From an uncultured Bacteroidales bacterium (GTDB lineage: Bacteria; Bacteroidota; Bacteroidia; Bacteroidales; UBA932): a stretch of 64,000 nucleotides of DNA. The stretch is from NCBI GenBank assembly GCA_905235675.1, contig CAJONC010000019.1, positions 1 through 64,000 on the forward strand, written 5' to 3'. The position numbers and the translations under genes are program-made. The notes under the pieces are model-generated. The model was not told the DNA's origin. It saw only the letters and a program-made list of their open reading frames with translations, and ran no database searches. The stretch's first letter is position 1. The number at the start of each line of letters is the position of its first letter. Shown piece by piece: positions 1 through 64,000 of this stretch.

Positions 1-2
1 CC

Positions 3-695
3 AATCCGGAGAAATATATGGATATTATCAAGGCTCTTGCAGATACACGAAAAGGGCTTACAAGGTCTGAGATAGCTGAAAAACTGAAAATAGAGAATAA
101 TGGCCATTTGACAGATATGCTGGAAGACTTGGTGAATTGTGATTTTATCCGTCTCTATAATATCAAGGTCAAAAAAATAAGCGCTACCGGGGGGATTTAT
201 TGCCTGACAGACTTTTATTCAATTTTCTACAATGAGTTTGGAAAATCAAGAACGACCGACACACAATACTGGACTAAAACACTGGAATCCCAGGTGCAGA
301 GCACATGGTGGGGACTTGCTTATGAAAGAGTGTGTCAGGCTCACATGCCGCAGATATTGTCTGCCCTTGGTGTGCCGTCTGTCCGGACAGAATACTATTC
401 CTGGCGCGGGAAAAAAGATCCGGATTCAAAAGAACGGAATGTGCAGGTGGATATTATCATTGAACGGGCCGATCGAATCATTAATCTTTGCGAAGTAAAA
501 TACACCTCTGAAGATGAATATGAATTGACCGCAGAGGATAAAGGCAAAATCCAAAATAGAGTTTCCAAGTTCAGAAAGGAGACAGGTACCAAGTATGGAA
601 TTGTACCAACTCTTCTGACTACGTATGGACTAAAGCCTGGAATCAATAGCGGAGCAGTCAAGCGTACCATCACTATGTTTGACTTGTTCAAATAG
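3..695 (+). CDS. C-terminal part of AAA+ ATPase with DUF234-like nuclease-type domain (5' truncated by window edge)
   Basis: Frame is open upstream of the listed Met (NPEKYMDIIKAL...). Winged-helix segment (LTRSEIAEKLKIENNGHLTDMLEDLVNCDFI) followed by a VDIIIERADRIINLCEVKY segment, typical of DUF234 ATPase C-termini. Confidence 0.7.
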   Translation, partial: NPEKYMDIIKALADTRKGLTRSEIAEKLKIENNGHLTDMLEDLVNCDFIRLYNIKVKKISATGGIYCLTDFYSIFYNEFGKSRTTDTQYWTKTLESQVQSTWWGLAYERVCQAHMPQILSALGVPSVRTEYYSWRGKKDPDSKERNVQVDIIIERADRIINLCEVKYTSEDEYELTAEDKGKIQNRVSKFRKETGTKYGIVPTLLTTYGLKPGINSGAVKRTITMFDLFK

Positions 696-697
696 TC

Positions 698-740
698 AAT
701 TGGGCTAAAACGATGATTTCAGGATCGTTTTAGCCCAATT
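698..740. repeat. Perfect 17-bp inverted repeat (9-nt loop) directly after the ATPase stop codon
   Basis: aattgggctaaaacgat (698-714) / atcgttttagcccaatt (724-740). Confidence 0.9.
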
Positions 741-786
741 CAAATATGTCAATGGCTTAACAGACTATAAACAAGTTAATTACCAT

Positions 787-891
787 ATGACTTACGAAGA
801 ACTACTGGCCGAAAACTTTCGCCTGCGAGCGCGCATCCGTGAATTAGAACAGGAAAACGCTCGTTTGATGGGGTATGGCTCTTCGTTGTAA
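787..891 (+). pseudogene. 34-codon coiled-coil fragment, possibly the truncated N-terminus of a larger gene
   Basis: Translates to MTYEELLAENFRLRARIRELEQENARLMGYGSSL*; resembles the N-terminal leucine-rich coiled coil of larger mobile-element or helicase proteins, then stops. Confidence 0.3.
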
Positions 892-1080
892 TCTGTACGG
901 TATTCTCGTCTATGTCTTCCCATTGTTTTGAGTATGTAGGAGGATAATGCAGATATACAAAAAATAGACAAGGTTATTTGCCGTTATATGGCTATAAATA
1001 AAGAGAGACAAGTTTATTTAAAACCTGCCTCTCTTGCTTATTTTCAATTGCTTACGAGGGTTTAAGCCTCGATTTTTCAA

Positions 1081-1302
1081 TCAATACTCCTCCTCGTTAA
1101 AAAAGAAATCATCTTTGGTGGGGTAGTCGGGCCAGATGTCTTCGATGGTCTCGTATATCTCGCCGTCGTCCTCAAGTTCCTGGAGGTTCTCTATGACTTC
1201 TTCCGGAGCGCCGGAACGGTTTGCGTAATCTATAAGTTCGTCTTTGGTTGCCGGCCATGGAGCATCGTCCAGGCTGCTGGCTAGTTCAAGTGTCCAAAAC
1301 AT
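1081..1302 (-). CDS. Small acidic DUF2795-type protein
   Basis: MFWTLELASSLDDAPWPATKDELIDYANRSGAPEEVIENLQELEDDGEIYETIEDIWPDYPTKDDFFFNEEEY; start at 1302 preferred over 1395. Confidence 0.75.
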   Translation of the reverse strand: MFWTLELASSLDDAPWPATKDELIDYANRSGAPEEVIENLQELEDDGEIYETIEDIWPDYPTKDDFFFNEEEY

Positions 1303-1468
1303 AATAAGTCCTGTTTTTGTTTCGGCGCAAAGATAGAGTTTTTTTTGTAATTCCAAACATATATTTATCAACGATTTAAAATGCGCTCTCATCATTATTG
1401 GTGATAGCGTGCGCCGGAGTGGGAAGAAAGCCTTAAATTAGCTGCCGGAAACTAAGTTCAATGATAAT

Positions 1469-3376
1469 ATGTCAAGCGAAAACCAAGAAAAACACGAAGG
1501 CGGGGAACTGCGCGAAAGTATGGTAAAAATCGTGCTTTCCGCCGTCCTGCTGGTGGTTGCAATCCTTATAGAGAGGCATACCTGCTGGCAGACCTGGCAG
1601 TATCTGCTTATCTATCTTGTCCCTTATCTCATAGCGGGATGGGAAACCCTGCGGGAGGGGGCGGAGAAACTGCTGGAAGGGGAGGCCCTGGATGAAGACT
1701 TCCTGATGGGAGTGGCCACCGTGGGGGCCCTTGCGATAGGTTTCCTTCCCGGGGCGCAGAGCCAGTTCCCCGAAGCGGTGTTCGTGATGCTGTTCTTCCA
1801 GCTCGGCGAACTCTTCGAGGGCATCGCGGAGGGGCGCAGCCGCCGCAGCATCTCGGCCCTGATGGACATTCGTCCGGACAGCGCCAATCTCGAAACTACG
1901 GAAGGACTTGTGACCGTGCATCCCGAGGAGGTGGAGGTCGGCTCCGTTATAGTTGTAAGGCCGGGAGAGAGAGTCCCTCTCGACGGCAGGGTGCTGGAAG
2001 GGAGTTCCACCCTGGACACCAAGGCCCTGACGGGGGAGAGCGTCCCCAGGGGCATCTGCGAAGGGGATCAGATCTTCTCCGGCTGCATCAATCTCAGCGG
2101 CCTGCTGAGGGTGGAGACAAGCAAGCCGGCAGGGGAGTCCACGGCTTCGAAAATCCTTGACCTTGTGGAGAATGCGTCGGACAGCAAGTCCCGCAGCGAA
2201 TCCTTCATCACCTGTTTTGCGAAGGTCTATACCCCGATAGTGGTGGGTGCTGCAGTGCTGCTGGCGTTGATTCCTCCCATCGCGGGGGCGGGCTCTTTCG
2301 CCACCTGGCTGTACCGTGCGCTGACTTTCCTTATAGTGAGTTGCCCGTGTGCGCTCGTGATATCGGTCCCGCTGAGCTTCTTCGGAGGCATAGGGGGCGC
2401 TTCCCGCAGCGGAGTGCTGGTGAAAGGATCCAACTGGCTTGAGGCCCTTTCGAGGCTGCAGACCGTGGTTTTCGACAAGACAGGCACCCTCACGCAGGGA
2501 GTGTTCGAGGTGTCAGCCGTGCACCCGGAACTTGTTGGAGAAGAGGAACTTCTGCATATGGTGGCGCATGTGGAGCGCAATTCCGTGCATCCCATCGCGG
2601 AGGCCCTGCGCAATGCTTACGGAAATGAGAAGGATGACTGCGAGGTGACTGAAGTGCAGGAGCTTGCGGGGAAGGGCGTGCAGGCGTGTGTGAACGGCAG
2701 GAAGGTGGCCGCGGGCAATGCGAAGCTGATGTCCGACATGGGTATAGGAATCCCTGCTTGTGATTCCTGCGAAGGCAGGGGGACCATAGTGCATGTGGCA
2801 CTGGACGGAGTGTATGCGGGGCATATCCTTATTTCGGACAAGCCAAAGGAAGGCGCTGCTGCTGCGGTGCGTGCCTTGAAAGGGCTCGGAGTGCAGAATA
2901 CGGTGATGCTGACGGGGGATTCGGAAAAGGTGGCCGCAAGGGTTGCGGAGGATCTTGGCCTGGACGGATATCATGCAGGGCTGCTGCCTGCAGACAAGCT
3001 TGAACAGCTGGAGAAACTGTTGGCGGAGAAGCCGGCGAAATCCACTCTCGCATTCGTCGGGGACGGTATCAACGATGCCCCTGTGCTCGCAAGGGCGGAC
3101 GTGGGAATCGCTATGGGTGCGCTTGGCTCGGATGCCGCGATTGAGGCGGCGGATGTGGTGCTGATGGATGATGATCCCGGAAAGATAGCGGCGGCAATCC
3201 GTATAGCCCGCAGGACGGTGCGCATTGCCCGTGAGAATATCTGCTTTGCGATAGCGGTCAAACTGATAGTGCTCGTGCTTGCCGCAACGGGGCTTGCGCC
3301 GATGTGGCTGGCGGTTTTCGCCGATGTGGGCGTAACGGTTATCGCCGTGCTGAATGCAATGAGGACGCTCGCCTGA
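1469..3376 (+). CDS. Heavy-metal translocating P1B-type ATPase (Zn/Cd/Pb class)
   Basis: [13 protein letters not shown] (CPC), [29 protein letters not shown]; Lys/Asp in the last TM pair (AVKLIV...FADVGVT). No N-terminal HMA domain. Confidence 0.93.
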
Positions 3377-3392
3377 GCGCCCTCATTCCATA

Positions 3393-4580
3393 TTAGTTCC
3401 TGCTGAATTCAGGTTTGGGATCTCCCCGTCTCTGGAGCACGTAACGCGAAGGCTCTCCTCCGGCTTCGGCATCCAGGGCCTGCTGCCTGAGTTCTCCCAG
3501 CGGACCTGTCTGGTTCTTGTCTATGATGAGTCCCACTCGAAGATCGGGGAATTCGGTCAGCATCCACCAGTCGCCTATGCTGTCGCCTCCTATCAGCACC
3601 GGGTCGCGCCCGTATCTGGGGGTAATGTACTCGCGTATCGCCCTGGTCTTGCCTTCCTTGTAAGGACGTATGTATCCGGGAAGATATTCCTGAAGTACCA
3701 TGTCGGAAGAGTCGCGGAGCAGGCGAAGCGCAAAGACCTGCGCGGTGTCAAGCCCGAGGTACTGCGGGTCGCATGCCATGGCCTCCACTGCGGCCTCCAG
3801 CGATGCCGAGAACACATACACGTCTATTCCGTTTTTGGGAAGGGCTTCGTAGAGACTGCGCATCTCGTCGCTGAGGGCGAGCCCGTCCGGAATCACATAG
3901 GTCACCTTTCCGGCCTGTCCCATTTCGGGGCTTTCCCATACTATGTCCTTTATGCATTTCTTCGCCACCTGGGCGGCTACGCCTTCTTTCACGAGGGCGT
4001 CCACTTCGGGGTAGGTGAATCCGTGGAAGAGGGCTGCGATGGTGAAAAAGCCCTCACGGTAGTCGAATGTGTGGTAAACCCCCTCGTAAAGGGCCCAAAG
4101 CTTGACGCGGAAATCCAGGTATTCGTCGGTCTGCTGCAGGCTTGAAAGCTGTTCCGCGGAAAGTTCGTCACCGCAGGAAACCCCTGCAGACTGCATCATC
4201 GTACGGTAATCGGAATCTATGTCCGACAGCAGCATACGGGCAGTGACGCCCTTCGCACCAGCTTCCACCAGCACCGAGTCCAGGTCGGGGATGTGCGTGG
4301 TGAAAATGCCCGGGACCTCGTCGGGAGTGAACCTCAGCCGCAGGTTCTCCAGCTGCCAGCTCATCGCGGCCAGCTCCACGTCCTGCATCACGGTGGTGTT
4401 GTCGTAGTCGAAAACTGCGTAATTGACATTGTGTCCGGCTTCGTCAGCTTCGGCCTTGCACTCTTTCATAAGCTTGCAGAGTGCATCGTAGGGTGCTTTG
4501 CTCCAGTTTCCCCGGGGCATGGGGGATGTGCATGCGGCGAGCAGCGCCGCGGCCACAAACAGTATGGGAAGTTTCTTCAT
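3393..4580 (-). CDS. HAD-superfamily phosphatase-like lipoprotein
   Basis: Lipobox LLAACTSP; HAD motif FDYDNTTV and GGDSIGDWWML. Start MKKLPILF at 4580. Confidence 0.75.
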   Translation of the reverse strand: MKKLPILFVAAALLAACTSPMPRGNWSKAPYDALCKLMKECKAEADEAGHNVNYAVFDYDNTTVMQDVELAAMSWQLENLRLRFTPDEVPGIFTTHIPDLDSVLVEAGAKGVTARMLLSDIDSDYRTMMQSAGVSCGDELSAEQLSSLQQTDEYLDFRVKLWALYEGVYHTFDYREGFFTIAALFHGFTYPEVDALVKEGVAAQVAKKCIKDIVWESPEMGQAGKVTYVIPDGLALSDEMRSLYEALPKNGIDVYVFSASLEAAVEAMACDPQYLGLDTAQVFALRLLRDSSDMVLQEYLPGYIRPYKEGKTRAIREYITPRYGRDPVLIGGDSIGDWWMLTEFPDLRVGLIIDKNQTGPLGELRQQALDAEAGGEPSRYVLQRRGDPKPEFSRN

Positions 4581-4584
4581 GATA

Positions 4585-7077
4585 TCATTGCATCTGTCCG
4601 GCCTGGGATGCGGCGTCATTGCCGTGTTCCGCATTCATCACGTCGTCGTTGCTGATGGTGTGCTTTGCCTTCTTTACCTGGAAACTGTTCTGCCCGAACT
4701 TCCAGCTTATTTCCAGTCCTATGTTGCTGAGTGGAACGGTGGTGACGCTGCGGGATTCAAATCCTAAGCCTTTGCTGTAGCCTTCGAACCTGGCATCTCC
4801 CTTTCCGAGATTGCTGAAGCCGCGCAGGCTGACGTTGAGTTTCTCATTGAGGAAGGGTTTGCTGATTGCAAGCGATACCCCGCTGAATCCGCTGTTCCAC
4901 CCCTGGATGTTGTGGCGGCGCAGGGAGCCGAAAATGTTGAGGCTCAGGCGGAGGTCCCACGGAATTGTCTGCTGGGCCCCGACCATCGCGAATCCGGTGA
5001 ATCCCGAGTTGCGCTGGCCGAGCATGCTGCTGTAGAAGTCGCTGTAGCCGGCGTCCATGCTGGAGTATACCCTGGTGTCCTTTACGGGGTTCCAGTTGAG
5101 GAACCAGTTGAAGCCCAAGGTGCTGGTGCGCACTATGTTGCCGTAGGTGTTCTGAAGTATCATCGCCGAAGCGTCATCGGGGTCGGGCCCGTAGAAACTG
5201 TAAGCCGAGATGCCGCCGTCGCCATATTTGTAGGCGAGCGAGAAGTTGCCCATGAACTTTGGCGAGAAGAAGTTGTACTTGAGCATGGCGGAGTGCGTTT
5301 TTTCGGGCAGTATATCAGGGTTTCCGTAGGATATGGAGGTGGTTCCGGCCCTGTCTATGAAGGGACAGAGATAACTGATGCCTGGGCGGCGTATGCGCAG
5401 GTTGTAGGTAAGGCCGAGGTTCTGCATCTGCGACAGATTGTATTGCAGGGTGAGATTGGGGACAAGGTTGCCGTAGTTGGACGAGAAGGTCCTTCCGTCG
5501 GTGTAATTGATAGTCTGCCAGGTGTATTCGTAACGCAGTCCGCCCTTGAGGGAGAAGTTTCCGAATGCACCGGAATACTCTGCGTATGCGGCTGCTATGT
5601 TGTTGAAATGATGATAGTTGTCATCGGAATCTTCGAGTACGAATCCTGCGCCCTTGTCGAGGTAGAATTTGTCGTCGGAGTTGTTGTGCCGGTAGATATA
5701 CTTGGCCCCTGTGCTGAGGGACTGCCCTTCCGCCACCGGCGTGGTGAAGTCGGCCTGTACGGTATGCTCTGCTGAGAAGTCCCTTCCGTCTGTCCTTCTG
5801 TCGTACACGGTGGTGCCGAATATGTTCGAAAAATGCGATTCGTTGTCTTCGTACTCGGGTTCGCGGGCAAAGCGGTACGACAGCGTGAAAGTCTTTTCTC
5901 TATTTCCGGCAAAACTGTGCTGCCAGTCCATGCTTGTATTCAGGCCTGTCTGGTGACCGCCCGAAGTGCCTTCTCCATCATAGCCGAACAGGGATGCTCC
6001 TCCATAGGTGGCAAGGAGGGAGGTCGGGCCAAACTGCCGGAACTGCCAGTGCTGCAGGCCGATCGAAGCGGAGAAGAGGTTTAGCGTGTCGAGCTCGTAA
6101 CTTGCATTGAAGTCGCCGAAAACCACGTGGGCGTTCTGGCTGAGATTGTCGGAAGATGACTTGATTGTGAGGCCGTCCGAAGACTCCTGCGTGTTCTCGT
6201 AAGTCATTCCATTCCGGTTCTGCATCCCCGAATTCAGATTCGCCCCTACGGTGAGTTTACCTTTCTTTGCGTTGAGGTAGACTCCTCCCTGCAGGCTGCC
6301 CTGGCTGTTGACTCCGGCCGTGAGCGATCCGTTCGCTCCGTCGGGCACCGCCGACTGGGATCCTGCTCCCCGTGCAGTGATAAGGTTAAGAACTCCGCCG
6401 GTTCCTTCGGCATCGTATTTTGCTCCGGGATTGGTGATTACCTCAATTTCCTGCACCGCCGATGCAGGCATGCTCTTGAATATCTGCGAAGGGTTGCTGC
6501 TGAGCATCTGGTTGGGCTTGCCGTCTACATATACTTTGAAGCTGCTGCTACCGTTCACGGTTATATTGTCCTGTCCGTCAACGGTAACCATCGGCACTTT
6601 GCGCAGCATGTCCAGCACCGTGCTGGCCTTGGAATCCACGTCGCCCTGCACATCGTACGATATCTTGTCGGCATCCATTTTAATCAGCGGCCTTGCGGCG
6701 GAAACCTTCGCGCTGCTGAGGGTTTGGGCGTCGTCTTCAATTTCTATTGTGCCGAGATCCAGCAGGGGAGAGTCCGGTGAGATGGGCATTGTGACGGTCT
6801 TGCGGCCGAGGTTGCTGATGTGCAGCAGATGATTCGCTGCTTCGCGGGGCCGCCTGAGTTCCACGGTGAAGTTCCCGAGGGAGTCGCTGATGGCATAGGC
6901 TTCGAGATTCTGAGGGATGGCTTCGTCCGCAAAGACCTGCACAACCGCCCCGATTTCAGGCTCTTTGCCCTGCGCGTCGACTATGCGGCCGGTGATGCGG
7001 TGCTGCGCGTATGCCTCCGTATATCCTGCAAGTATTATTATAAGGGAAACGAATATGCTCTTTGCTTCTTTTTTCAT
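4585..7077 (-). CDS. TonB-linked outer-membrane beta-barrel protein with carboxypeptidase-like regulatory domain
   Basis: Signal peptide, ITGRIVDAQGKEPEIGAVVQV, plug-like segment (VPMVTVDGQDNITVNGSSSFKVYVDGKPN), long beta-barrel C-terminus. Confidence 0.88.
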   Translation of the reverse strand: MKKEAKSIFVSLIIILAGYTEAYAQHRITGRIVDAQGKEPEIGAVVQVFADEAIPQNLEAYAISDSLGNFTVELRRPREAANHLLHISNLGRKTVTMPISPDSPLLDLGTIEIEDDAQTLSSAKVSAARPLIKMDADKISYDVQGDVDSKASTVLDMLRKVPMVTVDGQDNITVNGSSSFKVYVDGKPNQMLSSNPSQIFKSMPASAVQEIEVITNPGAKYDAEGTGGVLNLITARGAGSQSAVPDGANGSLTAGVNSQGSLQGGVYLNAKKGKLTVGANLNSGMQNRNGMTYENTQESSDGLTIKSSSDNLSQNAHVVFGDFNASYELDTLNLFSASIGLQHWQFRQFGPTSLLATYGGASLFGYDGEGTSGGHQTGLNTSMDWQHSFAGNREKTFTLSYRFAREPEYEDNESHFSNIFGTTVYDRRTDGRDFSAEHTVQADFTTPVAEGQSLSTGAKYIYRHNNSDDKFYLDKGAGFVLEDSDDNYHHFNNIAAAYAEYSGAFGNFSLKGGLRYEYTWQTINYTDGRTFSSNYGNLVPNLTLQYNLSQMQNLGLTYNLRIRRPGISYLCPFIDRAGTTSISYGNPDILPEKTHSAMLKYNFFSPKFMGNFSLAYKYGDGGISAYSFYGPDPDDASAMILQNTYGNIVRTSTLGFNWFLNWNPVKDTRVYSSMDAGYSDFYSSMLGQRNSGFTGFAMVGAQQTIPWDLRLSLNIFGSLRRHNIQGWNSGFSGVSLAISKPFLNEKLNVSLRGFSNLGKGDARFEGYSKGLGFESRSVTTVPLSNIGLEISWKFGQNSFQVKKAKHTISNDDVMNAEHGNDAASQAGQMQ

Positions 7078-7116
7078 GCTGAAAATTATTAGACTGCAAA
7101 GATGGCTTTTTTTGTG

Positions 7117-7124
7117 TAAATTTG
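7117..7124 (+). promoter_or_regulatory. Bacteroidota -7 element TAAATTTG, 7 nt before the BASS transporter ATG
   Basis: Match to TAnnTTTG; no good -33 TTTG found. Confidence 0.5.
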
Positions 7125-7131
7125 CGCCGTT

Positions 7132-8091
7132 ATGTGGAAGAAGTTTTCGGCTTTTCTAAGGAGATGGATGCTGCCCCTCGCAATGACAGCCGGGGTAACG
7201 ATATATCTGGTGCTGCATTATGTGCCTTCCTTCAGCGAGGCCGCTTATATTTCTTTTGCGAGGAAGTGGCAGCCCATTCTTATAGGCATCATGCTTTTTC
7301 TGCAGCTGAACGTGGTGGCTCCCTCGGATCTGCGGTTCCGCCGCTGGCATTTCCGCCTGCTTGCAGTGCAGGCCGTGCTGTTCTCCGTCTTCACCTTCCT
7401 TGTGACAAGGGCGGAAGGGGTCGGCGCCCGCATACTTCTGGAATCGGCTATGCTATGCTTTGTCTGCCCTACGGCTGCCGCGGCGGGTGTCATCACCTCG
7501 AAAATCGGGGGAGACCTGCCGGCCGTGCTCACGTATACGGTCCTTTCCGACACCATGGCGGCTATACTCATACCGCTGATGGTTCCATACGTCAATCCGT
7601 CCGAAAGCGTGGGATTCTTCGTGACTTTCTGGGGGGTGATAAAGGAAGTGTTCTCGATACTCGTGCTTCCCACCCTGATAGCATGGTTCATACGTTACGT
7701 GTTCCCTTCGGTGCAGAAGAAGCTGGAGAAGATAGTGGGTTGGGCTTTCTATGCCTGGTCTATAGGCTTGATATTCGCCCTTTCCCTGGCAACTTCAGCC
7801 CTTGTGGAAAGCGGAATCGGGCTGCTTCTTACCATCTCCATAGGCCTGGTGTCGCTTGCCTGCTGTCTCTTCCAGTTCTGGTTCGGAAGGCGTGTCGCGA
7901 AGGGTTACGGAAGGGTTGATTCCCTCAGCGCGGGGCAGTCTCTAGGGCAGAAGAATACGGGCTTCATCATCTGGCTGGGACTCAGCTACATGACACCTGT
8001 GACCTCTGTCGCAGGCGGCCTCTATGCTATCTGGCATAACCTCGTGAATTCCTATGAGTTGTATCAAAGCGAGTCCGAAAAGGCCTCGTAA
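7132..8091 (+). CDS. Bile acid:sodium symporter (BASS)-like transporter
   Basis: About ten hydrophobic segments, CPTAAAAGVIT and GLSYMTPVTSVAGGLYAIWHNLVNSYEL motifs. Confidence 0.75.
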   Translation: MWKKFSAFLRRWMLPLAMTAGVTIYLVLHYVPSFSEAAYISFARKWQPILIGIMLFLQLNVVAPSDLRFRRWHFRLLAVQAVLFSVFTFLVTRAEGVGARILLESAMLCFVCPTAAAAGVITSKIGGDLPAVLTYTVLSDTMAAILIPLMVPYVNPSESVGFFVTFWGVIKEVFSILVLPTLIAWFIRYVFPSVQKKLEKIVGWAFYAWSIGLIFALSLATSALVESGIGLLLTISIGLVSLACCLFQFWFGRRVAKGYGRVDSLSAGQSLGQKNTGFIIWLGLSYMTPVTSVAGGLYAIWHNLVNSYELYQSESEKAS

Positions 8092-8150
8092 GTTTTGAAG
8101 TGTGGTTTTTATTTCCTAAATTTGTGGGACTAATACCCTTATGTGTGCAA

Positions 8151-9332
8151 ATGGCTCATAGAACAATAATTATAACAGGGGGAGCAGGTTTTATCGGAAG
8201 CCATGTGGTACGGCTGTTCGTGAACAAGTATCCCCAGTGCAGGATTATCAATGTCGACAAGCTTACCTACGCGGGCAATCTTGCCAATTTGAAGGATATT
8301 GAAAACAAACCCAATTACAAGTTCGTCAAAGCCGATATCTGCGACTTCGACACTATATACAGTCTGATGCAGGAAGAGAAGGTAGACGGCATCATACACC
8401 TGGCTGCGGAAAGCCATGTGGACCGTTCCATCAAGGACCCTTTCACCTTTGCACAGACCAATGTGATGGGTACTCTCAGCCTGCTTCAGGCGGCGAAGCT
8501 TTATTGGGAGAGCCTGCCGGAGAAATTCGAGGGCAAGCGCTTCTACCACATCTCTACCGACGAGGTTTACGGAGCCCTCGAGATGACTCATCCCGAAGGG
8601 GTCGAGCCTCCTTTCTCCACAAAGGCGTCTTCCGAAAAGCATCATCTCGCGTATGGCGAGAAGTTCTTCACCGAAGACCTCAAGTATCAGCCCCACAGTC
8701 CTTACAGCGCCGCTAAGGCCTCCAGCGACCATTTCGTGCGCGCTTTCCACGACACCTACGGGCTGCCGACCATTGTCACGAACTGCTCCAACAACTACGG
8801 GCCCTACCAGTTCCCCGAGAAGCTCATTCCGCTGTTCATCAACAACATCCGCCATCGCAAGCCGCTGCCGGTTTACGGAAAGGGCGAGAACGTGCGCGAC
8901 TGGCTTTATGTCGAGGACCACGCGCGTGCAATCGACCTCATCTTCCATGAAGGAAAAACAGGAGAGACCTACAATATCGGAGGTTTCAACGAGTGGAAGA
9001 ATATTGATATAATCAAAGTCCTCATCTCGACCACCGACCGTCTCCTGGGGCGCGCCGACGGCGAAGACATGGACCTCATAACCTATGTGACCGACCGCGC
9101 CGGACATGACCTGCGCTATGCGATAGACTCCAGCAAACTCCAGAAAGAACTCGGATGGGAGCCGTCTCTGCAGTTCGAAGAAGGCATTGAAAAGACTGTC
9201 CGCTGGTACCTCGAAAATCAGGACTGGCTCGACAATGTGACGAGCGGCGATTACCTGAAATATTATGAGGAAATGTATAATGGGGGGGGGCAGAAGCTAA
9301 ACGCTAAAAATGGAAACCGATATGAAAAATAA
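8151..9332 (+). CDS. rfbB: dTDP-glucose 4,6-dehydratase
   Basis: IIITGGAGFIGSHVVR, HLAAESHVDRSI, STDEVYG, SPYSAAKASSDH, NNYGPYQFPEKLIP, RDWLYVEDHARA. Confidence 0.95.
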   Translation: MAHRTIIITGGAGFIGSHVVRLFVNKYPQCRIINVDKLTYAGNLANLKDIENKPNYKFVKADICDFDTIYSLMQEEKVDGIIHLAAESHVDRSIKDPFTFAQTNVMGTLSLLQAAKLYWESLPEKFEGKRFYHISTDEVYGALEMTHPEGVEPPFSTKASSEKHHLAYGEKFFTEDLKYQPHSPYSAAKASSDHFVRAFHDTYGLPTIVTNCSNNYGPYQFPEKLIPLFINNIRHRKPLPVYGKGENVRDWLYVEDHARAIDLIFHEGKTGETYNIGGFNEWKNIDIIKVLISTTDRLLGRADGEDMDLITYVTDRAGHDLRYAIDSSKLQKELGWEPSLQFEEGIEKTVRWYLENQDWLDNVTSGDYLKYYEEMYNGGGQKLNAKNGNRYEK

Positions 9333-11250
9333 GCGGCTTTCTGGTAGAATCCACAAGTATGTGGACTGGTATTTCAGCAAGAGGGTTGCTCCATATTGGC
9401 TGGTCGTCTTCATGGACCTGCTGATACTCCTGTTGTCATCGTTCGTGGTCTACGGATTCTTCGTCGGCTTCGGAACGGTCCGCAGCGAGGCTTTTTCCCT
9501 CCTGATGACTTTCATCGTACTGGCTGTACCGTACGTGATAGGATTCAGGATTTTCCATACCTATACCACTCTTGTCAGGTATTCTTCATTCATCGACATA
9601 CTTCAGGTATGCTATGCAATGATTTTCGGCTGCGTCTTAGCCCTTGTGTTCAACTGGCTGCTCAGTCTGCTGCCGGGTGATTTCTTTGCGGACGTGCGAA
9701 TCGCCAGCATTCTGGTAAGTTCCGTCGTCGCAGCTGTAATAATGATACTCATGAGGGTGATCGTGAAGTCGCTGTACGATATGGTGTACAAGGCCGAGGA
9801 TGCCCCGAAGGCTTTCATCTATGGGGTTTACGACGGAGGCGTGGGCCTTGCCAAGAGCATACGCAACGAAAAACCTTCGAGGTTCAGCATCAAGGGATTC
9901 ATAACCCACGATCCCCAGATGGGATATGCCCATCTCCTCGGAGAGAAGGTCTATCCGGTAGACGACAATCTTACCGAGGTACTTGTAAAGAATAATATAA
10001 GCGCCGTGCTGGTGGCGCCGAACCGCAACGAAGTTTTCCGCCGCGACCAGAAGCTTCAGGACCTTATTATCGCTTCCGGAGCCAAAATCTACATGGCCCA
10101 CAAGCCTGATGAATGGGAGCCCGGAAAGGCGCCAGTACTGAGCCCTGTGAATATCAGCGACCTTCTTCCGCGCGAGCAGATATCCGTGGATATGGATTCG
10201 ATAGGCGCCATGCTCAAGGGATCCAGGGTGCTGGTCACCGGTTCCGCGGGTTCCATAGGGAGCGAAATAGTGCGCCAGGTGGCATCCTTCGGCCCTGCCG
10301 AGATGATGCTGCTCGACCAGGCGGAGACTCCCCAGCACGACATACGCATTATGATGGCGAGGGATTTCCCCGACATAAAAGCCTCTGCAATAGTGACATC
10401 CGTATGCCATTCGAGCAGGATGGACGCCATCTTCAATGCATTCCGCCCCGATTATGTGTTCCATGCTGCTGCATACAAGCATGTTCCCATGATGGAGGAC
10501 AATCCTCCGGAGGCCGTGCTCAACAATGTATACGGTACCAAGGTGCTTGCCGACCTTTCCGTGAAGTACGGCGTGCGCAAATTCGTGATGATTTCCACCG
10601 ACAAGGCTGTGAATCCCACCAATGTGATGGGCTGTTCAAAGCGTCTCTGCGAGATTTACGTGCAGGCGCTCAACTCGGCCGAACGTGCCGGAAAGGTGGA
10701 GGGGAGCACCGAGTTCGTAACCACACGCTTCGGCAATGTGCTGGGATCCAACGGTTCTGTGATTCCCCTGTTCGAGGAGCAGATACGGAATGGCGGCCCC
10801 GTCACTGTGACGGATCCCAACATCGTGCGCTTCTTCATGCTGATTCCCGAGGCCTGCAAGCTGGTGCTGGAGGCCGGCACTCATGGGGATGGAGGGCAGA
10901 TTCTGGTGTTCGACATGGGAGAGCCGGTGAAGATATCCGACCTTGCCAGACGCATGATAAAGCTTTCCGGCGCCGAAAACGTGGAGATAGTCTACACCGG
11001 CCTGAGGGACGGCGAAAAACTCTACGAGGAGGTGCTCAGCGACAAGGAGGACACCCTTCCTTCGTTCCACGAAAAGATACGTATTGCTCAGGTCCGCGAA
11101 TATGATTTCGAAACCATACGCGTGCAGATGGATGAGCTTCTTGCAATCGCGAAAACCTACGATCCTATGAAGACCGTCGCCAAGATGAAGGAGATCGTTC
11201 CTGAATACGTCAGCAATAATTCAGTTTATACTATACTCGACAAACATTAA
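9310..11250 (+). CDS. Membrane-bound nucleotide-sugar 4,6-dehydratase (CapD/WbpM/PglF-type)
   Basis: N-terminal TM helices, then VLVTGSAGSIGSEIVRQ, FHAAAYKHVPMMEDNPPEA, MISTDKAVNPTNVMGCSKR, TTRFGNVLGSNGSV. Confidence 0.92.
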   Translation: METDMKNKRLSGRIHKYVDWYFSKRVAPYWLVVFMDLLILLLSSFVVYGFFVGFGTVRSEAFSLLMTFIVLAVPYVIGFRIFHTYTTLVRYSSFIDILQVCYAMIFGCVLALVFNWLLSLLPGDFFADVRIASILVSSVVAAVIMILMRVIVKSLYDMVYKAEDAPKAFIYGVYDGGVGLAKSIRNEKPSRFSIKGFITHDPQMGYAHLLGEKVYPVDDNLTEVLVKNNISAVLVAPNRNEVFRRDQKLQDLIIASGAKIYMAHKPDEWEPGKAPVLSPVNISDLLPREQISVDMDSIGAMLKGSRVLVTGSAGSIGSEIVRQVASFGPAEMMLLDQAETPQHDIRIMMARDFPDIKASAIVTSVCHSSRMDAIFNAFRPDYVFHAAAYKHVPMMEDNPPEAVLNNVYGTKVLADLSVKYGVRKFVMISTDKAVNPTNVMGCSKRLCEIYVQALNSAERAGKVEGSTEFVTTRFGNVLGSNGSVIPLFEEQIRNGGPVTVTDPNIVRFFMLIPEACKLVLEAGTHGDGGQILVFDMGEPVKISDLARRMIKLSGAENVEIVYTGLRDGEKLYEEVLSDKEDTLPSFHEKIRIAQVREYDFETIRVQMDELLAIAKTYDPMKTVAKMKEIVPEYVSNNSVYTILDKH

Positions 11251-11264
11251 TTCCTGATTATCCT

Positions 11265-13409
11265 GTGTCCGTAAAGGAATACAATGTCATAATAGTGGGA
11301 GGCGGGGTTACAGGAGCCGCTACCGCCCGCGACTGTGCCCTGAGGGGGCTCAGGACCCTGCTGGTTGAACGCGGGGACATCTGCGACGGAGCTTCCGGCC
11401 GCAATCACGGCCTGCTTCACAGCGGCGCCAGATATGCGGTGACCGACCGCGAAGGCGCGATGGAATGCATAATCGAAAACAGGATACTCCGGAAAATCGC
11501 TTCCAACTGCGTCGAGCAGACGGAAGGCCTGTTCATAAGCCTGCCGGAAGACGGCCTGGACTATCAGGCCAATTTCATATCCAAATGCCGCGAAGCCGGC
11601 ATAAATGCCGAGGCAATGGACCCGAAGGAGGCCTTGAGGCTGGAACCTGCGGTGAATCCTTCCATCATAGGCGCAGTAAAGGTGCCGGATGCATCCGTGG
11701 ATCCGTTCCGGCTCGTGGACGCGAATATTCTTGATGCGACGAGGCATGGGGCCGACGTGTTGAAGTTTACAGCGGTGACTTCGCTCGTGAAGGACGGGTC
11801 GAGGGTAGTGGGCGTGAAAACTTCTTCCGGAGAAACAATCCATGCTGACATGGTGGTGCTCGCCGCCGGAATCTGGACTGCGGACATAGCCCGTGAGGCC
11901 GGTGCACATATAGAGATGATGCCCAGCAAGGGATCCCTTATAATTTTCGGCCACAGGGTGGCGAATATGGTGATAAACCGTTGCCGCAAGCCTGCCAATG
12001 CCGATATTCTCGTGCCCGGCGATGTGGTGAGCGTGCTCGGAACCACTTCGGACAAGGTCCCTATGGATACCATAGACGACATGCGCTGTACTCCCGACGA
12101 GGCCGACCTGCTGCTGAAGGAAGGCATACAGCTGGTTCCTGCTCTTGCCAATACCAGGATAATCAGGGCCTATGCCGGAGTGCGTCCACTTGTGGTGGCC
12201 GACCCTTCAGGTGACGGACGCAATGTCAGCCGCGGCATAGTGCTGCTCGACCATGAAGAGCGCGACGGCATTGCCGGACTTATTACCATAACGGGAGGAA
12301 AGCTCACCACGGCCCGCCTGATGGCCGAAATGGCAACCGACCTCGTGTGCAGCAAACTCGGGGTGAGCGCAAAATGCGAAACTGCCGTGCGCAAGCTTCC
12401 GGGCTCGGAAGGGCGCAAGCCGGAATACGGGGACCCGTCTTTCCAGAAGGCGGCGATAGGAAGGCATGGCGGCGAGGTTTCAAAGATGAACTTTGCCGAA
12501 GGCAGCGAGGTGATATGCGAGTGCGAATCGGTGACAAAGGCCGAAATCATTTATGCCGTGGAAAATTTCGGAGTGAGGAATCTGCCGGATCTGAGGCGGC
12601 ACACTCGTGTGGGCATGGGCACATGCCAGAGTTCGCTTTGTGCAAAGAAGGTGGCAGCTGTCCTGGCGGAAATCCTCAAGGATGTTACGGCGGAGGAACT
12701 TGTCGCCGGATATATGAATGAACGCTGGAAGGGAATTACTCCCGTAATGTGGGGGAATACCCTCCGTGAAGCGGAATATATGATAAGGGCCAATTCGGAG
12801 TTTGCCGTCGCAGGGCGGCATACGGTAAAGCCGGAGTTCTCCCGTGATGAGAAGCTGCCTTTCGATGTCGTGATTATAGGCGGCGGATGGGCCGGCTGCA
12901 GCGTTGCCGAGAAGCTTTCGGATGCCGGACTTCGCGTCTGCGTGGTCTCCGAGGGCCTGTCGCTCGCCGTGAGCGGGGCTGAAAAGCCCTACGCACGGCT
13001 GGCTGCTTTGCAGCGGAAGGGCGTGACCGTCCTTCGCGGCGACAGGGCCGTCGCAGGTATTTTCGAAGATGGGAGGCTGGTATCCCTTACGACCAGGAAT
13101 CTTGGCGCTGAAACCCCTTTGCGTGCGGCAAATTACATCCTTGCAAGCGGGAAATTCTTCTCCTGCGGGCTTTGTTCCGACAGGGATCATATCTGGGAAC
13201 CGGTGTTCGGCGCCGACCTGAATGCGCCTTTGGTGCGCACGGAATGGTACTCGCCCGAATTCGGCGCGCCCCAGCCTTTCATGGCTTATGGTGTGCTGAC
13301 CGACGACTCCGCCCGCGTGATGAAAGGAGGGAAGGCTGTTGCCAACCTATATGCCGCCGGAGATATAGTGGCGGATGGATGTGTTTCTTTAAGTACGGAT
13401 AAATCATAG
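11265..13409 (+). CDS. glpA: Anaerobic glycerol-3-phosphate dehydrogenase subunit A fused to a shortened GlpB-like module
   Basis: GTG start; FAD motif VIIVGGGVTGAATARDCALRGL, BFD-like [2Fe-2S] CECES...GTCQSSLC, then a second FAD motif VVIIGGGWAGCSVAEKL and GlpB-like YILASGKFFSCGL / WYSPEFGAPQPF. Confidence 0.85.
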   Translation: MSVKEYNVIIVGGGVTGAATARDCALRGLRTLLVERGDICDGASGRNHGLLHSGARYAVTDREGAMECIIENRILRKIASNCVEQTEGLFISLPEDGLDYQANFISKCREAGINAEAMDPKEALRLEPAVNPSIIGAVKVPDASVDPFRLVDANILDATRHGADVLKFTAVTSLVKDGSRVVGVKTSSGETIHADMVVLAAGIWTADIAREAGAHIEMMPSKGSLIIFGHRVANMVINRCRKPANADILVPGDVVSVLGTTSDKVPMDTIDDMRCTPDEADLLLKEGIQLVPALANTRIIRAYAGVRPLVVADPSGDGRNVSRGIVLLDHEERDGIAGLITITGGKLTTARLMAEMATDLVCSKLGVSAKCETAVRKLPGSEGRKPEYGDPSFQKAAIGRHGGEVSKMNFAEGSEVICECESVTKAEIIYAVENFGVRNLPDLRRHTRVGMGTCQSSLCAKKVAAVLAEILKDVTAEELVAGYMNERWKGITPVMWGNTLREAEYMIRANSEFAVAGRHTVKPEFSRDEKLPFDVVIIGGGWAGCSVAEKLSDAGLRVCVVSEGLSLAVSGAEKPYARLAALQRKGVTVLRGDRAVAGIFEDGRLVSLTTRNLGAETPLRAANYILASGKFFSCGLCSDRDHIWEPVFGADLNAPLVRTEWYSPEFGAPQPFMAYGVLTDDSARVMKGGKAVANLYAAGDIVADGCVSLSTDKS

Positions 13410-13414
13410 TTGCC

Positions 13415-14623
13415 ATGCAGGAAATTACGAAACTGGAAAGTTGCCTGAAGTGCAATCTCTGCACTCTTGCCTGTCCTATGATGGAGGTGAATCCGGATTA
13501 TCCGGGCCCCAAGAAAGCCGGCCCCGACGGCGAACGCTACCGGCTCAAGGATCCTGCATTCTACGACTATGCCCTGAAATACTGTCTTAACTGCAAGCGT
13601 TGCGAGGTGGCCTGCCCGTCGGACGTGCATGTCGGCGACATGATACAGCTCGCCCGCATAAACTATGGCTCACAGGGTAAAAGAAGGGGCATGAAAGGCC
13701 TGCGCGACTGGACCCTTGCCTCCACCGACCTGGTTGGAAGCCTCTCCACCCCGTTTGCCCCCATAGTTAATGGAGTGCTTAAAACCAAGCCCGTAAAGGC
13801 GCTGATGCACAGCACGATTGCAGTAGACAAGCATCGCACTTTCCCTGCTTACACCCATCAGAAATTCGTGAAATGGTTCCGTGGACAGGACCAGTCGGGC
13901 TTCGACAGGTTCGTGACCTACTTCCATGGCTGCTATGTCAATTACAACTATCCGGAACTCGGCAAGGATTTCGTCCGCATAATGAATGCCGCAGGCTATG
14001 GGGTGCATCTTCTCGAGAAGGAGAAATGCTGCGGCGTGGCCCTGATGAGCAACGGCTTTGCCTCCCAGGCGCGAAAGCAGGGGGAAATCAATCTCGCATC
14101 CATACGCAAGGCGGCCGCTGCGGGAGAGCCTGTTCTTACCACCTCCTCCACCTGCACCTTTACCATGAGGGACGAATATCCCCACGTGCTCGGACTGGAG
14201 AATTCCGACGTGCGCGACTCTCTGATGCTCGCCACCCGCTGGCTCTATGGCAAAATATCTTCAGGAGAACTTCGGTTCAAGTTCCGCAAAGACTTTAAAA
14301 TGAAGGTAGTATATCATACGTCCTGTCATATTCAGAAGATGGGATGGCAGTTCTATTCAATTGAACTGCTGAAGATGATTCCCGGCGTGGAACTAACAGT
14401 CCTCGACCAGAACTGCTGCGGAATTGCGGGCACTTTCGGTTTCAAGAAAGAGAATTATCCTTTCTCCCAGGCAATAGGCTCGAAACTCTTCGACGATATT
14501 CTCGCCATTCCCGACGCAATTGTGTCCACCGACTGCGAAACCTGCAAGTGGCAGATAGAAATGAGCACGGGCAGGACCGTGCTCAATCCGATTGAGATAT
14601 TTGCAAAGGCGCTGGAAGCCTAA
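13415..14623 (+). CDS. glpC: Anaerobic glycerol-3-phosphate dehydrogenase subunit C
   Basis: Two ferredoxin-like Cys clusters (CLKCNLCTLACP, CLNCKRCEVACP) and CCG domains (CCGVA, CCGIAGTFG). Confidence 0.9.
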   Translation: MQEITKLESCLKCNLCTLACPMMEVNPDYPGPKKAGPDGERYRLKDPAFYDYALKYCLNCKRCEVACPSDVHVGDMIQLARINYGSQGKRRGMKGLRDWTLASTDLVGSLSTPFAPIVNGVLKTKPVKALMHSTIAVDKHRTFPAYTHQKFVKWFRGQDQSGFDRFVTYFHGCYVNYNYPELGKDFVRIMNAAGYGVHLLEKEKCCGVALMSNGFASQARKQGEINLASIRKAAAAGEPVLTTSSTCTFTMRDEYPHVLGLENSDVRDSLMLATRWLYGKISSGELRFKFRKDFKMKVVYHTSCHIQKMGWQFYSIELLKMIPGVELTVLDQNCCGIAGTFGFKKENYPFSQAIGSKLFDDILAIPDAIVSTDCETCKWQIEMSTGRTVLNPIEIFAKALEA

Positions 14624-15360
14624 GCTTCGGCGAATTCCATCTTTTCCACGAAACAGAGCGTGTCTCCCACCTTGCCGGACACGTACCAGGTGTCGGTATC
14701 GCGGGCGATGCTGAAATGCACGGTTTCGCCATATTGTATCTCGTGGTAGTAGCACACCTGGACGTCGTATAACTTCCTGTCTTTCAGATAATCGAAGGGA
14801 AGAATGTCGAACGCCCACTGCGTGTACTGGCAGTTGTTGGCATGTCCGTTGGTGTCCAGGTCGGAATACATTACGGTATGGCTGCCGGCATCCTGCTGTT
14901 CCAGCTCCCTGGGAACTATTATCTTGGTGCAGAAGGGGAGGGTGTCCTCGCTGTAATGCAGGCTCTCGTCAAATCCGGTTTCGCCGCGGAAGAGGCTGTG
15001 CTCTTTGAGGTCGAGAAGCGTCCATGCCGAGGTGCCGAGAAGTATGGGCGTGGCCGGGTCGTCTGCCTTGAACATACGGAAGTTCCTGTGCCAAAGCAGC
15101 CCTGCCTGGCCCCTGGACCAGGTCTGGAGTATTACATCGTCGCCCCAGACAGGGCAGTCGTCAATCTGGAAATGAATACGGTTGAGGGCCCAGAAGAGAT
15201 TGCGCTCCCGCAGCTGCTCATAACTGCAATTGCAGAATTCCGATCCCTGATATGCTATCTCCTGAAGGTGATTCTGCAGGAATGAGGCCTTGATGCGGGC
15301 AGATGCATCGGTCTCATAGCTCTGAATCCTGAAACGTTCTTCTACTATAGGAACAGGCAT
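14620..15360 (-). CDS. Acyl-ACP thioesterase (hotdog family)
   Basis: YETDASARIKASFLQNHLQEIAYQ, FWALNRIHFQIDDCPVWGDDV, SDLDTNGHANNCQYTQW. Confidence 0.85.
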   Translation of the reverse strand: MPVPIVEERFRIQSYETDASARIKASFLQNHLQEIAYQGSEFCNCSYEQLRERNLFWALNRIHFQIDDCPVWGDDVILQTWSRGQAGLLWHRNFRMFKADDPATPILLGTSAWTLLDLKEHSLFRGETGFDESLHYSEDTLPFCTKIIVPRELEQQDAGSHTVMYSDLDTNGHANNCQYTQWAFDILPFDYLKDRKLYDVQVCYYHEIQYGETVHFSIARDTDTWYVSGKVGDTLCFVEKMEFAEA

Positions 15361-15803
15361 TATTCTATCCCTTTAAGTTTTTCTTTGGGAACAAGGAAGA
15401 ATTTGAGAATACCCTTCGCACACAGTGTTCCGTTCACCTTGGCCTGGGCGTCCACAATCACGAGAGGAGGGTGAATCTCCACGCGTTTTGAGTTCACTTC
15501 CACTCTGTCCCCGGGGAAAACGGAGTTCTTGAACTTGATGTCGTCCAGCCCTGCGTACATTGCGGTGTTCTTTTCGAGATATTCGCGGGGAATGAGCAGC
15601 ACGCTGCCCTGGGCCATTATTTCACAAAGGATTACGCCGGGTACGACGGGATAGCCTGGGAAGTGCCCCTGTACGAAAAATGCGTCCTGAGGAATAGTGT
15701 AGGATGATTCCACGTGACCATCTTCCTTAAGTTCGCTTTCATCGACCAGAAGCATCGGGGGCCTGTGCGGGATAATCTTCTGTATTTCTTCTCTGTTCAT
15801 CAT
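15360..15803 (-). CDS. fabZ: 3-hydroxyacyl-ACP dehydratase, FabZ/FabA-like
   Basis: IIPHRPPMLLVD and GHFPGYPVVPGVILCEIMAQ. Confidence 0.88.
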   Translation of the reverse strand: MMNREEIQKIIPHRPPMLLVDESELKEDGHVESSYTIPQDAFFVQGHFPGYPVVPGVILCEIMAQGSVLLIPREYLEKNTAMYAGLDDIKFKNSVFPGDRVEVNSKRVEIHPPLVIVDAQAKVNGTLCAKGILKFFLVPKEKLKGIE

Positions 15804-15884
15804 AACTTAACTTTAGTACGCCGCTTTTCTTGCAAATTTTATGCCCTATTCCTATATTTGCATGCTTGCTAAATTTTAAATAAT

Positions 15885-17813
15885 ATGGCAGAGACTTCAA
15901 CTCAGAGCGATTATGGCTTCATCAGGGTGGCGGCCGTCACCCCCAGGGTTTATCTTGCGGATCCCGCCCGCAATGCCGAAGAAATAGTGCGTCTTGCATC
16001 GGAAGCGGCCTCCAGGGAAGCTTCGGTGATTGTTTTTCCGGAACTGTGCGTTACCGGCTACACCTGTGCCGACCTTTTTGCCCAGCAGACCCTTCTGGAT
16101 GCCGCCGAGCGTGCGGTCGCGGATATTGCGGCCGCATCGGAGGACATGGCTTCCATGCTGGTCGTCGGCGTTCCGCTGCGCCATGCCGGCAGGCTTTACA
16201 ATTGCGCCGCAGTGATCCGTTCCGGCAAAATACTGGGCATAGTCCCCAAGACCTATCTTCCGAATTCGGCGGAGTTCTATGAAATGCGCTGGTTCGAGAC
16301 CGGGGCGCACGTGGATGCTGAAATACTTTATGCGGGACAGTCCTGCAGGTTGAGTGTCAAGCAGTTGTTTGCCATAGGAAAGGCTGTGGTAGGCGTCGAA
16401 ATCTGCCAGGACCTCTGGGTTCCCGTCCCTCCCTGTACTGCGGCCGCTCTCGCAGGGGCCAACCTTATAGTCAATCTTTCCGCCTCCAACGAGGCTCTCT
16501 GCAAGAATGACTACCGAAAACTTCTGGTGGGATCCACTTCCGCCCGCCTGATTGCAGGCTATGTGTATTGCAGCTGCGGATTCGGGGAATCCACCCAGGA
16601 CCTCGTGTGGGCGGGATCGTCCATGATCTATGAAAACGGGGCGCTGCTTGCGGAGAATGAGCGTTTTTCCATTGGTTCAACTGCAATCTATGCAGATATC
16701 GACGTCGAACGCCTGGACGGCGTGAGGGCCAAGAGCCCCAACTTCAGGGATGCCTTCGGGATGGTTCCGGCGGATTATTCCCGCATGGACGCCGGAGCGG
16801 CGGTCGCGACCGACTTTGAACGCGAACTTCTCAAGAAAGTGGATGCACATCCCTTCGTCCCTTCCGGTCCTGAACTTTCCGCCCGCTGCAAGGAGATACT
16901 TTCCATTCAGGTTCTCGGGCTTTGCACACGTTTGCAGAAGATTAATTGCAAGTCAGCCGTTATCGGGGTTTCCGGAGGCCTGGATTCGACTCTTGCCCTG
17001 CTGGTGACGGTTCTCGCCTTCGACAAGCTGGGATTGGACCGCAGCCGCATCATAGGCGTGAGCATGCCCGGATTCGGCACTACGAATCGGACCAGGGGCA
17101 ATGCGGAAATCCTGATGGACAGGCTGGAAGTCAGCCGGCGTGAAATCTCCATTGTAGCGGCCACCGCACAGCATCTTGAAGACATAGGCCATCCCATTGA
17201 AAATACGGATGTTACATACGAAAATGCCCAGGCGCGCGAGCGTACCCAGATTCTTATGGACCTGGCGGGGCAGGAGGGCGGAATTGTCATCGGAACAGGC
17301 GACCTCTCCGAACTTGCCCTGGGCTGGTGTACCTACAATGCCGACCACATGTCAATGTACGGGGTGAATGCCTCCGTGCCCAAGACTCTGGTACGCACCC
17401 TGGTGGCTTATGCAGCGGCAGAACATTTCGAAGACGCGCAGGACGTGCTGTCCGATATCGTGGACACTCCAATTTCGCCTGAGCTTCTTCCTGCGGCGGC
17501 AGACGGCAGCATTTCCCAGAAGACGGAAGACCTCGTAGGGCCTTACGAACTTCACGACTTTTTCCTCTACAATGTAATGCGCTGGGGTTTCTCTCCCGAA
17601 AAGGTGCTTTTCCTTGCCTGCAAGGCATTTGAAGGCCTCTACGACGGAGGGACTATATGCAAGTGGATGCGGGTGTTCTACCGCCGTTTCTTCAGCCAGC
17701 AGTTCAAGCGCAGCTGCCTTCCCGACGGTCCCAAGGTGGGAAGCGTGTCTTTGTCGCCGAGGGGAGACTGGAGGATGCCGTCGGATGCGTCCTCTGAACT
17801 ATGGATCATGTAA
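15885..17813 (+). CDS. nadE: Glutamine-dependent NAD+ synthetase
   Basis: N-terminal nitrilase-type glutaminase (FPELCVTGYTCAD, VGVEICQDLWVP) and NAD synthetase domain (GVSGGLDSTLALL, GTGDLSELALGWCTYNADHMSMYGVN). Confidence 0.95.
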   Translation: MAETSTQSDYGFIRVAAVTPRVYLADPARNAEEIVRLASEAASREASVIVFPELCVTGYTCADLFAQQTLLDAAERAVADIAAASEDMASMLVVGVPLRHAGRLYNCAAVIRSGKILGIVPKTYLPNSAEFYEMRWFETGAHVDAEILYAGQSCRLSVKQLFAIGKAVVGVEICQDLWVPVPPCTAAALAGANLIVNLSASNEALCKNDYRKLLVGSTSARLIAGYVYCSCGFGESTQDLVWAGSSMIYENGALLAENERFSIGSTAIYADIDVERLDGVRAKSPNFRDAFGMVPADYSRMDAGAAVATDFERELLKKVDAHPFVPSGPELSARCKEILSIQVLGLCTRLQKINCKSAVIGVSGGLDSTLALLVTVLAFDKLGLDRSRIIGVSMPGFGTTNRTRGNAEILMDRLEVSRREISIVAATAQHLEDIGHPIENTDVTYENAQARERTQILMDLAGQEGGIVIGTGDLSELALGWCTYNADHMSMYGVNASVPKTLVRTLVAYAAAEHFEDAQDVLSDIVDTPISPELLPAAADGSISQKTEDLVGPYELHDFFLYNVMRWGFSPEKVLFLACKAFEGLYDGGTICKWMRVFYRRFFSQQFKRSCLPDGPKVGSVSLSPRGDWRMPSDASSELWIM

Positions 17814-17841
17814 CATTTTCGCGGCGTCAACCTGAAATGAC

Positions 17842-17880
17842 AAAAAAAGCCGGGCAATGTCATTATTGTCCGGCTTTTTT
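17842..17880. terminator. Bidirectional intrinsic terminator between nadE and tRNA-Lys
   Basis: aaaaaaagccgggcaat-gtcatt-attgtccggctttttt; stem with A-run and T-run. Confidence 0.8.
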
Positions 17881-17881
17881 G

Positions 17882-17954
17882 TACACCCTCAGGGGCTCGA
17901 ACCCTGGACCCATTGATTAAGAGTCAATTGCTCTACCAGCTGAGCTAAGGGTGC
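17882..17954 (-). tRNA. tRNA-Lys (CTT)
   Basis: Reverse complement gcacccttagctcagctggtagagcaattgactcttaatcaatgggtccagggttcgagcccctgagggtgta folds as cloverleaf; loop CTCTTAA. Confidence 0.93.
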
Positions 17955-17972
17955 ATTATTTTCAAAGTTCTG

Positions 17973-18045
17973 TGACCCGTTCGGGGCTCGAACCCGAGAC
18001 CCCAACATTAAAAGTGTTGTGCTCTACCAACTGAGCTAACGAGTC
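17973..18045 (-). tRNA. tRNA-Lys (TTT)
   Basis: Reverse complement gactcgttagctcagttggtagagcacaacacttttaatgttggggtctcgggttcgagccccgaacgggtca; loop CTTTTAA. Confidence 0.93.
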
Positions 18046-18178
18046 TCCGAATTGGGATTGCAAAGGTATAACTTTAGCTTTAATTATCCAAATATTTTTT
18101 TATTTTTTTCGCTCTGAAGCATTTCAAACGACAGTTTGGAAAAAGATGCGTATATTAGCACAACAAACAATAAAGGAT

Positions 18179-19111
18179 ATGACCAATCATTTCGTAATAA
18201 TGGCAGGGGGGCAGGGTACCAGACTTTATCCTTTGAGCACTGCCGAGAAACCCAAGCAGTTCCTTGACCTTCTGGGAACGGGGAAGACACTTATACAGAT
18301 GACCTATGAACGCTTCAAGGCTGTCGACCCCGAGGCTTATGTCTGGGTGGTTACTTCGAAAGAGTATATTCACTGGGTAAAGGAGCAGCTGCCCTCTGTT
18401 CCGGACGAGCGGATTCTCGCTGAACCGGTGCCCAGGAACACCGCTCCGTGCATTTCTTATGCAATTTGGAAGATAAAGGCCGGATTTGGGCAATGTAACA
18501 TAGTTGTTAGCCCCTCTGACGCATTTGTTTCATCCATTGATTTATTTGCAGTTACGATAAATAAGGCTTTGGAATTTACAGACTCCGGAGAACCGTCTGT
18601 CGTATGCGTCGGCATCAAGCCCTCCAACCCTAATACGGGCTATGGATATATCGAAATTTCGTCACTTGACGAAATGCAAACAGTTGATAATAAGACAGAT
18701 ATAATAAAAGTCAAGTCCTTCAGGGAAAAACCTGACCTCGAGACGGCGAAACGTTATCTTGAGGCTGGAAATTACTTCTGGAATGCCGGTATTTTTGTCT
18801 GGAATACCCTCACGGTCGAATCGGAAATCAGGGCTCATGCCCCGCAGATAGCGGCAGTGATGGACGCCCTCGAACCCTCTTTCTATACCCCTTCCGAAGA
18901 GGCTGCGCTCGCGGAACTTTTCCCTACATGCGAGAAGATTTCCATAGATTATGCAGTGATGGAGAAATCCTCCCATGTATGGTGCATCCCTGCGGACTGG
19001 CCCTGGGATGATCTGGGCAGTTTCGCCTCGATTGAAAAGATCACCGGCCGTACAATCCCTGAGGAAATAAAAAAGGCGCAGGAAGAATACCAGCGCCTTA
19101 AACGGAAATAG
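18179..19111 (+). CDS. manC: Mannose-1-phosphate guanylyltransferase
   Basis: VIMAGGQGTRLYPLSTAEKPKQFLDLLG, FREKPDLETAKRYLEAGNYFWNAGIFVW, VWCIPADWPWDDLGSF. Start could also be 18146. Confidence 0.9.
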   Translation: MTNHFVIMAGGQGTRLYPLSTAEKPKQFLDLLGTGKTLIQMTYERFKAVDPEAYVWVVTSKEYIHWVKEQLPSVPDERILAEPVPRNTAPCISYAIWKIKAGFGQCNIVVSPSDAFVSSIDLFAVTINKALEFTDSGEPSVVCVGIKPSNPNTGYGYIEISSLDEMQTVDNKTDIIKVKSFREKPDLETAKRYLEAGNYFWNAGIFVWNTLTVESEIRAHAPQIAAVMDALEPSFYTPSEEAALAELFPTCEKISIDYAVMEKSSHVWCIPADWPWDDLGSFASIEKITGRTIPEEIKKAQEEYQRLKRK

Positions 19112-19128
19112 GGAAGGGCACTGAGCTG

Positions 19129-22053
19129 TTATTCAAACAGTTGCAATGACTTGTCAAGAATTGACTTCATGTCTTCGCCGTCCAGGACTGTCTCTATGGG
19201 GAAGCTTATCGCAAGCACTTTATAGCCGTCGAAAGGATGGAATACGGCGGCTCCGCTGCGGTTGCTGAATCTGGCTATCGTGCGGCCTCCGGTCGTGGGA
19301 CGTATGGCCCCTGCGGTTTCTACGCTGTATATAGCTTCGTTCAGGCTGTTGTTGTAGCGTATGGGGCGTCCGTCAAAGTCTGCACGGCCGTTCACCGACC
19401 CGCGGGAACTCACCCACCTGTAGCCAAGCACTTCTTCGATGAACTGACGGGCATCCTGCTGGTAGGCATTGTCGCCGATGGGATATACTTCATCCCAGGC
19501 GTCAGTAGCAATGTAAGCGCCTGAAAGTAAGATGTTTACTCCTGCGCTTGCAGAGGCTTTGAGAGCCCCCCTCAGCGAGGCGGGGAAGACCTGGAACCTG
19601 GCGGGCCTGCGGGCATTTCCCACAAGGGTGCTTATCTGTTTTCCGCAGACAAGGTCTATTGCAAAGTATTTTTCAGCAGGCGAGCTTTCGTATGCTTTCC
19701 GGCTTTGGGAGCAGAAACTGTAGCCCAGACCTATCAGATGCCTGCCGTGCACGGCGGGATAGTCGAAACTGTTGCCGGCGGCCTGGAATCCGGCCATATC
19801 GGTGTCGCAGGCTCCATGGCCCGGTGCGGAATTGTTTATGTATGCGCGGTCCCTGCGGTATTCGTAGCTTTCTCCGGCGTAAGTGATGTCTTTGATATAA
19901 GGAACTCCGCTGTCGCGCCTGAAATCGAATCCGGCATATTGGGGAGAATCGAACCATGAAGGAGCGCTGATACGGTCGAAATTATTTACTATCAGTACTT
20001 TGCCTTTTTCGTCAGGGGCAATGCCCACGCTTAGGATCTCGGAAGGGAAACTTCTGCCGCCTTTGTTCACGGCCTCCACCATGAATGAATATACATGCCC
20101 TTTTTCGACAGGGACTGTAATGAACGGCGACTTCACCCTTGTTCCGGTGTCAAACGCGCCGTCATCAATGCGGGTATATAGAATGTAGCTTTCAGCCTTT
20201 GCCGTGGGTTCTTTGCCGTCGACGGAAGGCTCCCAGCGCAGTACGGCGTTGCCGGAGTCGTCAAGCAGGGCGGAGAAGGAGTTTACTGGCAGGGGAGCCA
20301 CCACATAATTCTCTCCATAATAAGTGGAGAGGAACTTGAGCATACCCTTGTAAACGGCCCTGCATGCGTCGAAACGGAAGGACGGGTCCAACCCGAACTT
20401 CATGTCTGCAAAGTTCTGGTGTGCAAGCAGTTCAAGTAGCATTCCGGGGACATCCGTGGTGCGGGATTCCGAATAAGACCTGTTCCAAAGCTGCCTGCGC
20501 CTCCACAGCGAATCGTAGTCGGCCCTCAAATCCTCCACCACCTGGGTCTGGACGTAATCCGCAAGCAGCCGGCAGCTCATCCTGTCATCCGCTTTGTCGT
20601 GAAATTTCCGGCTTCCGTCCGCCATCAGGGTATATATCGACAGGGTACCCACTATTGCATCGTCAGGGGTCACTCCTGCATCGGTATGGAAGGCCAGCGA
20701 CAGGTTTATGGGGATTTTCATGTCATCCTTCATCATCTTCACCCACTCGCCCCTGGAGGCGTAATCATTGGTATAATCCCTGTCCCACTGGTTTATCCTG
20801 TCATAGGGCATTCCTGCCCACTGCTCCCAGTACATGGCACCTTCAAGATAGCTCGGCACGTCCGAAATCTCCCATTCCGATACATCGGAACCCTGTCCGC
20901 GGGCTATTTTCCCTATACCGCCGCCTATTTTCACGGCATCGGCGGTTACCACGCTGCCTGCCTTGTACTTGCGCCCCTTGGGGGTGGAATTGTCAAGCAT
21001 TATGTATGATTCGGGCCCGAGATCGAAGGTGCCGAGGTAAATCCATGTGCCTCCTCCAATGCGCTGGTCTACAATAAATTCGCTCTGTCCGCCCCTGTGG
21101 TATACCGTATAATGGGCGTTTGCGCTGCTTTCCGGCAGGCTCTTGTACGAAACATACACCGCCAGCCTGGCATTGCAGTCGAGATTAGGGCGCCAGATGG
21201 CGCTTGCACCGGGCTTGCTCTGGACGACCGACGCCTTTCGGGCATTTCCCATGGTAAAAGGATTGTCGTCCTTTACATAATTTTCTTTCTTGTCGGCAAA
21301 ACCGGTTCCTGCATTGCTCCAACCGCCTTTTTCGCTGTACTCTCCGTGAAGCCTGACCGGAAATCCGGGGGAACGGAAATGGGGATCGTTGTCGCAGATA
21401 ATTTCCATTGAACTGGTATCGCGCTCGCGGGGAGTAATCACATACGCTCCTGCCCGTTCCAGCATGGGAATCAGGAATGGCAGTACGAAACTCTGGGTGA
21501 AAAGGTCTTCGGTGGTGCTCCAGTTGGGGGATCGCTGCCAGGTCCACATCTCCGAACCGTTGTCGTAGTATCGCCCGTGGCTCTGCCAGAGGGCTATGGT
21601 TCTGCCCCCGAGCCCGAGTTCCGCTTCCGGACTCCCGACGGCCTCCACGAACTGCGTCCGCGCAGGGGCCTTGACGGAGTATTTGTATTTGGCAGGATGG
21701 CCGTCATGACGCATTGCGGGGTCGGAAAGGTCTTCGAATGCTGTGCTTTCGCAGAATATCTTCCCAAGGCCGTACGACGGTTCCGGCCATTGGTTGCGAA
21801 GTTGGTCCCTGAACCATCTGATATCCTTGTCCTGCCAGGGAAAATCCGAAAGTTCCTTGCTGAAATACAGGTCCAGCACGCCATCGCGCTTCATCGCCCT
21901 GGTAAGCTTGAAGGAGGACCGGACGTTGAAATGCTCAGTCGCGAGAACGCTTATCGAGTCGCATACGGGCTTGAAAGATTCGAGCATGGCCCTCTGGGCG
22001 AAGAGACCCGTGCCCAAAAACATAAACAGAATGGCTGTGAGAACCCTACGCAT
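19129..22053 (-). CDS. Large secreted protein, golvesin/xanthan-lyase-like domain with amidase-like and FnIII-like segments
   Basis: Signal peptide; IALWQSHGRYYD, NLSLAFHTDAG; FnIII-like SFSALLDDSGNAVLRWEPSVDGKEPTAKAESYILYTR. Confidence 0.65.
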   Translation of the reverse strand: MRRVLTAILFMFLGTGLFAQRAMLESFKPVCDSISVLATEHFNVRSSFKLTRAMKRDGVLDLYFSKELSDFPWQDKDIRWFRDQLRNQWPEPSYGLGKIFCESTAFEDLSDPAMRHDGHPAKYKYSVKAPARTQFVEAVGSPEAELGLGGRTIALWQSHGRYYDNGSEMWTWQRSPNWSTTEDLFTQSFVLPFLIPMLERAGAYVITPRERDTSSMEIICDNDPHFRSPGFPVRLHGEYSEKGGWSNAGTGFADKKENYVKDDNPFTMGNARKASVVQSKPGASAIWRPNLDCNARLAVYVSYKSLPESSANAHYTVYHRGGQSEFIVDQRIGGGTWIYLGTFDLGPESYIMLDNSTPKGRKYKAGSVVTADAVKIGGGIGKIARGQGSDVSEWEISDVPSYLEGAMYWEQWAGMPYDRINQWDRDYTNDYASRGEWVKMMKDDMKIPINLSLAFHTDAGVTPDDAIVGTLSIYTLMADGSRKFHDKADDRMSCRLLADYVQTQVVEDLRADYDSLWRRRQLWNRSYSESRTTDVPGMLLELLAHQNFADMKFGLDPSFRFDACRAVYKGMLKFLSTYYGENYVVAPLPVNSFSALLDDSGNAVLRWEPSVDGKEPTAKAESYILYTRIDDGAFDTGTRVKSPFITVPVEKGHVYSFMVEAVNKGGRSFPSEILSVGIAPDEKGKVLIVNNFDRISAPSWFDSPQYAGFDFRRDSGVPYIKDITYAGESYEYRRDRAYINNSAPGHGACDTDMAGFQAAGNSFDYPAVHGRHLIGLGYSFCSQSRKAYESSPAEKYFAIDLVCGKQISTLVGNARRPARFQVFPASLRGALKASASAGVNILLSGAYIATDAWDEVYPIGDNAYQQDARQFIEEVLGYRWVSSRGSVNGRADFDGRPIRYNNSLNEAIYSVETAGAIRPTTGGRTIARFSNRSGAAVFHPFDGYKVLAISFPIETVLDGEDMKSILDKSLQLFE

Positions 22054-22054
22054 A

Positions 22055-22462
22055 TCAGTTCTTCCTTACTTTCAGGTGGGTAACGTCTATGATGAATACG
22101 AAGATGCAGCTCAGCAGCATGGCAAGCATGTCGGCCCTGAGGTCGGTAATGTCCATGGAACGGTAGGGGAGTTTCCCCTGAATGAACTCGGTGGCATAGG
22201 CAAGCAGGCTGCCGACGACGAAGGTAAGTACGGCGAAGATCAGTGCGCTCCAGAACTTGTTGGTGATGTGGTCGTAAGCCAGGTATGCGAGAATGGGAAA
22301 CGGAAGGAACATCAGGAAATGCGCCACCTTGTCGGTCGGGATGCCGAATATAAAGTTCTGCATTTCAGGGAGTTTGTCCACGTGCATGAAGCAGAGGAAG
22401 GCCACGGCCGCAATATATAGCACGAAGAGGATTCTTGCAAGTATTGTCTTGGGGGTAGTCAT
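22055..22462 (-). CDS. VanZ-like small membrane protein
   Basis: DKVAHFLMFLPFPILAYLAY and EFIQGKLPYRSMDITDLRADMLAML. Confidence 0.8.
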   Translation of the reverse strand: MTTPKTILARILFVLYIAAVAFLCFMHVDKLPEMQNFIFGIPTDKVAHFLMFLPFPILAYLAYDHITNKFWSALIFAVLTFVVGSLLAYATEFIQGKLPYRSMDITDLRADMLAMLLSCIFVFIIDVTHLKVRKN

Positions 22463-22463
22463 A

Positions 22464-24302
22464 TCAGAGTGCCTGCATGTCGTGAAGTTTCCGGTAATAC
22501 CCGCCCTTGGCTATAAGTTCGTCGTGAGTGCCGCGCTCAACAATGCGGCCCTGGTCGATTACTATAATCTCGTCCGCGTCCTTTATGGTGCTGAGCCTGT
22601 GGGCGATGGCTATGGTGGTGCGGTTGTGCATAAGCCTCTCGAGGGCTTCCTGCACGGATCTCTCGCTCTCGGTGTCGAGTGCCGCGGTGGCTTCATCGAG
22701 TATCAGGATGGGAGGATTCTTGAGTACTGCACGTGCTATGCTGATGCGCTGTCTCTGCCCTCCGCTGAGTTTGCATCCCCTGTCGCCTACGTTGGTACTG
22801 TATCCTTCTTCCTTGTCCATTATGAATTCGTGGGCGTTTGCAATCCTGGCGGCCTCTATAACCTGTTCTTCGGACGCGCCTTCCACTCCGAAGGCTATAT
22901 TGTTGAAGATGGTATCGTTGAAGAGGATGGGATCCTGGTTGACATTGCCCATCAGGGAACGCAGGCTGCCTATGGTAAGGTCGCGTATCGGAACCCCGTC
23001 GATGGAGATATTTCCGCTGTTTGCGTCGTAAAATCTGGGGATGAGGTCCACCAGCGTGGTCTTTCCTCCGCCCGAAGCCCCCACGAGGGCGACGGTTTTG
23101 CCCTTGGGAATGTCCAGGCTGATGTCATGTAGCACCTCCCTTCCGTCTTCGTAGCTGAAACTGACATTGCGGAAGGAGATGCGGTCGTTGAATTCGGTAA
23201 TGCTCTTTGCCCCTTCGCTCTCCCTTATGGGATTTTCGGCGTTCAGGATACGGTCGATGCGGTCCATGGAGGCCATGCCCTTGGGGATGTTGTATGCCGC
23301 CCTGGAAAGGTCCTTTATAGGCTGGATCACGCTATAGAGTATGGTCATGAAGAAGATGAAGGTGGGGGCGTCTATGGTGCTCTTTTCGGAGACGATAAGG
23401 GCGCCTCCGAAGCAGAGCACTATGCAAATCATCACCGTCCCGAGGAATTCGCTCACGGGATGCGCGAGGGACTGCCTTGTCGCCACCCTCGCATTCTTGC
23501 GCCTCATTGCGTCGGTCACCTTCCCGAAACGGACGCTCATCGCTTTCTCGGCGAGGAAGGCCTTGATGACGCGCAGGCCGCCGAGAGTCTCCTCCACCTG
23601 GCTCATGGTATCGCTCCAGAGTGCCTGGGCCTCGGTGGATTTCCTCTTAAGGTTGCGTCCCACCACGCCCATCAGCCAGGTCATCAGCGGTGCGAAGAGC
23701 AGTACAAAGAGGGTGAGTTTCCAGGAGATGAAAATAAGCGTACCGATGTAGAATATTATCAGGATGGGGTTCTTTATCAGCATGTCAAGCGAACCCGTGA
23801 TGGAATTCTCCACTTCCTGCACGTCTCCGCTCATGCGCGCGATAATGTCGCCCTTGCGCTCCTCGGAGAAGAAGCCCAGCGGCAGGTCAAGAATCTTGTT
23901 GTAGATTTCCATCCTCATGTCCCTGACTATGCCTGTGCGTATGGGCACCATCACTGCTGCCGAGCCGAAATAGCAGCTTGTCTTGAGCAAGGTGAGGAAA
24001 ATCATCATCAGCGACAGCAGTATCAGCGTCATAACGGCGCCGTGCGTGATTATGGACTCGTTTACAGACCAGTAGAAGTTGTTCATCAGCACATGGAAGA
24101 AAGACTTCAGATTGGCTGTACTCCATGGAATGAATTCGTACATGGTTTCGTCCATCCTGAAAATAATCTTCAGGACGGGAATCATGATGGCGAATGAAAA
24201 GATATTGAAAATGGCGCTCAGAATGTTGAGTATCACCGAGCCCCAAAGGTATTTTCCGTACGGCGAAACATAGCGCCGCAGCATGTTCCAGAACGATTTC
24301 AT
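22464..24302 (-). CDS. ABC transporter, fused permease/ATPase (MsbA-like)
   Basis: Six TM segments; VALVGASGGGKTTLVDLIPRF, LSGGQRQRISIARAVLKNPPILILDEATAALD. Confidence 0.92.
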   Translation of the reverse strand: MKSFWNMLRRYVSPYGKYLWGSVILNILSAIFNIFSFAIMIPVLKIIFRMDETMYEFIPWSTANLKSFFHVLMNNFYWSVNESIITHGAVMTLILLSLMMIFLTLLKTSCYFGSAAVMVPIRTGIVRDMRMEIYNKILDLPLGFFSEERKGDIIARMSGDVQEVENSITGSLDMLIKNPILIIFYIGTLIFISWKLTLFVLLFAPLMTWLMGVVGRNLKRKSTEAQALWSDTMSQVEETLGGLRVIKAFLAEKAMSVRFGKVTDAMRRKNARVATRQSLAHPVSEFLGTVMICIVLCFGGALIVSEKSTIDAPTFIFFMTILYSVIQPIKDLSRAAYNIPKGMASMDRIDRILNAENPIRESEGAKSITEFNDRISFRNVSFSYEDGREVLHDISLDIPKGKTVALVGASGGGKTTLVDLIPRFYDANSGNISIDGVPIRDLTIGSLRSLMGNVNQDPILFNDTIFNNIAFGVEGASEEQVIEAARIANAHEFIMDKEEGYSTNVGDRGCKLSGGQRQRISIARAVLKNPPILILDEATAALDTESERSVQEALERLMHNRTTIAIAHRLSTIKDADEIIVIDQGRIVERGTHDELIAKGGYYRKLHDMQAL

Positions 24303-24325
24303 ATTATTCTACAAATATAATAAAT

Positions 24326-25132
24326 TTATAGAATAAAAAGAGGTGATGCGGTCTCGCGGGGCAGTGCCACGAGGCGGACGGAACTCCCTTCGAGGGCGGG
24401 CTTGCAGGCTTCCAGAGCCTTCATGGGGGTGTTGTTGTGCTCGCTGAGATGGCAGAGGAATACGTTTTTCAGGCCGGGGTGGAGGAATTTGCGTATGGCA
24501 TCGGCGCATTCTTCATTGGACAGGTGTCCGTGCCCGCCGCAGATGCGGTCCTGCAGTTCTTTGGGATAGCTGCCGTTGCGAAGCATTCCGAGGTCGTAGT
24601 TGGCTTCAATCACCACGGTGGAGGAGTGCGAGGCGTATTCCAGTGCCTCGTCCGTCATCCGGCCTATGTCGGTCATGATGGTAAAAAGACAGCCGTCGAT
24701 GTCGATGCAGTATCCTACTGTCTGGGTGGCGTCGTGGGGAACCTGGAAATATTTGGCGCGTATGCTTCCCGGTACTATCTCCGACCAGTCATCCTTGTTC
24801 AGCAGGTGAACCACTCCTGAGAGATAAGGCCCTGTCATCCAGTGTGTTGCAAGTGAGCCGCGAAGCTTGTCCGTCATCCAGACCGGCTTCAGCAGCCGCT
24901 TGCAGTAAGGGCCGAGATTGTGGATGTGGTCCATGTGGTCGTGGGTGATGAGTATGCCGTCCACGTTGTCGAAGCTGAAGGCGTTGCGCATCAGCTCCTG
25001 CCTGAGCCTGCGCATGCTCACCCCTGCATCTATCAGGATTCCGGCTCCGCCGTTTATGTCATCGGCGTGAAGGAAATAGCAGTTTCCGCAGCTTCCGCTC
25101 GAAAAAGACTGGAATACAATTTTATCTGACAT
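24326..25132 (-). CDS. MBL-fold metallohydrolase (YycJ/WalJ-like)
   Basis: FQSFSSGSCGNCYFL, GILITHDHMDHI, GHLSNEECADAI, LCHLSEHNNTP. Start 25132 or 25135. Confidence 0.87.
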   Translation of the reverse strand: MSDKIVFQSFSSGSCGNCYFLHADDINGGAGILIDAGVSMRRLRQELMRNAFSFDNVDGILITHDHMDHIHNLGPYCKRLLKPVWMTDKLRGSLATHWMTGPYLSGVVHLLNKDDWSEIVPGSIRAKYFQVPHDATQTVGYCIDIDGCLFTIMTDIGRMTDEALEYASHSSTVVIEANYDLGMLRNGSYPKELQDRICGGHGHLSNEECADAIRKFLHPGLKNVFLCHLSEHNNTPMKALEACKPALEGSSVRLVALPRETASPLFIL

Positions 25133-27170
25133 CATCAGCCTCGCAGTATTTGGAGATGACACTGTAAGCGTCGGCGACTCCGAGTTCGCCGGCACGGGAG
25201 AGATCTATGCAGCCTTTCTCCTTGTCTTTGAGGAAGATAAGGGCAAGTCCGCGGTTATAATATGCGTCTCCCATGTATGGATAGAGGCTGATGGCCCTTT
25301 CATAGCTGTCTATTGCATCCACCATCTGTCCCGACAGGCACATCAGGTTGCCGAGATTGAAGTAGAGATAGGGGATGTCGGGCAGTATGCGTATGGCTTC
25401 CTGCATGTCCGCAATGGCCTCGGAATAGTCGTAAGTGCGGTCAACCCTGTCGCTCACCCTTGCGCGTATGGATCCCTGGTCGTCCATGGTAAGCGTCTGC
25501 ACATTGCTTTCCATGCTGGCGATGAAGTCTATCATCTCGGCACGCAGCACACCCCTGTTCATCAGGTAGAAGGCCTTGTAGAACCTGGAATAGCGGTCGC
25601 GGACAACGTCGCTGTCGGCCTGCTTCGCAGCTTTGTCGAAGTATGCGAGTGCGGAATTGTACTGCTTGTTCTGCACTTCGTGGATGCCGTGTATGAAGCT
25701 TATTTCCGAAGGTGTGAGCCTGCTGTTTCCGGCCCCCGTGCTGCTGTCGCCCGCGAGCAGGCTTTCGAGGCTGCGGCTGAGGATTACGGGACCCAGGTCT
25801 TCGTTGCTGATGTCGACGGGAATGGGGATGGATCCCTCGAAGCGCTCTATAAGGGGATTCTCGAACCTGCGGCTGAGTGCGGCATACTCTTCGTCGCCGG
25901 AGGACAGTTTGAATTTATACAGGGGTTTCAGGCGAATGTCGATATCACGGTGCTGGAGCAGTTCGTTGTCGAAATCTTTCTTTGCAAAATCGGCGTCGAA
26001 GGCGAGCAGCGAGGAGTATTTGCGTGTGGTATCTGCAAAATTGGCTTCACCCCGGGCATTTTTGCTCTCGTATTCGGCAACTTTCTTCCGGGCAATTTCG
26101 TAATCGGCCTTGGAAGCCTTGGTACGGCCCATCATGTTCTCGACATAGGCCCTGTTCATGTAGGCCTTTGCAAAGTCGGGATAGAGGGCGATTGCCATAT
26201 TGTAATCCTCCAGGGCATCCTGCCAGCGGCCCATCTCCACGAAGTACCCGGCCCTGTTGAAATATGCCAGCACGTTCCCCTGGTTGATGTTTATAACCCT
26301 GTCCATGTCGTCGAGGGCATCCTCGAAATTGCCCACCCGTGCGCTCAGCAGGCTTCGGTTGTAGAGGGTGAGGGCGTTCCCCGGATCTTCTTCCAGAACC
26401 TTGTTGAGGTCGGCCATGGCGGCGTTGAGGTCATTGTTTTCGGTGTGCATTAGGGCCCTGTTGAAGTACGCAAAGCTGTTGTGGGGGTCGAGCAGAATAG
26501 CCTGGTCGAGATCCGCTATCGCCTTGTCCAGCTTCCCCTGTTCGGCATAGAGCCGTCCGCGGCGTATGTATCCTTCAGGGTCGTAGCGGTCGAGTTTGAT
26601 GGCCTTGTTGTAGTCTGTCAGGGCCTTTGTGGTGTCTTTGAGGTATAGATGGCAGGCACCCCTGTTCAGATATGCCCCCGGGTCTTTCGGGTCCTGTTTG
26701 ATATAGCGGTTGAAATCGTCCAGGGCTTCGTCGAAACGCTGGGCGAGGAAGTATGTCACTCCGCGGCTGTAATAGATGCCAGGCGTTCCAGGGCGGAGTT
26801 CGAGGGCCTTTTCCAAGTCTTCCAGCCCTTCCTCATACTGGCCCTGGCGGCTCTTGGTGATGGCGCGGTAGTGATATCCGTTTGTGAAGATAGGATTTAG
26901 CTTTACCGAACGGTCGAAGTCCTGCTGGGCCCCTCGTATGTCGCCGAGATTGTATTTTGCGATGCCGCGGAAAAACATGTTCCAGTAGTCGGCGGTGTCG
27001 AGGCGGGCGAGAATGTTGAAATTCTCGATGGCGAGGGCGTATTTTCCGTCGGAGAGCGCCTGCCTGCCGCGCATCATGAAAACGTCCTTGTCGTACTGCG
27101 CAGAAAGCCTTGCTGCCGGGCCTGTGGCCAGACAGATGAAAAAGAGTATTGCCAGCACGAACTTTTTCAC
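25122..27170 (-). CDS. Secreted tetratricopeptide-repeat protein
   Basis: Signal peptide and about a dozen TPR units (e.g. PGIYYSRGVTYFLAQRFDEALDDFNRYIKQDPKD). Confidence 0.9.
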   Translation of the reverse strand: MKKFVLAILFFICLATGPAARLSAQYDKDVFMMRGRQALSDGKYALAIENFNILARLDTADYWNMFFRGIAKYNLGDIRGAQQDFDRSVKLNPIFTNGYHYRAITKSRQGQYEEGLEDLEKALELRPGTPGIYYSRGVTYFLAQRFDEALDDFNRYIKQDPKDPGAYLNRGACHLYLKDTTKALTDYNKAIKLDRYDPEGYIRRGRLYAEQGKLDKAIADLDQAILLDPHNSFAYFNRALMHTENNDLNAAMADLNKVLEEDPGNALTLYNRSLLSARVGNFEDALDDMDRVININQGNVLAYFNRAGYFVEMGRWQDALEDYNMAIALYPDFAKAYMNRAYVENMMGRTKASKADYEIARKKVAEYESKNARGEANFADTTRKYSSLLAFDADFAKKDFDNELLQHRDIDIRLKPLYKFKLSSGDEEYAALSRRFENPLIERFEGSIPIPVDISNEDLGPVILSRSLESLLAGDSSTGAGNSRLTPSEISFIHGIHEVQNKQYNSALAYFDKAAKQADSDVVRDRYSRFYKAFYLMNRGVLRAEMIDFIASMESNVQTLTMDDQGSIRARVSDRVDRTYDYSEAIADMQEAIRILPDIPYLYFNLGNLMCLSGQMVDAIDSYERAISLYPYMGDAYYNRGLALIFLKDKEKGCIDLSRAGELGVADAYSVISKYCEADDVR

Positions 27171-27213
27171 TATTTTTGTGTCGCTTGTCGAAAAAGCAAA
27201 TATAACATTTATT

Positions 27214-28128
27214 ATGCCTGTTTCAGCCCGGACGGTAAAATTTCTTTCTGCAGCCGTGATGATTTTGCAGTTTTTTTATGCATCTGCATCCGACGGCAGG
27301 GACAGCCTGCAGTCGGCCTTGCGGCGCGACGTGGAGTTTCTTTCCGACAGCCTCTGTGAAGGGCGCAAGACAGGTTCCGCCGGTGCTTCGGAAGCCGCAT
27401 TCTACATTATAAGGCGCCTGAACGGAATGGGATACTCCTGTTCGCTGCAGACTTTCCGTACCGCCTCCGACGCAATAGGACGCAATATAGTGGCTGTATC
27501 CGGAACCTTGGCACCTGAACTTGGAAGCGGGAAGGCCGTATTGGGCAGGCCGGCCGTTCTGCTGATGGCCTACTATGACGGGCTCGGAAGCATAGGGGAC
27601 AAATTCTATCCCTGCGCGGACGCAAACGCTTCCGGTGTGGCGGCCCTGCTGTCCGTCGCGGAAAGGCTGAAAGGCAGGGGAGATGTGATAATCGCCTTCG
27701 TGGACGCACACAATGCCAATCTGGCAGGTGCCGAGGCGCTTGCGGCGTCCCTTTCGCGGCAGCCCTTGAAGCTGGTAGCGAACTTCGACATACTGGGCAG
27801 TACCCTTGCTCCTCCGGACAAATACTGGAAAGACTATCTGATTATACTCGGAGGAGAACGCTACAGCCGCGCCTTCACGAACCTGAATTACGGTATAGAC
27901 CTCCACCTTTATTACGATTACTACGGCAGCAGGGGCTTTACCGACCTTTTCTACCGCAAGGTCAGCGACCACAAGGTCTTTCTCGGAAGGGGAGTGCCGG
28001 TGCTTATGTTCACCTCCGGAATCACCATGTCGACCAACAGGGAGTCAGATACATTCAACTCCCTCGACTATACGGTGATGGCCGGGAGAGTTGAACTTAT
28101 AGGAAAGTGGCTTGAGGGCTTTAGATAA
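27214..28128 (+). CDS. M28 peptidase-fold secreted protein, predicted catalytically inactive
   Basis: M28-like architecture LLMAYYDGLG...YPCADANASGVAALLSVAERLKGRGDVIIAFVDAHNANLAGAEAL...VSDHKVFLGRGVPVLMFTSG with substituted metal ligands. Start MPVSART at 27214. Confidence 0.75.
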   Translation: MPVSARTVKFLSAAVMILQFFYASASDGRDSLQSALRRDVEFLSDSLCEGRKTGSAGASEAAFYIIRRLNGMGYSCSLQTFRTASDAIGRNIVAVSGTLAPELGSGKAVLGRPAVLLMAYYDGLGSIGDKFYPCADANASGVAALLSVAERLKGRGDVIIAFVDAHNANLAGAEALAASLSRQPLKLVANFDILGSTLAPPDKYWKDYLIILGGERYSRAFTNLNYGIDLHLYYDYYGSRGFTDLFYRKVSDHKVFLGRGVPVLMFTSGITMSTNRESDTFNSLDYTVMAGRVELIGKWLEGFR

Positions 28129-28140
28129 ATCCCTTTGTAA

Positions 28141-28971
28141 TTATTTGAGTCTGAATTCTTTGTCGCCGAGCAACTCGCGAAGCACTGCGGGTTCGTTGGT
28201 GGTGATTGCGTCCACTCCGAGCTCCACGAATTTCTTCATTCTTTCAGGCTTGTTGACCGTCCAGACGTTGGTGGACATTCCGAGGGCGTGGGCGCGCTCA
28301 ACCATGGTGGAATCCTTCAGCACCTTCTTTTGTTCGTAATCGAAGCCGTTGATTCCGCATTCGGCAAGTTCCTCCGGAGTGAAGTCTCCCTCCAGGTACT
28401 GGTTGACGAACTCGGGGTATTCGGCTGCAATGCGGTCGCAGAGATATTTGCTGAAGCTGATGAATACCACCCTTGAAGGGTCGAGAAGTCCGTGGGCCTC
28501 AAGGGCTTCGATACTCTTTTCCAGCAGGGCGTCTTCACGCTCCTTGGTAATTTCTTCCTTCAGTTCTAGGACGAGTACGGTCCCGTCGCATTTTTCGCCC
28601 TGGGTGAGATAGTCGTCCAGGGTGGGGACGGGCTCGCCGTTGGCGAGGCGGTGATCCGCGAATGCGGAAGATTCGCTGGTGTCGATGCGCACGCCTTCAA
28701 TGTCATTGTTGTGATAAACGAGGACTACGTCGTCGGTAGTGATGTGCACGTCGAATTCGCTGCCCCAGAATCCGTTGTCCTGGGCGGCCTTCAGGGACGC
28801 GATGGAGTTCTCGGCAAATCCCGCTTCTTCGCATTTCCAGTATCCCCGGTGTGCAACGATGGCGGTTTTGCCTTTCTGGTCTATTTTCGGAAAGCCGGAC
28901 TGCTTGCCGGCGCAGGCTGTCATGGCAAGCAGAGCTGCTGCTGCGATGACGGAAATGTTTTTCAGTGTCAT
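28141..28971 (-). CDS. Glycerophosphodiester phosphodiesterase lipoprotein
   Basis: Lipobox LLAMTACAG; IVAHRGYW, AENSIASLKAAQDNGFWGSEFDVHITTDDVVLVYHN. Confidence 0.9.
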   Translation of the reverse strand: MTLKNISVIAAAALLAMTACAGKQSGFPKIDQKGKTAIVAHRGYWKCEEAGFAENSIASLKAAQDNGFWGSEFDVHITTDDVVLVYHNNDIEGVRIDTSESSAFADHRLANGEPVPTLDDYLTQGEKCDGTVLVLELKEEITKEREDALLEKSIEALEAHGLLDPSRVVFISFSKYLCDRIAAEYPEFVNQYLEGDFTPEELAECGINGFDYEQKKVLKDSTMVERAHALGMSTNVWTVNKPERMKKFVELGVDAITTNEPAVLRELLGDKEFRLK

Positions 28972-28999
28972 AATTGTTACAAATATAGGAAGTTTTTAG

Positions 29000-29007
29000 T
29001 AAATTTG
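29000..29007 (+). promoter_or_regulatory. -7 element TAAATTTG upstream of pgi
   Basis: Match to TAnnTTTG. Confidence 0.45.
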
Positions 29008-29027
29008 CGACTCAAAATTCATGAATT

Positions 29028-30356
29028 ATGGTTAAAGTAGACTTGAAGGGCTGCAGCACCTTCGTAAATGAAGCAGAATACAAAAACTATGTGGGCAAAG
29101 CCCTCGATGCATTTGATACCTTGCAGGCCGAAAACGGCGCAGGAAATGATTTTCTCGGTTGGAAAAGCCTTCCTGTGGATACTCCGGATTCCCTGATATC
29201 CGACTCCGAAGCCATACGCGACGACTGGAAGGCCCGCGGAGTGGACCTTGCGGTAGTGATCGGCATTGGCGGAAGCTATCTCGGCGCCCGTTGCGCAATC
29301 GAGGCCCTCTCGCATCAGTTCGTACGCCCCGAAGGGTCAATACAAGTAGTTTTTGCAGGCAACAATCTCAGCGAAGATTATCTTGCCGAACTCATGGACC
29401 TCGTTGAACGGAGCAATGTAGCCTGCGTGGTAATCTCCAAGTCCGGCACTACCACCGAGCCCGCAGTTGCTTTCCGTATAGTAAAGGAATACCTCGAAAA
29501 CAAATACGGCAAGTCCGAAGCCGCCGTGCGCACAGTGGCGATTACCGATGCGAAGAGGGGTGCCCTCAAAACCCTTGCAACCCAGGAAGGCTACCGCACT
29601 TTCGTGGTTCCCGACAACGTGGGAGGCCGTTATTCAGTGCTCACCCCCGTGGGAATCCTTCCCATCGTGCTCGCAGGTTTCGACATGCGCGCAATGCTGA
29701 AGGGCGCCGCAGACGAGCGTGCCGAACTCCTCGTGAAAGGGGAGGAGAACGCCGCCGTGAAGTATGCCGCAATGCGCAATCTCCTTTATTCCGAGCAGGG
29801 AAAGAAGGTTGAGGTGCTGGTGAACTACAACCCGAAATTCCAGTATCTCGGCGAATGGTGGAAGCAGCTCTACGGCGAGTCGGAAGGAAAGGACCAGAAG
29901 GGTATCTTCCCTGCATCCGTCAACTTCACCACCGACCTGCATTCCGTGGGACAGTTCATCCAGGAGGGTGACCGCGTGATGTTCGAGACGGTTGTAAATG
30001 TGGAAAAAGCGCAGCGCAGCGTGGTGATAGGCAGCGACGCGCAGAACCTCGACCAGCTCAACTATCTCGCCGGCAAGCATGTGGAGCACTGCAACGCAAT
30101 GGCCGCCCTCGGAACCAAGCTCGCCCATATCGACGGAGGAGTACCCCAGATAGAAATATCAATAGAGAAGATAGACGAATACAATCTCGGTGCAATCTTC
30201 TACTTCTTCGAGTTCGCCTGCGGAGTTTCCGCCTATCTGCTCGGAGTCAATCCTTTCAACCAGCCCGGCGTGGAGGCCTACAAGAAGAACATGTTCGCCC
30301 TGCTGCGCAAGCCCGGTTACGAGGCGCAGACCGAAGAGATACTCAAGAGAATCTGA
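29028..30356 (+). CDS. pgi: Glucose-6-phosphate isomerase
   Basis: VVIGIGGSYLGARCAIEAL, VISKSGTTTEPAVAFR, NVGGRYSVLTPVGILPI, NPFNQPGVEAYKKNMFALL. Confidence 0.95.
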   Translation: MVKVDLKGCSTFVNEAEYKNYVGKALDAFDTLQAENGAGNDFLGWKSLPVDTPDSLISDSEAIRDDWKARGVDLAVVIGIGGSYLGARCAIEALSHQFVRPEGSIQVVFAGNNLSEDYLAELMDLVERSNVACVVISKSGTTTEPAVAFRIVKEYLENKYGKSEAAVRTVAITDAKRGALKTLATQEGYRTFVVPDNVGGRYSVLTPVGILPIVLAGFDMRAMLKGAADERAELLVKGEENAAVKYAAMRNLLYSEQGKKVEVLVNYNPKFQYLGEWWKQLYGESEGKDQKGIFPASVNFTTDLHSVGQFIQEGDRVMFETVVNVEKAQRSVVIGSDAQNLDQLNYLAGKHVEHCNAMAALGTKLAHIDGGVPQIEISIEKIDEYNLGAIFYFFEFACGVSAYLLGVNPFNQPGVEAYKKNMFALLRKPGYEAQTEEILKRI

Positions 30357-30370
30357 AACTCTTACGGACG

Positions 30371-31741
30371 CTACTGTCCGTAATACTCATAGAACTTCGC
30401 AATAGATTCCATTCCCGCAAAGAACTGGCTCAGCAGGTAGCTTTCGTTGGGGGAGTGGATGGTGTCGCGCTCCAGGCCGAAGCCCATCAGGAGCGGATCT
30501 ATCCCAAGAATCTTCTGCATCTCCGCGAGCACGGCAATGCTGCCGCCTCCGCGTGCCGGCACAGGCTCGATTCCATAAACCTCGGCCATGGCGCGGGATG
30601 CGGCCTTGTAGGCGTCGGAACTGATGGGGATCAGGAATCCGTCTCCGCCCTCGCATTCCTTCACCTCCACCTTCACATACGGGGGAGCGATGGCCTTGAA
30701 ATGCTCCGCAAAGAGTCCGGTTATCTCGGAACTGCGCTGGTTAGGCACCAGGCGCATCGAAATTTTGGCATGGGCCTCGGAAGGCAGCACGGTCTTGGCT
30801 CCTTCGCCGGTATATCCTCCCCAGATGCCGCAGACGTCGAGGCAGGGGCGGATTCCGGTGCGTTCGAGGGTGGTGTACCCCTTCTCCCCTTTAACCTCGG
30901 CTATATCGAGGAACTCCTTGTATTCTTTGAGATCAAAAGGAGCGCGCGCGAGCTGGGCACGGTCTTCGGCGCTGAGTTCCACCACTTTGTCGTAGAATCC
31001 GGGTACCGCCACGCGGCCGTCGGCATCGTGCAGCGAAGCTATCATCTCGCACAGGGTGGTAATGGGGTTTGCCACGGCGCCGCCGTAGTGACCTGAGTGC
31101 AGGTCCTTGTTGGGGCCGGTCACCTTAACTTCCAGATAGCTGAGTCCGCGCATGCCGCAGTTGATCGAGGGCACCTTGTCGGAAATCATGGTGGTGTCGG
31201 AGACCAGACAAATGTCCGCCTTGAGCATGTCCTTGTTTTCTTCCATCCAGGCGGGCAGGGAAGGGGATCCTATCTCTTCTTCTCCTTCGAAGAGGAACTT
31301 TACGTTGTGGCGCAGCTTTCCGCCTGCAAGCAGATACTCGAAGGCTTTTATGTGCATGAACAGCTGGCCTTTGTCATCGTTGGCCCCGCGTCCCCATATA
31401 GCGTCGGCTCCGGTGGCGGGGTCGGGCGCGATTACCGGATCGAAGGGATCGGTGCGCCAGAGTTCAAGGGGCTCCGGCGGCTGAACGTCGTAATGCCCGT
31501 AAACAAGCACGGTCTTTGCCTTGGGGTCGATAATCTTGCTTCCGAAAACCACGGGATTGCCGTCGGTGGAAAGTACCTGGGCTTCATCCGCCCCTGCCTC
31601 CACCAGCAGTATGGCAAGTTTCTCGGCGCAGCGGCGCATATCATCCTTGTTGGCGGCTTTAGCGCTTATGGAAGGGATCCTCAATACGGAAAACAGCTCC
31701 GCGAAGAAGCGTTCCTTGTTCTGTTCAATGTATTCTTTCAT
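30371..31741 (-). CDS. M20-family dipeptidase
   Basis: VLVYGHYDVQP, IWGRGANDDKGQLFMHI, FEGEEEIGSPSLPAWM. Start MKEYIEQNKERFF at 31741, overlapping the upstream S9 stop (ATGA). Confidence 0.92.
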   Translation of the reverse strand: MKEYIEQNKERFFAELFSVLRIPSISAKAANKDDMRRCAEKLAILLVEAGADEAQVLSTDGNPVVFGSKIIDPKAKTVLVYGHYDVQPPEPLELWRTDPFDPVIAPDPATGADAIWGRGANDDKGQLFMHIKAFEYLLAGGKLRHNVKFLFEGEEEIGSPSLPAWMEENKDMLKADICLVSDTTMISDKVPSINCGMRGLSYLEVKVTGPNKDLHSGHYGGAVANPITTLCEMIASLHDADGRVAVPGFYDKVVELSAEDRAQLARAPFDLKEYKEFLDIAEVKGEKGYTTLERTGIRPCLDVCGIWGGYTGEGAKTVLPSEAHAKISMRLVPNQRSSEITGLFAEHFKAIAPPYVKVEVKECEGGDGFLIPISSDAYKAASRAMAEVYGIEPVPARGGGSIAVLAEMQKILGIDPLLMGFGLERDTIHSPNESYLLSQFFAGMESIAKFYEYYGQ

Positions 31742-33372
31742 AAATATAGGTCGAAATAGTTTGTTACCTTGTCCATCAGATGCACCCTCCATATCCCGCG
31801 CACGTTGTGCTCGGAACGGGGGTAGGGGAAATAGTCCAGCTGTATGCCGTTCACAATGCATTCCTGCACGAAACTCAGGCTGTGCTGCCAGACTACGGTG
31901 TTGTCTATGGCTCCCTGGCAGATAAGCAGTTTGCCCTGAAGTCCGGAAGCCTTGTTGATAAGGGAAGTTTTTGCAAAGCCTTCGGGGTTCGCGGCCTGGG
32001 TGTCCATATAGCGTTCACCGTACATCACCTCGTACCATTTCCAGTCGATTACTGGGCCTCCCGCCACGCCTACCTTGAATATTTCGGGATAGTTGGTCAT
32101 CAGGGAGATGGTCATGAATCCGCCATAGCTCCATCCGTGAACGCCTATCCTGTCGCAGTCCACCCAGGGCTGTTTCATAAGCTCGCGCAGCCCCGCCACC
32201 TGGTCGGCCATTTCCGCCTGTCCGCACTGCCTGTTGATGGCTTTTTCGAATGCGGCGCCCCTGTTGGAAGTGCCCCTGTTGTCCTGCACATATACTATGT
32301 ATCCCTTCTGTGCCATCAGCATCTCCCACATGCGTACTCCTCCTATCCATGTGTCCTGCACCATCTGCGAATGGGGACCTCCATACACGTAAACCACTAC
32401 GGGATACTTCTTTGAAGGATCGAATCCGAGAGGCTTGTAGAGCCTGTAGTAGTTGAGGAACCGCCCGTCCGCGGAAGGGGTTGTGCCGATCTCGACTTCG
32501 CAGGTGGCGTAGTCCGCGAGGGGGTCCGGGGCCTCATAGAGCACTTCTGAGCTCTTTCCGTCGACAGTGCGGACCGCAACTTTCCATGGGGTGCTGAAGG
32601 CGCTCCAGCTGTCGATGAAACGCTTGCAGTCGGGGGAGAGGCTCACCCTGTGCCAGCCTTCCTCGAAGGTCAGACGCTGGGGTTTCCCGAACTTAACTTT
32701 CTTCACCGTACGGTCTTTGCCGAGGTCGATGCGGAAGAGATGATTCTCTATGGGGGAGACCTCCGCCGAAGTGTAGTATACCCAGCGTCCGTCGTTGCCC
32801 GCATATTGAATGTCGGCGCTTGCAGTGGGGAGCCTGCGGACTGTGCCGAGGGTGTCGCAGAGATAGAGGTTGCGGAAGCCGTCGCGGTTGTCGGTGTCGT
32901 AGAGGAACTCGTAGCGCCCTTTTATGAAGTGCAGGGGCTCCTGTGGCTCAACCCAGGCGCTGTTCTCCTCCGAAAGTATGGTGCGTACGAAGGAACCGTC
33001 AGCCGCCCTGTACTGGTTCAGGACCATGTGGTGCTGTTCGCGGTCGAGCACCTGTATGAAGATGTTTTTGTCGTCCGGACCCCAGCTGACGCAGGTGAGA
33101 TAGCGCTCGTCGGTGAATTCCGTGGGGACTATGGTGGAAAGTACGTTGCCGAGGGTGTCGCATACCAGCAGGGAGATGTGCTCGGAGGGCATCCCGTTCA
33201 TGGGGTAGCGTATCTGCTCGAGGCTGCCGGTGCGGGTGGTGATGTCGAGCAGGGGGAACTGCGTCACGGCGCTTTCGTCCTTCCTGTATACGGCGAGATA
33301 TTTGCCTGAAGGAGAGGGGAATACGCCTTTGTTTATGCCGAATTCGTTGCGGGAGACGCTTTCCCCGATCAC
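31738..33372 (-). CDS. S9 prolyl oligopeptidase (DPP IV/PTP-A-like), C-terminal part; locus probably disrupted at its N-terminus
   Basis: Catalytic GWSYGGFMT, CQGAIDNTVVWQHS, SEHNVRG; begins at GTG in the middle of the beta-propeller (IGESVSRNEFGINKGVFPSPSGKYLAVYRKDESAV). Confidence 0.85.
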   Translation of the reverse strand: MIGESVSRNEFGINKGVFPSPSGKYLAVYRKDESAVTQFPLLDITTRTGSLEQIRYPMNGMPSEHISLLVCDTLGNVLSTIVPTEFTDERYLTCVSWGPDDKNIFIQVLDREQHHMVLNQYRAADGSFVRTILSEENSAWVEPQEPLHFIKGRYEFLYDTDNRDGFRNLYLCDTLGTVRRLPTASADIQYAGNDGRWVYYTSAEVSPIENHLFRIDLGKDRTVKKVKFGKPQRLTFEEGWHRVSLSPDCKRFIDSWSAFSTPWKVAVRTVDGKSSEVLYEAPDPLADYATCEVEIGTTPSADGRFLNYYRLYKPLGFDPSKKYPVVVYVYGGPHSQMVQDTWIGGVRMWEMLMAQKGYIVYVQDNRGTSNRGAAFEKAINRQCGQAEMADQVAGLRELMKQPWVDCDRIGVHGWSYGGFMTISLMTNYPEIFKVGVAGGPVIDWKWYEVMYGERYMDTQAANPEGFAKTSLINKASGLQGKLLICQGAIDNTVVWQHSLSFVQECIVNGIQLDYFPYPRSEHNVRGIWRVHLMDKVTNYFDLYL

Positions 33373-33590
33373 TATTCCTTCGCCATCTTCCTCGGAAGAA
33401 GCCAGTTCCGGCGCTGCAGCGGAGCGCGGCCTTCTTTAAGTTCGTTCCCTTCCCAGTACCAGGACTTTACGGCAGGGTAGAGGCTGCCGCCGAGCACGGC
33501 GTCGTTCATCGTGAGTTTCCTGCCCTCGGGTTGTGCCGGACGGGCGGCAAATACCTGCAGCAGGGCTGCCAGAATTATTATTGTTTTCAT
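33372..33590 (-). pseudogene. Detached N-terminus of the S9 peptidase (signal peptide plus about 50 aa), out of frame with 31738..33372
   Basis: MKTIIILAALLQVFAARPAQPEGRKLTMNDAVLGGSLYPAVKSWYWEGNELKEGR... stops at 33372 exactly where the S9 ORF opens in another frame. Confidence 0.6.
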
Positions 33591-33612
33591 CCTTACAAAA
33601 TTAATAAAAAAA

Positions 33613-33643
33613 TTTGCAGTAAAACTAAAAATGCCTATCTTTG
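33613..33643 (+). promoter_or_regulatory. Promoter for tRNA-Glu/rpmE2: -33 TTTG, 19-nt spacer, -7 TATCTTTG
   Basis: TTTG 33613-33616, TATCTTTG 33636-33643. Confidence 0.75.
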
Positions 33644-33661
33644 CAGTCCCAAAAGGCTAAC

Positions 33662-33733
33662 GGTGGGTTCGTATAACGGTTAGTACTCGAGATTCTCAAT
33701 CTCGCAATAGGAGTTCGATTCTCCTACCCACTA
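33662..33733 (+). tRNA. tRNA-Glu (CTC)
   Basis: ggtgggttcgtataacggttagtactcgagattctcaatctcgcaataggagttcgattctcctacccacta; anticodon loop TTCTCAA. Confidence 0.93.
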
Positions 33734-33758
33734 CAAGATTCTAAAACTTAAAAGTAAA

Positions 33759-34010
33759 ATGAAACAAGGAATCCATCCCGAATCCTACCGTCTTGTAGTT
33801 TTCAAGGATATGTCAAACGAGGACATCTTCATCACCAGAAGTTGCGCCACCACCAAGGAGACCATCACCGTTGACGGAGTTGAATATCCCCTCGTAAAGG
33901 TTGAGATTTCCAATACGTCTCACCCCTTCTACACCGGCAAAACCAAAATCGTCGATACCGCCGGCCGTGTTGATATGTTCTATCAGAGGTACAAGTCAAG
34001 AAAGAAGTAA
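33759..34010 (+). CDS. rpmE2: 50S ribosomal protein L31 type B
   Basis: [29 protein letters not shown]...[25 protein letters not shown]. Confidence 0.95.
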
Positions 34011-34031
34011 TTCTTTACAGGATAAAAGAAG

Positions 34032-34056
34032 GCAGCGACAAGGTCGCTGCTTTTTT
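34032..34056 (+). terminator. Intrinsic terminator after rpmE2
   Basis: gcagcgac-aag-gtcgctgc followed by tttttt. Confidence 0.92.
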
Positions 34057-34058
34057 AT

Positions 34059-34066
34059 TATATTTG
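34059..34066 (+). promoter_or_regulatory. -7 element TATATTTG, 7 nt before the glmM ATG
   Basis: Match to TAnnTTTG, immediately after the rpmE2 terminator T-run. Confidence 0.55.
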
Positions 34067-34073
34067 CGACAAT

Positions 34074-35489
34074 ATGACACTTATAAAATCAATTTCCGGA
34101 ATCAGGGGAACGATAGGCGGAGCACCCGGAGAGGCGCTCACCCCTGTAGATATAGTAAAATTCACCTATGCGTATTGCAGTGAACTTCGCAGGCGCAGGC
34201 AGCCCAATGCCGCAAAATATAAAGTAGTCGTAGGGCGCGACGCCCGCATCAGCGGCCGTATGGTCGAGGATCTTGTCTGCGGCACCCTGGTTTCCTGCGG
34301 CGTGGATGTGGTGAAATGCGGATTTGCATCCACTCCCACTACGGAACTTGCCGTAAGGTTTGCAGGGGCGGACGGCGGCATCATCATCACCGCCTCGCAC
34401 AATCCCCGCCAGTGGAATGCGCTCAAACTTTTGAACGAAAACGGGGAATTCCTCACTGCCGCCCAGGGCCAGGCCATCCTGGACTGCGCCGAAAGGGGAG
34501 AATTCGACTTTGCCGAAGTTGACGCCCTCGGCACGATTACCGAACACGATTTTACCGATGAACACATAGATGCGGTGCTGGCCCTTGAGGCGGTTGATGC
34601 CGAGGCTGTCCGCAAGGCAGGCTTCAAGGTAGTGCTGGATTCCATCAATTCGGTAGGCGGAATCATTATGCCCCGCCTGCTGGAAAGGCTTGGAGTCGAG
34701 TGCATCACGCTTAACGGAGAGCCTACCGGCGACTTCGCCCACAATCCGGAGCCCCTTCCGAAAAACCTCGTCGAACTCAGTGAAACAGTGGTCCGCGAGA
34801 AGGCTGACCTTGGAATCAGCGTGGATCCCGACGTGGACCGCCTTGCCTTCATCTGCGAAAACGGCGAGCCTTTCGTCGAAGAATATACCCTCGTGGCGGT
34901 TGCCGATTATCTCCTGGACGAAGCCGTGAAGAAGGGGGAAAAGAATCTTGCCACCGTTTCCAATCTGTCTTCCAGCCGCGCCCTGCGCGACGTCACCGAG
35001 GCCCACGGCGGCACCTATTATGCCGCGGCCGTGGGAGAAGTGAACGTCACCACCAAAATGCACGAGGTGAACGCCCTGATAGGGGGCGAAGGCAACGGAG
35101 GGGTAATCTATCCCGCCTCGCACTGCGGCCGCGATGCCATGGTCGGAGTAGCGCTGTTCCTCAGCAATCTTGCACATAAAGGCCTGAAAGTCAGCGAATA
35201 CAAGCAGACTCTTCCCCAGTATTTCATTGCCAAGAACCGCATAGACCTTTCCGACAGCGCCCTTATCGACAGGATACTGGAGACAATGAAGGAAAACTTC
35301 AAAAACGAGAAGGTGAACACCATAGACGGGGTGAAGGTCGATTTCGAGTCCGCCCGAGAATGGGTGCATCTGCGCCGTTCCAACACCGAACCCATAATAC
35401 GAGTCTATTCCGAGGCTCCAAGCGAAGAAAGGGCGGTTGCGCTTGGAAACGAGGTCGTAGACCTTGCAAAGAAGATAATCGAAGCCTGA
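34074..35489 (+). CDS. glmM: Phosphoglucosamine mutase / phosphohexomutase
   Basis: SGIRGTIGG, GIIITASHNPRQWNALK, DPDVDRLAF, RRSNTEPIIRVYSEA. Confidence 0.9.
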   Translation: MTLIKSISGIRGTIGGAPGEALTPVDIVKFTYAYCSELRRRRQPNAAKYKVVVGRDARISGRMVEDLVCGTLVSCGVDVVKCGFASTPTTELAVRFAGADGGIIITASHNPRQWNALKLLNENGEFLTAAQGQAILDCAERGEFDFAEVDALGTITEHDFTDEHIDAVLALEAVDAEAVRKAGFKVVLDSINSVGGIIMPRLLERLGVECITLNGEPTGDFAHNPEPLPKNLVELSETVVREKADLGISVDPDVDRLAFICENGEPFVEEYTLVAVADYLLDEAVKKGEKNLATVSNLSSSRALRDVTEAHGGTYYAAAVGEVNVTTKMHEVNALIGGEGNGGVIYPASHCGRDAMVGVALFLSNLAHKGLKVSEYKQTLPQYFIAKNRIDLSDSALIDRILETMKENFKNEKVNTIDGVKVDFESAREWVHLRRSNTEPIIRVYSEAPSEERAVALGNEVVDLAKKIIEA

Positions 35490-35490
35490 T

Positions 35491-36549
35491 ATGTTCTCGT
35501 TCCGCACGACTCCCATTGCCGACCAGCTCGACAGGGCCCTTCTGGATGGGAAGGTAGGTGTTTTCTGCACGCCTGCATGCTGGGATGCCGCCAGCGGCAG
35601 CTATCTCTACGACCTTTTCCGTACGAGGGGGAATCTTGCTGCGATTTTCCTGCCAGGCGAAGAAGCCATTCCGGGTAACGCCCACATAGACTTCAGCCCT
35701 GATGAACTTGCGGGCCTGGATGCGGTGGCGGTCGAGATTCAGGACGGAGGATCGCGTTACTTTCCCTTTACCATAGATGTACTCAGGCTTATCTCAGCCC
35801 TTTCGGTGATGGAAAATCCGCCCGCACTCTACATAGTGGACCATCCCAATCCTGCGGGCAGGGAGGTGGAAGGAACGCTGCCTGCGGGGGAGACCGATGT
35901 CTGGACCCCCGCATGCGTACACAGGCACGGACTTACCCTTGGGGAACTCGCCCAGATGTATGTGGGAGAAACGGGGGCGCAGATAGCCCTGCACGTGATT
36001 TCGGCCGGTCTGGCCTCGTCCCCGCGCAGCCTTATGCCCTGGACTATTCCTCCTGCATCCGACTTCGCAGGGGTGTTCACTCCCTATTTCTATTGCGGCG
36101 GAAAGCTTTGGACGGAGACCAACGTGACACCGGGGCTGGGAACGGTCAGGCCCTACGAGATGATAGGCGCCCCTTTCATCAAGCCCGACGGAGGACAGAT
36201 TCCCGTGCCCGAAGGAGTCCTTGCCCGTCCCTGCTCCTTCGTACCCATGGCTGGACTGTACGAAGGGGAGCGCTGTTTCGGCTGGCAGTTCATACTCACA
36301 GCCGGCACCAAATACCATTCCCTGCTGCATACCGTGCAGGTAATGCGCTATCTCAGTGAGCATTACTCCAGTTTCCATATCTCGGACAGCCTTTACGGAC
36401 GGCTCGCTGACCCAGTAATGGCGGAATACCTTCGCGGAAATATCACTTTCGACATAGTGGAAGAGCATGTAAAGAGCGAAGAACAGCGCTGGATTCGCAA
36501 GGCAAAGCGTTATCTTTTGTACGATGATCCGCCCGTAAGGCTCAAATAA
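35491..36549 (+). CDS. DUF1343 protein (NamZ-like exo-beta-N-acetylmuramidase family), no signal peptide
   Basis: AVEIQDGGSRYFPFTIDVL, YIVDHPNPAGREVEGTLP, HRHGLTLGELAQMYVGE, WTETNVTPGLGTVRPYEMIGAPFI. Confidence 0.82.
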   Translation: MFSFRTTPIADQLDRALLDGKVGVFCTPACWDAASGSYLYDLFRTRGNLAAIFLPGEEAIPGNAHIDFSPDELAGLDAVAVEIQDGGSRYFPFTIDVLRLISALSVMENPPALYIVDHPNPAGREVEGTLPAGETDVWTPACVHRHGLTLGELAQMYVGETGAQIALHVISAGLASSPRSLMPWTIPPASDFAGVFTPYFYCGGKLWTETNVTPGLGTVRPYEMIGAPFIKPDGGQIPVPEGVLARPCSFVPMAGLYEGERCFGWQFILTAGTKYHSLLHTVQVMRYLSEHYSSFHISDSLYGRLADPVMAEYLRGNITFDIVEEHVKSEEQRWIRKAKRYLLYDDPPVRLK

Positions 36550-36562
36550 TAAAATAAATTTA

Positions 36563-36570
36563 TACATTTG
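36563..36570 (+). promoter_or_regulatory. -7 element TACATTTG upstream of the TonB_C lipoprotein
   Basis: Match to TAnnTTTG. Confidence 0.45.
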
Positions 36571-36623
36571 CACGATAAAGCGAATTATTGAATAAAAAAC
36601 CAAACCAAATAACAAATCAAATC

Positions 36624-37472
36624 ATGAAAAAAGCATTTTCAATTCTTGCAGCTGCAGCAGCACTCGTATTCGCTGTTTCCTGCAATCAGAACAAACCCAC
36701 GGCTGACGAAGTTTCCGCAGCGGCCGTAAAGGATGCAACCGCCCTCGTGGAGGCCGTTGTCGCAGGTGATTCTGATGCCATCAAGGCAGCCCTCGTTACC
36801 AAAGTGGGCGCTTTCGATGCCCTTGGCATTTCCGATGAGAAGTACAGCGATCTTCAGGATCTCTACAATGTTACCTTCGACGACACCCTCGCTGAAAATG
36901 GTGTTGACGAGGATGATATCAAGGCCGTCCTCAAGAAGAGGGGCATTGAGATTCCCGTAATCAAGAAGGTTGAGGCTCCCGAGGTTGTCGCCGAGGCTGA
37001 AGAGAAGACAGATGAGCTTGCAGAAGCTGCAGAAGAAGCTGTAGAAAACGCTGAAACCGCTGCAACTGAGGCAGTTGACGCCATCAAGGCTGCCGCTGCA
37101 GATGCAGTCGAAGTTGCTGAAGAAGTTGTAGAAGATGTCGAGGAAGAGGTTCCCTTCATCCTTGTTGAGAAGAAGCCCGTGTTCAACGGAGGCGATCCTG
37201 CAAAGGAATTCTCGAAGTGGGTAGGCCAGAACATCAACTATCCTGAATCCGCCAAGGAAGCCGGCATTTCCGGTAAGGTTATCACCAAGTTCGTCGTCGC
37301 CAAGGATGGCAGCGTGAAGGATGTCAAGGTTATCAAGAGTGTCAATCCCGCCCTTGACGCCGAAGCTGTCCGCGTTATTTCCAACTCACCCGCATGGGTT
37401 CCCGGCCAGAATGGTGAATCTCCTGTGGATGTCAGCTACACCTTCCCCGTCGTATTCGTTCTCGCAAACTAA
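36624..37472 (+). CDS. Lipoprotein with Ala/Glu-rich middle region and C-terminal TonB domain
   Basis: MKKAFSILAAAAALVFAVSCNQN lipobox; C-terminal NINYPESAKEAGISGKVITKFVVAKDGSVKDVKVIKSVNPALDAEAVRVISNSPAWVPGQNGESPVDVSYTFPVVF. Confidence 0.82.
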   Translation: MKKAFSILAAAAALVFAVSCNQNKPTADEVSAAAVKDATALVEAVVAGDSDAIKAALVTKVGAFDALGISDEKYSDLQDLYNVTFDDTLAENGVDEDDIKAVLKKRGIEIPVIKKVEAPEVVAEAEEKTDELAEAAEEAVENAETAATEAVDAIKAAAADAVEVAEEVVEDVEEEVPFILVEKKPVFNGGDPAKEFSKWVGQNINYPESAKEAGISGKVITKFVVAKDGSVKDVKVIKSVNPALDAEAVRVISNSPAWVPGQNGESPVDVSYTFPVVFVLAN

Positions 37473-37491
37473 TTCTGCGACATACAACAGT

Positions 37492-37519
37492 AAAGGCCGC
37501 CCGCAAAGGTGGCCTTTTT
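37492..37519 (+). terminator. Intrinsic terminator after the TonB_C lipoprotein
   Basis: aaaggccgcc-cgcaaa-ggtggccttt then tt (one wobble). Confidence 0.8.
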
Positions 37520-37534
37520 CCGTTTCGTGTCCCG

Positions 37535-37638
37535 GCCTCCCTGCAGGCCTTCAGGTATCTCCAACCCCCTCCCTAAAGGGCACCCTCCCCCTAAGCCGGG
37601 GGTGGCAGGTTGTCGAACCTGAAGGCCTGCAGGGAGGC
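37535..37638. repeat. Perfect 22-bp inverted repeat with 60-bp C-rich spacer in a convergent intergenic region
   Basis: gcctccctgcaggccttcaggt (37535-37556) / acctgaaggcctgcagggaggc (37617-37638). Confidence 0.92.
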
Positions 37639-37639
37639 T

Positions 37640-39427
37640 CTATGCGGGATCGGAATCGACGGTGAAGTGCTCGCGGGGGTTGCGGGCGCGGAATTCGGAA
37701 AGAATTCCGGCGAGGGTGGCCTTGCGGGCCATGTGGCTGCGGTCGCGGGGCAGGGTGATGCGTATCGTGCCGCCGAGTTCGCTGGGATGGAAACCATTCC
37801 TCTGCAGGCTTCCTTCAAGTTCCTGCGAGATGATTCCGGACGCGAAGTGTATATCGGTCAGCCTGGAAAATGGCGGAAGGTTGAACTGTTTTCTTTCGCC
37901 CATCAGAGGGCTTGCATCCTTTAATGAAAATACCTGATGCGAAGCCTGGTAACTCTGTATTACCAGCTTTGCAGGACAGCCCCTGAGCCTTTCCAGATAC
38001 TGGAAGGCCCTTTCGTCGGAACGGAAATCGCCGGCATCGAATAGGGCGTCCGCGCTGAGCATTGCAATCAGGTCGAAACTGCCGAGATCGGTTTTGGCTG
38101 CGGACGGAATTGTGAAAATGCTGACGCCTTCCATCCCGAGCCCTGCAAGGGCGGAGACGACATCTTCCTCCTTTTCAAAGCCGCGGATTATCGCAGTCTT
38201 CCCGTCTTTGGGTATGGCCTGCAACAGTTTGCGTGAGAACGGACCAATCACGCCGTTCTTGCGTTTTTCGGCCTTCATGTCCACGAAAATCTCCTGATGA
38301 CGGCCCTGTGCGGGAGCCGTGCTGATTCCGAAATATCTGCCGGTCTGCTCATTGTAAAGGCTTTCCAGCGAAGGGGAGTCCGTGCCGAGAATGACGGGGC
38401 AGGAATGTATCACCGACATCTTTACCGCGCAGTCGCGGGCATTGTAGCGGGGTGCGGTGTCGCCCTGCTTGTAGAAGGGGGACTGCTCGTTGTCCACTAT
38501 TATCAGGCCCAGGTCCCTGTGGGGCAGGAAGATGGAAGAACGCGTCCCTATCAGTACGTAAGGCCTGCCGGAACGTATGTCGTCGGCAATCCTGCGCCTT
38601 GCCGCCTGCGTAATCTGCGAATGGTGCACGAGGAGAAGCCCTCCGAATGCCGCTTCGAGCTCTTTCCGCAGTGCCGGAACAAGATCGGTCTCGTTCACGA
38701 GGATGAAGACGTTTCTCCCGCTTCGCAGCGTCTGCGCCACGGCATCCATATAATAAGTATTCCTTTCCCTGCCTTTCAGCAGCACCGGTTTGCCCTGATT
38801 CGTCAGCACAGGGCCTGAAACTGCGGGAATATCCTGCAGCAGCTTCGACCAGTCCGGCAAAGCGAGGCCGTCTTCTGAAAGGGAAGCAAGGCGGAGACTT
38901 GCGGCTTCAAGTTCTTCCGCAATCTTCGCCCTCTGCTCCGAAAGGCGCTGCATCACGCTTTCGGAATGCCTGCCTGCAAGTTCGGCATCCTTCGCCTCCA
39001 ACCTCCCTGAAAGCTTTTCAACTTTGGACTGCCAGAGTGAGATGGTGCGCTCCTGAAGCAGTTCCCTGCGCCGGCGCGACTTGGCTTCGCTTTCTTCCGA
39101 GGCGGTTTTAAGGCTTGGATAAGCCGCCTTGTACACTTCCCCGACTGTGCACAGGTAATATTTGGAAATGAATTTCCAGAGTTCAATTTCTTCCGCCGTT
39201 ATGGCAGGGAGCCCCGAATAAATGCTTTCGACGGGAAGAATCCTGGAAGCTTCTATTTCGGGGGCGGCATCGGCATCGCTCACTACGCCTATAAGCCTGC
39301 GGCCGGCGAATTTTACCTCCACTCGATCGCCCTCGCGGACGCTCCCGCCTCCTTCAGGGATATAATAACAAGGCTCCCACTCCAGGCGGAGTGGGAGTAT
39401 AAGCTTGATATATTGCCTTTCAGGCAA
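37640..39427 (-). CDS. priA: PriA-like primosomal protein lacking helicase and zinc-binding motifs
   Basis: PriA scaffold: LPLRLEWEPCYYIPEGGGSVREGDRVEVKFAGRRLIGVV, YVLIGTRSSIFLPHRDLGLIIVDNEQSPFYKQGDTAPRYNARDCAV, GTDSPSLES, C-terminal FTVDSDP. Walker A and CxxC motifs absent. Confidence 0.82.
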   Translation of the reverse strand: MPERQYIKLILPLRLEWEPCYYIPEGGGSVREGDRVEVKFAGRRLIGVVSDADAAPEIEASRILPVESIYSGLPAITAEEIELWKFISKYYLCTVGEVYKAAYPSLKTASEESEAKSRRRRELLQERTISLWQSKVEKLSGRLEAKDAELAGRHSESVMQRLSEQRAKIAEELEAASLRLASLSEDGLALPDWSKLLQDIPAVSGPVLTNQGKPVLLKGRERNTYYMDAVAQTLRSGRNVFILVNETDLVPALRKELEAAFGGLLLVHHSQITQAARRRIADDIRSGRPYVLIGTRSSIFLPHRDLGLIIVDNEQSPFYKQGDTAPRYNARDCAVKMSVIHSCPVILGTDSPSLESLYNEQTGRYFGISTAPAQGRHQEIFVDMKAEKRKNGVIGPFSRKLLQAIPKDGKTAIIRGFEKEEDVVSALAGLGMEGVSIFTIPSAAKTDLGSFDLIAMLSADALFDAGDFRSDERAFQYLERLRGCPAKLVIQSYQASHQVFSLKDASPLMGERKQFNLPPFSRLTDIHFASGIISQELEGSLQRNGFHPSELGGTIRITLPRDRSHMARKATLAGILSEFRARNPREHFTVDSDPA

Positions 39428-39434
39428 GGGAAAA

Positions 39435-40115
39435 CTATTTGAGCGTGCCGGCTTCGGCAGCCTTGATCATGTTCTCGTTGGCGGTCACATAAACCTCCAC
39501 GCGGCGGTTCTGGGCGCGTCCTTCAACAGTTTCGTTGCTTGCGATGGGAAGGTCGAAGGACTTGCCTTCGGCAACGATTTTGTTCTTGAGGCCTGCAGCC
39601 TTGAGGGTCTTTTCGACCGCGTCCGCGCGCTGCTGGGAAATTTTCTGGTTGTATTCGGCGGTGCCGGTCTTGTCGGCGTGGCCCCAGATGGTGATGTCGG
39701 TGTCGGGGAGGTCAGTCATGGCTTCCGCAAACTGCTGGAGGGATTTCTGTGCATCGGGGCTGATGGTGGTGCTGTTGGTGTTGAAGAGGATTCCGTTCTC
39801 GAAGGTGACGCGGATGGCCTGGAGTCCGTTGATTTCGAAGGTTTCAACCTTGGCGGCTTCGAGGGCGGCAAGTTCTTCGGCCTTCTTGTCCATCTTGTTG
39901 CCGATGATGGCGCCGGTGGTTCCGCCTACAGCGGTACCTGCTGCCGCTCCGATGGCGGCTGACTTGACATCGCCACCGATCAGATAACCGAGGGCAGCGC
40001 CTGCGATGGCTCCGCCGGAAGCTCCGATGGCAGTTCCCTTGACGGCGTTGTTAAGAGAAGAGCAACTGGAGAAGATAACTGCTCCACAAAGTGCAAAAGC
40101 TAAAATTTTTTTCAT
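39435..40115 (-). CDS. OmpA-family lipoprotein with glycine-zipper N-terminal segment
   Basis: GASGGAIAGAALGYLIGGDVKSAAIGAAAGTAVGGTTGAIIG and OmpA motif ITIWGHADKTGTAEYNQKISQQRADAVEKTL...NRRVEVYV. Confidence 0.9.
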   Translation of the reverse strand: MKKILAFALCGAVIFSSCSSLNNAVKGTAIGASGGAIAGAALGYLIGGDVKSAAIGAAAGTAVGGTTGAIIGNKMDKKAEELAALEAAKVETFEINGLQAIRVTFENGILFNTNSTTISPDAQKSLQQFAEAMTDLPDTDITIWGHADKTGTAEYNQKISQQRADAVEKTLKAAGLKNKIVAEGKSFDLPIASNETVEGRAQNRRVEVYVTANENMIKAAEAGTLK

Positions 40116-40223
40116 AATCTGTAATTGTATTAGAATTAAAAATGTGTCAGCTTTATCCCTGCAATTATAGTCATAATTGACGGATTTTGCAAGTATGCGC
40201 GAAACAGAAAATCAAATAGTATA

Positions 40224-40262
40224 AATATTCAGTTGAATATTCTGGAATTTTGTATAATTTTG
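40224..40262 (+). promoter_or_regulatory. carA promoter region: 18-bp palindrome overlapping -33, and -7 TAATTTTG
   Basis: aatattca-gt-tgaatatt (40224-40241); GTTG 40232-40235; TAATTTTG 40255-40262, 19-nt spacer. Confidence 0.6.
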
Positions 40263-40283
40263 TAAAACAATACAGGGTAGTGT

Positions 40284-41363
40284 ATGTCAGAAAAATCCAA
40301 AAAAGCCATTCTTGCCCTTTCCGACGGAAGTGTTTTTGAGGGATATTCCTTCGGTTGGAACGATGCCTGTTCGGGCGAGGTGGTGTTTTCCACCGCAATG
40401 GTGGGTTATCCCGAAAGCCTTACCGATCCTTCTTACAGCGGACAGATACTCTGCGCAAGTTATCCCCTGATAGGAAATTACGGGGTGCCTGCCGACGAGC
40501 AGGACGAAAACGGAATTTCCAGGGCGTTCGAATCTGAGAAAATCTGGGTAAAGGGGCTTATAATCAGCGATTATTCGGCAAGTTTCAGCCATTGGGATGC
40601 AGTTCGCAGCCTGGACGCCTGGCTGAAGGAGCAGAAAATTCCCGGCATCTATGGCATAGATACCAGGGCGCTTACCAAGCTTCTGCGCGAAAAAGGTTCA
40701 ATGCTCGGACAGATAATCCCGGAAGGTGCGGGCGCGCAGTCCGTACTCTACGATCCCGGAGTGGAAAACCAGCTGGAGATAGTGTCCTGCAGGGAACCCA
40801 TATTTTACGGGGACGGATCCAAGACCGTCGTCCTGGTCGACTGCGGCGTAAAGCACAACATACTCCGCTGTCTGCTCGGGCTTGGCGTAAGGGTGGTCCG
40901 CGTACCCTGGGATTATGATTTCAGCACTGTCGACTACGACGGACTCTTCATCTCCAACGGACCCGGAAACCCCGAACTCTGCGGCCCCGCCATAGCGCAT
41001 ATACGCGAGGCGATGGGGGAGGACAGGCCCATCTTCGGGATATGTATGGGAAACCAGCTCCTCGCCCGTGCCGCGGGGGCTTCCACATATAAACTTAAAT
41101 ACGGTCACCGCGGGCACAACCAGCCGGTGAGGATGGTGGGAAGCAAGCGCTGTTTCGTCACCTCCCAGAACCACGGCTACGCCGTCGACGACAAGACTCT
41201 CGGCCCCGACTGGGATGCCTGGTTCGTGAATATGAACGACGGCTCCAACGAAGGCATACGCCACCGCAGCAAGCCTTTCTTCTCGGTGCAGTTCCATCCC
41301 GAGGCTTCCAGCGGCCCCACCGACACACGTTATCTGTTTGACGAATTCAAATCTTTGCTATGA
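40284..41363 (+). CDS. carA: Carbamoyl-phosphate synthase small subunit
   Basis: LALSDGSVFEGYSFG, IFGICMGNQLLARAAGA, SVQFHPEASSGPTDT. Confidence 0.95.
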   Translation: MSEKSKKAILALSDGSVFEGYSFGWNDACSGEVVFSTAMVGYPESLTDPSYSGQILCASYPLIGNYGVPADEQDENGISRAFESEKIWVKGLIISDYSASFSHWDAVRSLDAWLKEQKIPGIYGIDTRALTKLLREKGSMLGQIIPEGAGAQSVLYDPGVENQLEIVSCREPIFYGDGSKTVVLVDCGVKHNILRCLLGLGVRVVRVPWDYDFSTVDYDGLFISNGPGNPELCGPAIAHIREAMGEDRPIFGICMGNQLLARAAGASTYKLKYGHRGHNQPVRMVGSKRCFVTSQNHGYAVDDKTLGPDWDAWFVNMNDGSNEGIRHRSKPFFSVQFHPEASSGPTDTRYLFDEFKSLL

Positions 41364-44300
41364 AAAAAGTTCTGCTCCTCGGATCCGGAGCTCTCAAGAT
41401 AGGACAGGCCGGAGAATTTGACTATAGCGGCAGCCAGGCCCTCAAAGCCCTCAGGGAAGAGGGCGTGGAGACGGTGCTGCTAAATCCCAATATCGCCACC
41501 GTGCAGACCTCGGAAGGCTCTGCCGACAAAATTTACTTCCTTCCCGTGACGCCGGAATACGCCACCAGGGTGATAGAAAAAGAGCGTCCCGATGGTATAC
41601 TCCTTTCGTTCGGAGGCCAGACTGCGCTGAATTGCGGCGTTGAGCTCTACCGCAGCGGAGTATTGGACAAATACGGCGTGCAGGTGCTCGGAACCCCTGT
41701 CCGGACCATAGAAGATACCGAAGACCGCGAGCGTTTCGTGGCCCGTCTGGACGAGATAGGGGTGAAGACCATCAGTTCCCATCCCGCCTCCGACAAGGCT
41801 GAAGCCCTGGCGGCGGCAAACAGCCTGGGTTATCCTGTGATAGTCCGTGCCGCCTATGCACTCGGAGGACTCGGTTCCGGTTTTGCGTCCAACGACGAAG
41901 AACTGTCAGAGCTCTGCGACAAAGCCTTCTCCTTCTCCCCGCAGGTACTGGTGGAGAAGAGCCTGAAGGGATGGAAGGAAATAGAATACGAGGTGGTGCG
42001 CGACTGCTATGGCAACAGCGTCACCATCTGCAATATGGAAAATTTCGACCCTCTCGGGATACATACCGGCGAAAGCATAGTTGTGGCCCCTTCGCAGACG
42101 CTCTCCAACAAGGATTACCATTATCTGCGCGAGCTGTCGCTTCGCATCGTGGGACATCTCGGAATAGTGGGAGAATGCAATGTCCAGTATGCCTACGACC
42201 CCGATTCCACCGACTACCGCGTGATAGAGGTGAACGCCCGCCTGAGCCGTTCTTCGGCCCTTGCATCCAAGGCTACCGGATATCCTCTCGCCGCAGTGGC
42301 GGCCAAGCTCAGCCTGGGTTACGGCCTCTTCGACCTTACCAACCCTGTGACCGGCAGCACCCCTGCCTTCTTTGAACCCGCACTCGACTACATCGTATGC
42401 AAGATTCCCCGCTGGGATCTGGGCAAATTCACCGGCGTGTCGCACAAGATAGGTACCGGAATGAAGTCGGTGGGTGAAGTGATGGCGATAGGACGCAGTT
42501 TCGAGGAAGCCATACAGAAGGGCCTGCGCATGATAGGCCAGGGAAGCAAGGGCTTCATCGGAAATGCACCCTATGAAGGAGATATAGTAAGTGCGCTTGA
42601 AGAGCCGACCGACAGGCGCATCTTCATAGTCGCGGACGCCTTGCAGAGGGGGATGAGCACCGAAGAAATTCACGCCCATACCGGAATCGACCTCTGGTTC
42701 CTCGACAAACTTGCGGGTATTTGCGAGACCGCAAAGGAACTCTCTGCGGTGAAGTCTCCGGCTGCTCCGGACCCCGAACTGCTGCTCAAGGCGAAACGCC
42801 AGGGATTCTCCGACCTTCAGATAGCGGAGGCTACCGGAAGCAGCGAGGATGCTGTAAGGGCGTACCGCAAGTCATTGGGCATCAGGCCGGTAGTAAAGCA
42901 GATAGATACCCTCGCGGCGGAATTCCCCGCAGTGACGAATTACCTTTATCTGACTTATAACGGCAGCGAAAATGACATTCCTTCACAGTCGGACGGCAAA
43001 TCGGTGATCGTGCTCGGATCGGGTGCCTACCGCATAGGCAGTTCCGTGGAATTCGACTGGTGTTCAGTGACTTCGCTGAATGAAGTGAAGCGCAACGGCT
43101 GGAGGGGAGTGATGATAAATTACAATCCGGAAACCGTTTCCACCGACTATGACAGCTGCGACCGCCTCTATTTCGAGGAACTCAGTTTCGAAAGGGTGAT
43201 GGATATCATCGATGTGGAGAATCCTCACGGAGTGATAGTTTCCGTAGGCGGGCAGATTCCCAACAATCTCGCCCTCCGCCTGCACGAAAACAGAATTCCC
43301 ATACTCGGCACCTCTGCCATAGATATAGACAGGGCGGAAGACCGTCACAAGTTCTCGGCTGTCGTGGACGCCCTCGGGGTGGACCAGCCTGAATGGACTG
43401 AAGTCACCGATCTGGCGGGAGTTGAGGAATTTATCGACAGGGTGGGCTATCCGGTGCTCGTCAGGCCTTCCTATGTGCTTTCCGGCGCCGCAATGAATGT
43501 ATGCTACGACAGCAGCAAGCTTGAAGAAGTGCTTTCCAAGGCGGCTGAAGTGTCGCAGGAGCATCCCGTAGTGCTGAGCAAATTCATCTCCAAGTGCAAG
43601 GAGGTGGAATTCGACGCAGTTGCTGACGGAGGAAAGATCCTGGCCTATGCAATCTCGGAGCATGTGGAATTCGCGGGGGTGCATTCCGGGGATGCCACGA
43701 TAGTGTTCCCCGCCCAGAAACTCTACGTCGAGACGGTGCGCAGGATCAAAAAGTCCGCGGAAAAAGTCGCGGCGGAGCTTCATATAACCGGTCCCTTCAA
43801 CATCCAGTTCCTCGCCAAGGAAAATGCGGTGAAGGTCATAGAGTGCAACCTGCGTGCATCGCGAAGCTTCCCCTTCGTGTCCAAAGTGCTTAAAATCAAC
43901 TTTATAGAGCTTGCCACAAGGGCTATGCTCGGACTTCATCCAAGTGCCCCGCAGGTGGACCTGTTCGACCTTCCCTATGTAGGGGTGAAGGCTTCGCAGT
44001 TCTCGTTTGCAAGGCTCCAGGGGGCGGATCCCCTGCACGGAGTGGACATGGCTTCGACCGGAGAGGCCGCATGCCTGGCGACGGAGGTGGACGATGCGGT
44101 GCTGAAGGCTCTTGAGGCGGTGGGAAATGAAGTGAAGGGCAGGAAAGTGCTGATATCGTCCGGCAACGCCATACAGAAGGCGGAACTGCTGCCTGCCTGC
44201 CGGCTTCTTGCTGAGAACGGATATGAGATTTATGCGACCGAAGGCAGCTGGAGGTATCTGTACGAAAACGGAATAGCCACAAAGATGGCCCTGTGGCCTT

Positions 44301-44560
44301 CGGAAAACGAAAACAAAGTGATGTTGGGGACCTTCCCCCAGGCCCTCGACCTTATCCGTTCACACGAAGTGGATATGGTTATCAATATCCCGAAGAACTT
44401 CTCCGAGCAGGAACTCAAGGCCGGATATATCATCCGCCGTACGGCCGTAGACAGCAATGTACCCCTGTTTACCGACATCAGGCTTGCATCTGCATTCATA
44501 CGTTCATTATGCTCCCTGGACCGTTCAGAGCTTGAGATAAAGTCCTGGGACGAATACTGA
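41360..44560 (+). CDS. carB: Carbamoyl-phosphate synthase large subunit
   Basis: GSGALKIGQAGEFDYSGSQA, duplicated ATP-grasp halves, GSGAYRIGSSVEFDWCSV, MGS-like C-terminus. Confidence 0.96.
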   Translation: MKKVLLLGSGALKIGQAGEFDYSGSQALKALREEGVETVLLNPNIATVQTSEGSADKIYFLPVTPEYATRVIEKERPDGILLSFGGQTALNCGVELYRSGVLDKYGVQVLGTPVRTIEDTEDRERFVARLDEIGVKTISSHPASDKAEALAAANSLGYPVIVRAAYALGGLGSGFASNDEELSELCDKAFSFSPQVLVEKSLKGWKEIEYEVVRDCYGNSVTICNMENFDPLGIHTGESIVVAPSQTLSNKDYHYLRELSLRIVGHLGIVGECNVQYAYDPDSTDYRVIEVNARLSRSSALASKATGYPLAAVAAKLSLGYGLFDLTNPVTGSTPAFFEPALDYIVCKIPRWDLGKFTGVSHKIGTGMKSVGEVMAIGRSFEEAIQKGLRMIGQGSKGFIGNAPYEGDIVSALEEPTDRRIFIVADALQRGMSTEEIHAHTGIDLWFLDKLAGICETAKELSAVKSPAAPDPELLLKAKRQGFSDLQIAEATGSSEDAVRAYRKSLGIRPVVKQIDTLAAEFPAVTNYLYLTYNGSENDIPSQSDGKSVIVLGSGAYRIGSSVEFDWCSVTSLNEVKRNGWRGVMINYNPETVSTDYDSCDRLYFEELSFERVMDIIDVENPHGVIVSVGGQIPNNLALRLHENRIPILGTSAIDIDRAEDRHKFSAVVDALGVDQPEWTEVTDLAGVEEFIDRVGYPVLVRPSYVLSGAAMNVCYDSSKLEEVLSKAAEVSQEHPVVLSKFISKCKEVEFDAVADGGKILAYAISEHVEFAGVHSGDATIVFPAQKLYVETVRRIKKSAEKVAAELHITGPFNIQFLAKENAVKVIECNLRASRSFPFVSKVLKINFIELATRAMLGLHPSAPQVDLFDLPYVGVKASQFSFARLQGADPLHGVDMASTGEAACLATEVDDAVLKALEAVGNEVKGRKVLISSGNAIQKAELLPACRLLAENGYEIYATEGSWRYLYENGIATKMALWPSENENKVMLGTFPQALDLIRSHEVDMVINIPKNFSEQELKAGYIIRRTAVDSNVPLFTDIRLASAFIRSLCSLDRSELEIKSWDEY

Positions 44561-44562
44561 CA

Positions 44563-44614
44563 TGTATAATTATTCAGAAATATTTGCATTTTTGAATAAT
44601 TATTAATTACTTTG
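44563..44614 (+). promoter_or_regulatory. argR promoter with two ARG-box-like operators
   Basis: TGTATAATTATTCA (44563-44576), TGAATAATTATTAA (44593-44606); -33 TTTG 44583-44586, -7 TTACTTTG 44607-44614 (20-nt spacer). Confidence 0.7.
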
Positions 44615-44633
44615 CATCGTTAGTTATTAGATA

Positions 44634-45095
44634 ATGGATAAAAAATCAAGACAGCGGATAATCCGTGACGTCATCTCGAAGGAAGCAATCCAGAGTCAGG
44701 AAGAACTCCAGGCAAGGGTTGCCTCCTTTGGCGTTGCCGCCACCCAGGCAACACTGTCGCGGGACCTCAAGGAACTTGGGGTTACCAAGCAGCATCTGCC
44801 AGGAACGGGCTATAAATATGTATTGAACAAAAGTGTGAACAACGGCGGAACCGGAGGCGTTTCGGGGGTGGTAAGCATAGAATTTCTCGGCACCCAGGCC
44901 GTCATCCGCACAATTCCCGGTTATGCGGGCGCCGTCGCGTCGCAGATTGATGCTGCCGCCCTCAGGGAAGTCGCCGGAACCATCGCGGGCGACGACACGG
45001 TTCTCCTGATGCTGCGTCCGTCGTACAAAAAAGCAGGGGTGCTGCACAGCCTTGCATCCGTAATTCCCGATATTGAAGTCAAAGTTTTGGAATAA
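44634..45095 (+). CDS. argR: Arginine repressor
   Basis: IQSQEELQARVASFGVAATQATLSRDLKELGVTK; C-terminal IRTIPGYAGAVASQIDAAALREVAGTIAGDDTVLLML. Confidence 0.93.
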   Translation: MDKKSRQRIIRDVISKEAIQSQEELQARVASFGVAATQATLSRDLKELGVTKQHLPGTGYKYVLNKSVNNGGTGGVSGVVSIEFLGTQAVIRTIPGYAGAVASQIDAAALREVAGTIAGDDTVLLMLRPSYKKAGVLHSLASVIPDIEVKVLE

Positions 45096-45099
45096 AGAT

Positions 45100-46875
45100 A
45101 TGAATAATGTTACAGTTTCGGTAGCTACCGAAGAACACCTCAAGTATGTAGAAGAGATTCTGAAAACCATTGAAGATGCCGCCCGCGTCCGCGGAACGGG
45201 TATAGCCCGCCGCCGCAGCGAATATGTGGAAAGCAAGATCAAGGAAGGGAAAGCCATCATCGCCATGGACGGCGACAAGTTCGTGGGTTTCTGCTACATA
45301 GAATGCTGGGAGAATGAGAGTTTCGTGGCTAATTCCGGCCTTATAGTAAAGGAGGAATACCGCGGACAGGGTATAGCCAAACGCATCAAGAAGGCTGCTT
45401 TCGAACTTTCGGAACAGAAATTCCCCGGTGCGAAGATTTTCGGCCTTACCACCGGAGCCGCGGTGATGAAGATAAATACCGAACTCGGATACCATCCCGT
45501 CACCTTCGCCGACCTTACCACCGACCCCAAGTTCTGGAAGGGCTGCGAGAGCTGCGTGAACTACGACATACTCTGCCGCAACAATTTCACCCGCTGCCTC
45601 TGCACCGGAATGCTCTACGACCCCGCGAAGCACGGTACGGACGCAAAGACTGCGGACGGCAAGAAGAAGAAGGTCGTAGTGGCATTCAGCGGCGGCCTGG
45701 ACACTTCCTTTACCGTAATGTACCTTACCCGCCAGGGCTATGAAGTGTATGCCGCCTGCGCCAATACAGGAGGTTTCTCCGAAGAGCAGCTGAAGACCAA
45801 CGAGGAGAACGCCTACAAGCTGGGCGCAGTCAAATACGTGACCCTCGACGTCACTGAGGAGTATTACGAAAAGAGCATCAGGTACATGGTGTACGGAAAT
45901 GTGCTCCGCAATGGCACTTATCCCATCTCCGTCTCGTCCGAACGCATCTTCCAGGCCCTCGCGATCGCCCGCTACGCCAAGAAGATAGGGGCGGATGCTA
46001 TCGCCCACGGATCCACCGGCGCCGGCAACGACCAGGTGCGCTTCGACATGACCTTCCTCGTGGCGGCCCCCGGCATAGAAATCATCACGCTTACCCGCGA
46101 CCTGGCTCTCAGCCGTGAATTCGAGGTGGATTACCTGAACAACCACGGCTTCCCCGCCGACTTCAAGAAACTCAAGTATTCCTATAATATAGGCCTCTGG
46201 GGCACCTCCATCTGCGGAGGCGAGATCCTGGATTCAACCCGGGGCCTGCCCGAAAGCGCCTACCTCAAGCAGGTGGTGAAGGAGGGGAGCGAGACCATCT
46301 CCCTGCACTTCGAAAAGGGCGTGCTCGACGGCGTGAACGGAGAGAAATTCACTGACGGCCCCGCCGCCGTCCGCAAGGTTGAGGAGATAGCTTCGGCCTA
46401 CGGAATAGGACGCGACATGCACGTGGGCGACACCATCATAGGCATCAAGGGAAGGGTAGGCTTCGAAGCCGCCGCTCCCATGCTAATCATAGCCGCGCAC
46501 AAGTTCCTTGAGAAATTCACCCTCAGCAAGTGGCAGCAGTACTGGAAAGACCAGGTGGCAAACTGGTACGGGATGTTCCTGCACGAGAGCCAGTATCTCG
46601 AGCCCGTGATGCGCGACATAGAGGCCATGCTCGAAAGCAGCCAGCGCAACGTTACCGGAACCGTCACAATGCTGCTGCGTCCCTACGGCTTCGAGACCAT
46701 AGGTGTCGACAGCCCCAACGACCTTGTGAAGAACAAGCTGGGCGAGTACGGAGAGATGCAGAAAGGCTGGACTTCGGAAGATGCCAAGGGCTTTATCAAG
46801 GTGACTTCGACGCCTTTGCGCGCGTATTACCTTGCCCATCCGGAAGAAGCCGAAGAACTCGAGAAGGAAATATGA
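45100..46875 (+). CDS. argG: GNAT N-acyltransferase fused to argininosuccinate synthase
   Basis: N-terminal GNAT (VANSGLIVKEEYRGQGIAKRIKKAAFELS...KINTELGYHPVTF), linker AKHGTDAKTADGKKKK, then ArgG VVVAFSGGLDTSFTVMYL...HGSTGAGNDQVRFD. Confidence 0.93.
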   Translation: MNNVTVSVATEEHLKYVEEILKTIEDAARVRGTGIARRRSEYVESKIKEGKAIIAMDGDKFVGFCYIECWENESFVANSGLIVKEEYRGQGIAKRIKKAAFELSEQKFPGAKIFGLTTGAAVMKINTELGYHPVTFADLTTDPKFWKGCESCVNYDILCRNNFTRCLCTGMLYDPAKHGTDAKTADGKKKKVVVAFSGGLDTSFTVMYLTRQGYEVYAACANTGGFSEEQLKTNEENAYKLGAVKYVTLDVTEEYYEKSIRYMVYGNVLRNGTYPISVSSERIFQALAIARYAKKIGADAIAHGSTGAGNDQVRFDMTFLVAAPGIEIITLTRDLALSREFEVDYLNNHGFPADFKKLKYSYNIGLWGTSICGGEILDSTRGLPESAYLKQVVKEGSETISLHFEKGVLDGVNGEKFTDGPAAVRKVEEIASAYGIGRDMHVGDTIIGIKGRVGFEAAAPMLIIAAHKFLEKFTLSKWQQYWKDQVANWYGMFLHESQYLEPVMRDIEAMLESSQRNVTGTVTMLLRPYGFETIGVDSPNDLVKNKLGEYGEMQKGWTSEDAKGFIKVTSTPLRAYYLAHPEEAEELEKEI

Positions 46876-47837
46876 TAAGGGTAGGAATAATAGGTGCAGC
46901 CGGATATACGGCAGGGGAGCTGATAAGGATTCTTGTCAACCATCCCGAGGCTGAAATCGTGTTCGCGCAGAGTGCAAGCCATGCGGGAGAACCTGTATGG
47001 ACGGCACATGCCGACCTTTTCGGAGATACGGAGCTCCGCTTCAGCGAGGATTCTCCGGTGAACGATGCCGACGTGGTGTTCCTGTGCTCCGGACACGGAA
47101 AATCCAGGGAAGTCCTCGCATCCTTCCCTGAAGGCTACGATGGCTGCATAATAGACCTCAGCAACGATTTCCGCCTTGCTGCGGACGCCGGAGACTTTGT
47201 GTATGCCCTTCCGGAGGCCTTCCGCAGCAGGATCAGGGGCGCCAGGCATCTTGCCAACCCAGGATGCTTCGCAACCGCCATCCAGCTTGCCCTGCTTCCC
47301 GCGGCAAAGGCCGACCTGCTCTCCGAAATTCACGTAACCGGCATAACCGGTTCCACCGGAGCCGGACAGAAGCCCTCCGAAACCACGCACTTCAGCTGGA
47401 GGGCGGACAACCTTTCCGTTTATAAACCCTTCACGCACCAGCACCTGGGCGAGATATGCGAAACCCTGCATAGCCTTGCCCCTTCTTGGGAAGGAGGCAT
47501 CAACTTCGTTCCGGTGAGGGGAGACTTCACCCGCGGAATCCTGGCTTCGGTGTATTTCGACTGCCCTGTGGATGAAGAGGCTGTCGTGCAGCTTTATAAA
47601 GATTACTACAAGGATGAGCCGTTCACCTTCGTATATGACGGCAATCCCGACCTCAAGATGGCCGTAGGCACCAACAAAGCCCTGCTGAGCGTCCGCAAAT
47701 ACGGAAGCAAAGTGCATGTGGTGAGCATCATAGACAATCTCATCAAAGGGGCTTCCGGCCAGGCGGTGCAGAATATGAACATACTCTTCGGCCTCCCCGA
47801 GGATACGGGACTCAGGCTGAAGGCGGACAGATGGTAA
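46872..47837 (+). CDS. argC: N-acyl-gamma-glutamyl-phosphate reductase
   Basis: RVGIIGAAGYTAGELIRILVNHP, LANPGCFATAIQLALLP, TGITGSTGAGQKPSETTHF. Start at 46872 in ATGA overlap. Confidence 0.95.
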   Translation: MIRVGIIGAAGYTAGELIRILVNHPEAEIVFAQSASHAGEPVWTAHADLFGDTELRFSEDSPVNDADVVFLCSGHGKSREVLASFPEGYDGCIIDLSNDFRLAADAGDFVYALPEAFRSRIRGARHLANPGCFATAIQLALLPAAKADLLSEIHVTGITGSTGAGQKPSETTHFSWRADNLSVYKPFTHQHLGEICETLHSLAPSWEGGINFVPVRGDFTRGILASVYFDCPVDEEAVVQLYKDYYKDEPFTFVYDGNPDLKMAVGTNKALLSVRKYGSKVHVVSIIDNLIKGASGQAVQNMNILFGLPEDTGLRLKADRW

Positions 47838-47840
47838 ATT

Positions 47841-48962
47841 ATGGAACTTTTCGACGTATATTCCCTTTTTGACGTAACCCCGGTAAAGGCCTCCGGCTGC
47901 ACTGTATGGGACGACAAAGGCACTCAGTACCTTGACCTTTACGGCGGGCACGCGGTGATATCCGTGGGGCACTGCCATCCGAAATACGTGGCCGCGCTTA
48001 CCGAACAGGCGGGCAAAATTGGATTCTACTCCAACTCTGTGAAAAATCCGCTCCAGGTGGAACTTGCGCACAAGCTCGGCAAGGCGTCCGGCTACGACGA
48101 TTATTTCCTCTTCCTGGACAATTCAGGGGCCGAGTCCAACGAGAACGCCCTAAAGATGGCGTCTTTCCATACCGGAAAAGACCGTATTATCGCTTTCCGC
48201 AAGAGTTTTCACGGGCGCACTTCCGGTGCAGTGGCGGCCACCGACAATCCCTCCATAGTATCTCCCTTCAACGCCGTGCACAAGGTTACTTTCTGCGATC
48301 TGAACGATGCTGAAGGAGTTGAGGAAGAACTCGCCAAAGGCGACGTGGCGGGAGTTATAATCGAAGGAATCCAGGGATGCGGAGGCATCAACATTCCTTC
48401 GGAGGAGTTCATGAAGGACCTCCGCGCCCTGTGCAGCTGCTATGGCGCCGTGCTGATTCTCGACGAGGTGCAGAGCGGATACGGGCGCACGGGCAGATTC
48501 TTCGCCCACCAGTGGACAGGCATACGTCCCGACATCATCACTATGGGAAAGGGCATAGCCAACGGTTTCCCCTGCGGAGGAATCCTGCTTTCTCCAGAAT
48601 TTGAAGCGGTAAAAGGCAGGCTTGGCACCACTTTCGGCGGAAATTACCTTGCAATGGCCGCGGCAAATGCCGTGCTCGATATCATAGAAGAGGAAAATCT
48701 GGTGCAGAACGCCTTCGAGACAGGGGAGTATCTCCGCAGCAACATTCCCTCTTCTCCCCTGATAAAGGAAGTCCGCGGAAGGGGACTGATGCTCGGTATC
48801 GAATTCAACTGCGACATCTCCCTCATCCGCAGGAGCCTGCTCTACGACAGGCACATTTTCACTGGAGTTGCCGGAAAGACCATCATACGCCTTCTGGCGC
48901 CCCTCTGCCTCAGCAAGGAGGAAGCGGGGATATTCATAAATGCATTGAAAGAACTGATATGA
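47841..48962 (+). CDS. argD: Acyl-ornithine aminotransferase
   Basis: Class III aminotransferase: LDLYGGHAVISVGHCHP, SFHGRTSGAVAATD, LILDEVQSGYGRTGRFFAHQWTGIRPDIITMGKGIANGFP. Confidence 0.93.
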   Translation: MELFDVYSLFDVTPVKASGCTVWDDKGTQYLDLYGGHAVISVGHCHPKYVAALTEQAGKIGFYSNSVKNPLQVELAHKLGKASGYDDYFLFLDNSGAESNENALKMASFHTGKDRIIAFRKSFHGRTSGAVAATDNPSIVSPFNAVHKVTFCDLNDAEGVEEELAKGDVAGVIIEGIQGCGGINIPSEEFMKDLRALCSCYGAVLILDEVQSGYGRTGRFFAHQWTGIRPDIITMGKGIANGFPCGGILLSPEFEAVKGRLGTTFGGNYLAMAAANAVLDIIEEENLVQNAFETGEYLRSNIPSSPLIKEVRGRGLMLGIEFNCDISLIRRSLLYDRHIFTGVAGKTIIRLLAPLCLSKEEAGIFINALKELI

Positions 48963-49906
48963 AATCATTTTTCCACGTCAGCGACATAGGCCCCCTCGAC
49001 GCAGCCCTGAAAGAAGCCCTCGAAGTGAAGGCCAACCCCTTTGGATGGAAGCACTTGGGGGAGAACAAGACCATTATCCTCGTATTCTTCAACAGCAGCC
49101 TGCGTACGCGCCTGAGCAGCCAGAAAGCCGCCCTTAACCTCGGCATGAACCCCATAGTGCTCAACGTCAACGGCGACAGCTGGAAGCTCGAAACGGAGCT
49201 CGGTGTCGTCATGGACGGCGACAGGAGCGAACATCTCCGCGAGGCCATACCGGTTATAGGAAGCTATTGCGACATTATAGGCGTGCGCTCTTTCGCGGGG
49301 CTCACCGACAAGGAATTCGACTATGCCGAAACCGTTCTTCAGCAGTTCGTGGAGTACTCCGGCAAGCCGGTGATAAGCCTGGAATCCGCCACTGTGCATC
49401 CCTGCCAGGCCTTCGCTGACCTTATCACCATCGAGGAATACCGCAGGACGAAGCGCCCCAAGGTGGTTCTGACCTGGGCACCCCATCCCCGCGCCCTTCC
49501 GCAGGCTGTTCCCAACTCTTTCGCGGAATGGATGAATGCTGCGGACGTGGACCTGGTGATTGCCCAGCCCGAGGGTTACGAACTCGATCCGCAGTTCGCG
49601 GGTAACGCCAGGATTGAATACGACCAGATGAAGGCCCTGGAAGGCGCGGATTTCGTGTATGCAAAGAACTGGTCTTCGGTAAAAGACTATGGCAAAGTGC
49701 TTTGCAAGGATACTTCCTGGACGGTCGATGCTGCCCACATGGCTGTCACGAACGATGCTTACTTCATGCACTGCCTGCCTGTGAGGCGTAATGTGATTGT
49801 CAGCGACGAGGTGATAGATTCCCCGCGCAGCCTGGTGATTCCGGAAGCAGCCAACAGGGTGTTTTCGGCGCAGGTGGTAATGAAACGTATGCTTGAATCT
49901 TTATGA
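48959..49906 (+). CDS. argF': N-succinylornithine (or N-acetylornithine) carbamoyltransferase
   Basis: FFNSSLRTRLSSQKAALNLGMNPIVLNVNGDSWKLETELGVVMDGDRSEHLREAIPVIGSYCDIIGVRSF; TWAPHPRALPQAVPNSFAEWMN; HCLPVRRN. Confidence 0.93.
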   Translation: MKSFFHVSDIGPLDAALKEALEVKANPFGWKHLGENKTIILVFFNSSLRTRLSSQKAALNLGMNPIVLNVNGDSWKLETELGVVMDGDRSEHLREAIPVIGSYCDIIGVRSFAGLTDKEFDYAETVLQQFVEYSGKPVISLESATVHPCQAFADLITIEEYRRTKRPKVVLTWAPHPRALPQAVPNSFAEWMNAADVDLVIAQPEGYELDPQFAGNARIEYDQMKALEGADFVYAKNWSSVKDYGKVLCKDTSWTVDAAHMAVTNDAYFMHCLPVRRNVIVSDEVIDSPRSLVIPEAANRVFSAQVVMKRMLESL

Positions 49907-50634
49907 AAAAGCTTGAAATAGTGAAAGTTGGCGGGGCCGTAGTGGAAGACACTGCGGCGCTGTCGGTTTTTTTGGACGGCTTCTGTGCGTCGCAGGGCCT
50001 GAAAATTCTGGTGCATGGGGGAGGGCGCAGCGCCACCGCCCTTGCAGGAAAGCTCGGGCTTGAGGTGAAGATGGTTGAGGGGAGGAGGATTACCGACGCT
50101 TCGATGCTGGAGGTGGTAACCATGGTCTATGGCGGCCTTGTGAACAAGAATATAGTGGCTCAGCTGCAGGCGCGCGGGGTGGACGCACTCGGGCTGACCG
50201 GCGCCGACCTTGCGAGCGTACGGGCTGTGAAGCGCCCTGCGGGGGAGATAGATTATGGTTTCGTGGGAGATGTCACGGGCGTTGCTGCGGATAGTATTGC
50301 AAAGCTGCTGGAAGATGGAATCGTTCCGGTTTTCGCCCCTCTGAGCTTCGACGGAACCACCCTTCTCAACACCAATGCGGATACCATCGCCGCATCGATT
50401 GCATCCGCCATGGCAGGCTCCTACGAAGTGAGCCTCAGGTACTGCTTCGAGAAGGAAGGAGTGCTGGATACTGAAGGCAGGGTGATACCTCGGATAAACG
50501 CCGCCGCTTTCGCGCGGATGAAGTCCTGCGGAACGGTTTCCGGAGGCATGATTCCCAAGATAGAGAATGCCCTTGCATCGATTTCCGAGGGCGTAAATGA
50601 AGTCTATATAGGAAGTACGCTGATTTGTGCCTGA
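49903..50634 (+). CDS. argB: N-acylglutamate kinase
   Basis: VKVGGAVVED, LVHGGGRSATALAGKLGLEVKMVEGRRITDASMLEVVTMVYGGLVNKNIVAQLQ, NTNADTIAASIA. Confidence 0.93.
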   Translation: MKKLEIVKVGGAVVEDTAALSVFLDGFCASQGLKILVHGGGRSATALAGKLGLEVKMVEGRRITDASMLEVVTMVYGGLVNKNIVAQLQARGVDALGLTGADLASVRAVKRPAGEIDYGFVGDVTGVAADSIAKLLEDGIVPVFAPLSFDGTTLLNTNADTIAASIASAMAGSYEVSLRYCFEKEGVLDTEGRVIPRINAAAFARMKSCGTVSGGMIPKIENALASISEGVNEVYIGSTLICA

Positions 50635-50642
50635 AAAATGCG

Positions 50643-50650
50643 TATATTTG
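50643..50650 (+). promoter_or_regulatory. -7 element TATATTTG, 6 nt before the argE ATG (possible internal operon promoter)
   Basis: Match to TAnnTTTG. Confidence 0.4.
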
Positions 50651-50656
50651 AAACCT

Positions 50657-51709
50657 ATGAGTTTTGAAGAACATATAGGGCTGCTTAGGCAGATGATTTC
50701 AATTCCTTCCGTCAGCACTTCCGAAGCGGAGGTGGCCGACCTGCTGCAGCGCACCCTGGAGGCAGAAGGCTTCACCGTGCACAGGAAGGGGAACAACATC
50801 TGGCTGGATTCTGCCGATATCCGGCCTTGCGACGGTCCTGTGATACTCCTGAACGCCCATATCGATACCGTCAAACCCGCATCTTCCTACACCCGCGACC
50901 CTTTCGAAGCCTCGGTCGAAGGTGACAGGATATACGGCCTGGGGAGCAACGACGACGGTGCGTCGGTGATAGCCCTGCTTGCTGCCTTCCGCGAACTGGT
51001 GTCACGCCCGCAGCCCTACAGGCTGGTATGGAGTGCCACGGCCGAAGAGGAGAACAGCGGAACGCAGGGGGTTGAACTCATTTTTCCGGAACTGGGGAAG
51101 ATAGATTTCGGCATATTCGGAGAACCCACGGGAATGCGCCTTGCGGTAGCCGAAAGGGGATTGATGGTGCTGGACTGTACTTCCTGCGGAAAGAGCGGGC
51201 ACGCTGCGAGGAACGAGGGTGAAAATGCAATCTACAAGGCACTTGCCGACATTGAATGGTTCCGCAGCTATCAGTTCCCCAAGGTCTCGGATTATCTTGG
51301 GCCTGTCAAAATGACCGTCACCATGATTTCGGCCGGAACCCAGCACAATGTTGTGCCGGATGCCTGTAAGTTCGTGGTGGATGTCAGACCCAACGGCCTG
51401 TATGACAATGCGTTCATCCTGGATTATATAAAGGCTCACGTTTCCTGCGAAGTGGTCCCGCGGTCGATGCGCAGGCTCAGTTCCCACATAGAAGGCAGCC
51501 ATCCTTTCGTCAGGAAGGCTGTGGCGGAAGGCCTGGAGTGCTTCGGTTCTCCCACGCTCAGCAACTGGGCTCTGGCCTCTTTTCCTGCGGTAAAGCTGGG
51601 GCCGGGGGAGTCTTCCCGTTCGCATGGAGCCGACGAATTTGTGTGCATCAGCGAAATTCGCTCAGCCATAGATACTTACATTAAACTTTTAGACGGATTC
51701 TGCTTATGA
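50657..51709 (+). CDS. argE: M20-family N-acylornithine deacylase (ArgE-like)
   Basis: ILLNAHIDTVKPASSYTRDPFEASVEGDRIYGLGSNDDGASV, TAEEENSGTQGVE; located between argB and argH. Confidence 0.88.
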   Translation: MSFEEHIGLLRQMISIPSVSTSEAEVADLLQRTLEAEGFTVHRKGNNIWLDSADIRPCDGPVILLNAHIDTVKPASSYTRDPFEASVEGDRIYGLGSNDDGASVIALLAAFRELVSRPQPYRLVWSATAEEENSGTQGVELIFPELGKIDFGIFGEPTGMRLAVAERGLMVLDCTSCGKSGHAARNEGENAIYKALADIEWFRSYQFPKVSDYLGPVKMTVTMISAGTQHNVVPDACKFVVDVRPNGLYDNAFILDYIKAHVSCEVVPRSMRRLSSHIEGSHPFVRKAVAEGLECFGSPTLSNWALASFPAVKLGPGESSRSHGADEFVCISEIRSAIDTYIKLLDGFCL

Positions 51710-53037
51710 AACTTTGGGATAAGGGTTTTTCGACCGATTCCAGAATCGAGAAATTTACGGTAGGGAAGGACCGCGAATTGGATTTGCTGCTGGCTCCCTA
51801 CGACATTCTCGGAACCATTGCCCATACCACCATGCTTTCGGAGGTCGGCCTGCTCCCGAAGGAAGATCTGGCCTTGATTCTTCCTGAGCTCAGGAAACTT
51901 TATGCCAAGGCAGAGGCAGGGGAGTTCATCATTGAGGATGGGGTGGAGGATGTGCATTCCCAGGTGGAATTCCTTCTCACTGAAAAACTTGGAGATCTTG
52001 GCAAGAAGGTGCATACCGGCCGTTCCCGCAACGACCAGGTGCTCGTTGACCTGAAACTTTTCTCGCGCGCGGAGCTGGAAAAGACCGTGCTGAAACTGCA
52101 GGCGCTGTTCGAGGCCCTGCAGGAGCGCAGCGAAGAGTGCAAAGACATTCTTATGCCGGGATATACCCATCTGCAGGTTGCAATGCCTTCGTCGTTCGGC
52201 CTCTGGTTCGGGGCTTATGCCGAGAGCCTGTGCAACGACCTCGAAGTGCTGCGCGGAGCATGGAAGGTAGTTAACCGCAATCCTCTCGGTTCCGCCGCCG
52301 GTTATGGTTCATCCGCGCCCTTGAACAGGCGGAGAACTACGGAACTGCTTGGATTTGAGGGACTTGACTATAATGTAGTATATGCCCAGATGAGCAGGGG
52401 AAAGACCGAACGCATAGTGGCTTCGGCGCTTGCATCCGTCGCCGAAACCCTCGGCCGCCTCGCGTATGACTGCTGCCTTTTCAACAGCCAGAATTTTGCA
52501 TTCATAAAGCTGCCCGACGAACTTACTACAGGTTCCAGCATCATGCCCCACAAGAAGAATCCGGACGTATTTGAACTTGTCCGTGCGCATTGCAACCGTA
52601 TTGCAGCCGCTCCGGAGCAGATACGCAGCATCTGTGCAAACCTTCCTTCGGGGTATTTCCGCGATATGCAGATGGTTAAAGAAGTCTATCTGCCGCTTTT
52701 CGCCGAATTGGACGACTGTCTTGACATTGCGGCCTACGCAATCAGGGAAATGACTGTAAATAAGGATATTATGTCAGATTCCCGCTATCAGTACGCCTTC
52801 AGCGTGGAGGAAGTGAACCGCCGCGTGGCTGAAGGAGTGCCTTTCCGCGATGCCTACAGGCAGGTAGGGGAGGAGATACTGGCAGGGGAGTTCCGCTATG
52901 AAGGGGAGTTGCACCATACTCACGAAGGCTCTCTTGGCAACTTGTGCAATGACCTGATAACCAAACGTTTCAACGATACGGTATCTTCCTTCGGCTTTGA
53001 GGCTGTGCATGAGTGCTGCAGGAGGCTTACAGAGTGA
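51706..53037 (+). CDS. argH: Argininosuccinate lyase
   Basis: GVEDVHSQVEFLLTEKLGDLGKKVHTGRSRNDQVLVDLKL, GYTHLQVAMPSSFGLW, GSSIMPHKKNPDVFELVRAHC. Confidence 0.95.
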   Translation: MKLWDKGFSTDSRIEKFTVGKDRELDLLLAPYDILGTIAHTTMLSEVGLLPKEDLALILPELRKLYAKAEAGEFIIEDGVEDVHSQVEFLLTEKLGDLGKKVHTGRSRNDQVLVDLKLFSRAELEKTVLKLQALFEALQERSEECKDILMPGYTHLQVAMPSSFGLWFGAYAESLCNDLEVLRGAWKVVNRNPLGSAAGYGSSAPLNRRRTTELLGFEGLDYNVVYAQMSRGKTERIVASALASVAETLGRLAYDCCLFNSQNFAFIKLPDELTTGSSIMPHKKNPDVFELVRAHCNRIAAAPEQIRSICANLPSGYFRDMQMVKEVYLPLFAELDDCLDIAAYAIREMTVNKDIMSDSRYQYAFSVEEVNRRVAEGVPFRDAYRQVGEEILAGEFRYEGELHHTHEGSLGNLCNDLITKRFNDTVSSFGFEAVHECCRRLTE

Positions 53038-53103
53038 AATGGCATTGGTTTTGTCGGAAAAATGCATATTTTTGTAAAAGAAAAACTATAATTACCAAAT
53101 ACA

Positions 53104-53745
53104 ATGAACGTAAACGAAAAATTTGTTGTCACCATCAGCCGTGAAGTCGGTTCCGGCGGACGTACGGTAGGTCGCTTGCTTTCCGAAAAACTCGGTGTGC
53201 GTTATTGCGACAAGGCCCTCATCGATGAACTTACAAAGGAGTTCAATCTCAGCACTCAGGAAATAGAGCGTATCAAGTCGCAGAAGAGCAACTGGCTTCT
53301 GGACATGTTCGCCCGGGTGGCTCCGACCCTGCGCCCCGAGGCCTTCATTGCAAGTTCTCCATTGCAGTATGAAAGCTATTATCCCAGCTCCGACGAGATT
53401 TTCTTCTGCGAAAGCGCTATCCTCAAGGAACTTGCGGAGGACGAGTCGTGCGTAATCGCCGGACGTTCGGGATTCTTTGTACTGAAGGACCATCCCAACA
53501 AACTGGACGTTTATATAGGAGCGTCGCGTGAGCACCGCATCCAAAGGATAATGGGCCGCCAGAATCTTACCGAGAAGGAAGCCGGCAAAATTATCGACAA
53601 GGTCGACAAGGCCCGTGAGATTTATGTCGAGCATTATGCCGGCGTCAGCCGTTACGATCTTCGCAATTACGACCTTGTGATAAACATGGATGCGATGACT
53701 GAAGAAGAGGCTGTAGAACTTATCCTCAAGTACATAAACAAGTAG
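53104..53745 (+). CDS. Cytidylate kinase-like family protein
   Basis: ISREVGSGGRTVGRLLSEKLGVRYCDKALIDEL; CVIAGRSGFFVLKDHPNKLDVYIGASREHRIQRIM. Confidence 0.87.
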   Translation: MNVNEKFVVTISREVGSGGRTVGRLLSEKLGVRYCDKALIDELTKEFNLSTQEIERIKSQKSNWLLDMFARVAPTLRPEAFIASSPLQYESYYPSSDEIFFCESAILKELAEDESCVIAGRSGFFVLKDHPNKLDVYIGASREHRIQRIMGRQNLTEKEAGKIIDKVDKAREIYVEHYAGVSRYDLRNYDLVINMDAMTEEEAVELILKYINK

Positions 53746-53791
53746 TTCCGCGCGATACTGCGCTCTGCTACACAATTTATATTATGTTAAC

Positions 53792-54721
53792 ATGAACATT
53801 GCAACACTCCTCCAGGCTGAAGTTGCGGTCGAAAAGTTCACCGCAGATTCAATTCAAGCTAAAACCGCCGCGGCAGTCGAAACGCTCAAGGCTACCGATT
53901 CCGATGTAATTGTCAGGAATCTGCTCGACCAGGCCGTCCATTTCGGCCTCAAGGTCCTGGCCGCCCTCGCAATTTATATTGTTGGTGCATGGATTATCAA
54001 GAAGATAAACAAGATGACCGCCCGCGCCATGCAGCGCCGGAATTCCGATGCGGCATTGACCTCGTTCGTTAAGAGCCTGGTATCCATCACCCTCTGGGTA
54101 TTGCTCATTATACTTACCGTAGGAGCCCTTGGCGTCAACACCACTTCCCTCGCAGCCCTTCTTGCTGCCGGCGGCATGGCAATAGGCATGGCCCTGAGCG
54201 GAACCGTACAGAATTTCGCCGGCGGCATCATGCTGCTTGTGTTCAAGCCCATCAAGGCTGGCGATTTCATTGAAGCACAAGGATTTACGGGAACTGTTAG
54301 CGAGATTAACATTACCAGCACCAAGCTTGTAACCCTCGACAACCGTGTGGTTTTCATCCCCAACGGAGCCCTTTCCAGCGGCAATATCAACAACTTCTCA
54401 GTCAAGCCTCTGCGCCGTGTCGACATCAATGTCAACGTTGCATACGGCACCGATGTGGAAAAGGCCAAGGAAGTGCTTCTCGGCATTATCAAGTCTAATC
54501 CCGACGTCATCGACGCCTCTACGGAAGGTGCCGCCGACCCGTTCGTTGCAGTCCTTCAGCTTAAAGACAGCACCGTAGAGTTTGTTACCCGCAGCTGGAC
54601 CACTTCCGCCAAATACTGGGATGTCTATTTCTGGCTTACCGAGAACTTCTACAAGCAGCTGCCCGAAAACGGAATCTCCTTCAGTTTCCCTCAGTTGAAT
54701 GTAAACGTAAAGAACAGCTGA
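53792..54721 (+). CDS. MscS-family mechanosensitive channel
   Basis: LLAAGGMAIGMALSGTVQNFAGGIMLLVFKPIKAGDFIEAQGFTGTVSEINITSTKLVTLDNRVVFIPNGAL. Confidence 0.93.
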   Translation: MNIATLLQAEVAVEKFTADSIQAKTAAAVETLKATDSDVIVRNLLDQAVHFGLKVLAALAIYIVGAWIIKKINKMTARAMQRRNSDAALTSFVKSLVSITLWVLLIILTVGALGVNTTSLAALLAAGGMAIGMALSGTVQNFAGGIMLLVFKPIKAGDFIEAQGFTGTVSEINITSTKLVTLDNRVVFIPNGALSSGNINNFSVKPLRRVDINVNVAYGTDVEKAKEVLLGIIKSNPDVIDASTEGAADPFVAVLQLKDSTVEFVTRSWTTSAKYWDVYFWLTENFYKQLPENGISFSFPQLNVNVKNS

Positions 54722-55845
54722 TGAAAAGGTTTCCCGTTCTTGCAGTTGCACTCATGGCGGCAGTCGCCTGCGGAAAGCAGGAAAGCATGCCCCAGCTTAC
54801 CGAAAGGGTTTTCAAGCTTGCTTCCGTCCAGCTCCCCTGGCAGAGTTCACAACTCGATGATACACATATAGGACGTACATTCGAAGGAGATACCCTCGTT
54901 ACTACAGGGATTACCTACTGGGTAAGCGGATTCCTACCCGGCTCCCTCTGGCTCACCTACGAGTATACCGGCGACGAGGCCGTGAAGCAGGCCGCCTGGA
55001 AAGAGACGCGCAAGCTGCAGAATCTTGTCAGCCGCAAGACACATCACGACATAGGATTCCAGCTGATGTGCAGCTACGGCAATGCCTACAGGCTCACCGG
55101 CGACACCACCTGCCTGTCCATTCTCAGGGCCGGAGCGGATAAACTTGCCGGAAGATTCGATACCAACATAGGTCTCATCAAGAGTTGGGACAATGACAAA
55201 TGGAATTATCCCGTCATCATAGACAACATGATGAACCTTGAGCTGCTCACCGAATACGGCGACAAGGATGTAGCGATAGCACACGCACGCAAGACCGCTG
55301 TGGAGCACTTCAGGGATGACTACACCACTTTCCACCTTGTGGATTATGCCGCCGACGGCAGCGTTATCAAAAAGCAGACCGTGCAGGGTGCCGAGGACGG
55401 ATCCGCCTGGGCGAGAGGCCAGGCCTGGGGCCTTTACGGCTACACGATGATGGCCCGTGAGACCGGTCTTCCCGAATTCCGCGAACAGGCCGAAAAAATT
55501 GCCGGGATGCTCCTGCCGAGGCTTCCGGAGGACGGTATCCCCTACTGGGATTTCTCCCGCGTGGGCGAAGAGCGCGACGCTTCCGCAGGGGCCATAATGG
55601 CTTCCGCATTCATTGAACTCGCAGGCCTCACCAGGGACTCAGTCCTTTCAAAGGAATGCCGGCAGATGGCTGAAAAGCAGCTGCGCACCCTTGCCTCGCC
55701 CGAGTATCTTGCCGAAGCAGGTACCAACGGGGGCTTCCTCCTCAAGCACAGCGTAGGACACAAGCCGGGGAATTCCGAAGTGGATGTCCCTGTCACCTAT
55801 GCCGACTATTATTTCCTGGAGGCGCTGCTGCGCTATAGGAATTAA
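54721..55845 (+). CDS. Glycoside hydrolase family 88-like (unsaturated glucuronyl hydrolase) lipoprotein
   Basis: Lipobox [84 protein letters not shown]. Confidence 0.88.
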
Positions 55846-56435
55846 GGTTTTGAGATAAGGTTTATAAACTCGTTCCGGGTCTTGTCGGACTCCAGGAACG
55901 CACCGGAAAAGGCGGATGTCGTGGTAATGGCATTCGCCTTTTGCACTCCCCTCATGCTCATGCAGGTGTGCATGGCTTCGATTACTACGGCGACACCCAG
56001 CGGATGCAGCGATTCCTGTATGCAGTCGCGAATCTGCTCGGTAAGCCTTTCCTGCACCTGAAGGCGCCTGGAATAGGCCTCCACCACCCTGGCTATCTTG
56101 CTGAGGCCGGTTATCTTTCCGTTGGGAATATAGGCTACGTGGGCCTTGCCTATGAACGGCATCATGTGATGCTCACAGAGCGAATACAACTCTATGTCCT
56201 TCACAACTACCATGTGCTTGTATTCTTCTTCAAACAGGGCGGATTCAATGATTTGGGCGCCGTTTTCGGAGTAGCCTTTGGTATTGAACTGCAAAGCCTT
56301 TGCAACCCTCTCGGGGGTTTTCAGCAGCCCTTCGCGGGAACTGTCCTCGCCAAGGAGCGCAAGGATTTCCCTGACGTGTGAAGCAATCTTTGCGGTGGTG
56401 TCTTCGTCGTACTGTTCTATTTCTTTGTAAGCCAT
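55842..56435 (-). CDS. folE: GTP cyclohydrolase I
   Basis: [70 protein letters not shown]. Confidence 0.96.
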
Positions 56436-56452
56436 GGTGCAAAATTACAAAA

Positions 56453-56480
56453 AAAGGCGGACAACTGAATGCCCGCCTTT
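56453..56480 (-). terminator. Intrinsic terminator for the lipoprotein locus at 56501..57366
   Basis: On the minus strand aaaggcgg-N12-ccgccttt followed by a T run. Confidence 0.8.
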
Positions 56481-56500
56481 CAAAGTATGCAGTTCAAAGA

Positions 56501-57366
56501 TTACTTGGCATCTACGAGGGTAATGGTAATTACACTGCTGAAGTTACCGTCAGAATTGCTTAATTCGCCGTTAATGGCAAGAATCGCCTTGCCGTTTTCA
56601 ACTTTCAGAGAACCGTTTGCCTTGGCGTTAATCATGGAGTTGCCGAATTCGAGTTCATAGTTGAAACTCTGGCCGGAAAGATTGAATTCTCCATGTCGGC
56701 ACCGCTGAAGGTGATGACAAACGTACCGTTCTTGGTGAACTGGATTTCCTTTACATTGTATCCCTTGATTTCTTCAGGAATACTTACGACATTTTCGTTG
56801 ATGTATGCGGCAATTTCGTCAAGGTTCCCGTGAGCCCAGTCCATGCTAAAGTTCACAGTTTTACTCTTATCGTTAGACTGTCCGGTTACTTTTACACCAA
56901 TGTTGGCAACCTTCCATGCACGGAAAAGGTCGTTGTTGCCGGAAACAGTGCCGGAAGTGACAGTTGCGGGTGCGGTGACGCTATCGGAAGTACCGGTGGT
57001 CTTGACTGTAACGTTGCCTCCGCTGATGGTCACGGTGCCGAAGCCGACTACATTGTAAACGCCGCCGGAGAAAGTGTAAGTGGTTACCACTACCTCAGTT
57101 CCGTCTTCCGTATCAGCTTTTGCGATTAGTTTCTTTTTGACGATGATGGCACGGTTGGTCTCGGTGAATTCAATGGAAGAAACAGCTGTTTCTGTATCAT
57201 TGGGAAGTACGAGCTCCTCAGTAAAGACTACTTTCTTGGCATTCTCCACGTTCTCGGGAGTTTCAAGAGTTACTTCTTTCTCGTCCTTGTCGTCTTTATT
57301 GCAGGAAATGAGTGCAAGAGAAGCGCAAAGGGCGGCAATCATTGAAATTTTGAAAATAGATTTCAT
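56501..57366 (-). pseudogene. Lipoprotein of unknown function with apparent -1 frameshift near 56692 (may be a sequencing error)
   Basis: ORF frame MKSIFKISMIAALCASLALISCNKDDKDEKE...FVITFSGADM; after about 56692 another frame continues GEFNLSGQSFNYELEFGNSMINAKANGSLKVENGKAILAINGELSNSDGNFSSVITITLVDAK* ending at 56501, just before the terminator. Confidence 0.7.
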
Positions 57367-57395
57367 GGTATTGTATTTAAGTATGATTTTATCAA

Positions 57396-58316
57396 TTAGA
57401 ACAACCTGATGTTGATGCCGAACTTGATGACCGGCATCCATCCTCCGACCTTGAAGGGAAGGTCTCCATTGGCAGCCTTGTCAATGGCGTCGTCAACCTT
57501 TCCTATCTTTGAACCGACTAAGGGAAGATCGCTTCCGTCGAAACTGTCTTTGTGGTCGACAAGGGCACTGGTTACAAGGTGGTCAGTGCTGTTTTTCCAG
57601 TCGTTTACGAAAACGCTCGTGCCCCCTGTATACTGGAAGCCGAGATCCAGGCTGCAGCTTACGCGGTGCTTGATGTTGGCGCCGCGTCCCCAGCCGAGGC
57701 CAAAGTAAGGATGGATGGCATTTTTGGCCCTCACGCCGGCGTTGACAAAGCCTTTGTCATCGGAAGATACTGAAATGGTGGCACTTTCATCTTCATTAGT
57801 ATATGTAATGGTGAGGTTGCCGTATTCTTCAGGTTTAAGCATGTTCGGGCCGCTGAGGTTTATGGATGCATTGAAGATGTCGCCATTGTTGCTGCCCACG
57901 ATTCCGGCAGTAAGGTGGAAAGAGGCCTTCTTGGTAAAATAGAGGTCCACCAGCCCGTAGTATGAGGGAGTCAGCGAAAGCTTGACCGGAACATTGGTAA
58001 GGTCGAGGGTGCGCTTGTCAGTAACATCTATTTTACCGAGGTCGAAGTTGGTCTCGTAGGAGTAGAAGAAATTTGTCAGGCCGTAACCTCCGCGAAGCTG
58101 GAGATAGGGGGTGACGGGAAAGGCAATCTGGGCGCTGGCACCCTGCATGGTGCCGACGGATACGCCTATTCCCATATGGTTGAATACTTTATAAGTGAGA
58201 GCGGCTTTTTCTTTCTTTGCCTTCGCAGGTTTTTTGTCCCCCTGGACTTCTCCTGCTGAAAGAGAAACGGACAGTGCCATGAATGCGGCAACTGCTACGA
58301 AAAACGGTTTTTTCAT
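57396..58316 (-). CDS. Secreted/outer-membrane beta-barrel-like protein of unknown function
   Basis: Signal peptide MKKPFFVAVAAFMALSVSLSAGE; alternating beta pattern (YLQLRGGYGLTNFF, VPVKLSLTPSYYGLVDLYFTKKASFHLTAGI); ends in FGINIRLF. Confidence 0.65.
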   Translation of the reverse strand: MKKPFFVAVAAFMALSVSLSAGEVQGDKKPAKAKKEKAALTYKVFNHMGIGVSVGTMQGASAQIAFPVTPYLQLRGGYGLTNFFYSYETNFDLGKIDVTDKRTLDLTNVPVKLSLTPSYYGLVDLYFTKKASFHLTAGIVGSNNGDIFNASINLSGPNMLKPEEYGNLTITYTNEDESATISVSSDDKGFVNAGVRAKNAIHPYFGLGWGRGANIKHRVSCSLDLGFQYTGGTSVFVNDWKNSTDHLVTSALVDHKDSFDGSDLPLVGSKIGKVDDAIDKAANGDLPFKVGGWMPVIKFGINIRLF

Positions 58317-58388
58317 ATCAAGATAAATTTGCAATAATTCCCTATTATATCTACAAATATAGGAAAGTTTTTTTAAATGCGCTAAAAA

Positions 58389-59537
58389 TCATTCAGTTTC
58401 GCCATTTTTTGCAATGACGGGATTGCCGTAGATGTGCCAGAAAATGTCACGCAGCTCGTCACGGTCTATTTTCTTCTCGGCCTTAGAAAGCTTATGCTCC
58501 GTGTATTCCTTGAACTGTTCAAGCTCTTCCGCGCTGTATTTGTCGGCATATCTGCTGCCGCCGGTCATGAGGTCGTAGCCCATGTAATTGGTCTTCCACA
58601 GTCTGTACCTGCTGATAATCCTTTCGTCCAGAATGCGGCGTATGGCCTGGTAGCGTTCGTTTTTGCCGTATGACGCCGCTTCGGCAATCTCCTCGTGCGT
58701 GAGAGGCTCGCCGACCGACAGATGTATGTCGCCCTTCCACTGACGTATGCCGGTTAGAATGCTGTGGGTGTCTTCATTCTTTTTCTTGTGATACTCCCCT
58801 GTCACTTTCTTTATGTAGAGTTCGCGCGCCTTGCGGAAATCGCAGGGTTCATACTCGTACGATATCGACATGGGAACAATGTGCAGCTCCTCGAAGTTGC
58901 TGCAGAAGTCGCCTTCGCCGCTCATGTCGAACATCTTGAGCAGCCCCTGCTCGGTGCTGTCCAGTCCGTTCTTGGTGCGGCCCTCGCGCTGGGCAATCCA
59001 TACCGAACTCTTGCCGGAGACGATTTCCGAGCGCATGAATTTGGAAAGAATCTGGCTCGACAGGTACATCTCCCTTGCGGAGATGCCGCGGATTACCGTA
59101 ATCATTCGGTTGGAGCGAAGCAGGGTTTCCACCACCTCGTCGGACAGCAGGTTGCTTCCCACGCAGATTTCGGTGAGAGGAATATTGTTCAGGATCAGCA
59201 TCCATTGCGTCAGGGCGGGATCGAGCACTATGTCGCGGTGATTGGAGACCGCGAGGAACTTGCCGTTGCCGGGAATTTTGCGGAGATTCTCCACTCCGTC
59301 GTATGTGAAACCGGAAGACGAACGTCCGAGCACTACCGCAACGGCCTTGGCAACTATGGTGTACTGGAAGTCCTCCACCCCTTTGATTTTGCAGAGCATC
59401 TCCCTGAGGGTGTTTGCAGGGAATTCGGGAAAAATATATTTGCTGATTACGGGCAATGCAGGATGCCTGGCAAGCTTGCGCAGGGAAGCCACTACTTCTT
59501 CGTCGTTGTAGGGTCTGATGTCTTCGAGATCTTCCAT
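58389..59537 (-). CDS. 1-acyl-sn-glycerol-3-phosphate acyltransferase-like protein
   Basis: PlsC-type NHRDIVLDPAL motif, SSVWIAQREGRTKNG. Confidence 0.78.
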   Translation of the reverse strand: MEDLEDIRPYNDEEVVASLRKLARHPALPVISKYIFPEFPANTLREMLCKIKGVEDFQYTIVAKAVAVVLGRSSSGFTYDGVENLRKIPGNGKFLAVSNHRDIVLDPALTQWMLILNNIPLTEICVGSNLLSDEVVETLLRSNRMITVIRGISAREMYLSSQILSKFMRSEIVSGKSSVWIAQREGRTKNGLDSTEQGLLKMFDMSGEGDFCSNFEELHIVPMSISYEYEPCDFRKARELYIKKVTGEYHKKKNEDTHSILTGIRQWKGDIHLSVGEPLTHEEIAEAASYGKNERYQAIRRILDERIISRYRLWKTNYMGYDLMTGGSRYADKYSAEELEQFKEYTEHKLSKAEKKIDRDELRDIFWHIYGNPVIAKNGETE

Positions 59538-59542
59538 AAAAG

Positions 59543-60751
59543 TTAATCGCGTCTGTATAAAAGGGAACTGTCGCCGTAACTCAGGAAACGGAAACCGTTC
59601 TCAAGGGCAAAGTTATAAATAGTTCGCCAATCTCCGCCTACAAAAGCGGAAATCAGCAGTATTAGAGTACTTTCCGGCTGATGAAAGTTGGTTACCATCA
59701 TGTCCACGAGGCGGAAACGGAAGCCGGGGACTATGATAATGCGTGTTCCGAGCCTGAGTTCTTCAAGCCTGTTCTTCTCCAGATAGCCTATAATGGCGTC
59801 GAGTGCCTCTTCGGTCGTGTAAGGCAGTTCTTTTTCATACGGATCCCACTGGCCTATGTCGTGCGCTTCGCCATCCTCGATGATGGACACGCCTGCGTAG
59901 TATAGGGATTCGAGGGTGCGGACTGAAGTGGTGCCCACGGCTATCACCGGTCGGCCGCCTTCGCGCAGCTTGCGAAGCAGGGAAAGGGAGACGCTGAAGG
60001 GCTCCCTGTGCATGGGGTGTTCCGATACGAGGGAACTCTTCACAGGCAGGAATGTTCCTGCACCTACGTGCAAACAAACGTTTTGAATATCAATGGACTT
60101 GCCCCTTATTGCCTCAAGCGTTGCCTGAGTAAAATGCAGGCCGGCTGTGGGGGCTGCTACCGATCCCCTGATATGGGCGTAAGTAGTTTGGTAACGGTCG
60201 ATATCAATGGCCTCGGTTTCCCTGTTGAGGTACGGAGGGATGGGAACCTGCCCGCATTCTTCCAGCACTTTGGAGAAAGGCGCGCCTCCCTTCCACCTGA
60301 ACTCCACCGTGCCCGTCTGTCCGTCCCTTTCAATCAGGGACGCTTCCAGATGCATGGCGGCAAGGGTGGAATCTTCAGGACAGTCGTACTGGAGAATATC
60401 GCCTTTCCAGCGCTTTGAATTGCCGATTACACACTTCCATCGGCAACTCTCAACCGAAGCGAAATTCGTATTGTATTCAACGGGGAACACTGGTTCCAGG
60501 CAGAATATTTCTATATGTGCGCCGCTTGTGCGCTTGAAATGCATGCGCGCGGGTACGACCTTGGTATCGTTGAATACCATAAGGGCGTCCTCCGGCAAGA
60601 GTCCCGGCAGATCGCGGAATACCTTTTCGCAGACATCTCCGTCCCTGTAGACAAGGAGTTTGGATGCATCCCGCTCAGGGAGAGGATATTTTGCAATCCT
60701 GTCGTCGGGGAGAGGGTAGTTATAATCTTCGATTCTTATTTGCGGAATCAT
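59543..60751 (-). CDS. queA: tRNA preQ1(34) S-adenosylmethionine ribosyltransferase-isomerase
   Basis: YPLPDDRIAKYPLPERDASKLLV, NDTKVVPARM, YQTTYAHIRGSVAAPTAGLHFT, VTNFHQPESTLILLISAFVG. Confidence 0.95.
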   Translation of the reverse strand: MIPQIRIEDYNYPLPDDRIAKYPLPERDASKLLVYRDGDVCEKVFRDLPGLLPEDALMVFNDTKVVPARMHFKRTSGAHIEIFCLEPVFPVEYNTNFASVESCRWKCVIGNSKRWKGDILQYDCPEDSTLAAMHLEASLIERDGQTGTVEFRWKGGAPFSKVLEECGQVPIPPYLNRETEAIDIDRYQTTYAHIRGSVAAPTAGLHFTQATLEAIRGKSIDIQNVCLHVGAGTFLPVKSSLVSEHPMHREPFSVSLSLLRKLREGGRPVIAVGTTSVRTLESLYYAGVSIIEDGEAHDIGQWDPYEKELPYTTEEALDAIIGYLEKNRLEELRLGTRIIIVPGFRFRLVDMMVTNFHQPESTLILLISAFVGGDWRTIYNFALENGFRFLSYGDSSLLYRRD

Positions 60752-61177
60752 TCTTCTGAATCATTTATAACACAAAAATAGGAATTCTTATCTTTCATAA
60801 TGACGCCGGAACCATAGGCGGATACTGTTTTTTACGTTCACAATTTCAAATAAGCCGTATAATTATTGTAAATTTACAAATGTTTTGAGCGTAAATTCAA
60901 ACATTGTTTACATAGTCTATATAAGAAAAATTTATATACCTTTTGTCATTAGATTAAATAGTTTATAATCAGTATTATAAATATAAATAACTAATGCTAA
61001 AATATAGATTTATTTGCCAATAATCGGACTTGAGCCGGAACAATGGTGAAATAAGAGCCAAAAATTTAACTTTATTATTTGAAAATCAGTTATAAATACA
61101 TTCTTATCTAAACTAATGCTTGGTAGTATTTTCAAGCCTTCGACAGCATGATGTTCCATTTGTTTACATAAATTCAA

Positions 61178-61228
61178 TTTGCATATTTAAAATAATATCT
61201 TTACATTTGTAAAAATTAACATTACAAA
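61178..61228 (+). promoter_or_regulatory. Promoter and candidate autoregulatory operator of the XRE regulator
   Basis: -33 TTTG 61178-61181, 20-nt spacer, -7 TACATTTG 61202-61209; overlapping inverted repeat TTTGTAA-N9-TTACAAA (61206-61228) ends at the start codon (61230). Confidence 0.65.
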
Positions 61229-61229
61229 A

Positions 61230-61694
61230 ATGAACAGTCGTCTTGAACAGTTTTTGAACGCGGAGAACCTTACTCAGGCAGATTTTGCGGATACCCTCGG
61301 GGTCGCACGTGCCAGCGTGTCCCACATTGTCTCCGGACGCAACAAACCAGGCTTCGATTTTTTGGAGAAACTGGCAAGGTTCTACCCTTCCCTGAACCTT
61401 GAATGGTTTATTACAGGCAGGGGCCGCATGTATAAAAACGCTACATTGCAGGCAGAAAGCGCTGAAATTCAAAGCAATAGCGTTGCCGAACCCTCTGTCT
61501 TCGATACTGTGGAAGAAGTAGGTCTATTTGATGGCGATGAAGAACTCGACAGTGTTCCCTCCCCTGCTCCCCTACGTCGCGAGACTAAAAGCAATACTTT
61601 AGATAGAAGTAATAAAGCTATTGATAATAAGAAATCTATTTCAAAGGTGCTCGTTTTTTACAACGACGGAACCTTTGAAGAGTTAGTGAAGTAA
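61230..61694 (+). CDS. XRE/Cro-type helix-turn-helix regulator
   Basis: RLEQFLNAENLTQADFADTLGVARASVSHIVSGRNKPGFDFLEKLARFYPSLNLEWFITGRGRMY. Confidence 0.88.
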   Translation: MNSRLEQFLNAENLTQADFADTLGVARASVSHIVSGRNKPGFDFLEKLARFYPSLNLEWFITGRGRMYKNATLQAESAEIQSNSVAEPSVFDTVEEVGLFDGDEELDSVPSPAPLRRETKSNTLDRSNKAIDNKKSISKVLVFYNDGTFEELVK

Positions 61695-61719
61695 GCGATA
61701 TTTTTGGTATCTTAGCTGT

Positions 61720-62994
61720 ATGAAAATGACTACAGCTTCGATATGTACGATAGGCGATGAAATACTCATCGGCCAGATCATAGACACCAATTCTTCCTTT
61801 ATTTCCCGGGCGTTGGGTGAAATAGGTGTTAAAACCACCCGTATGCTTTCTATAGGCGACAGCCGCAGGGAGATAATATCAAATCTTCGTAAAGAACTGA
61901 AAACCAATCAGATTGTCGTTTGTACCGGTGGCCTCGGCCCTACCAAAGATGACATTACCAAGGATGCCCTCGCCGCCCTTAGCGGCAGCAGCGGTTATGT
62001 GAAGAATGAAGAGCAGCAGAAAGTTATCCACAGAATTCTGAGTTCCAGGGGCCTGGATGTGCTGGATAGCAACCTTCAGCAGGCCATGGTCCCTGATTCC
62101 TGCGAGGTTATAGTGAACCGCCTGGGCACGGCCCCGATCATGGTCTTCCGCTTCGGCAGGGAAAGATTCGGCCACGAAGCCGTGCTTTACGCAATGCCCG
62201 GAGTCCCCTATGAGACCGAAGCAGCTGTGGGGGACGTTGTCAAAGATATAAAGTCTCACTTTAAACTGGAAGATATATATCATAAAACTGTAATGACTTA
62301 TGGTCTTGCAGAATCTGCTCTTGCCAAATTGATATCCGATTGGGAAAATGCCCTGCCGGACTATATGCACCTTGCCTATCTGCCCAATCCCCTTACAGGC
62401 GTCAGGCTCAGGCTGTCCGTGTACGGAGGGAACGCCTCCGAAATGGCTGCACAGGCGGAATCGCAGATAGAGGCCCTGAAACCCATACTTGGCAATATAA
62501 TGTATGCGGAGTCGGATGATACTCTCGAGGGCACCATAGGACGCCTGCTGCGGGGCACAGGCAAAAGCTTGAGCTGTGCGGAATCCTGCACCGGAGGAGA
62601 GATCGCCCATCTGATTACCACTGTACCCGGATCTTCGGAGTATTTCCTGGGCTCGGTTACATCCTATTCCCCCGAGGTCAAAAAGTCCGTGCTCGGAGTA
62701 AAGGCGACCACCATCGAATACAACGGAATAGTCAGCAGCGCCGTCGCCGAGGCCATGGCGGATGGTGTCCGGAAGCTGACCGGAAGCACTTATTCGGTAG
62801 CCACTACCGGATGGGCTGATTCCTATGGCGACGAGCATGAACCGGCGGGTACCGTATGGGTTGGAATCTCCGGTCCGGCCGGTACGAAGAGCGTCCGATT
62901 CAACTATAAATCCGACCGGAAACGCAACATTGAGCGCTTTGCGGCCTCTGCTATCAATTCACTTCGTTTATATATAGTAGAAAACGATAAATAA
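61720..62994 (+). CDS. cinA: CinA family protein (nicotinamide-nucleotide amidohydrolase-type)
   Basis: SICTIGDEILIGQIIDTNSSFISRAL, CTGGLGPTKDDITKDALA, SCAESCTGGEIAHLITTVPGSSEYFLGSVTSYS. Confidence 0.95.
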   Translation: MKMTTASICTIGDEILIGQIIDTNSSFISRALGEIGVKTTRMLSIGDSRREIISNLRKELKTNQIVVCTGGLGPTKDDITKDALAALSGSSGYVKNEEQQKVIHRILSSRGLDVLDSNLQQAMVPDSCEVIVNRLGTAPIMVFRFGRERFGHEAVLYAMPGVPYETEAAVGDVVKDIKSHFKLEDIYHKTVMTYGLAESALAKLISDWENALPDYMHLAYLPNPLTGVRLRLSVYGGNASEMAAQAESQIEALKPILGNIMYAESDDTLEGTIGRLLRGTGKSLSCAESCTGGEIAHLITTVPGSSEYFLGSVTSYSPEVKKSVLGVKATTIEYNGIVSSAVAEAMADGVRKLTGSTYSVATTGWADSYGDEHEPAGTVWVGISGPAGTKSVRFNYKSDRKRNIERFAASAINSLRLYIVENDK

Positions 62995-63005
62995 TTGATA
63001 ATAAA

Positions 63006-63052
63006 TAAATGTAACATATTTGTTTAAGTCTATAACAATGTTGTTACATTTA
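63006..63052. repeat. 11-bp perfect inverted repeat with TGTAACA/TGTTACA halves
   Basis: taaatgtaaca (63006-63016) / tgttacattta (63042-63052). Confidence 0.8.
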
Positions 63053-63092
63053 CAAATATAAACTATAATCAGAATTTATATTTTATTGATTA

Positions 63093-63120
63093 TCGGCCTT
63101 GGAGGGCTCTCCAGGGCCGA
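63093..63120 (-). terminator. Hairpin directly after the ABC-F stop codon
   Basis: tcggccttggag-ggct-ctccagggccga (one wobble pair); weak T-run. Confidence 0.6.
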
Positions 63121-63121
63121 T

Positions 63122-64000
63122 TTAGTCTGAAATCTCGCACCATTCTTCAGTTTTGGCATCAAGTTCCTCTTTTACCTGCAGATACTTCGCGGTAAGCGCC
63201 ATTATGTCGTCGTTTTCGGACGGGTCGCAGAGTGTGCTTTCTATCTCCTTGAGCTCTTTTTCGAGCGTCGAGATCCCGGCCTCAAGCTGCTCGATACGGT
63301 TGCGTCTCTTCCTCTCCTCCCGGCTCTTCTCCTTAGATTCCGCATAGCGGACAGGAGCGGTCCTGGAGGAAGGCGTCTGACCGGAATCATCTTTCCTCTC
63401 CAGTTCCCTGAGGGACTCGATGCGCCGCCTTTCAAGGAATTCGTTCACACCCCCGAGATGCTCCCGCACCTTCCCGTCCCGGAACTCGTATATCTTGTCC
63501 ACGAGGCCGTCCAGGAAGTCGCGGTCGTGCGACACTATCACAAGTGTGCCGTCGTAGGACTTCAGGGCCTGCTTGAGTATATCCTTGCTCTTGATGTCCA
63601 TGTGGTTGGTCGGCTCGTCGAGCGCAAGAAGGTTGTGGCTCTGGAGCATCAGCTTTGCCATTCCGAGCCGGGCCCTCTCCCCTCCGCTGAGCACCGAAAC
63701 GCGCTTGTCTATATCTTCGCCGCGGAACAGGAACTGGGCAAGGATATCGCGCAGCCTGGAACGTATTTCACCCACTGCAATCCTGTCCAGGGTGCTGAAC
63801 ACGGTATCGTTCCTGTCGAGTACATCTTCCTGATTCTGGGCGAAATAGCCTATGTCGACGTTATGGCCCTGCCTGGATTCCCCTGAAATGGGCTCAAGCT
63901 CTCCTGCAATCACCCGCATCATCGTGGTCTTTCCTTCGCCGTTGCGACCCACGAACGCCACCTTCTCTCCCCTCTTTATCTCCAAGTTCGCTTCGGTGAA
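63122..64000 (-). CDS. ABC-F family ATPase, C-terminal part (5' end beyond window edge)
   Basis: KVAFVGRNGEGKTTMMRVIAGE, VLSGGERARLGMAKLMLQSHNLLALDEPTNHMDI, VSHDRDFLDGLVDKIYEFRDGKV; frame continues to 64000 (FTEANLEIKRGEK). Confidence 0.92.
   Translation of the reverse strand, partial: FTEANLEIKRGEKVAFVGRNGEGKTTMMRVIAGELEPISGESRQGHNVDIGYFAQNQEDVLDRNDTVFSTLDRIAVGEIRSRLRDILAQFLFRGEDIDKRVSVLSGGERARLGMAKLMLQSHNLLALDEPTNHMDIKSKDILKQALKSYDGTLVIVSHDRDFLDGLVDKIYEFRDGKVREHLGGVNEFLERRRIESLRELERKDDSGQTPSSRTAPVRYAESKEKSREERKRRNRIEQLEAGISTLEKELKEIESTLCDPSENDDIMALTAKYLQVKEELDAKTEEWCEISD

Follow-up and report, generated by a model that had tools for sequence, protein, structure and literature searches.

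The PriA helicase ranks among the most widely conserved activities of bacteria, although laboratory Escherichia coli can do without it. The locus described here encodes a PriA homologue that has lost its helicase motor. The window (the whole 64,000-nucleotide stretch of Bacteroidales DNA that was analyzed, contig CAJONC010000019.1) contains, on its reverse strand at 37640-39427, an open reading frame of 595 codons (595 aa) with a TTG start and zero internal stops. A preliminary description, made from the sequence alone, had presented it as a full-length PriA homologue in an uninterrupted frame, lacking all helicase motifs and zinc fingers; it had suggested a structural, DNA-binding or primosome-scaffold role, and had named profile alignment, structure prediction, a search of the genome for a canonical PriA and dN/dS across relatives as suitable checks.

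Profile alignment bears out the assignment. The window protein is a PriA homologue, with a similarity far above chance: PF17764 (the PriA 3′-DNA-binding domain, 3′BD) matches its N terminus (E = 5e-18, 65 bits versus a cut-off of 22.7), fourteen NCBIfam PriA models match it with E-values down to 5e-59, and PriA chains from the PDB align with its sequence at E = 2e-29. The curated cut-offs are not reached by any of the NCBIfam matches (200 versus 813 bits for NF004066, 151 versus 230 bits for TIGR00595). The frame is indeed open throughout, without an internal stop; "full-length" holds in that the alignment to PriA runs from end to end, but not in size, as the protein is approximately 100-150 aa shorter than its intact relatives (646-907 aa) because the zinc-binding cysteine-rich region (CRR) and part of the second helicase lobe (lobe 2) are deleted.

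The individual motif readings quoted in the preliminary description (Walker A, DEEH, GSATPSLES, the cysteine count and the missing GTQM) were all verified. At Walker A, canonical GVTGSGKTEIY aligns with G---RERNTYY, such that three P-loop residues are deleted and the lysine is replaced by arginine (Arg222); the exact placement of the gap is an alignment choice, and rows such as L010 (G---GGRTEEY) make the deletion clear. Motif II reads DNEQ in place of DEEH and motif III reads GTDSPSLES in place of GSATPSLES, while motifs V (GTQMxxKGxDF) and VI (QxxGRxGR) are absent and motif IV is also missing in the alignment. The protein has five cysteines in all and no CxxC, the CRR with its eight zinc-ligating cysteines being missing, and a profile search with PF18319 (the PriA zinc ribbon) gave no match anywhere in the window's genome. 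The aromatic-rich loop (ARL) that follows motif II is kept (YKQ...APRYNARD). From the loss of motifs, the window protein is predicted neither to hydrolyze ATP nor to unwind DNA. The features of the locus, all on the reverse strand, are as follows.

37640..39427, reverse strand: priA pseudohelicase gene (ORF; Pfam, NCBIfam and PDB matches; AlphaFold; Foldseek)
39116..39415, reverse strand: 3′BD, aa 5-104, conserved (PF17764, entropy, dN/dS)
38870..39115, reverse strand: helical hairpin, aa 105-186, between the 3′BD and helicase lobe 1 (AlphaFold model)
38750..38773, reverse strand: Walker A remnant GRERNTYY, aa 219-226 (alignment)
38483..38494, reverse strand: Walker B/motif II remnant DNEQ, aa 312-315 (PDB and in-genus alignments)
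38423..38482, reverse strand: aromatic-rich loop region SPFYKQGDTAPRYNARDCA, aa 316-335, conserved (invariant K320, P326 and R331; dN/dS)
38363..38386, reverse strand: motif III remnant GTDSPSLE for GSATPSLE, aa 348-355 (alignment)
38105..38182, reverse strand: approximate site of the missing CRR and motifs IV-V, aa 416-441 (alignment; PF18319 absence)
37643..37951, reverse strand: end of lobe 2 and C-terminal domain (CTD), aa 493-595, retained (conserved residues, confident model, dN/dS)
39435..40115, reverse strand: OmpA-family lipoprotein gene, directly upstream of priA (ORF list, gene order in relatives)

The structure prediction proposed as a check gave a confident AlphaFold2 model (50 sequences; mean pLDDT 93.4, pTM 0.89), for which hits 1-9 in a Foldseek search of the PDB were all PriA (TM-score to query up to 0.70), followed by Mfd and DEAD-box proteins. 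In this model the PriA fold is kept, including both RecA lobes and the CTD. Like canonical PriA (E. coli and Klebsiella; PDB 4nl4, 6dgd and 8fak), the protein combines a 3′BD, two RecA-like lobes, the ARL and a CTD in one fold; unlike canonical PriA, it lacks the P-loop, DEEH, the CRR and motifs V/VI, and carries a helical hairpin after the 3′BD. The hairpin is modeled as two long helices (aa 105-150 and 156-186), and a similar heptad-like sequence is present in intact in-genus PriA.

The search for a canonical PriA in the host genome (2.21 Mb in 71 contigs, 96% complete, with priA inside a 74-kb contig) returned none, leaving the window ORF as the only PriA homologue. With no other PriA by TIGR00595 and no PF18319 in the genome, a hidden canonical copy was ruled out; the further TIGR00595 matches correspond in length to other helicases, such as those of the RecG and Mfd types. 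A hidden second copy is also not credible because 108 of the 232 genomes in the genus set (each at least 85% complete) are without any PriA zinc ribbon. The other 124 contain PF18319, as do 93 of the 158 genomes with at least 90% completeness and no more than 5% contamination; the window protein itself is matched by 223 of the 232. The named relatives retrieved by profile (Candidatus Cryptobacteroides merdipullorum, aphodequi and choladohippi, together with many Bacteroidales MAGs from rumen, horses and poultry) point to Cryptobacteroides, or a close equivalent among rumen/gut Bacteroidales, as the genus. In ten PriA sequences from other families of the order, neither the zinc cysteines nor the GKT of the P-loop has been lost. 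G159, an assembly contaminated at 7%, holds two different CRR-less priA genes (L043 and L064), probably reflecting mixed strains.

Across 66 diverse motor-less rows the 3′BD, the ARL and the DFRxDE, ERxxFxxPPxxR and DVDP motifs show the conservation seen in the intact PriA of the genus. Invariant or near-invariant residues of the motor-less clade include Y21, G33, W84, Y90, Y91, C93, E314, K320, P326, R331, R469, D471, E472, Q491, E511, R512, P518, P519, R522 and D593-P594. Because the parts that read the fork are kept and the parts that move or gate DNA have been dropped, we infer that this PriA pseudohelicase, the only PriA of its organism, probably acts as an ATP-independent replication-restart platform, from which ATP binding, the motor and the CRR wedge have been lost. 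In such a platform the 3′BD would read the 3′ end of the leading strand, while the fork arms and the lagging-strand ssDNA would be held by the ARL, both dead RecA-like lobes and the CTD, in a groove that, without the CRR gate, would stand open on the lagging-strand side. The putative fork-bound protein may then recruit DnaB, the replicative helicase, probably in concert with the loader DciA, so that both fork binding and DnaB loading belong to the proposed role. Since the lagging-strand duplex could not be unwound, the platform would act on forks with existing lagging-strand ssDNA, or would need another helicase. The E. coli CRR serves as the wedge for unwinding, closes a pore over the lagging-strand ssDNA by a swinging movement and bears the PriB dock (PMC10175261); because that element is both the lagging-strand pore and the docking site, a CRR-less PriA must work unlike any PriA characterized so far. 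DciA is present in 162 of 165 genomes, the window's included, and loss of this loader was thus rejected as a correlate of the motor-less state.

The same retained parts could serve a protein that has left replication restart altogether, as a branched-DNA binder with a function in recombination intermediates, in the nucleoid or related to SSB. Conserved DNA-contacting parts would be needed for any fork-binding role, and with the CRR goes the element that organizes primosome assembly in E. coli (PMC10175261). We nevertheless consider such neofunctionalization unlikely, given that the gene is single-copy with an intact fold, that its residues are conserved as in the intact PriA of the genus, which suggests the old partners, and that the parallel Deinococcus PriA keeps its contact with DnaB (PMC4504706).

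A different division of labor, in which PriA only recognizes the fork and another 3′-5′ helicase unwinds it in trans, would fit the conservation of the ARL and 3′BD. A candidate fork helicase is available, RecG being present in all 165 genomes of at least 90% completeness, the window's genome included, but no gene was found to track the motor-less state (the two genes tested, RecG and DciA, each occur almost universally), and an adaptor of this type appears distinctly improbable. From E. coli recG-priA genetics comes the separate idea that loss of RecG could make a helicase-dead PriA advantageous; with RecG in 165/165 genomes, it was rejected.

Less probable again is that the gene is decaying and heading for loss with its frame still unbroken, and here the dN/dS comparison, the last of the proposed checks, speaks against decay. 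Values in close motor-less pairs were 0.07-0.36, well below 1 in every pair, and the pooled value was 0.160 for 14 chosen motor-less pairs (three of them from the second clade) versus 0.148 for 9 intact pairs, indicating purifying selection. These figures are for related copies, as the nearest relatives of the window protein (56-58% identity) are too distant for unsaturated dN/dS; the nearest measured pair, L038/L040 from the window's five-member clade, gave 0.097. By region, motor-less versus intact dN/dS was 0.259 versus 0.047 at Walker A, 0.061 versus 0.089 across motif II and the aromatic-rich loop (the lowest region in motor-less PriA), 0.111 versus 0.135 in the 3′BD, 0.149 versus 0.100 in lobe 2 and 0.176 versus 0.150 in the CTD. 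Column entropies agree (3′BD, 1.65 in motor-less versus 1.61 in intact; Walker A, 2.23 versus 0.80). Purifying selection on these proteins is therefore strong but redistributed, being relaxed at Walker A and not at the ARL and 3′BD. The relaxed motor regions are what decay would predict, as are G125, G129, G133 and G032, four genomes at or above 90% completeness without a PriA match above the Mfd/RecG background; an open frame and a pooled dN/dS of 0.16 are not those of a pseudogene, however, there are zero internal stops among the PriA matches listed across the genus, and the invariant residues are kept across 66 diverse rows. These four may have lost PriA entirely or may have gaps in their assemblies; unless gaps explain them, some species may be able to do without the platform. 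The scaffold or DNA-binding role suggested at the outset gains support from this pattern, since purifying selection acts on related motor-less copies and their conservation centers on the DNA-contacting parts. The preliminary description had also noted that intact PriA in relatives, combined with neutral decay of this copy, would speak against such a role: some other species of the genus do have an intact PriA, but neutral decay is not what the motor-less copies show.

Mis-assembly or an annotation artefact, for which only the 71-contig, 96%-complete state of the assembly could be cited, has a negligible probability because relatives from independent assemblies (56-58% identity to the window protein) share the architecture, which recurs in many MAGs of separate assembly, drawn from various hosts and studies, and because the gene lies within a 74-kb contig.

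Loss of the CRR is a recurrent event. With the trait columns left out of the PriA tree, at least three changes are needed to account for the CRR-less state, the CRR-less groups being a 66-row clade that includes the window protein (SH-aLRT 96), a 14-row clade and the singleton L100. A single origin was rejected on a 55-row tree, likewise without trait columns (log-likelihood difference 62, p-AU 0.0068). An independent tree, built from the RecG of 60 genomes, needs seven changes: a branch of support 98 parts the main clade from the intact genomes, one long-branched intact genome (G164) being weakly placed on the main-clade side, while the intact genomes G175 and G262 fall inside the second group and G264, G190, G221 and G153 fall among intact genomes. 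These satellites may represent further independent losses, the trees being quick ones with several long-branched rows. The phenomenon is genus-wide and recurrent, with deletion of the CRR and motifs having occurred at least three times.

The order of loss can be read from the 152 in-genus PriA sequences that were aligned, of which 71 combine a GKT P-loop with the zinc cysteines and 81 are without the CRR. Loss of the CRR (wedge and pore gate) first, with the ATPase and P-loop lost later, is the simplest order and probably the actual one, because none of the 152 combines a dead P-loop with a retained CRR, while several CRR-less proteins keep GKT. L100 is CRR-less yet has full GVTGAGKTEIY, DEEH and GSATPSLE motifs; L073, L085, L095 and L101 are CRR-less with GKT kept, and L094 and L096 read GKK. 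In the main motor-less clade the P-loop is usually three residues shorter, and arginine occupies the Walker A lysine column in 92% of rows, versus lysine in 100% of intact rows. In L316 (G142), the motor motifs are largely retained despite loss of the zinc module: the zinc cysteines have gone, and GVTASGKT, DEEN and a motif-V-like GNRIISKGFDF are kept. The PriA of G203 is likewise an intermediate type, CRR-less with GKT.

For a helicase-dead PriA, the preliminary description had pointed to actinobacteria. Actinobacterial PriA, from a different phylum to the window protein, is annotated as probably helicase-inactive, with poorly conserved helicase motifs (NCBIfam/UniProt). Compared by profile score, the PRK14873 models, which we take to represent actinobacterial-type PriA, match the window protein at 1e-25 or worse, versus 5e-59 for general PriA models, and because they fit so much worse the two losses are probably independent. 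An experimentally demonstrated precedent does exist, in Deinococcus: D. radiodurans PriA has no ATPase or unwinding activity, binds ssDNA and forks at close to the E. coli level and contacts DnaB (PMC4504706). Both it and the window protein have a dead P-loop (Lys to Arg) and a degenerate motif II in a gene that is retained. Deinococcus-Thermus PriA, however, keeps a recognizable zinc ribbon (control genomes match PF18319) whereas the window PriA is without the CRR; the three-residue P-loop deletion is unreported for Deinococcus-Thermus PriA, and motifs IV-V are deleted from the window protein too. Unlike the Deinococcus case, the loss in Cryptobacteroides is repeated within one genus, beside intact relatives. 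The window PriA is best read as convergent with the Deinococcus PriA pseudohelicase, and more reduced.

In E. coli, the K230R variant loses ATPase and unwinding activity (PMC4504706); it carries the same Walker A Lys to Arg change, as a laboratory point mutation with the CRR and other motifs intact. Cells with ATPase-dead PriA are viable and can recombine, and ATPase-dead PriA can still build primosomes on model substrates (PMC4504706), and the PriA ATPase is unnecessary for PriA-PriB restart (PMC10175261). We found no published report of a CRR-less PriA from Cryptobacteroides or Bacteroidetes, in a search that reached few subscription papers. PriA pseudohelicases are known; the new element is a CRR-less, P-loop-deleted form arising repeatedly in one Bacteroidota genus.

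Beyond the platform itself, we tentatively raise the possibility, which falls short of an even chance, that this lineage evolved motor-free restart at least three times, with a CRR-less, ATPase-less PriA holding the fork in an open groove and passing its exposed lagging strand straight on to DnaB-DciA. If this is true, fork recognition, and not unwinding, is the indispensable part of PriA; and if the motor-less proteins still carry out restart, CRR-dependent pore closure and partner docking cannot be universal. A genus in which the PriA zinc module is missing from approximately half of the species and present in their intact sisters constitutes a natural experiment: the comparison orders the losses (CRR, then P-loop), separates the needed parts (3′BD, ARL and CTD) from the unneeded, and supplies matched pairs of intact and motor-less PriA for biochemistry.

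The gene neighborhood provides context and has no part in the mechanism. The OmpA-family gene and priA lie 7 bp apart on the same strand, with priA downstream, and are probably co-transcribed; the same order is found in L174, L175 and L179, as well as in G194 (L320), which is more distant. Within window 34074-40115, phosphomannomutase-like and energy-transducer-like genes are also neighbors in the close relatives L174, L175 and L179. Neighbors are common to loci within the window's clade, whereas intact loci share almost none, and synteny is therefore uninformative on replacement. Immediately after the priA stop, at 37535-37638, is a perfect 22-nt inverted repeat with a 60-nt spacer; Rfam gave no match in window 36500-41000, the repeat included. 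Its core (approximately 50 nt) recurs in ten more copies elsewhere in the genome at 84-100% identity, and is REP-like and intergenic.
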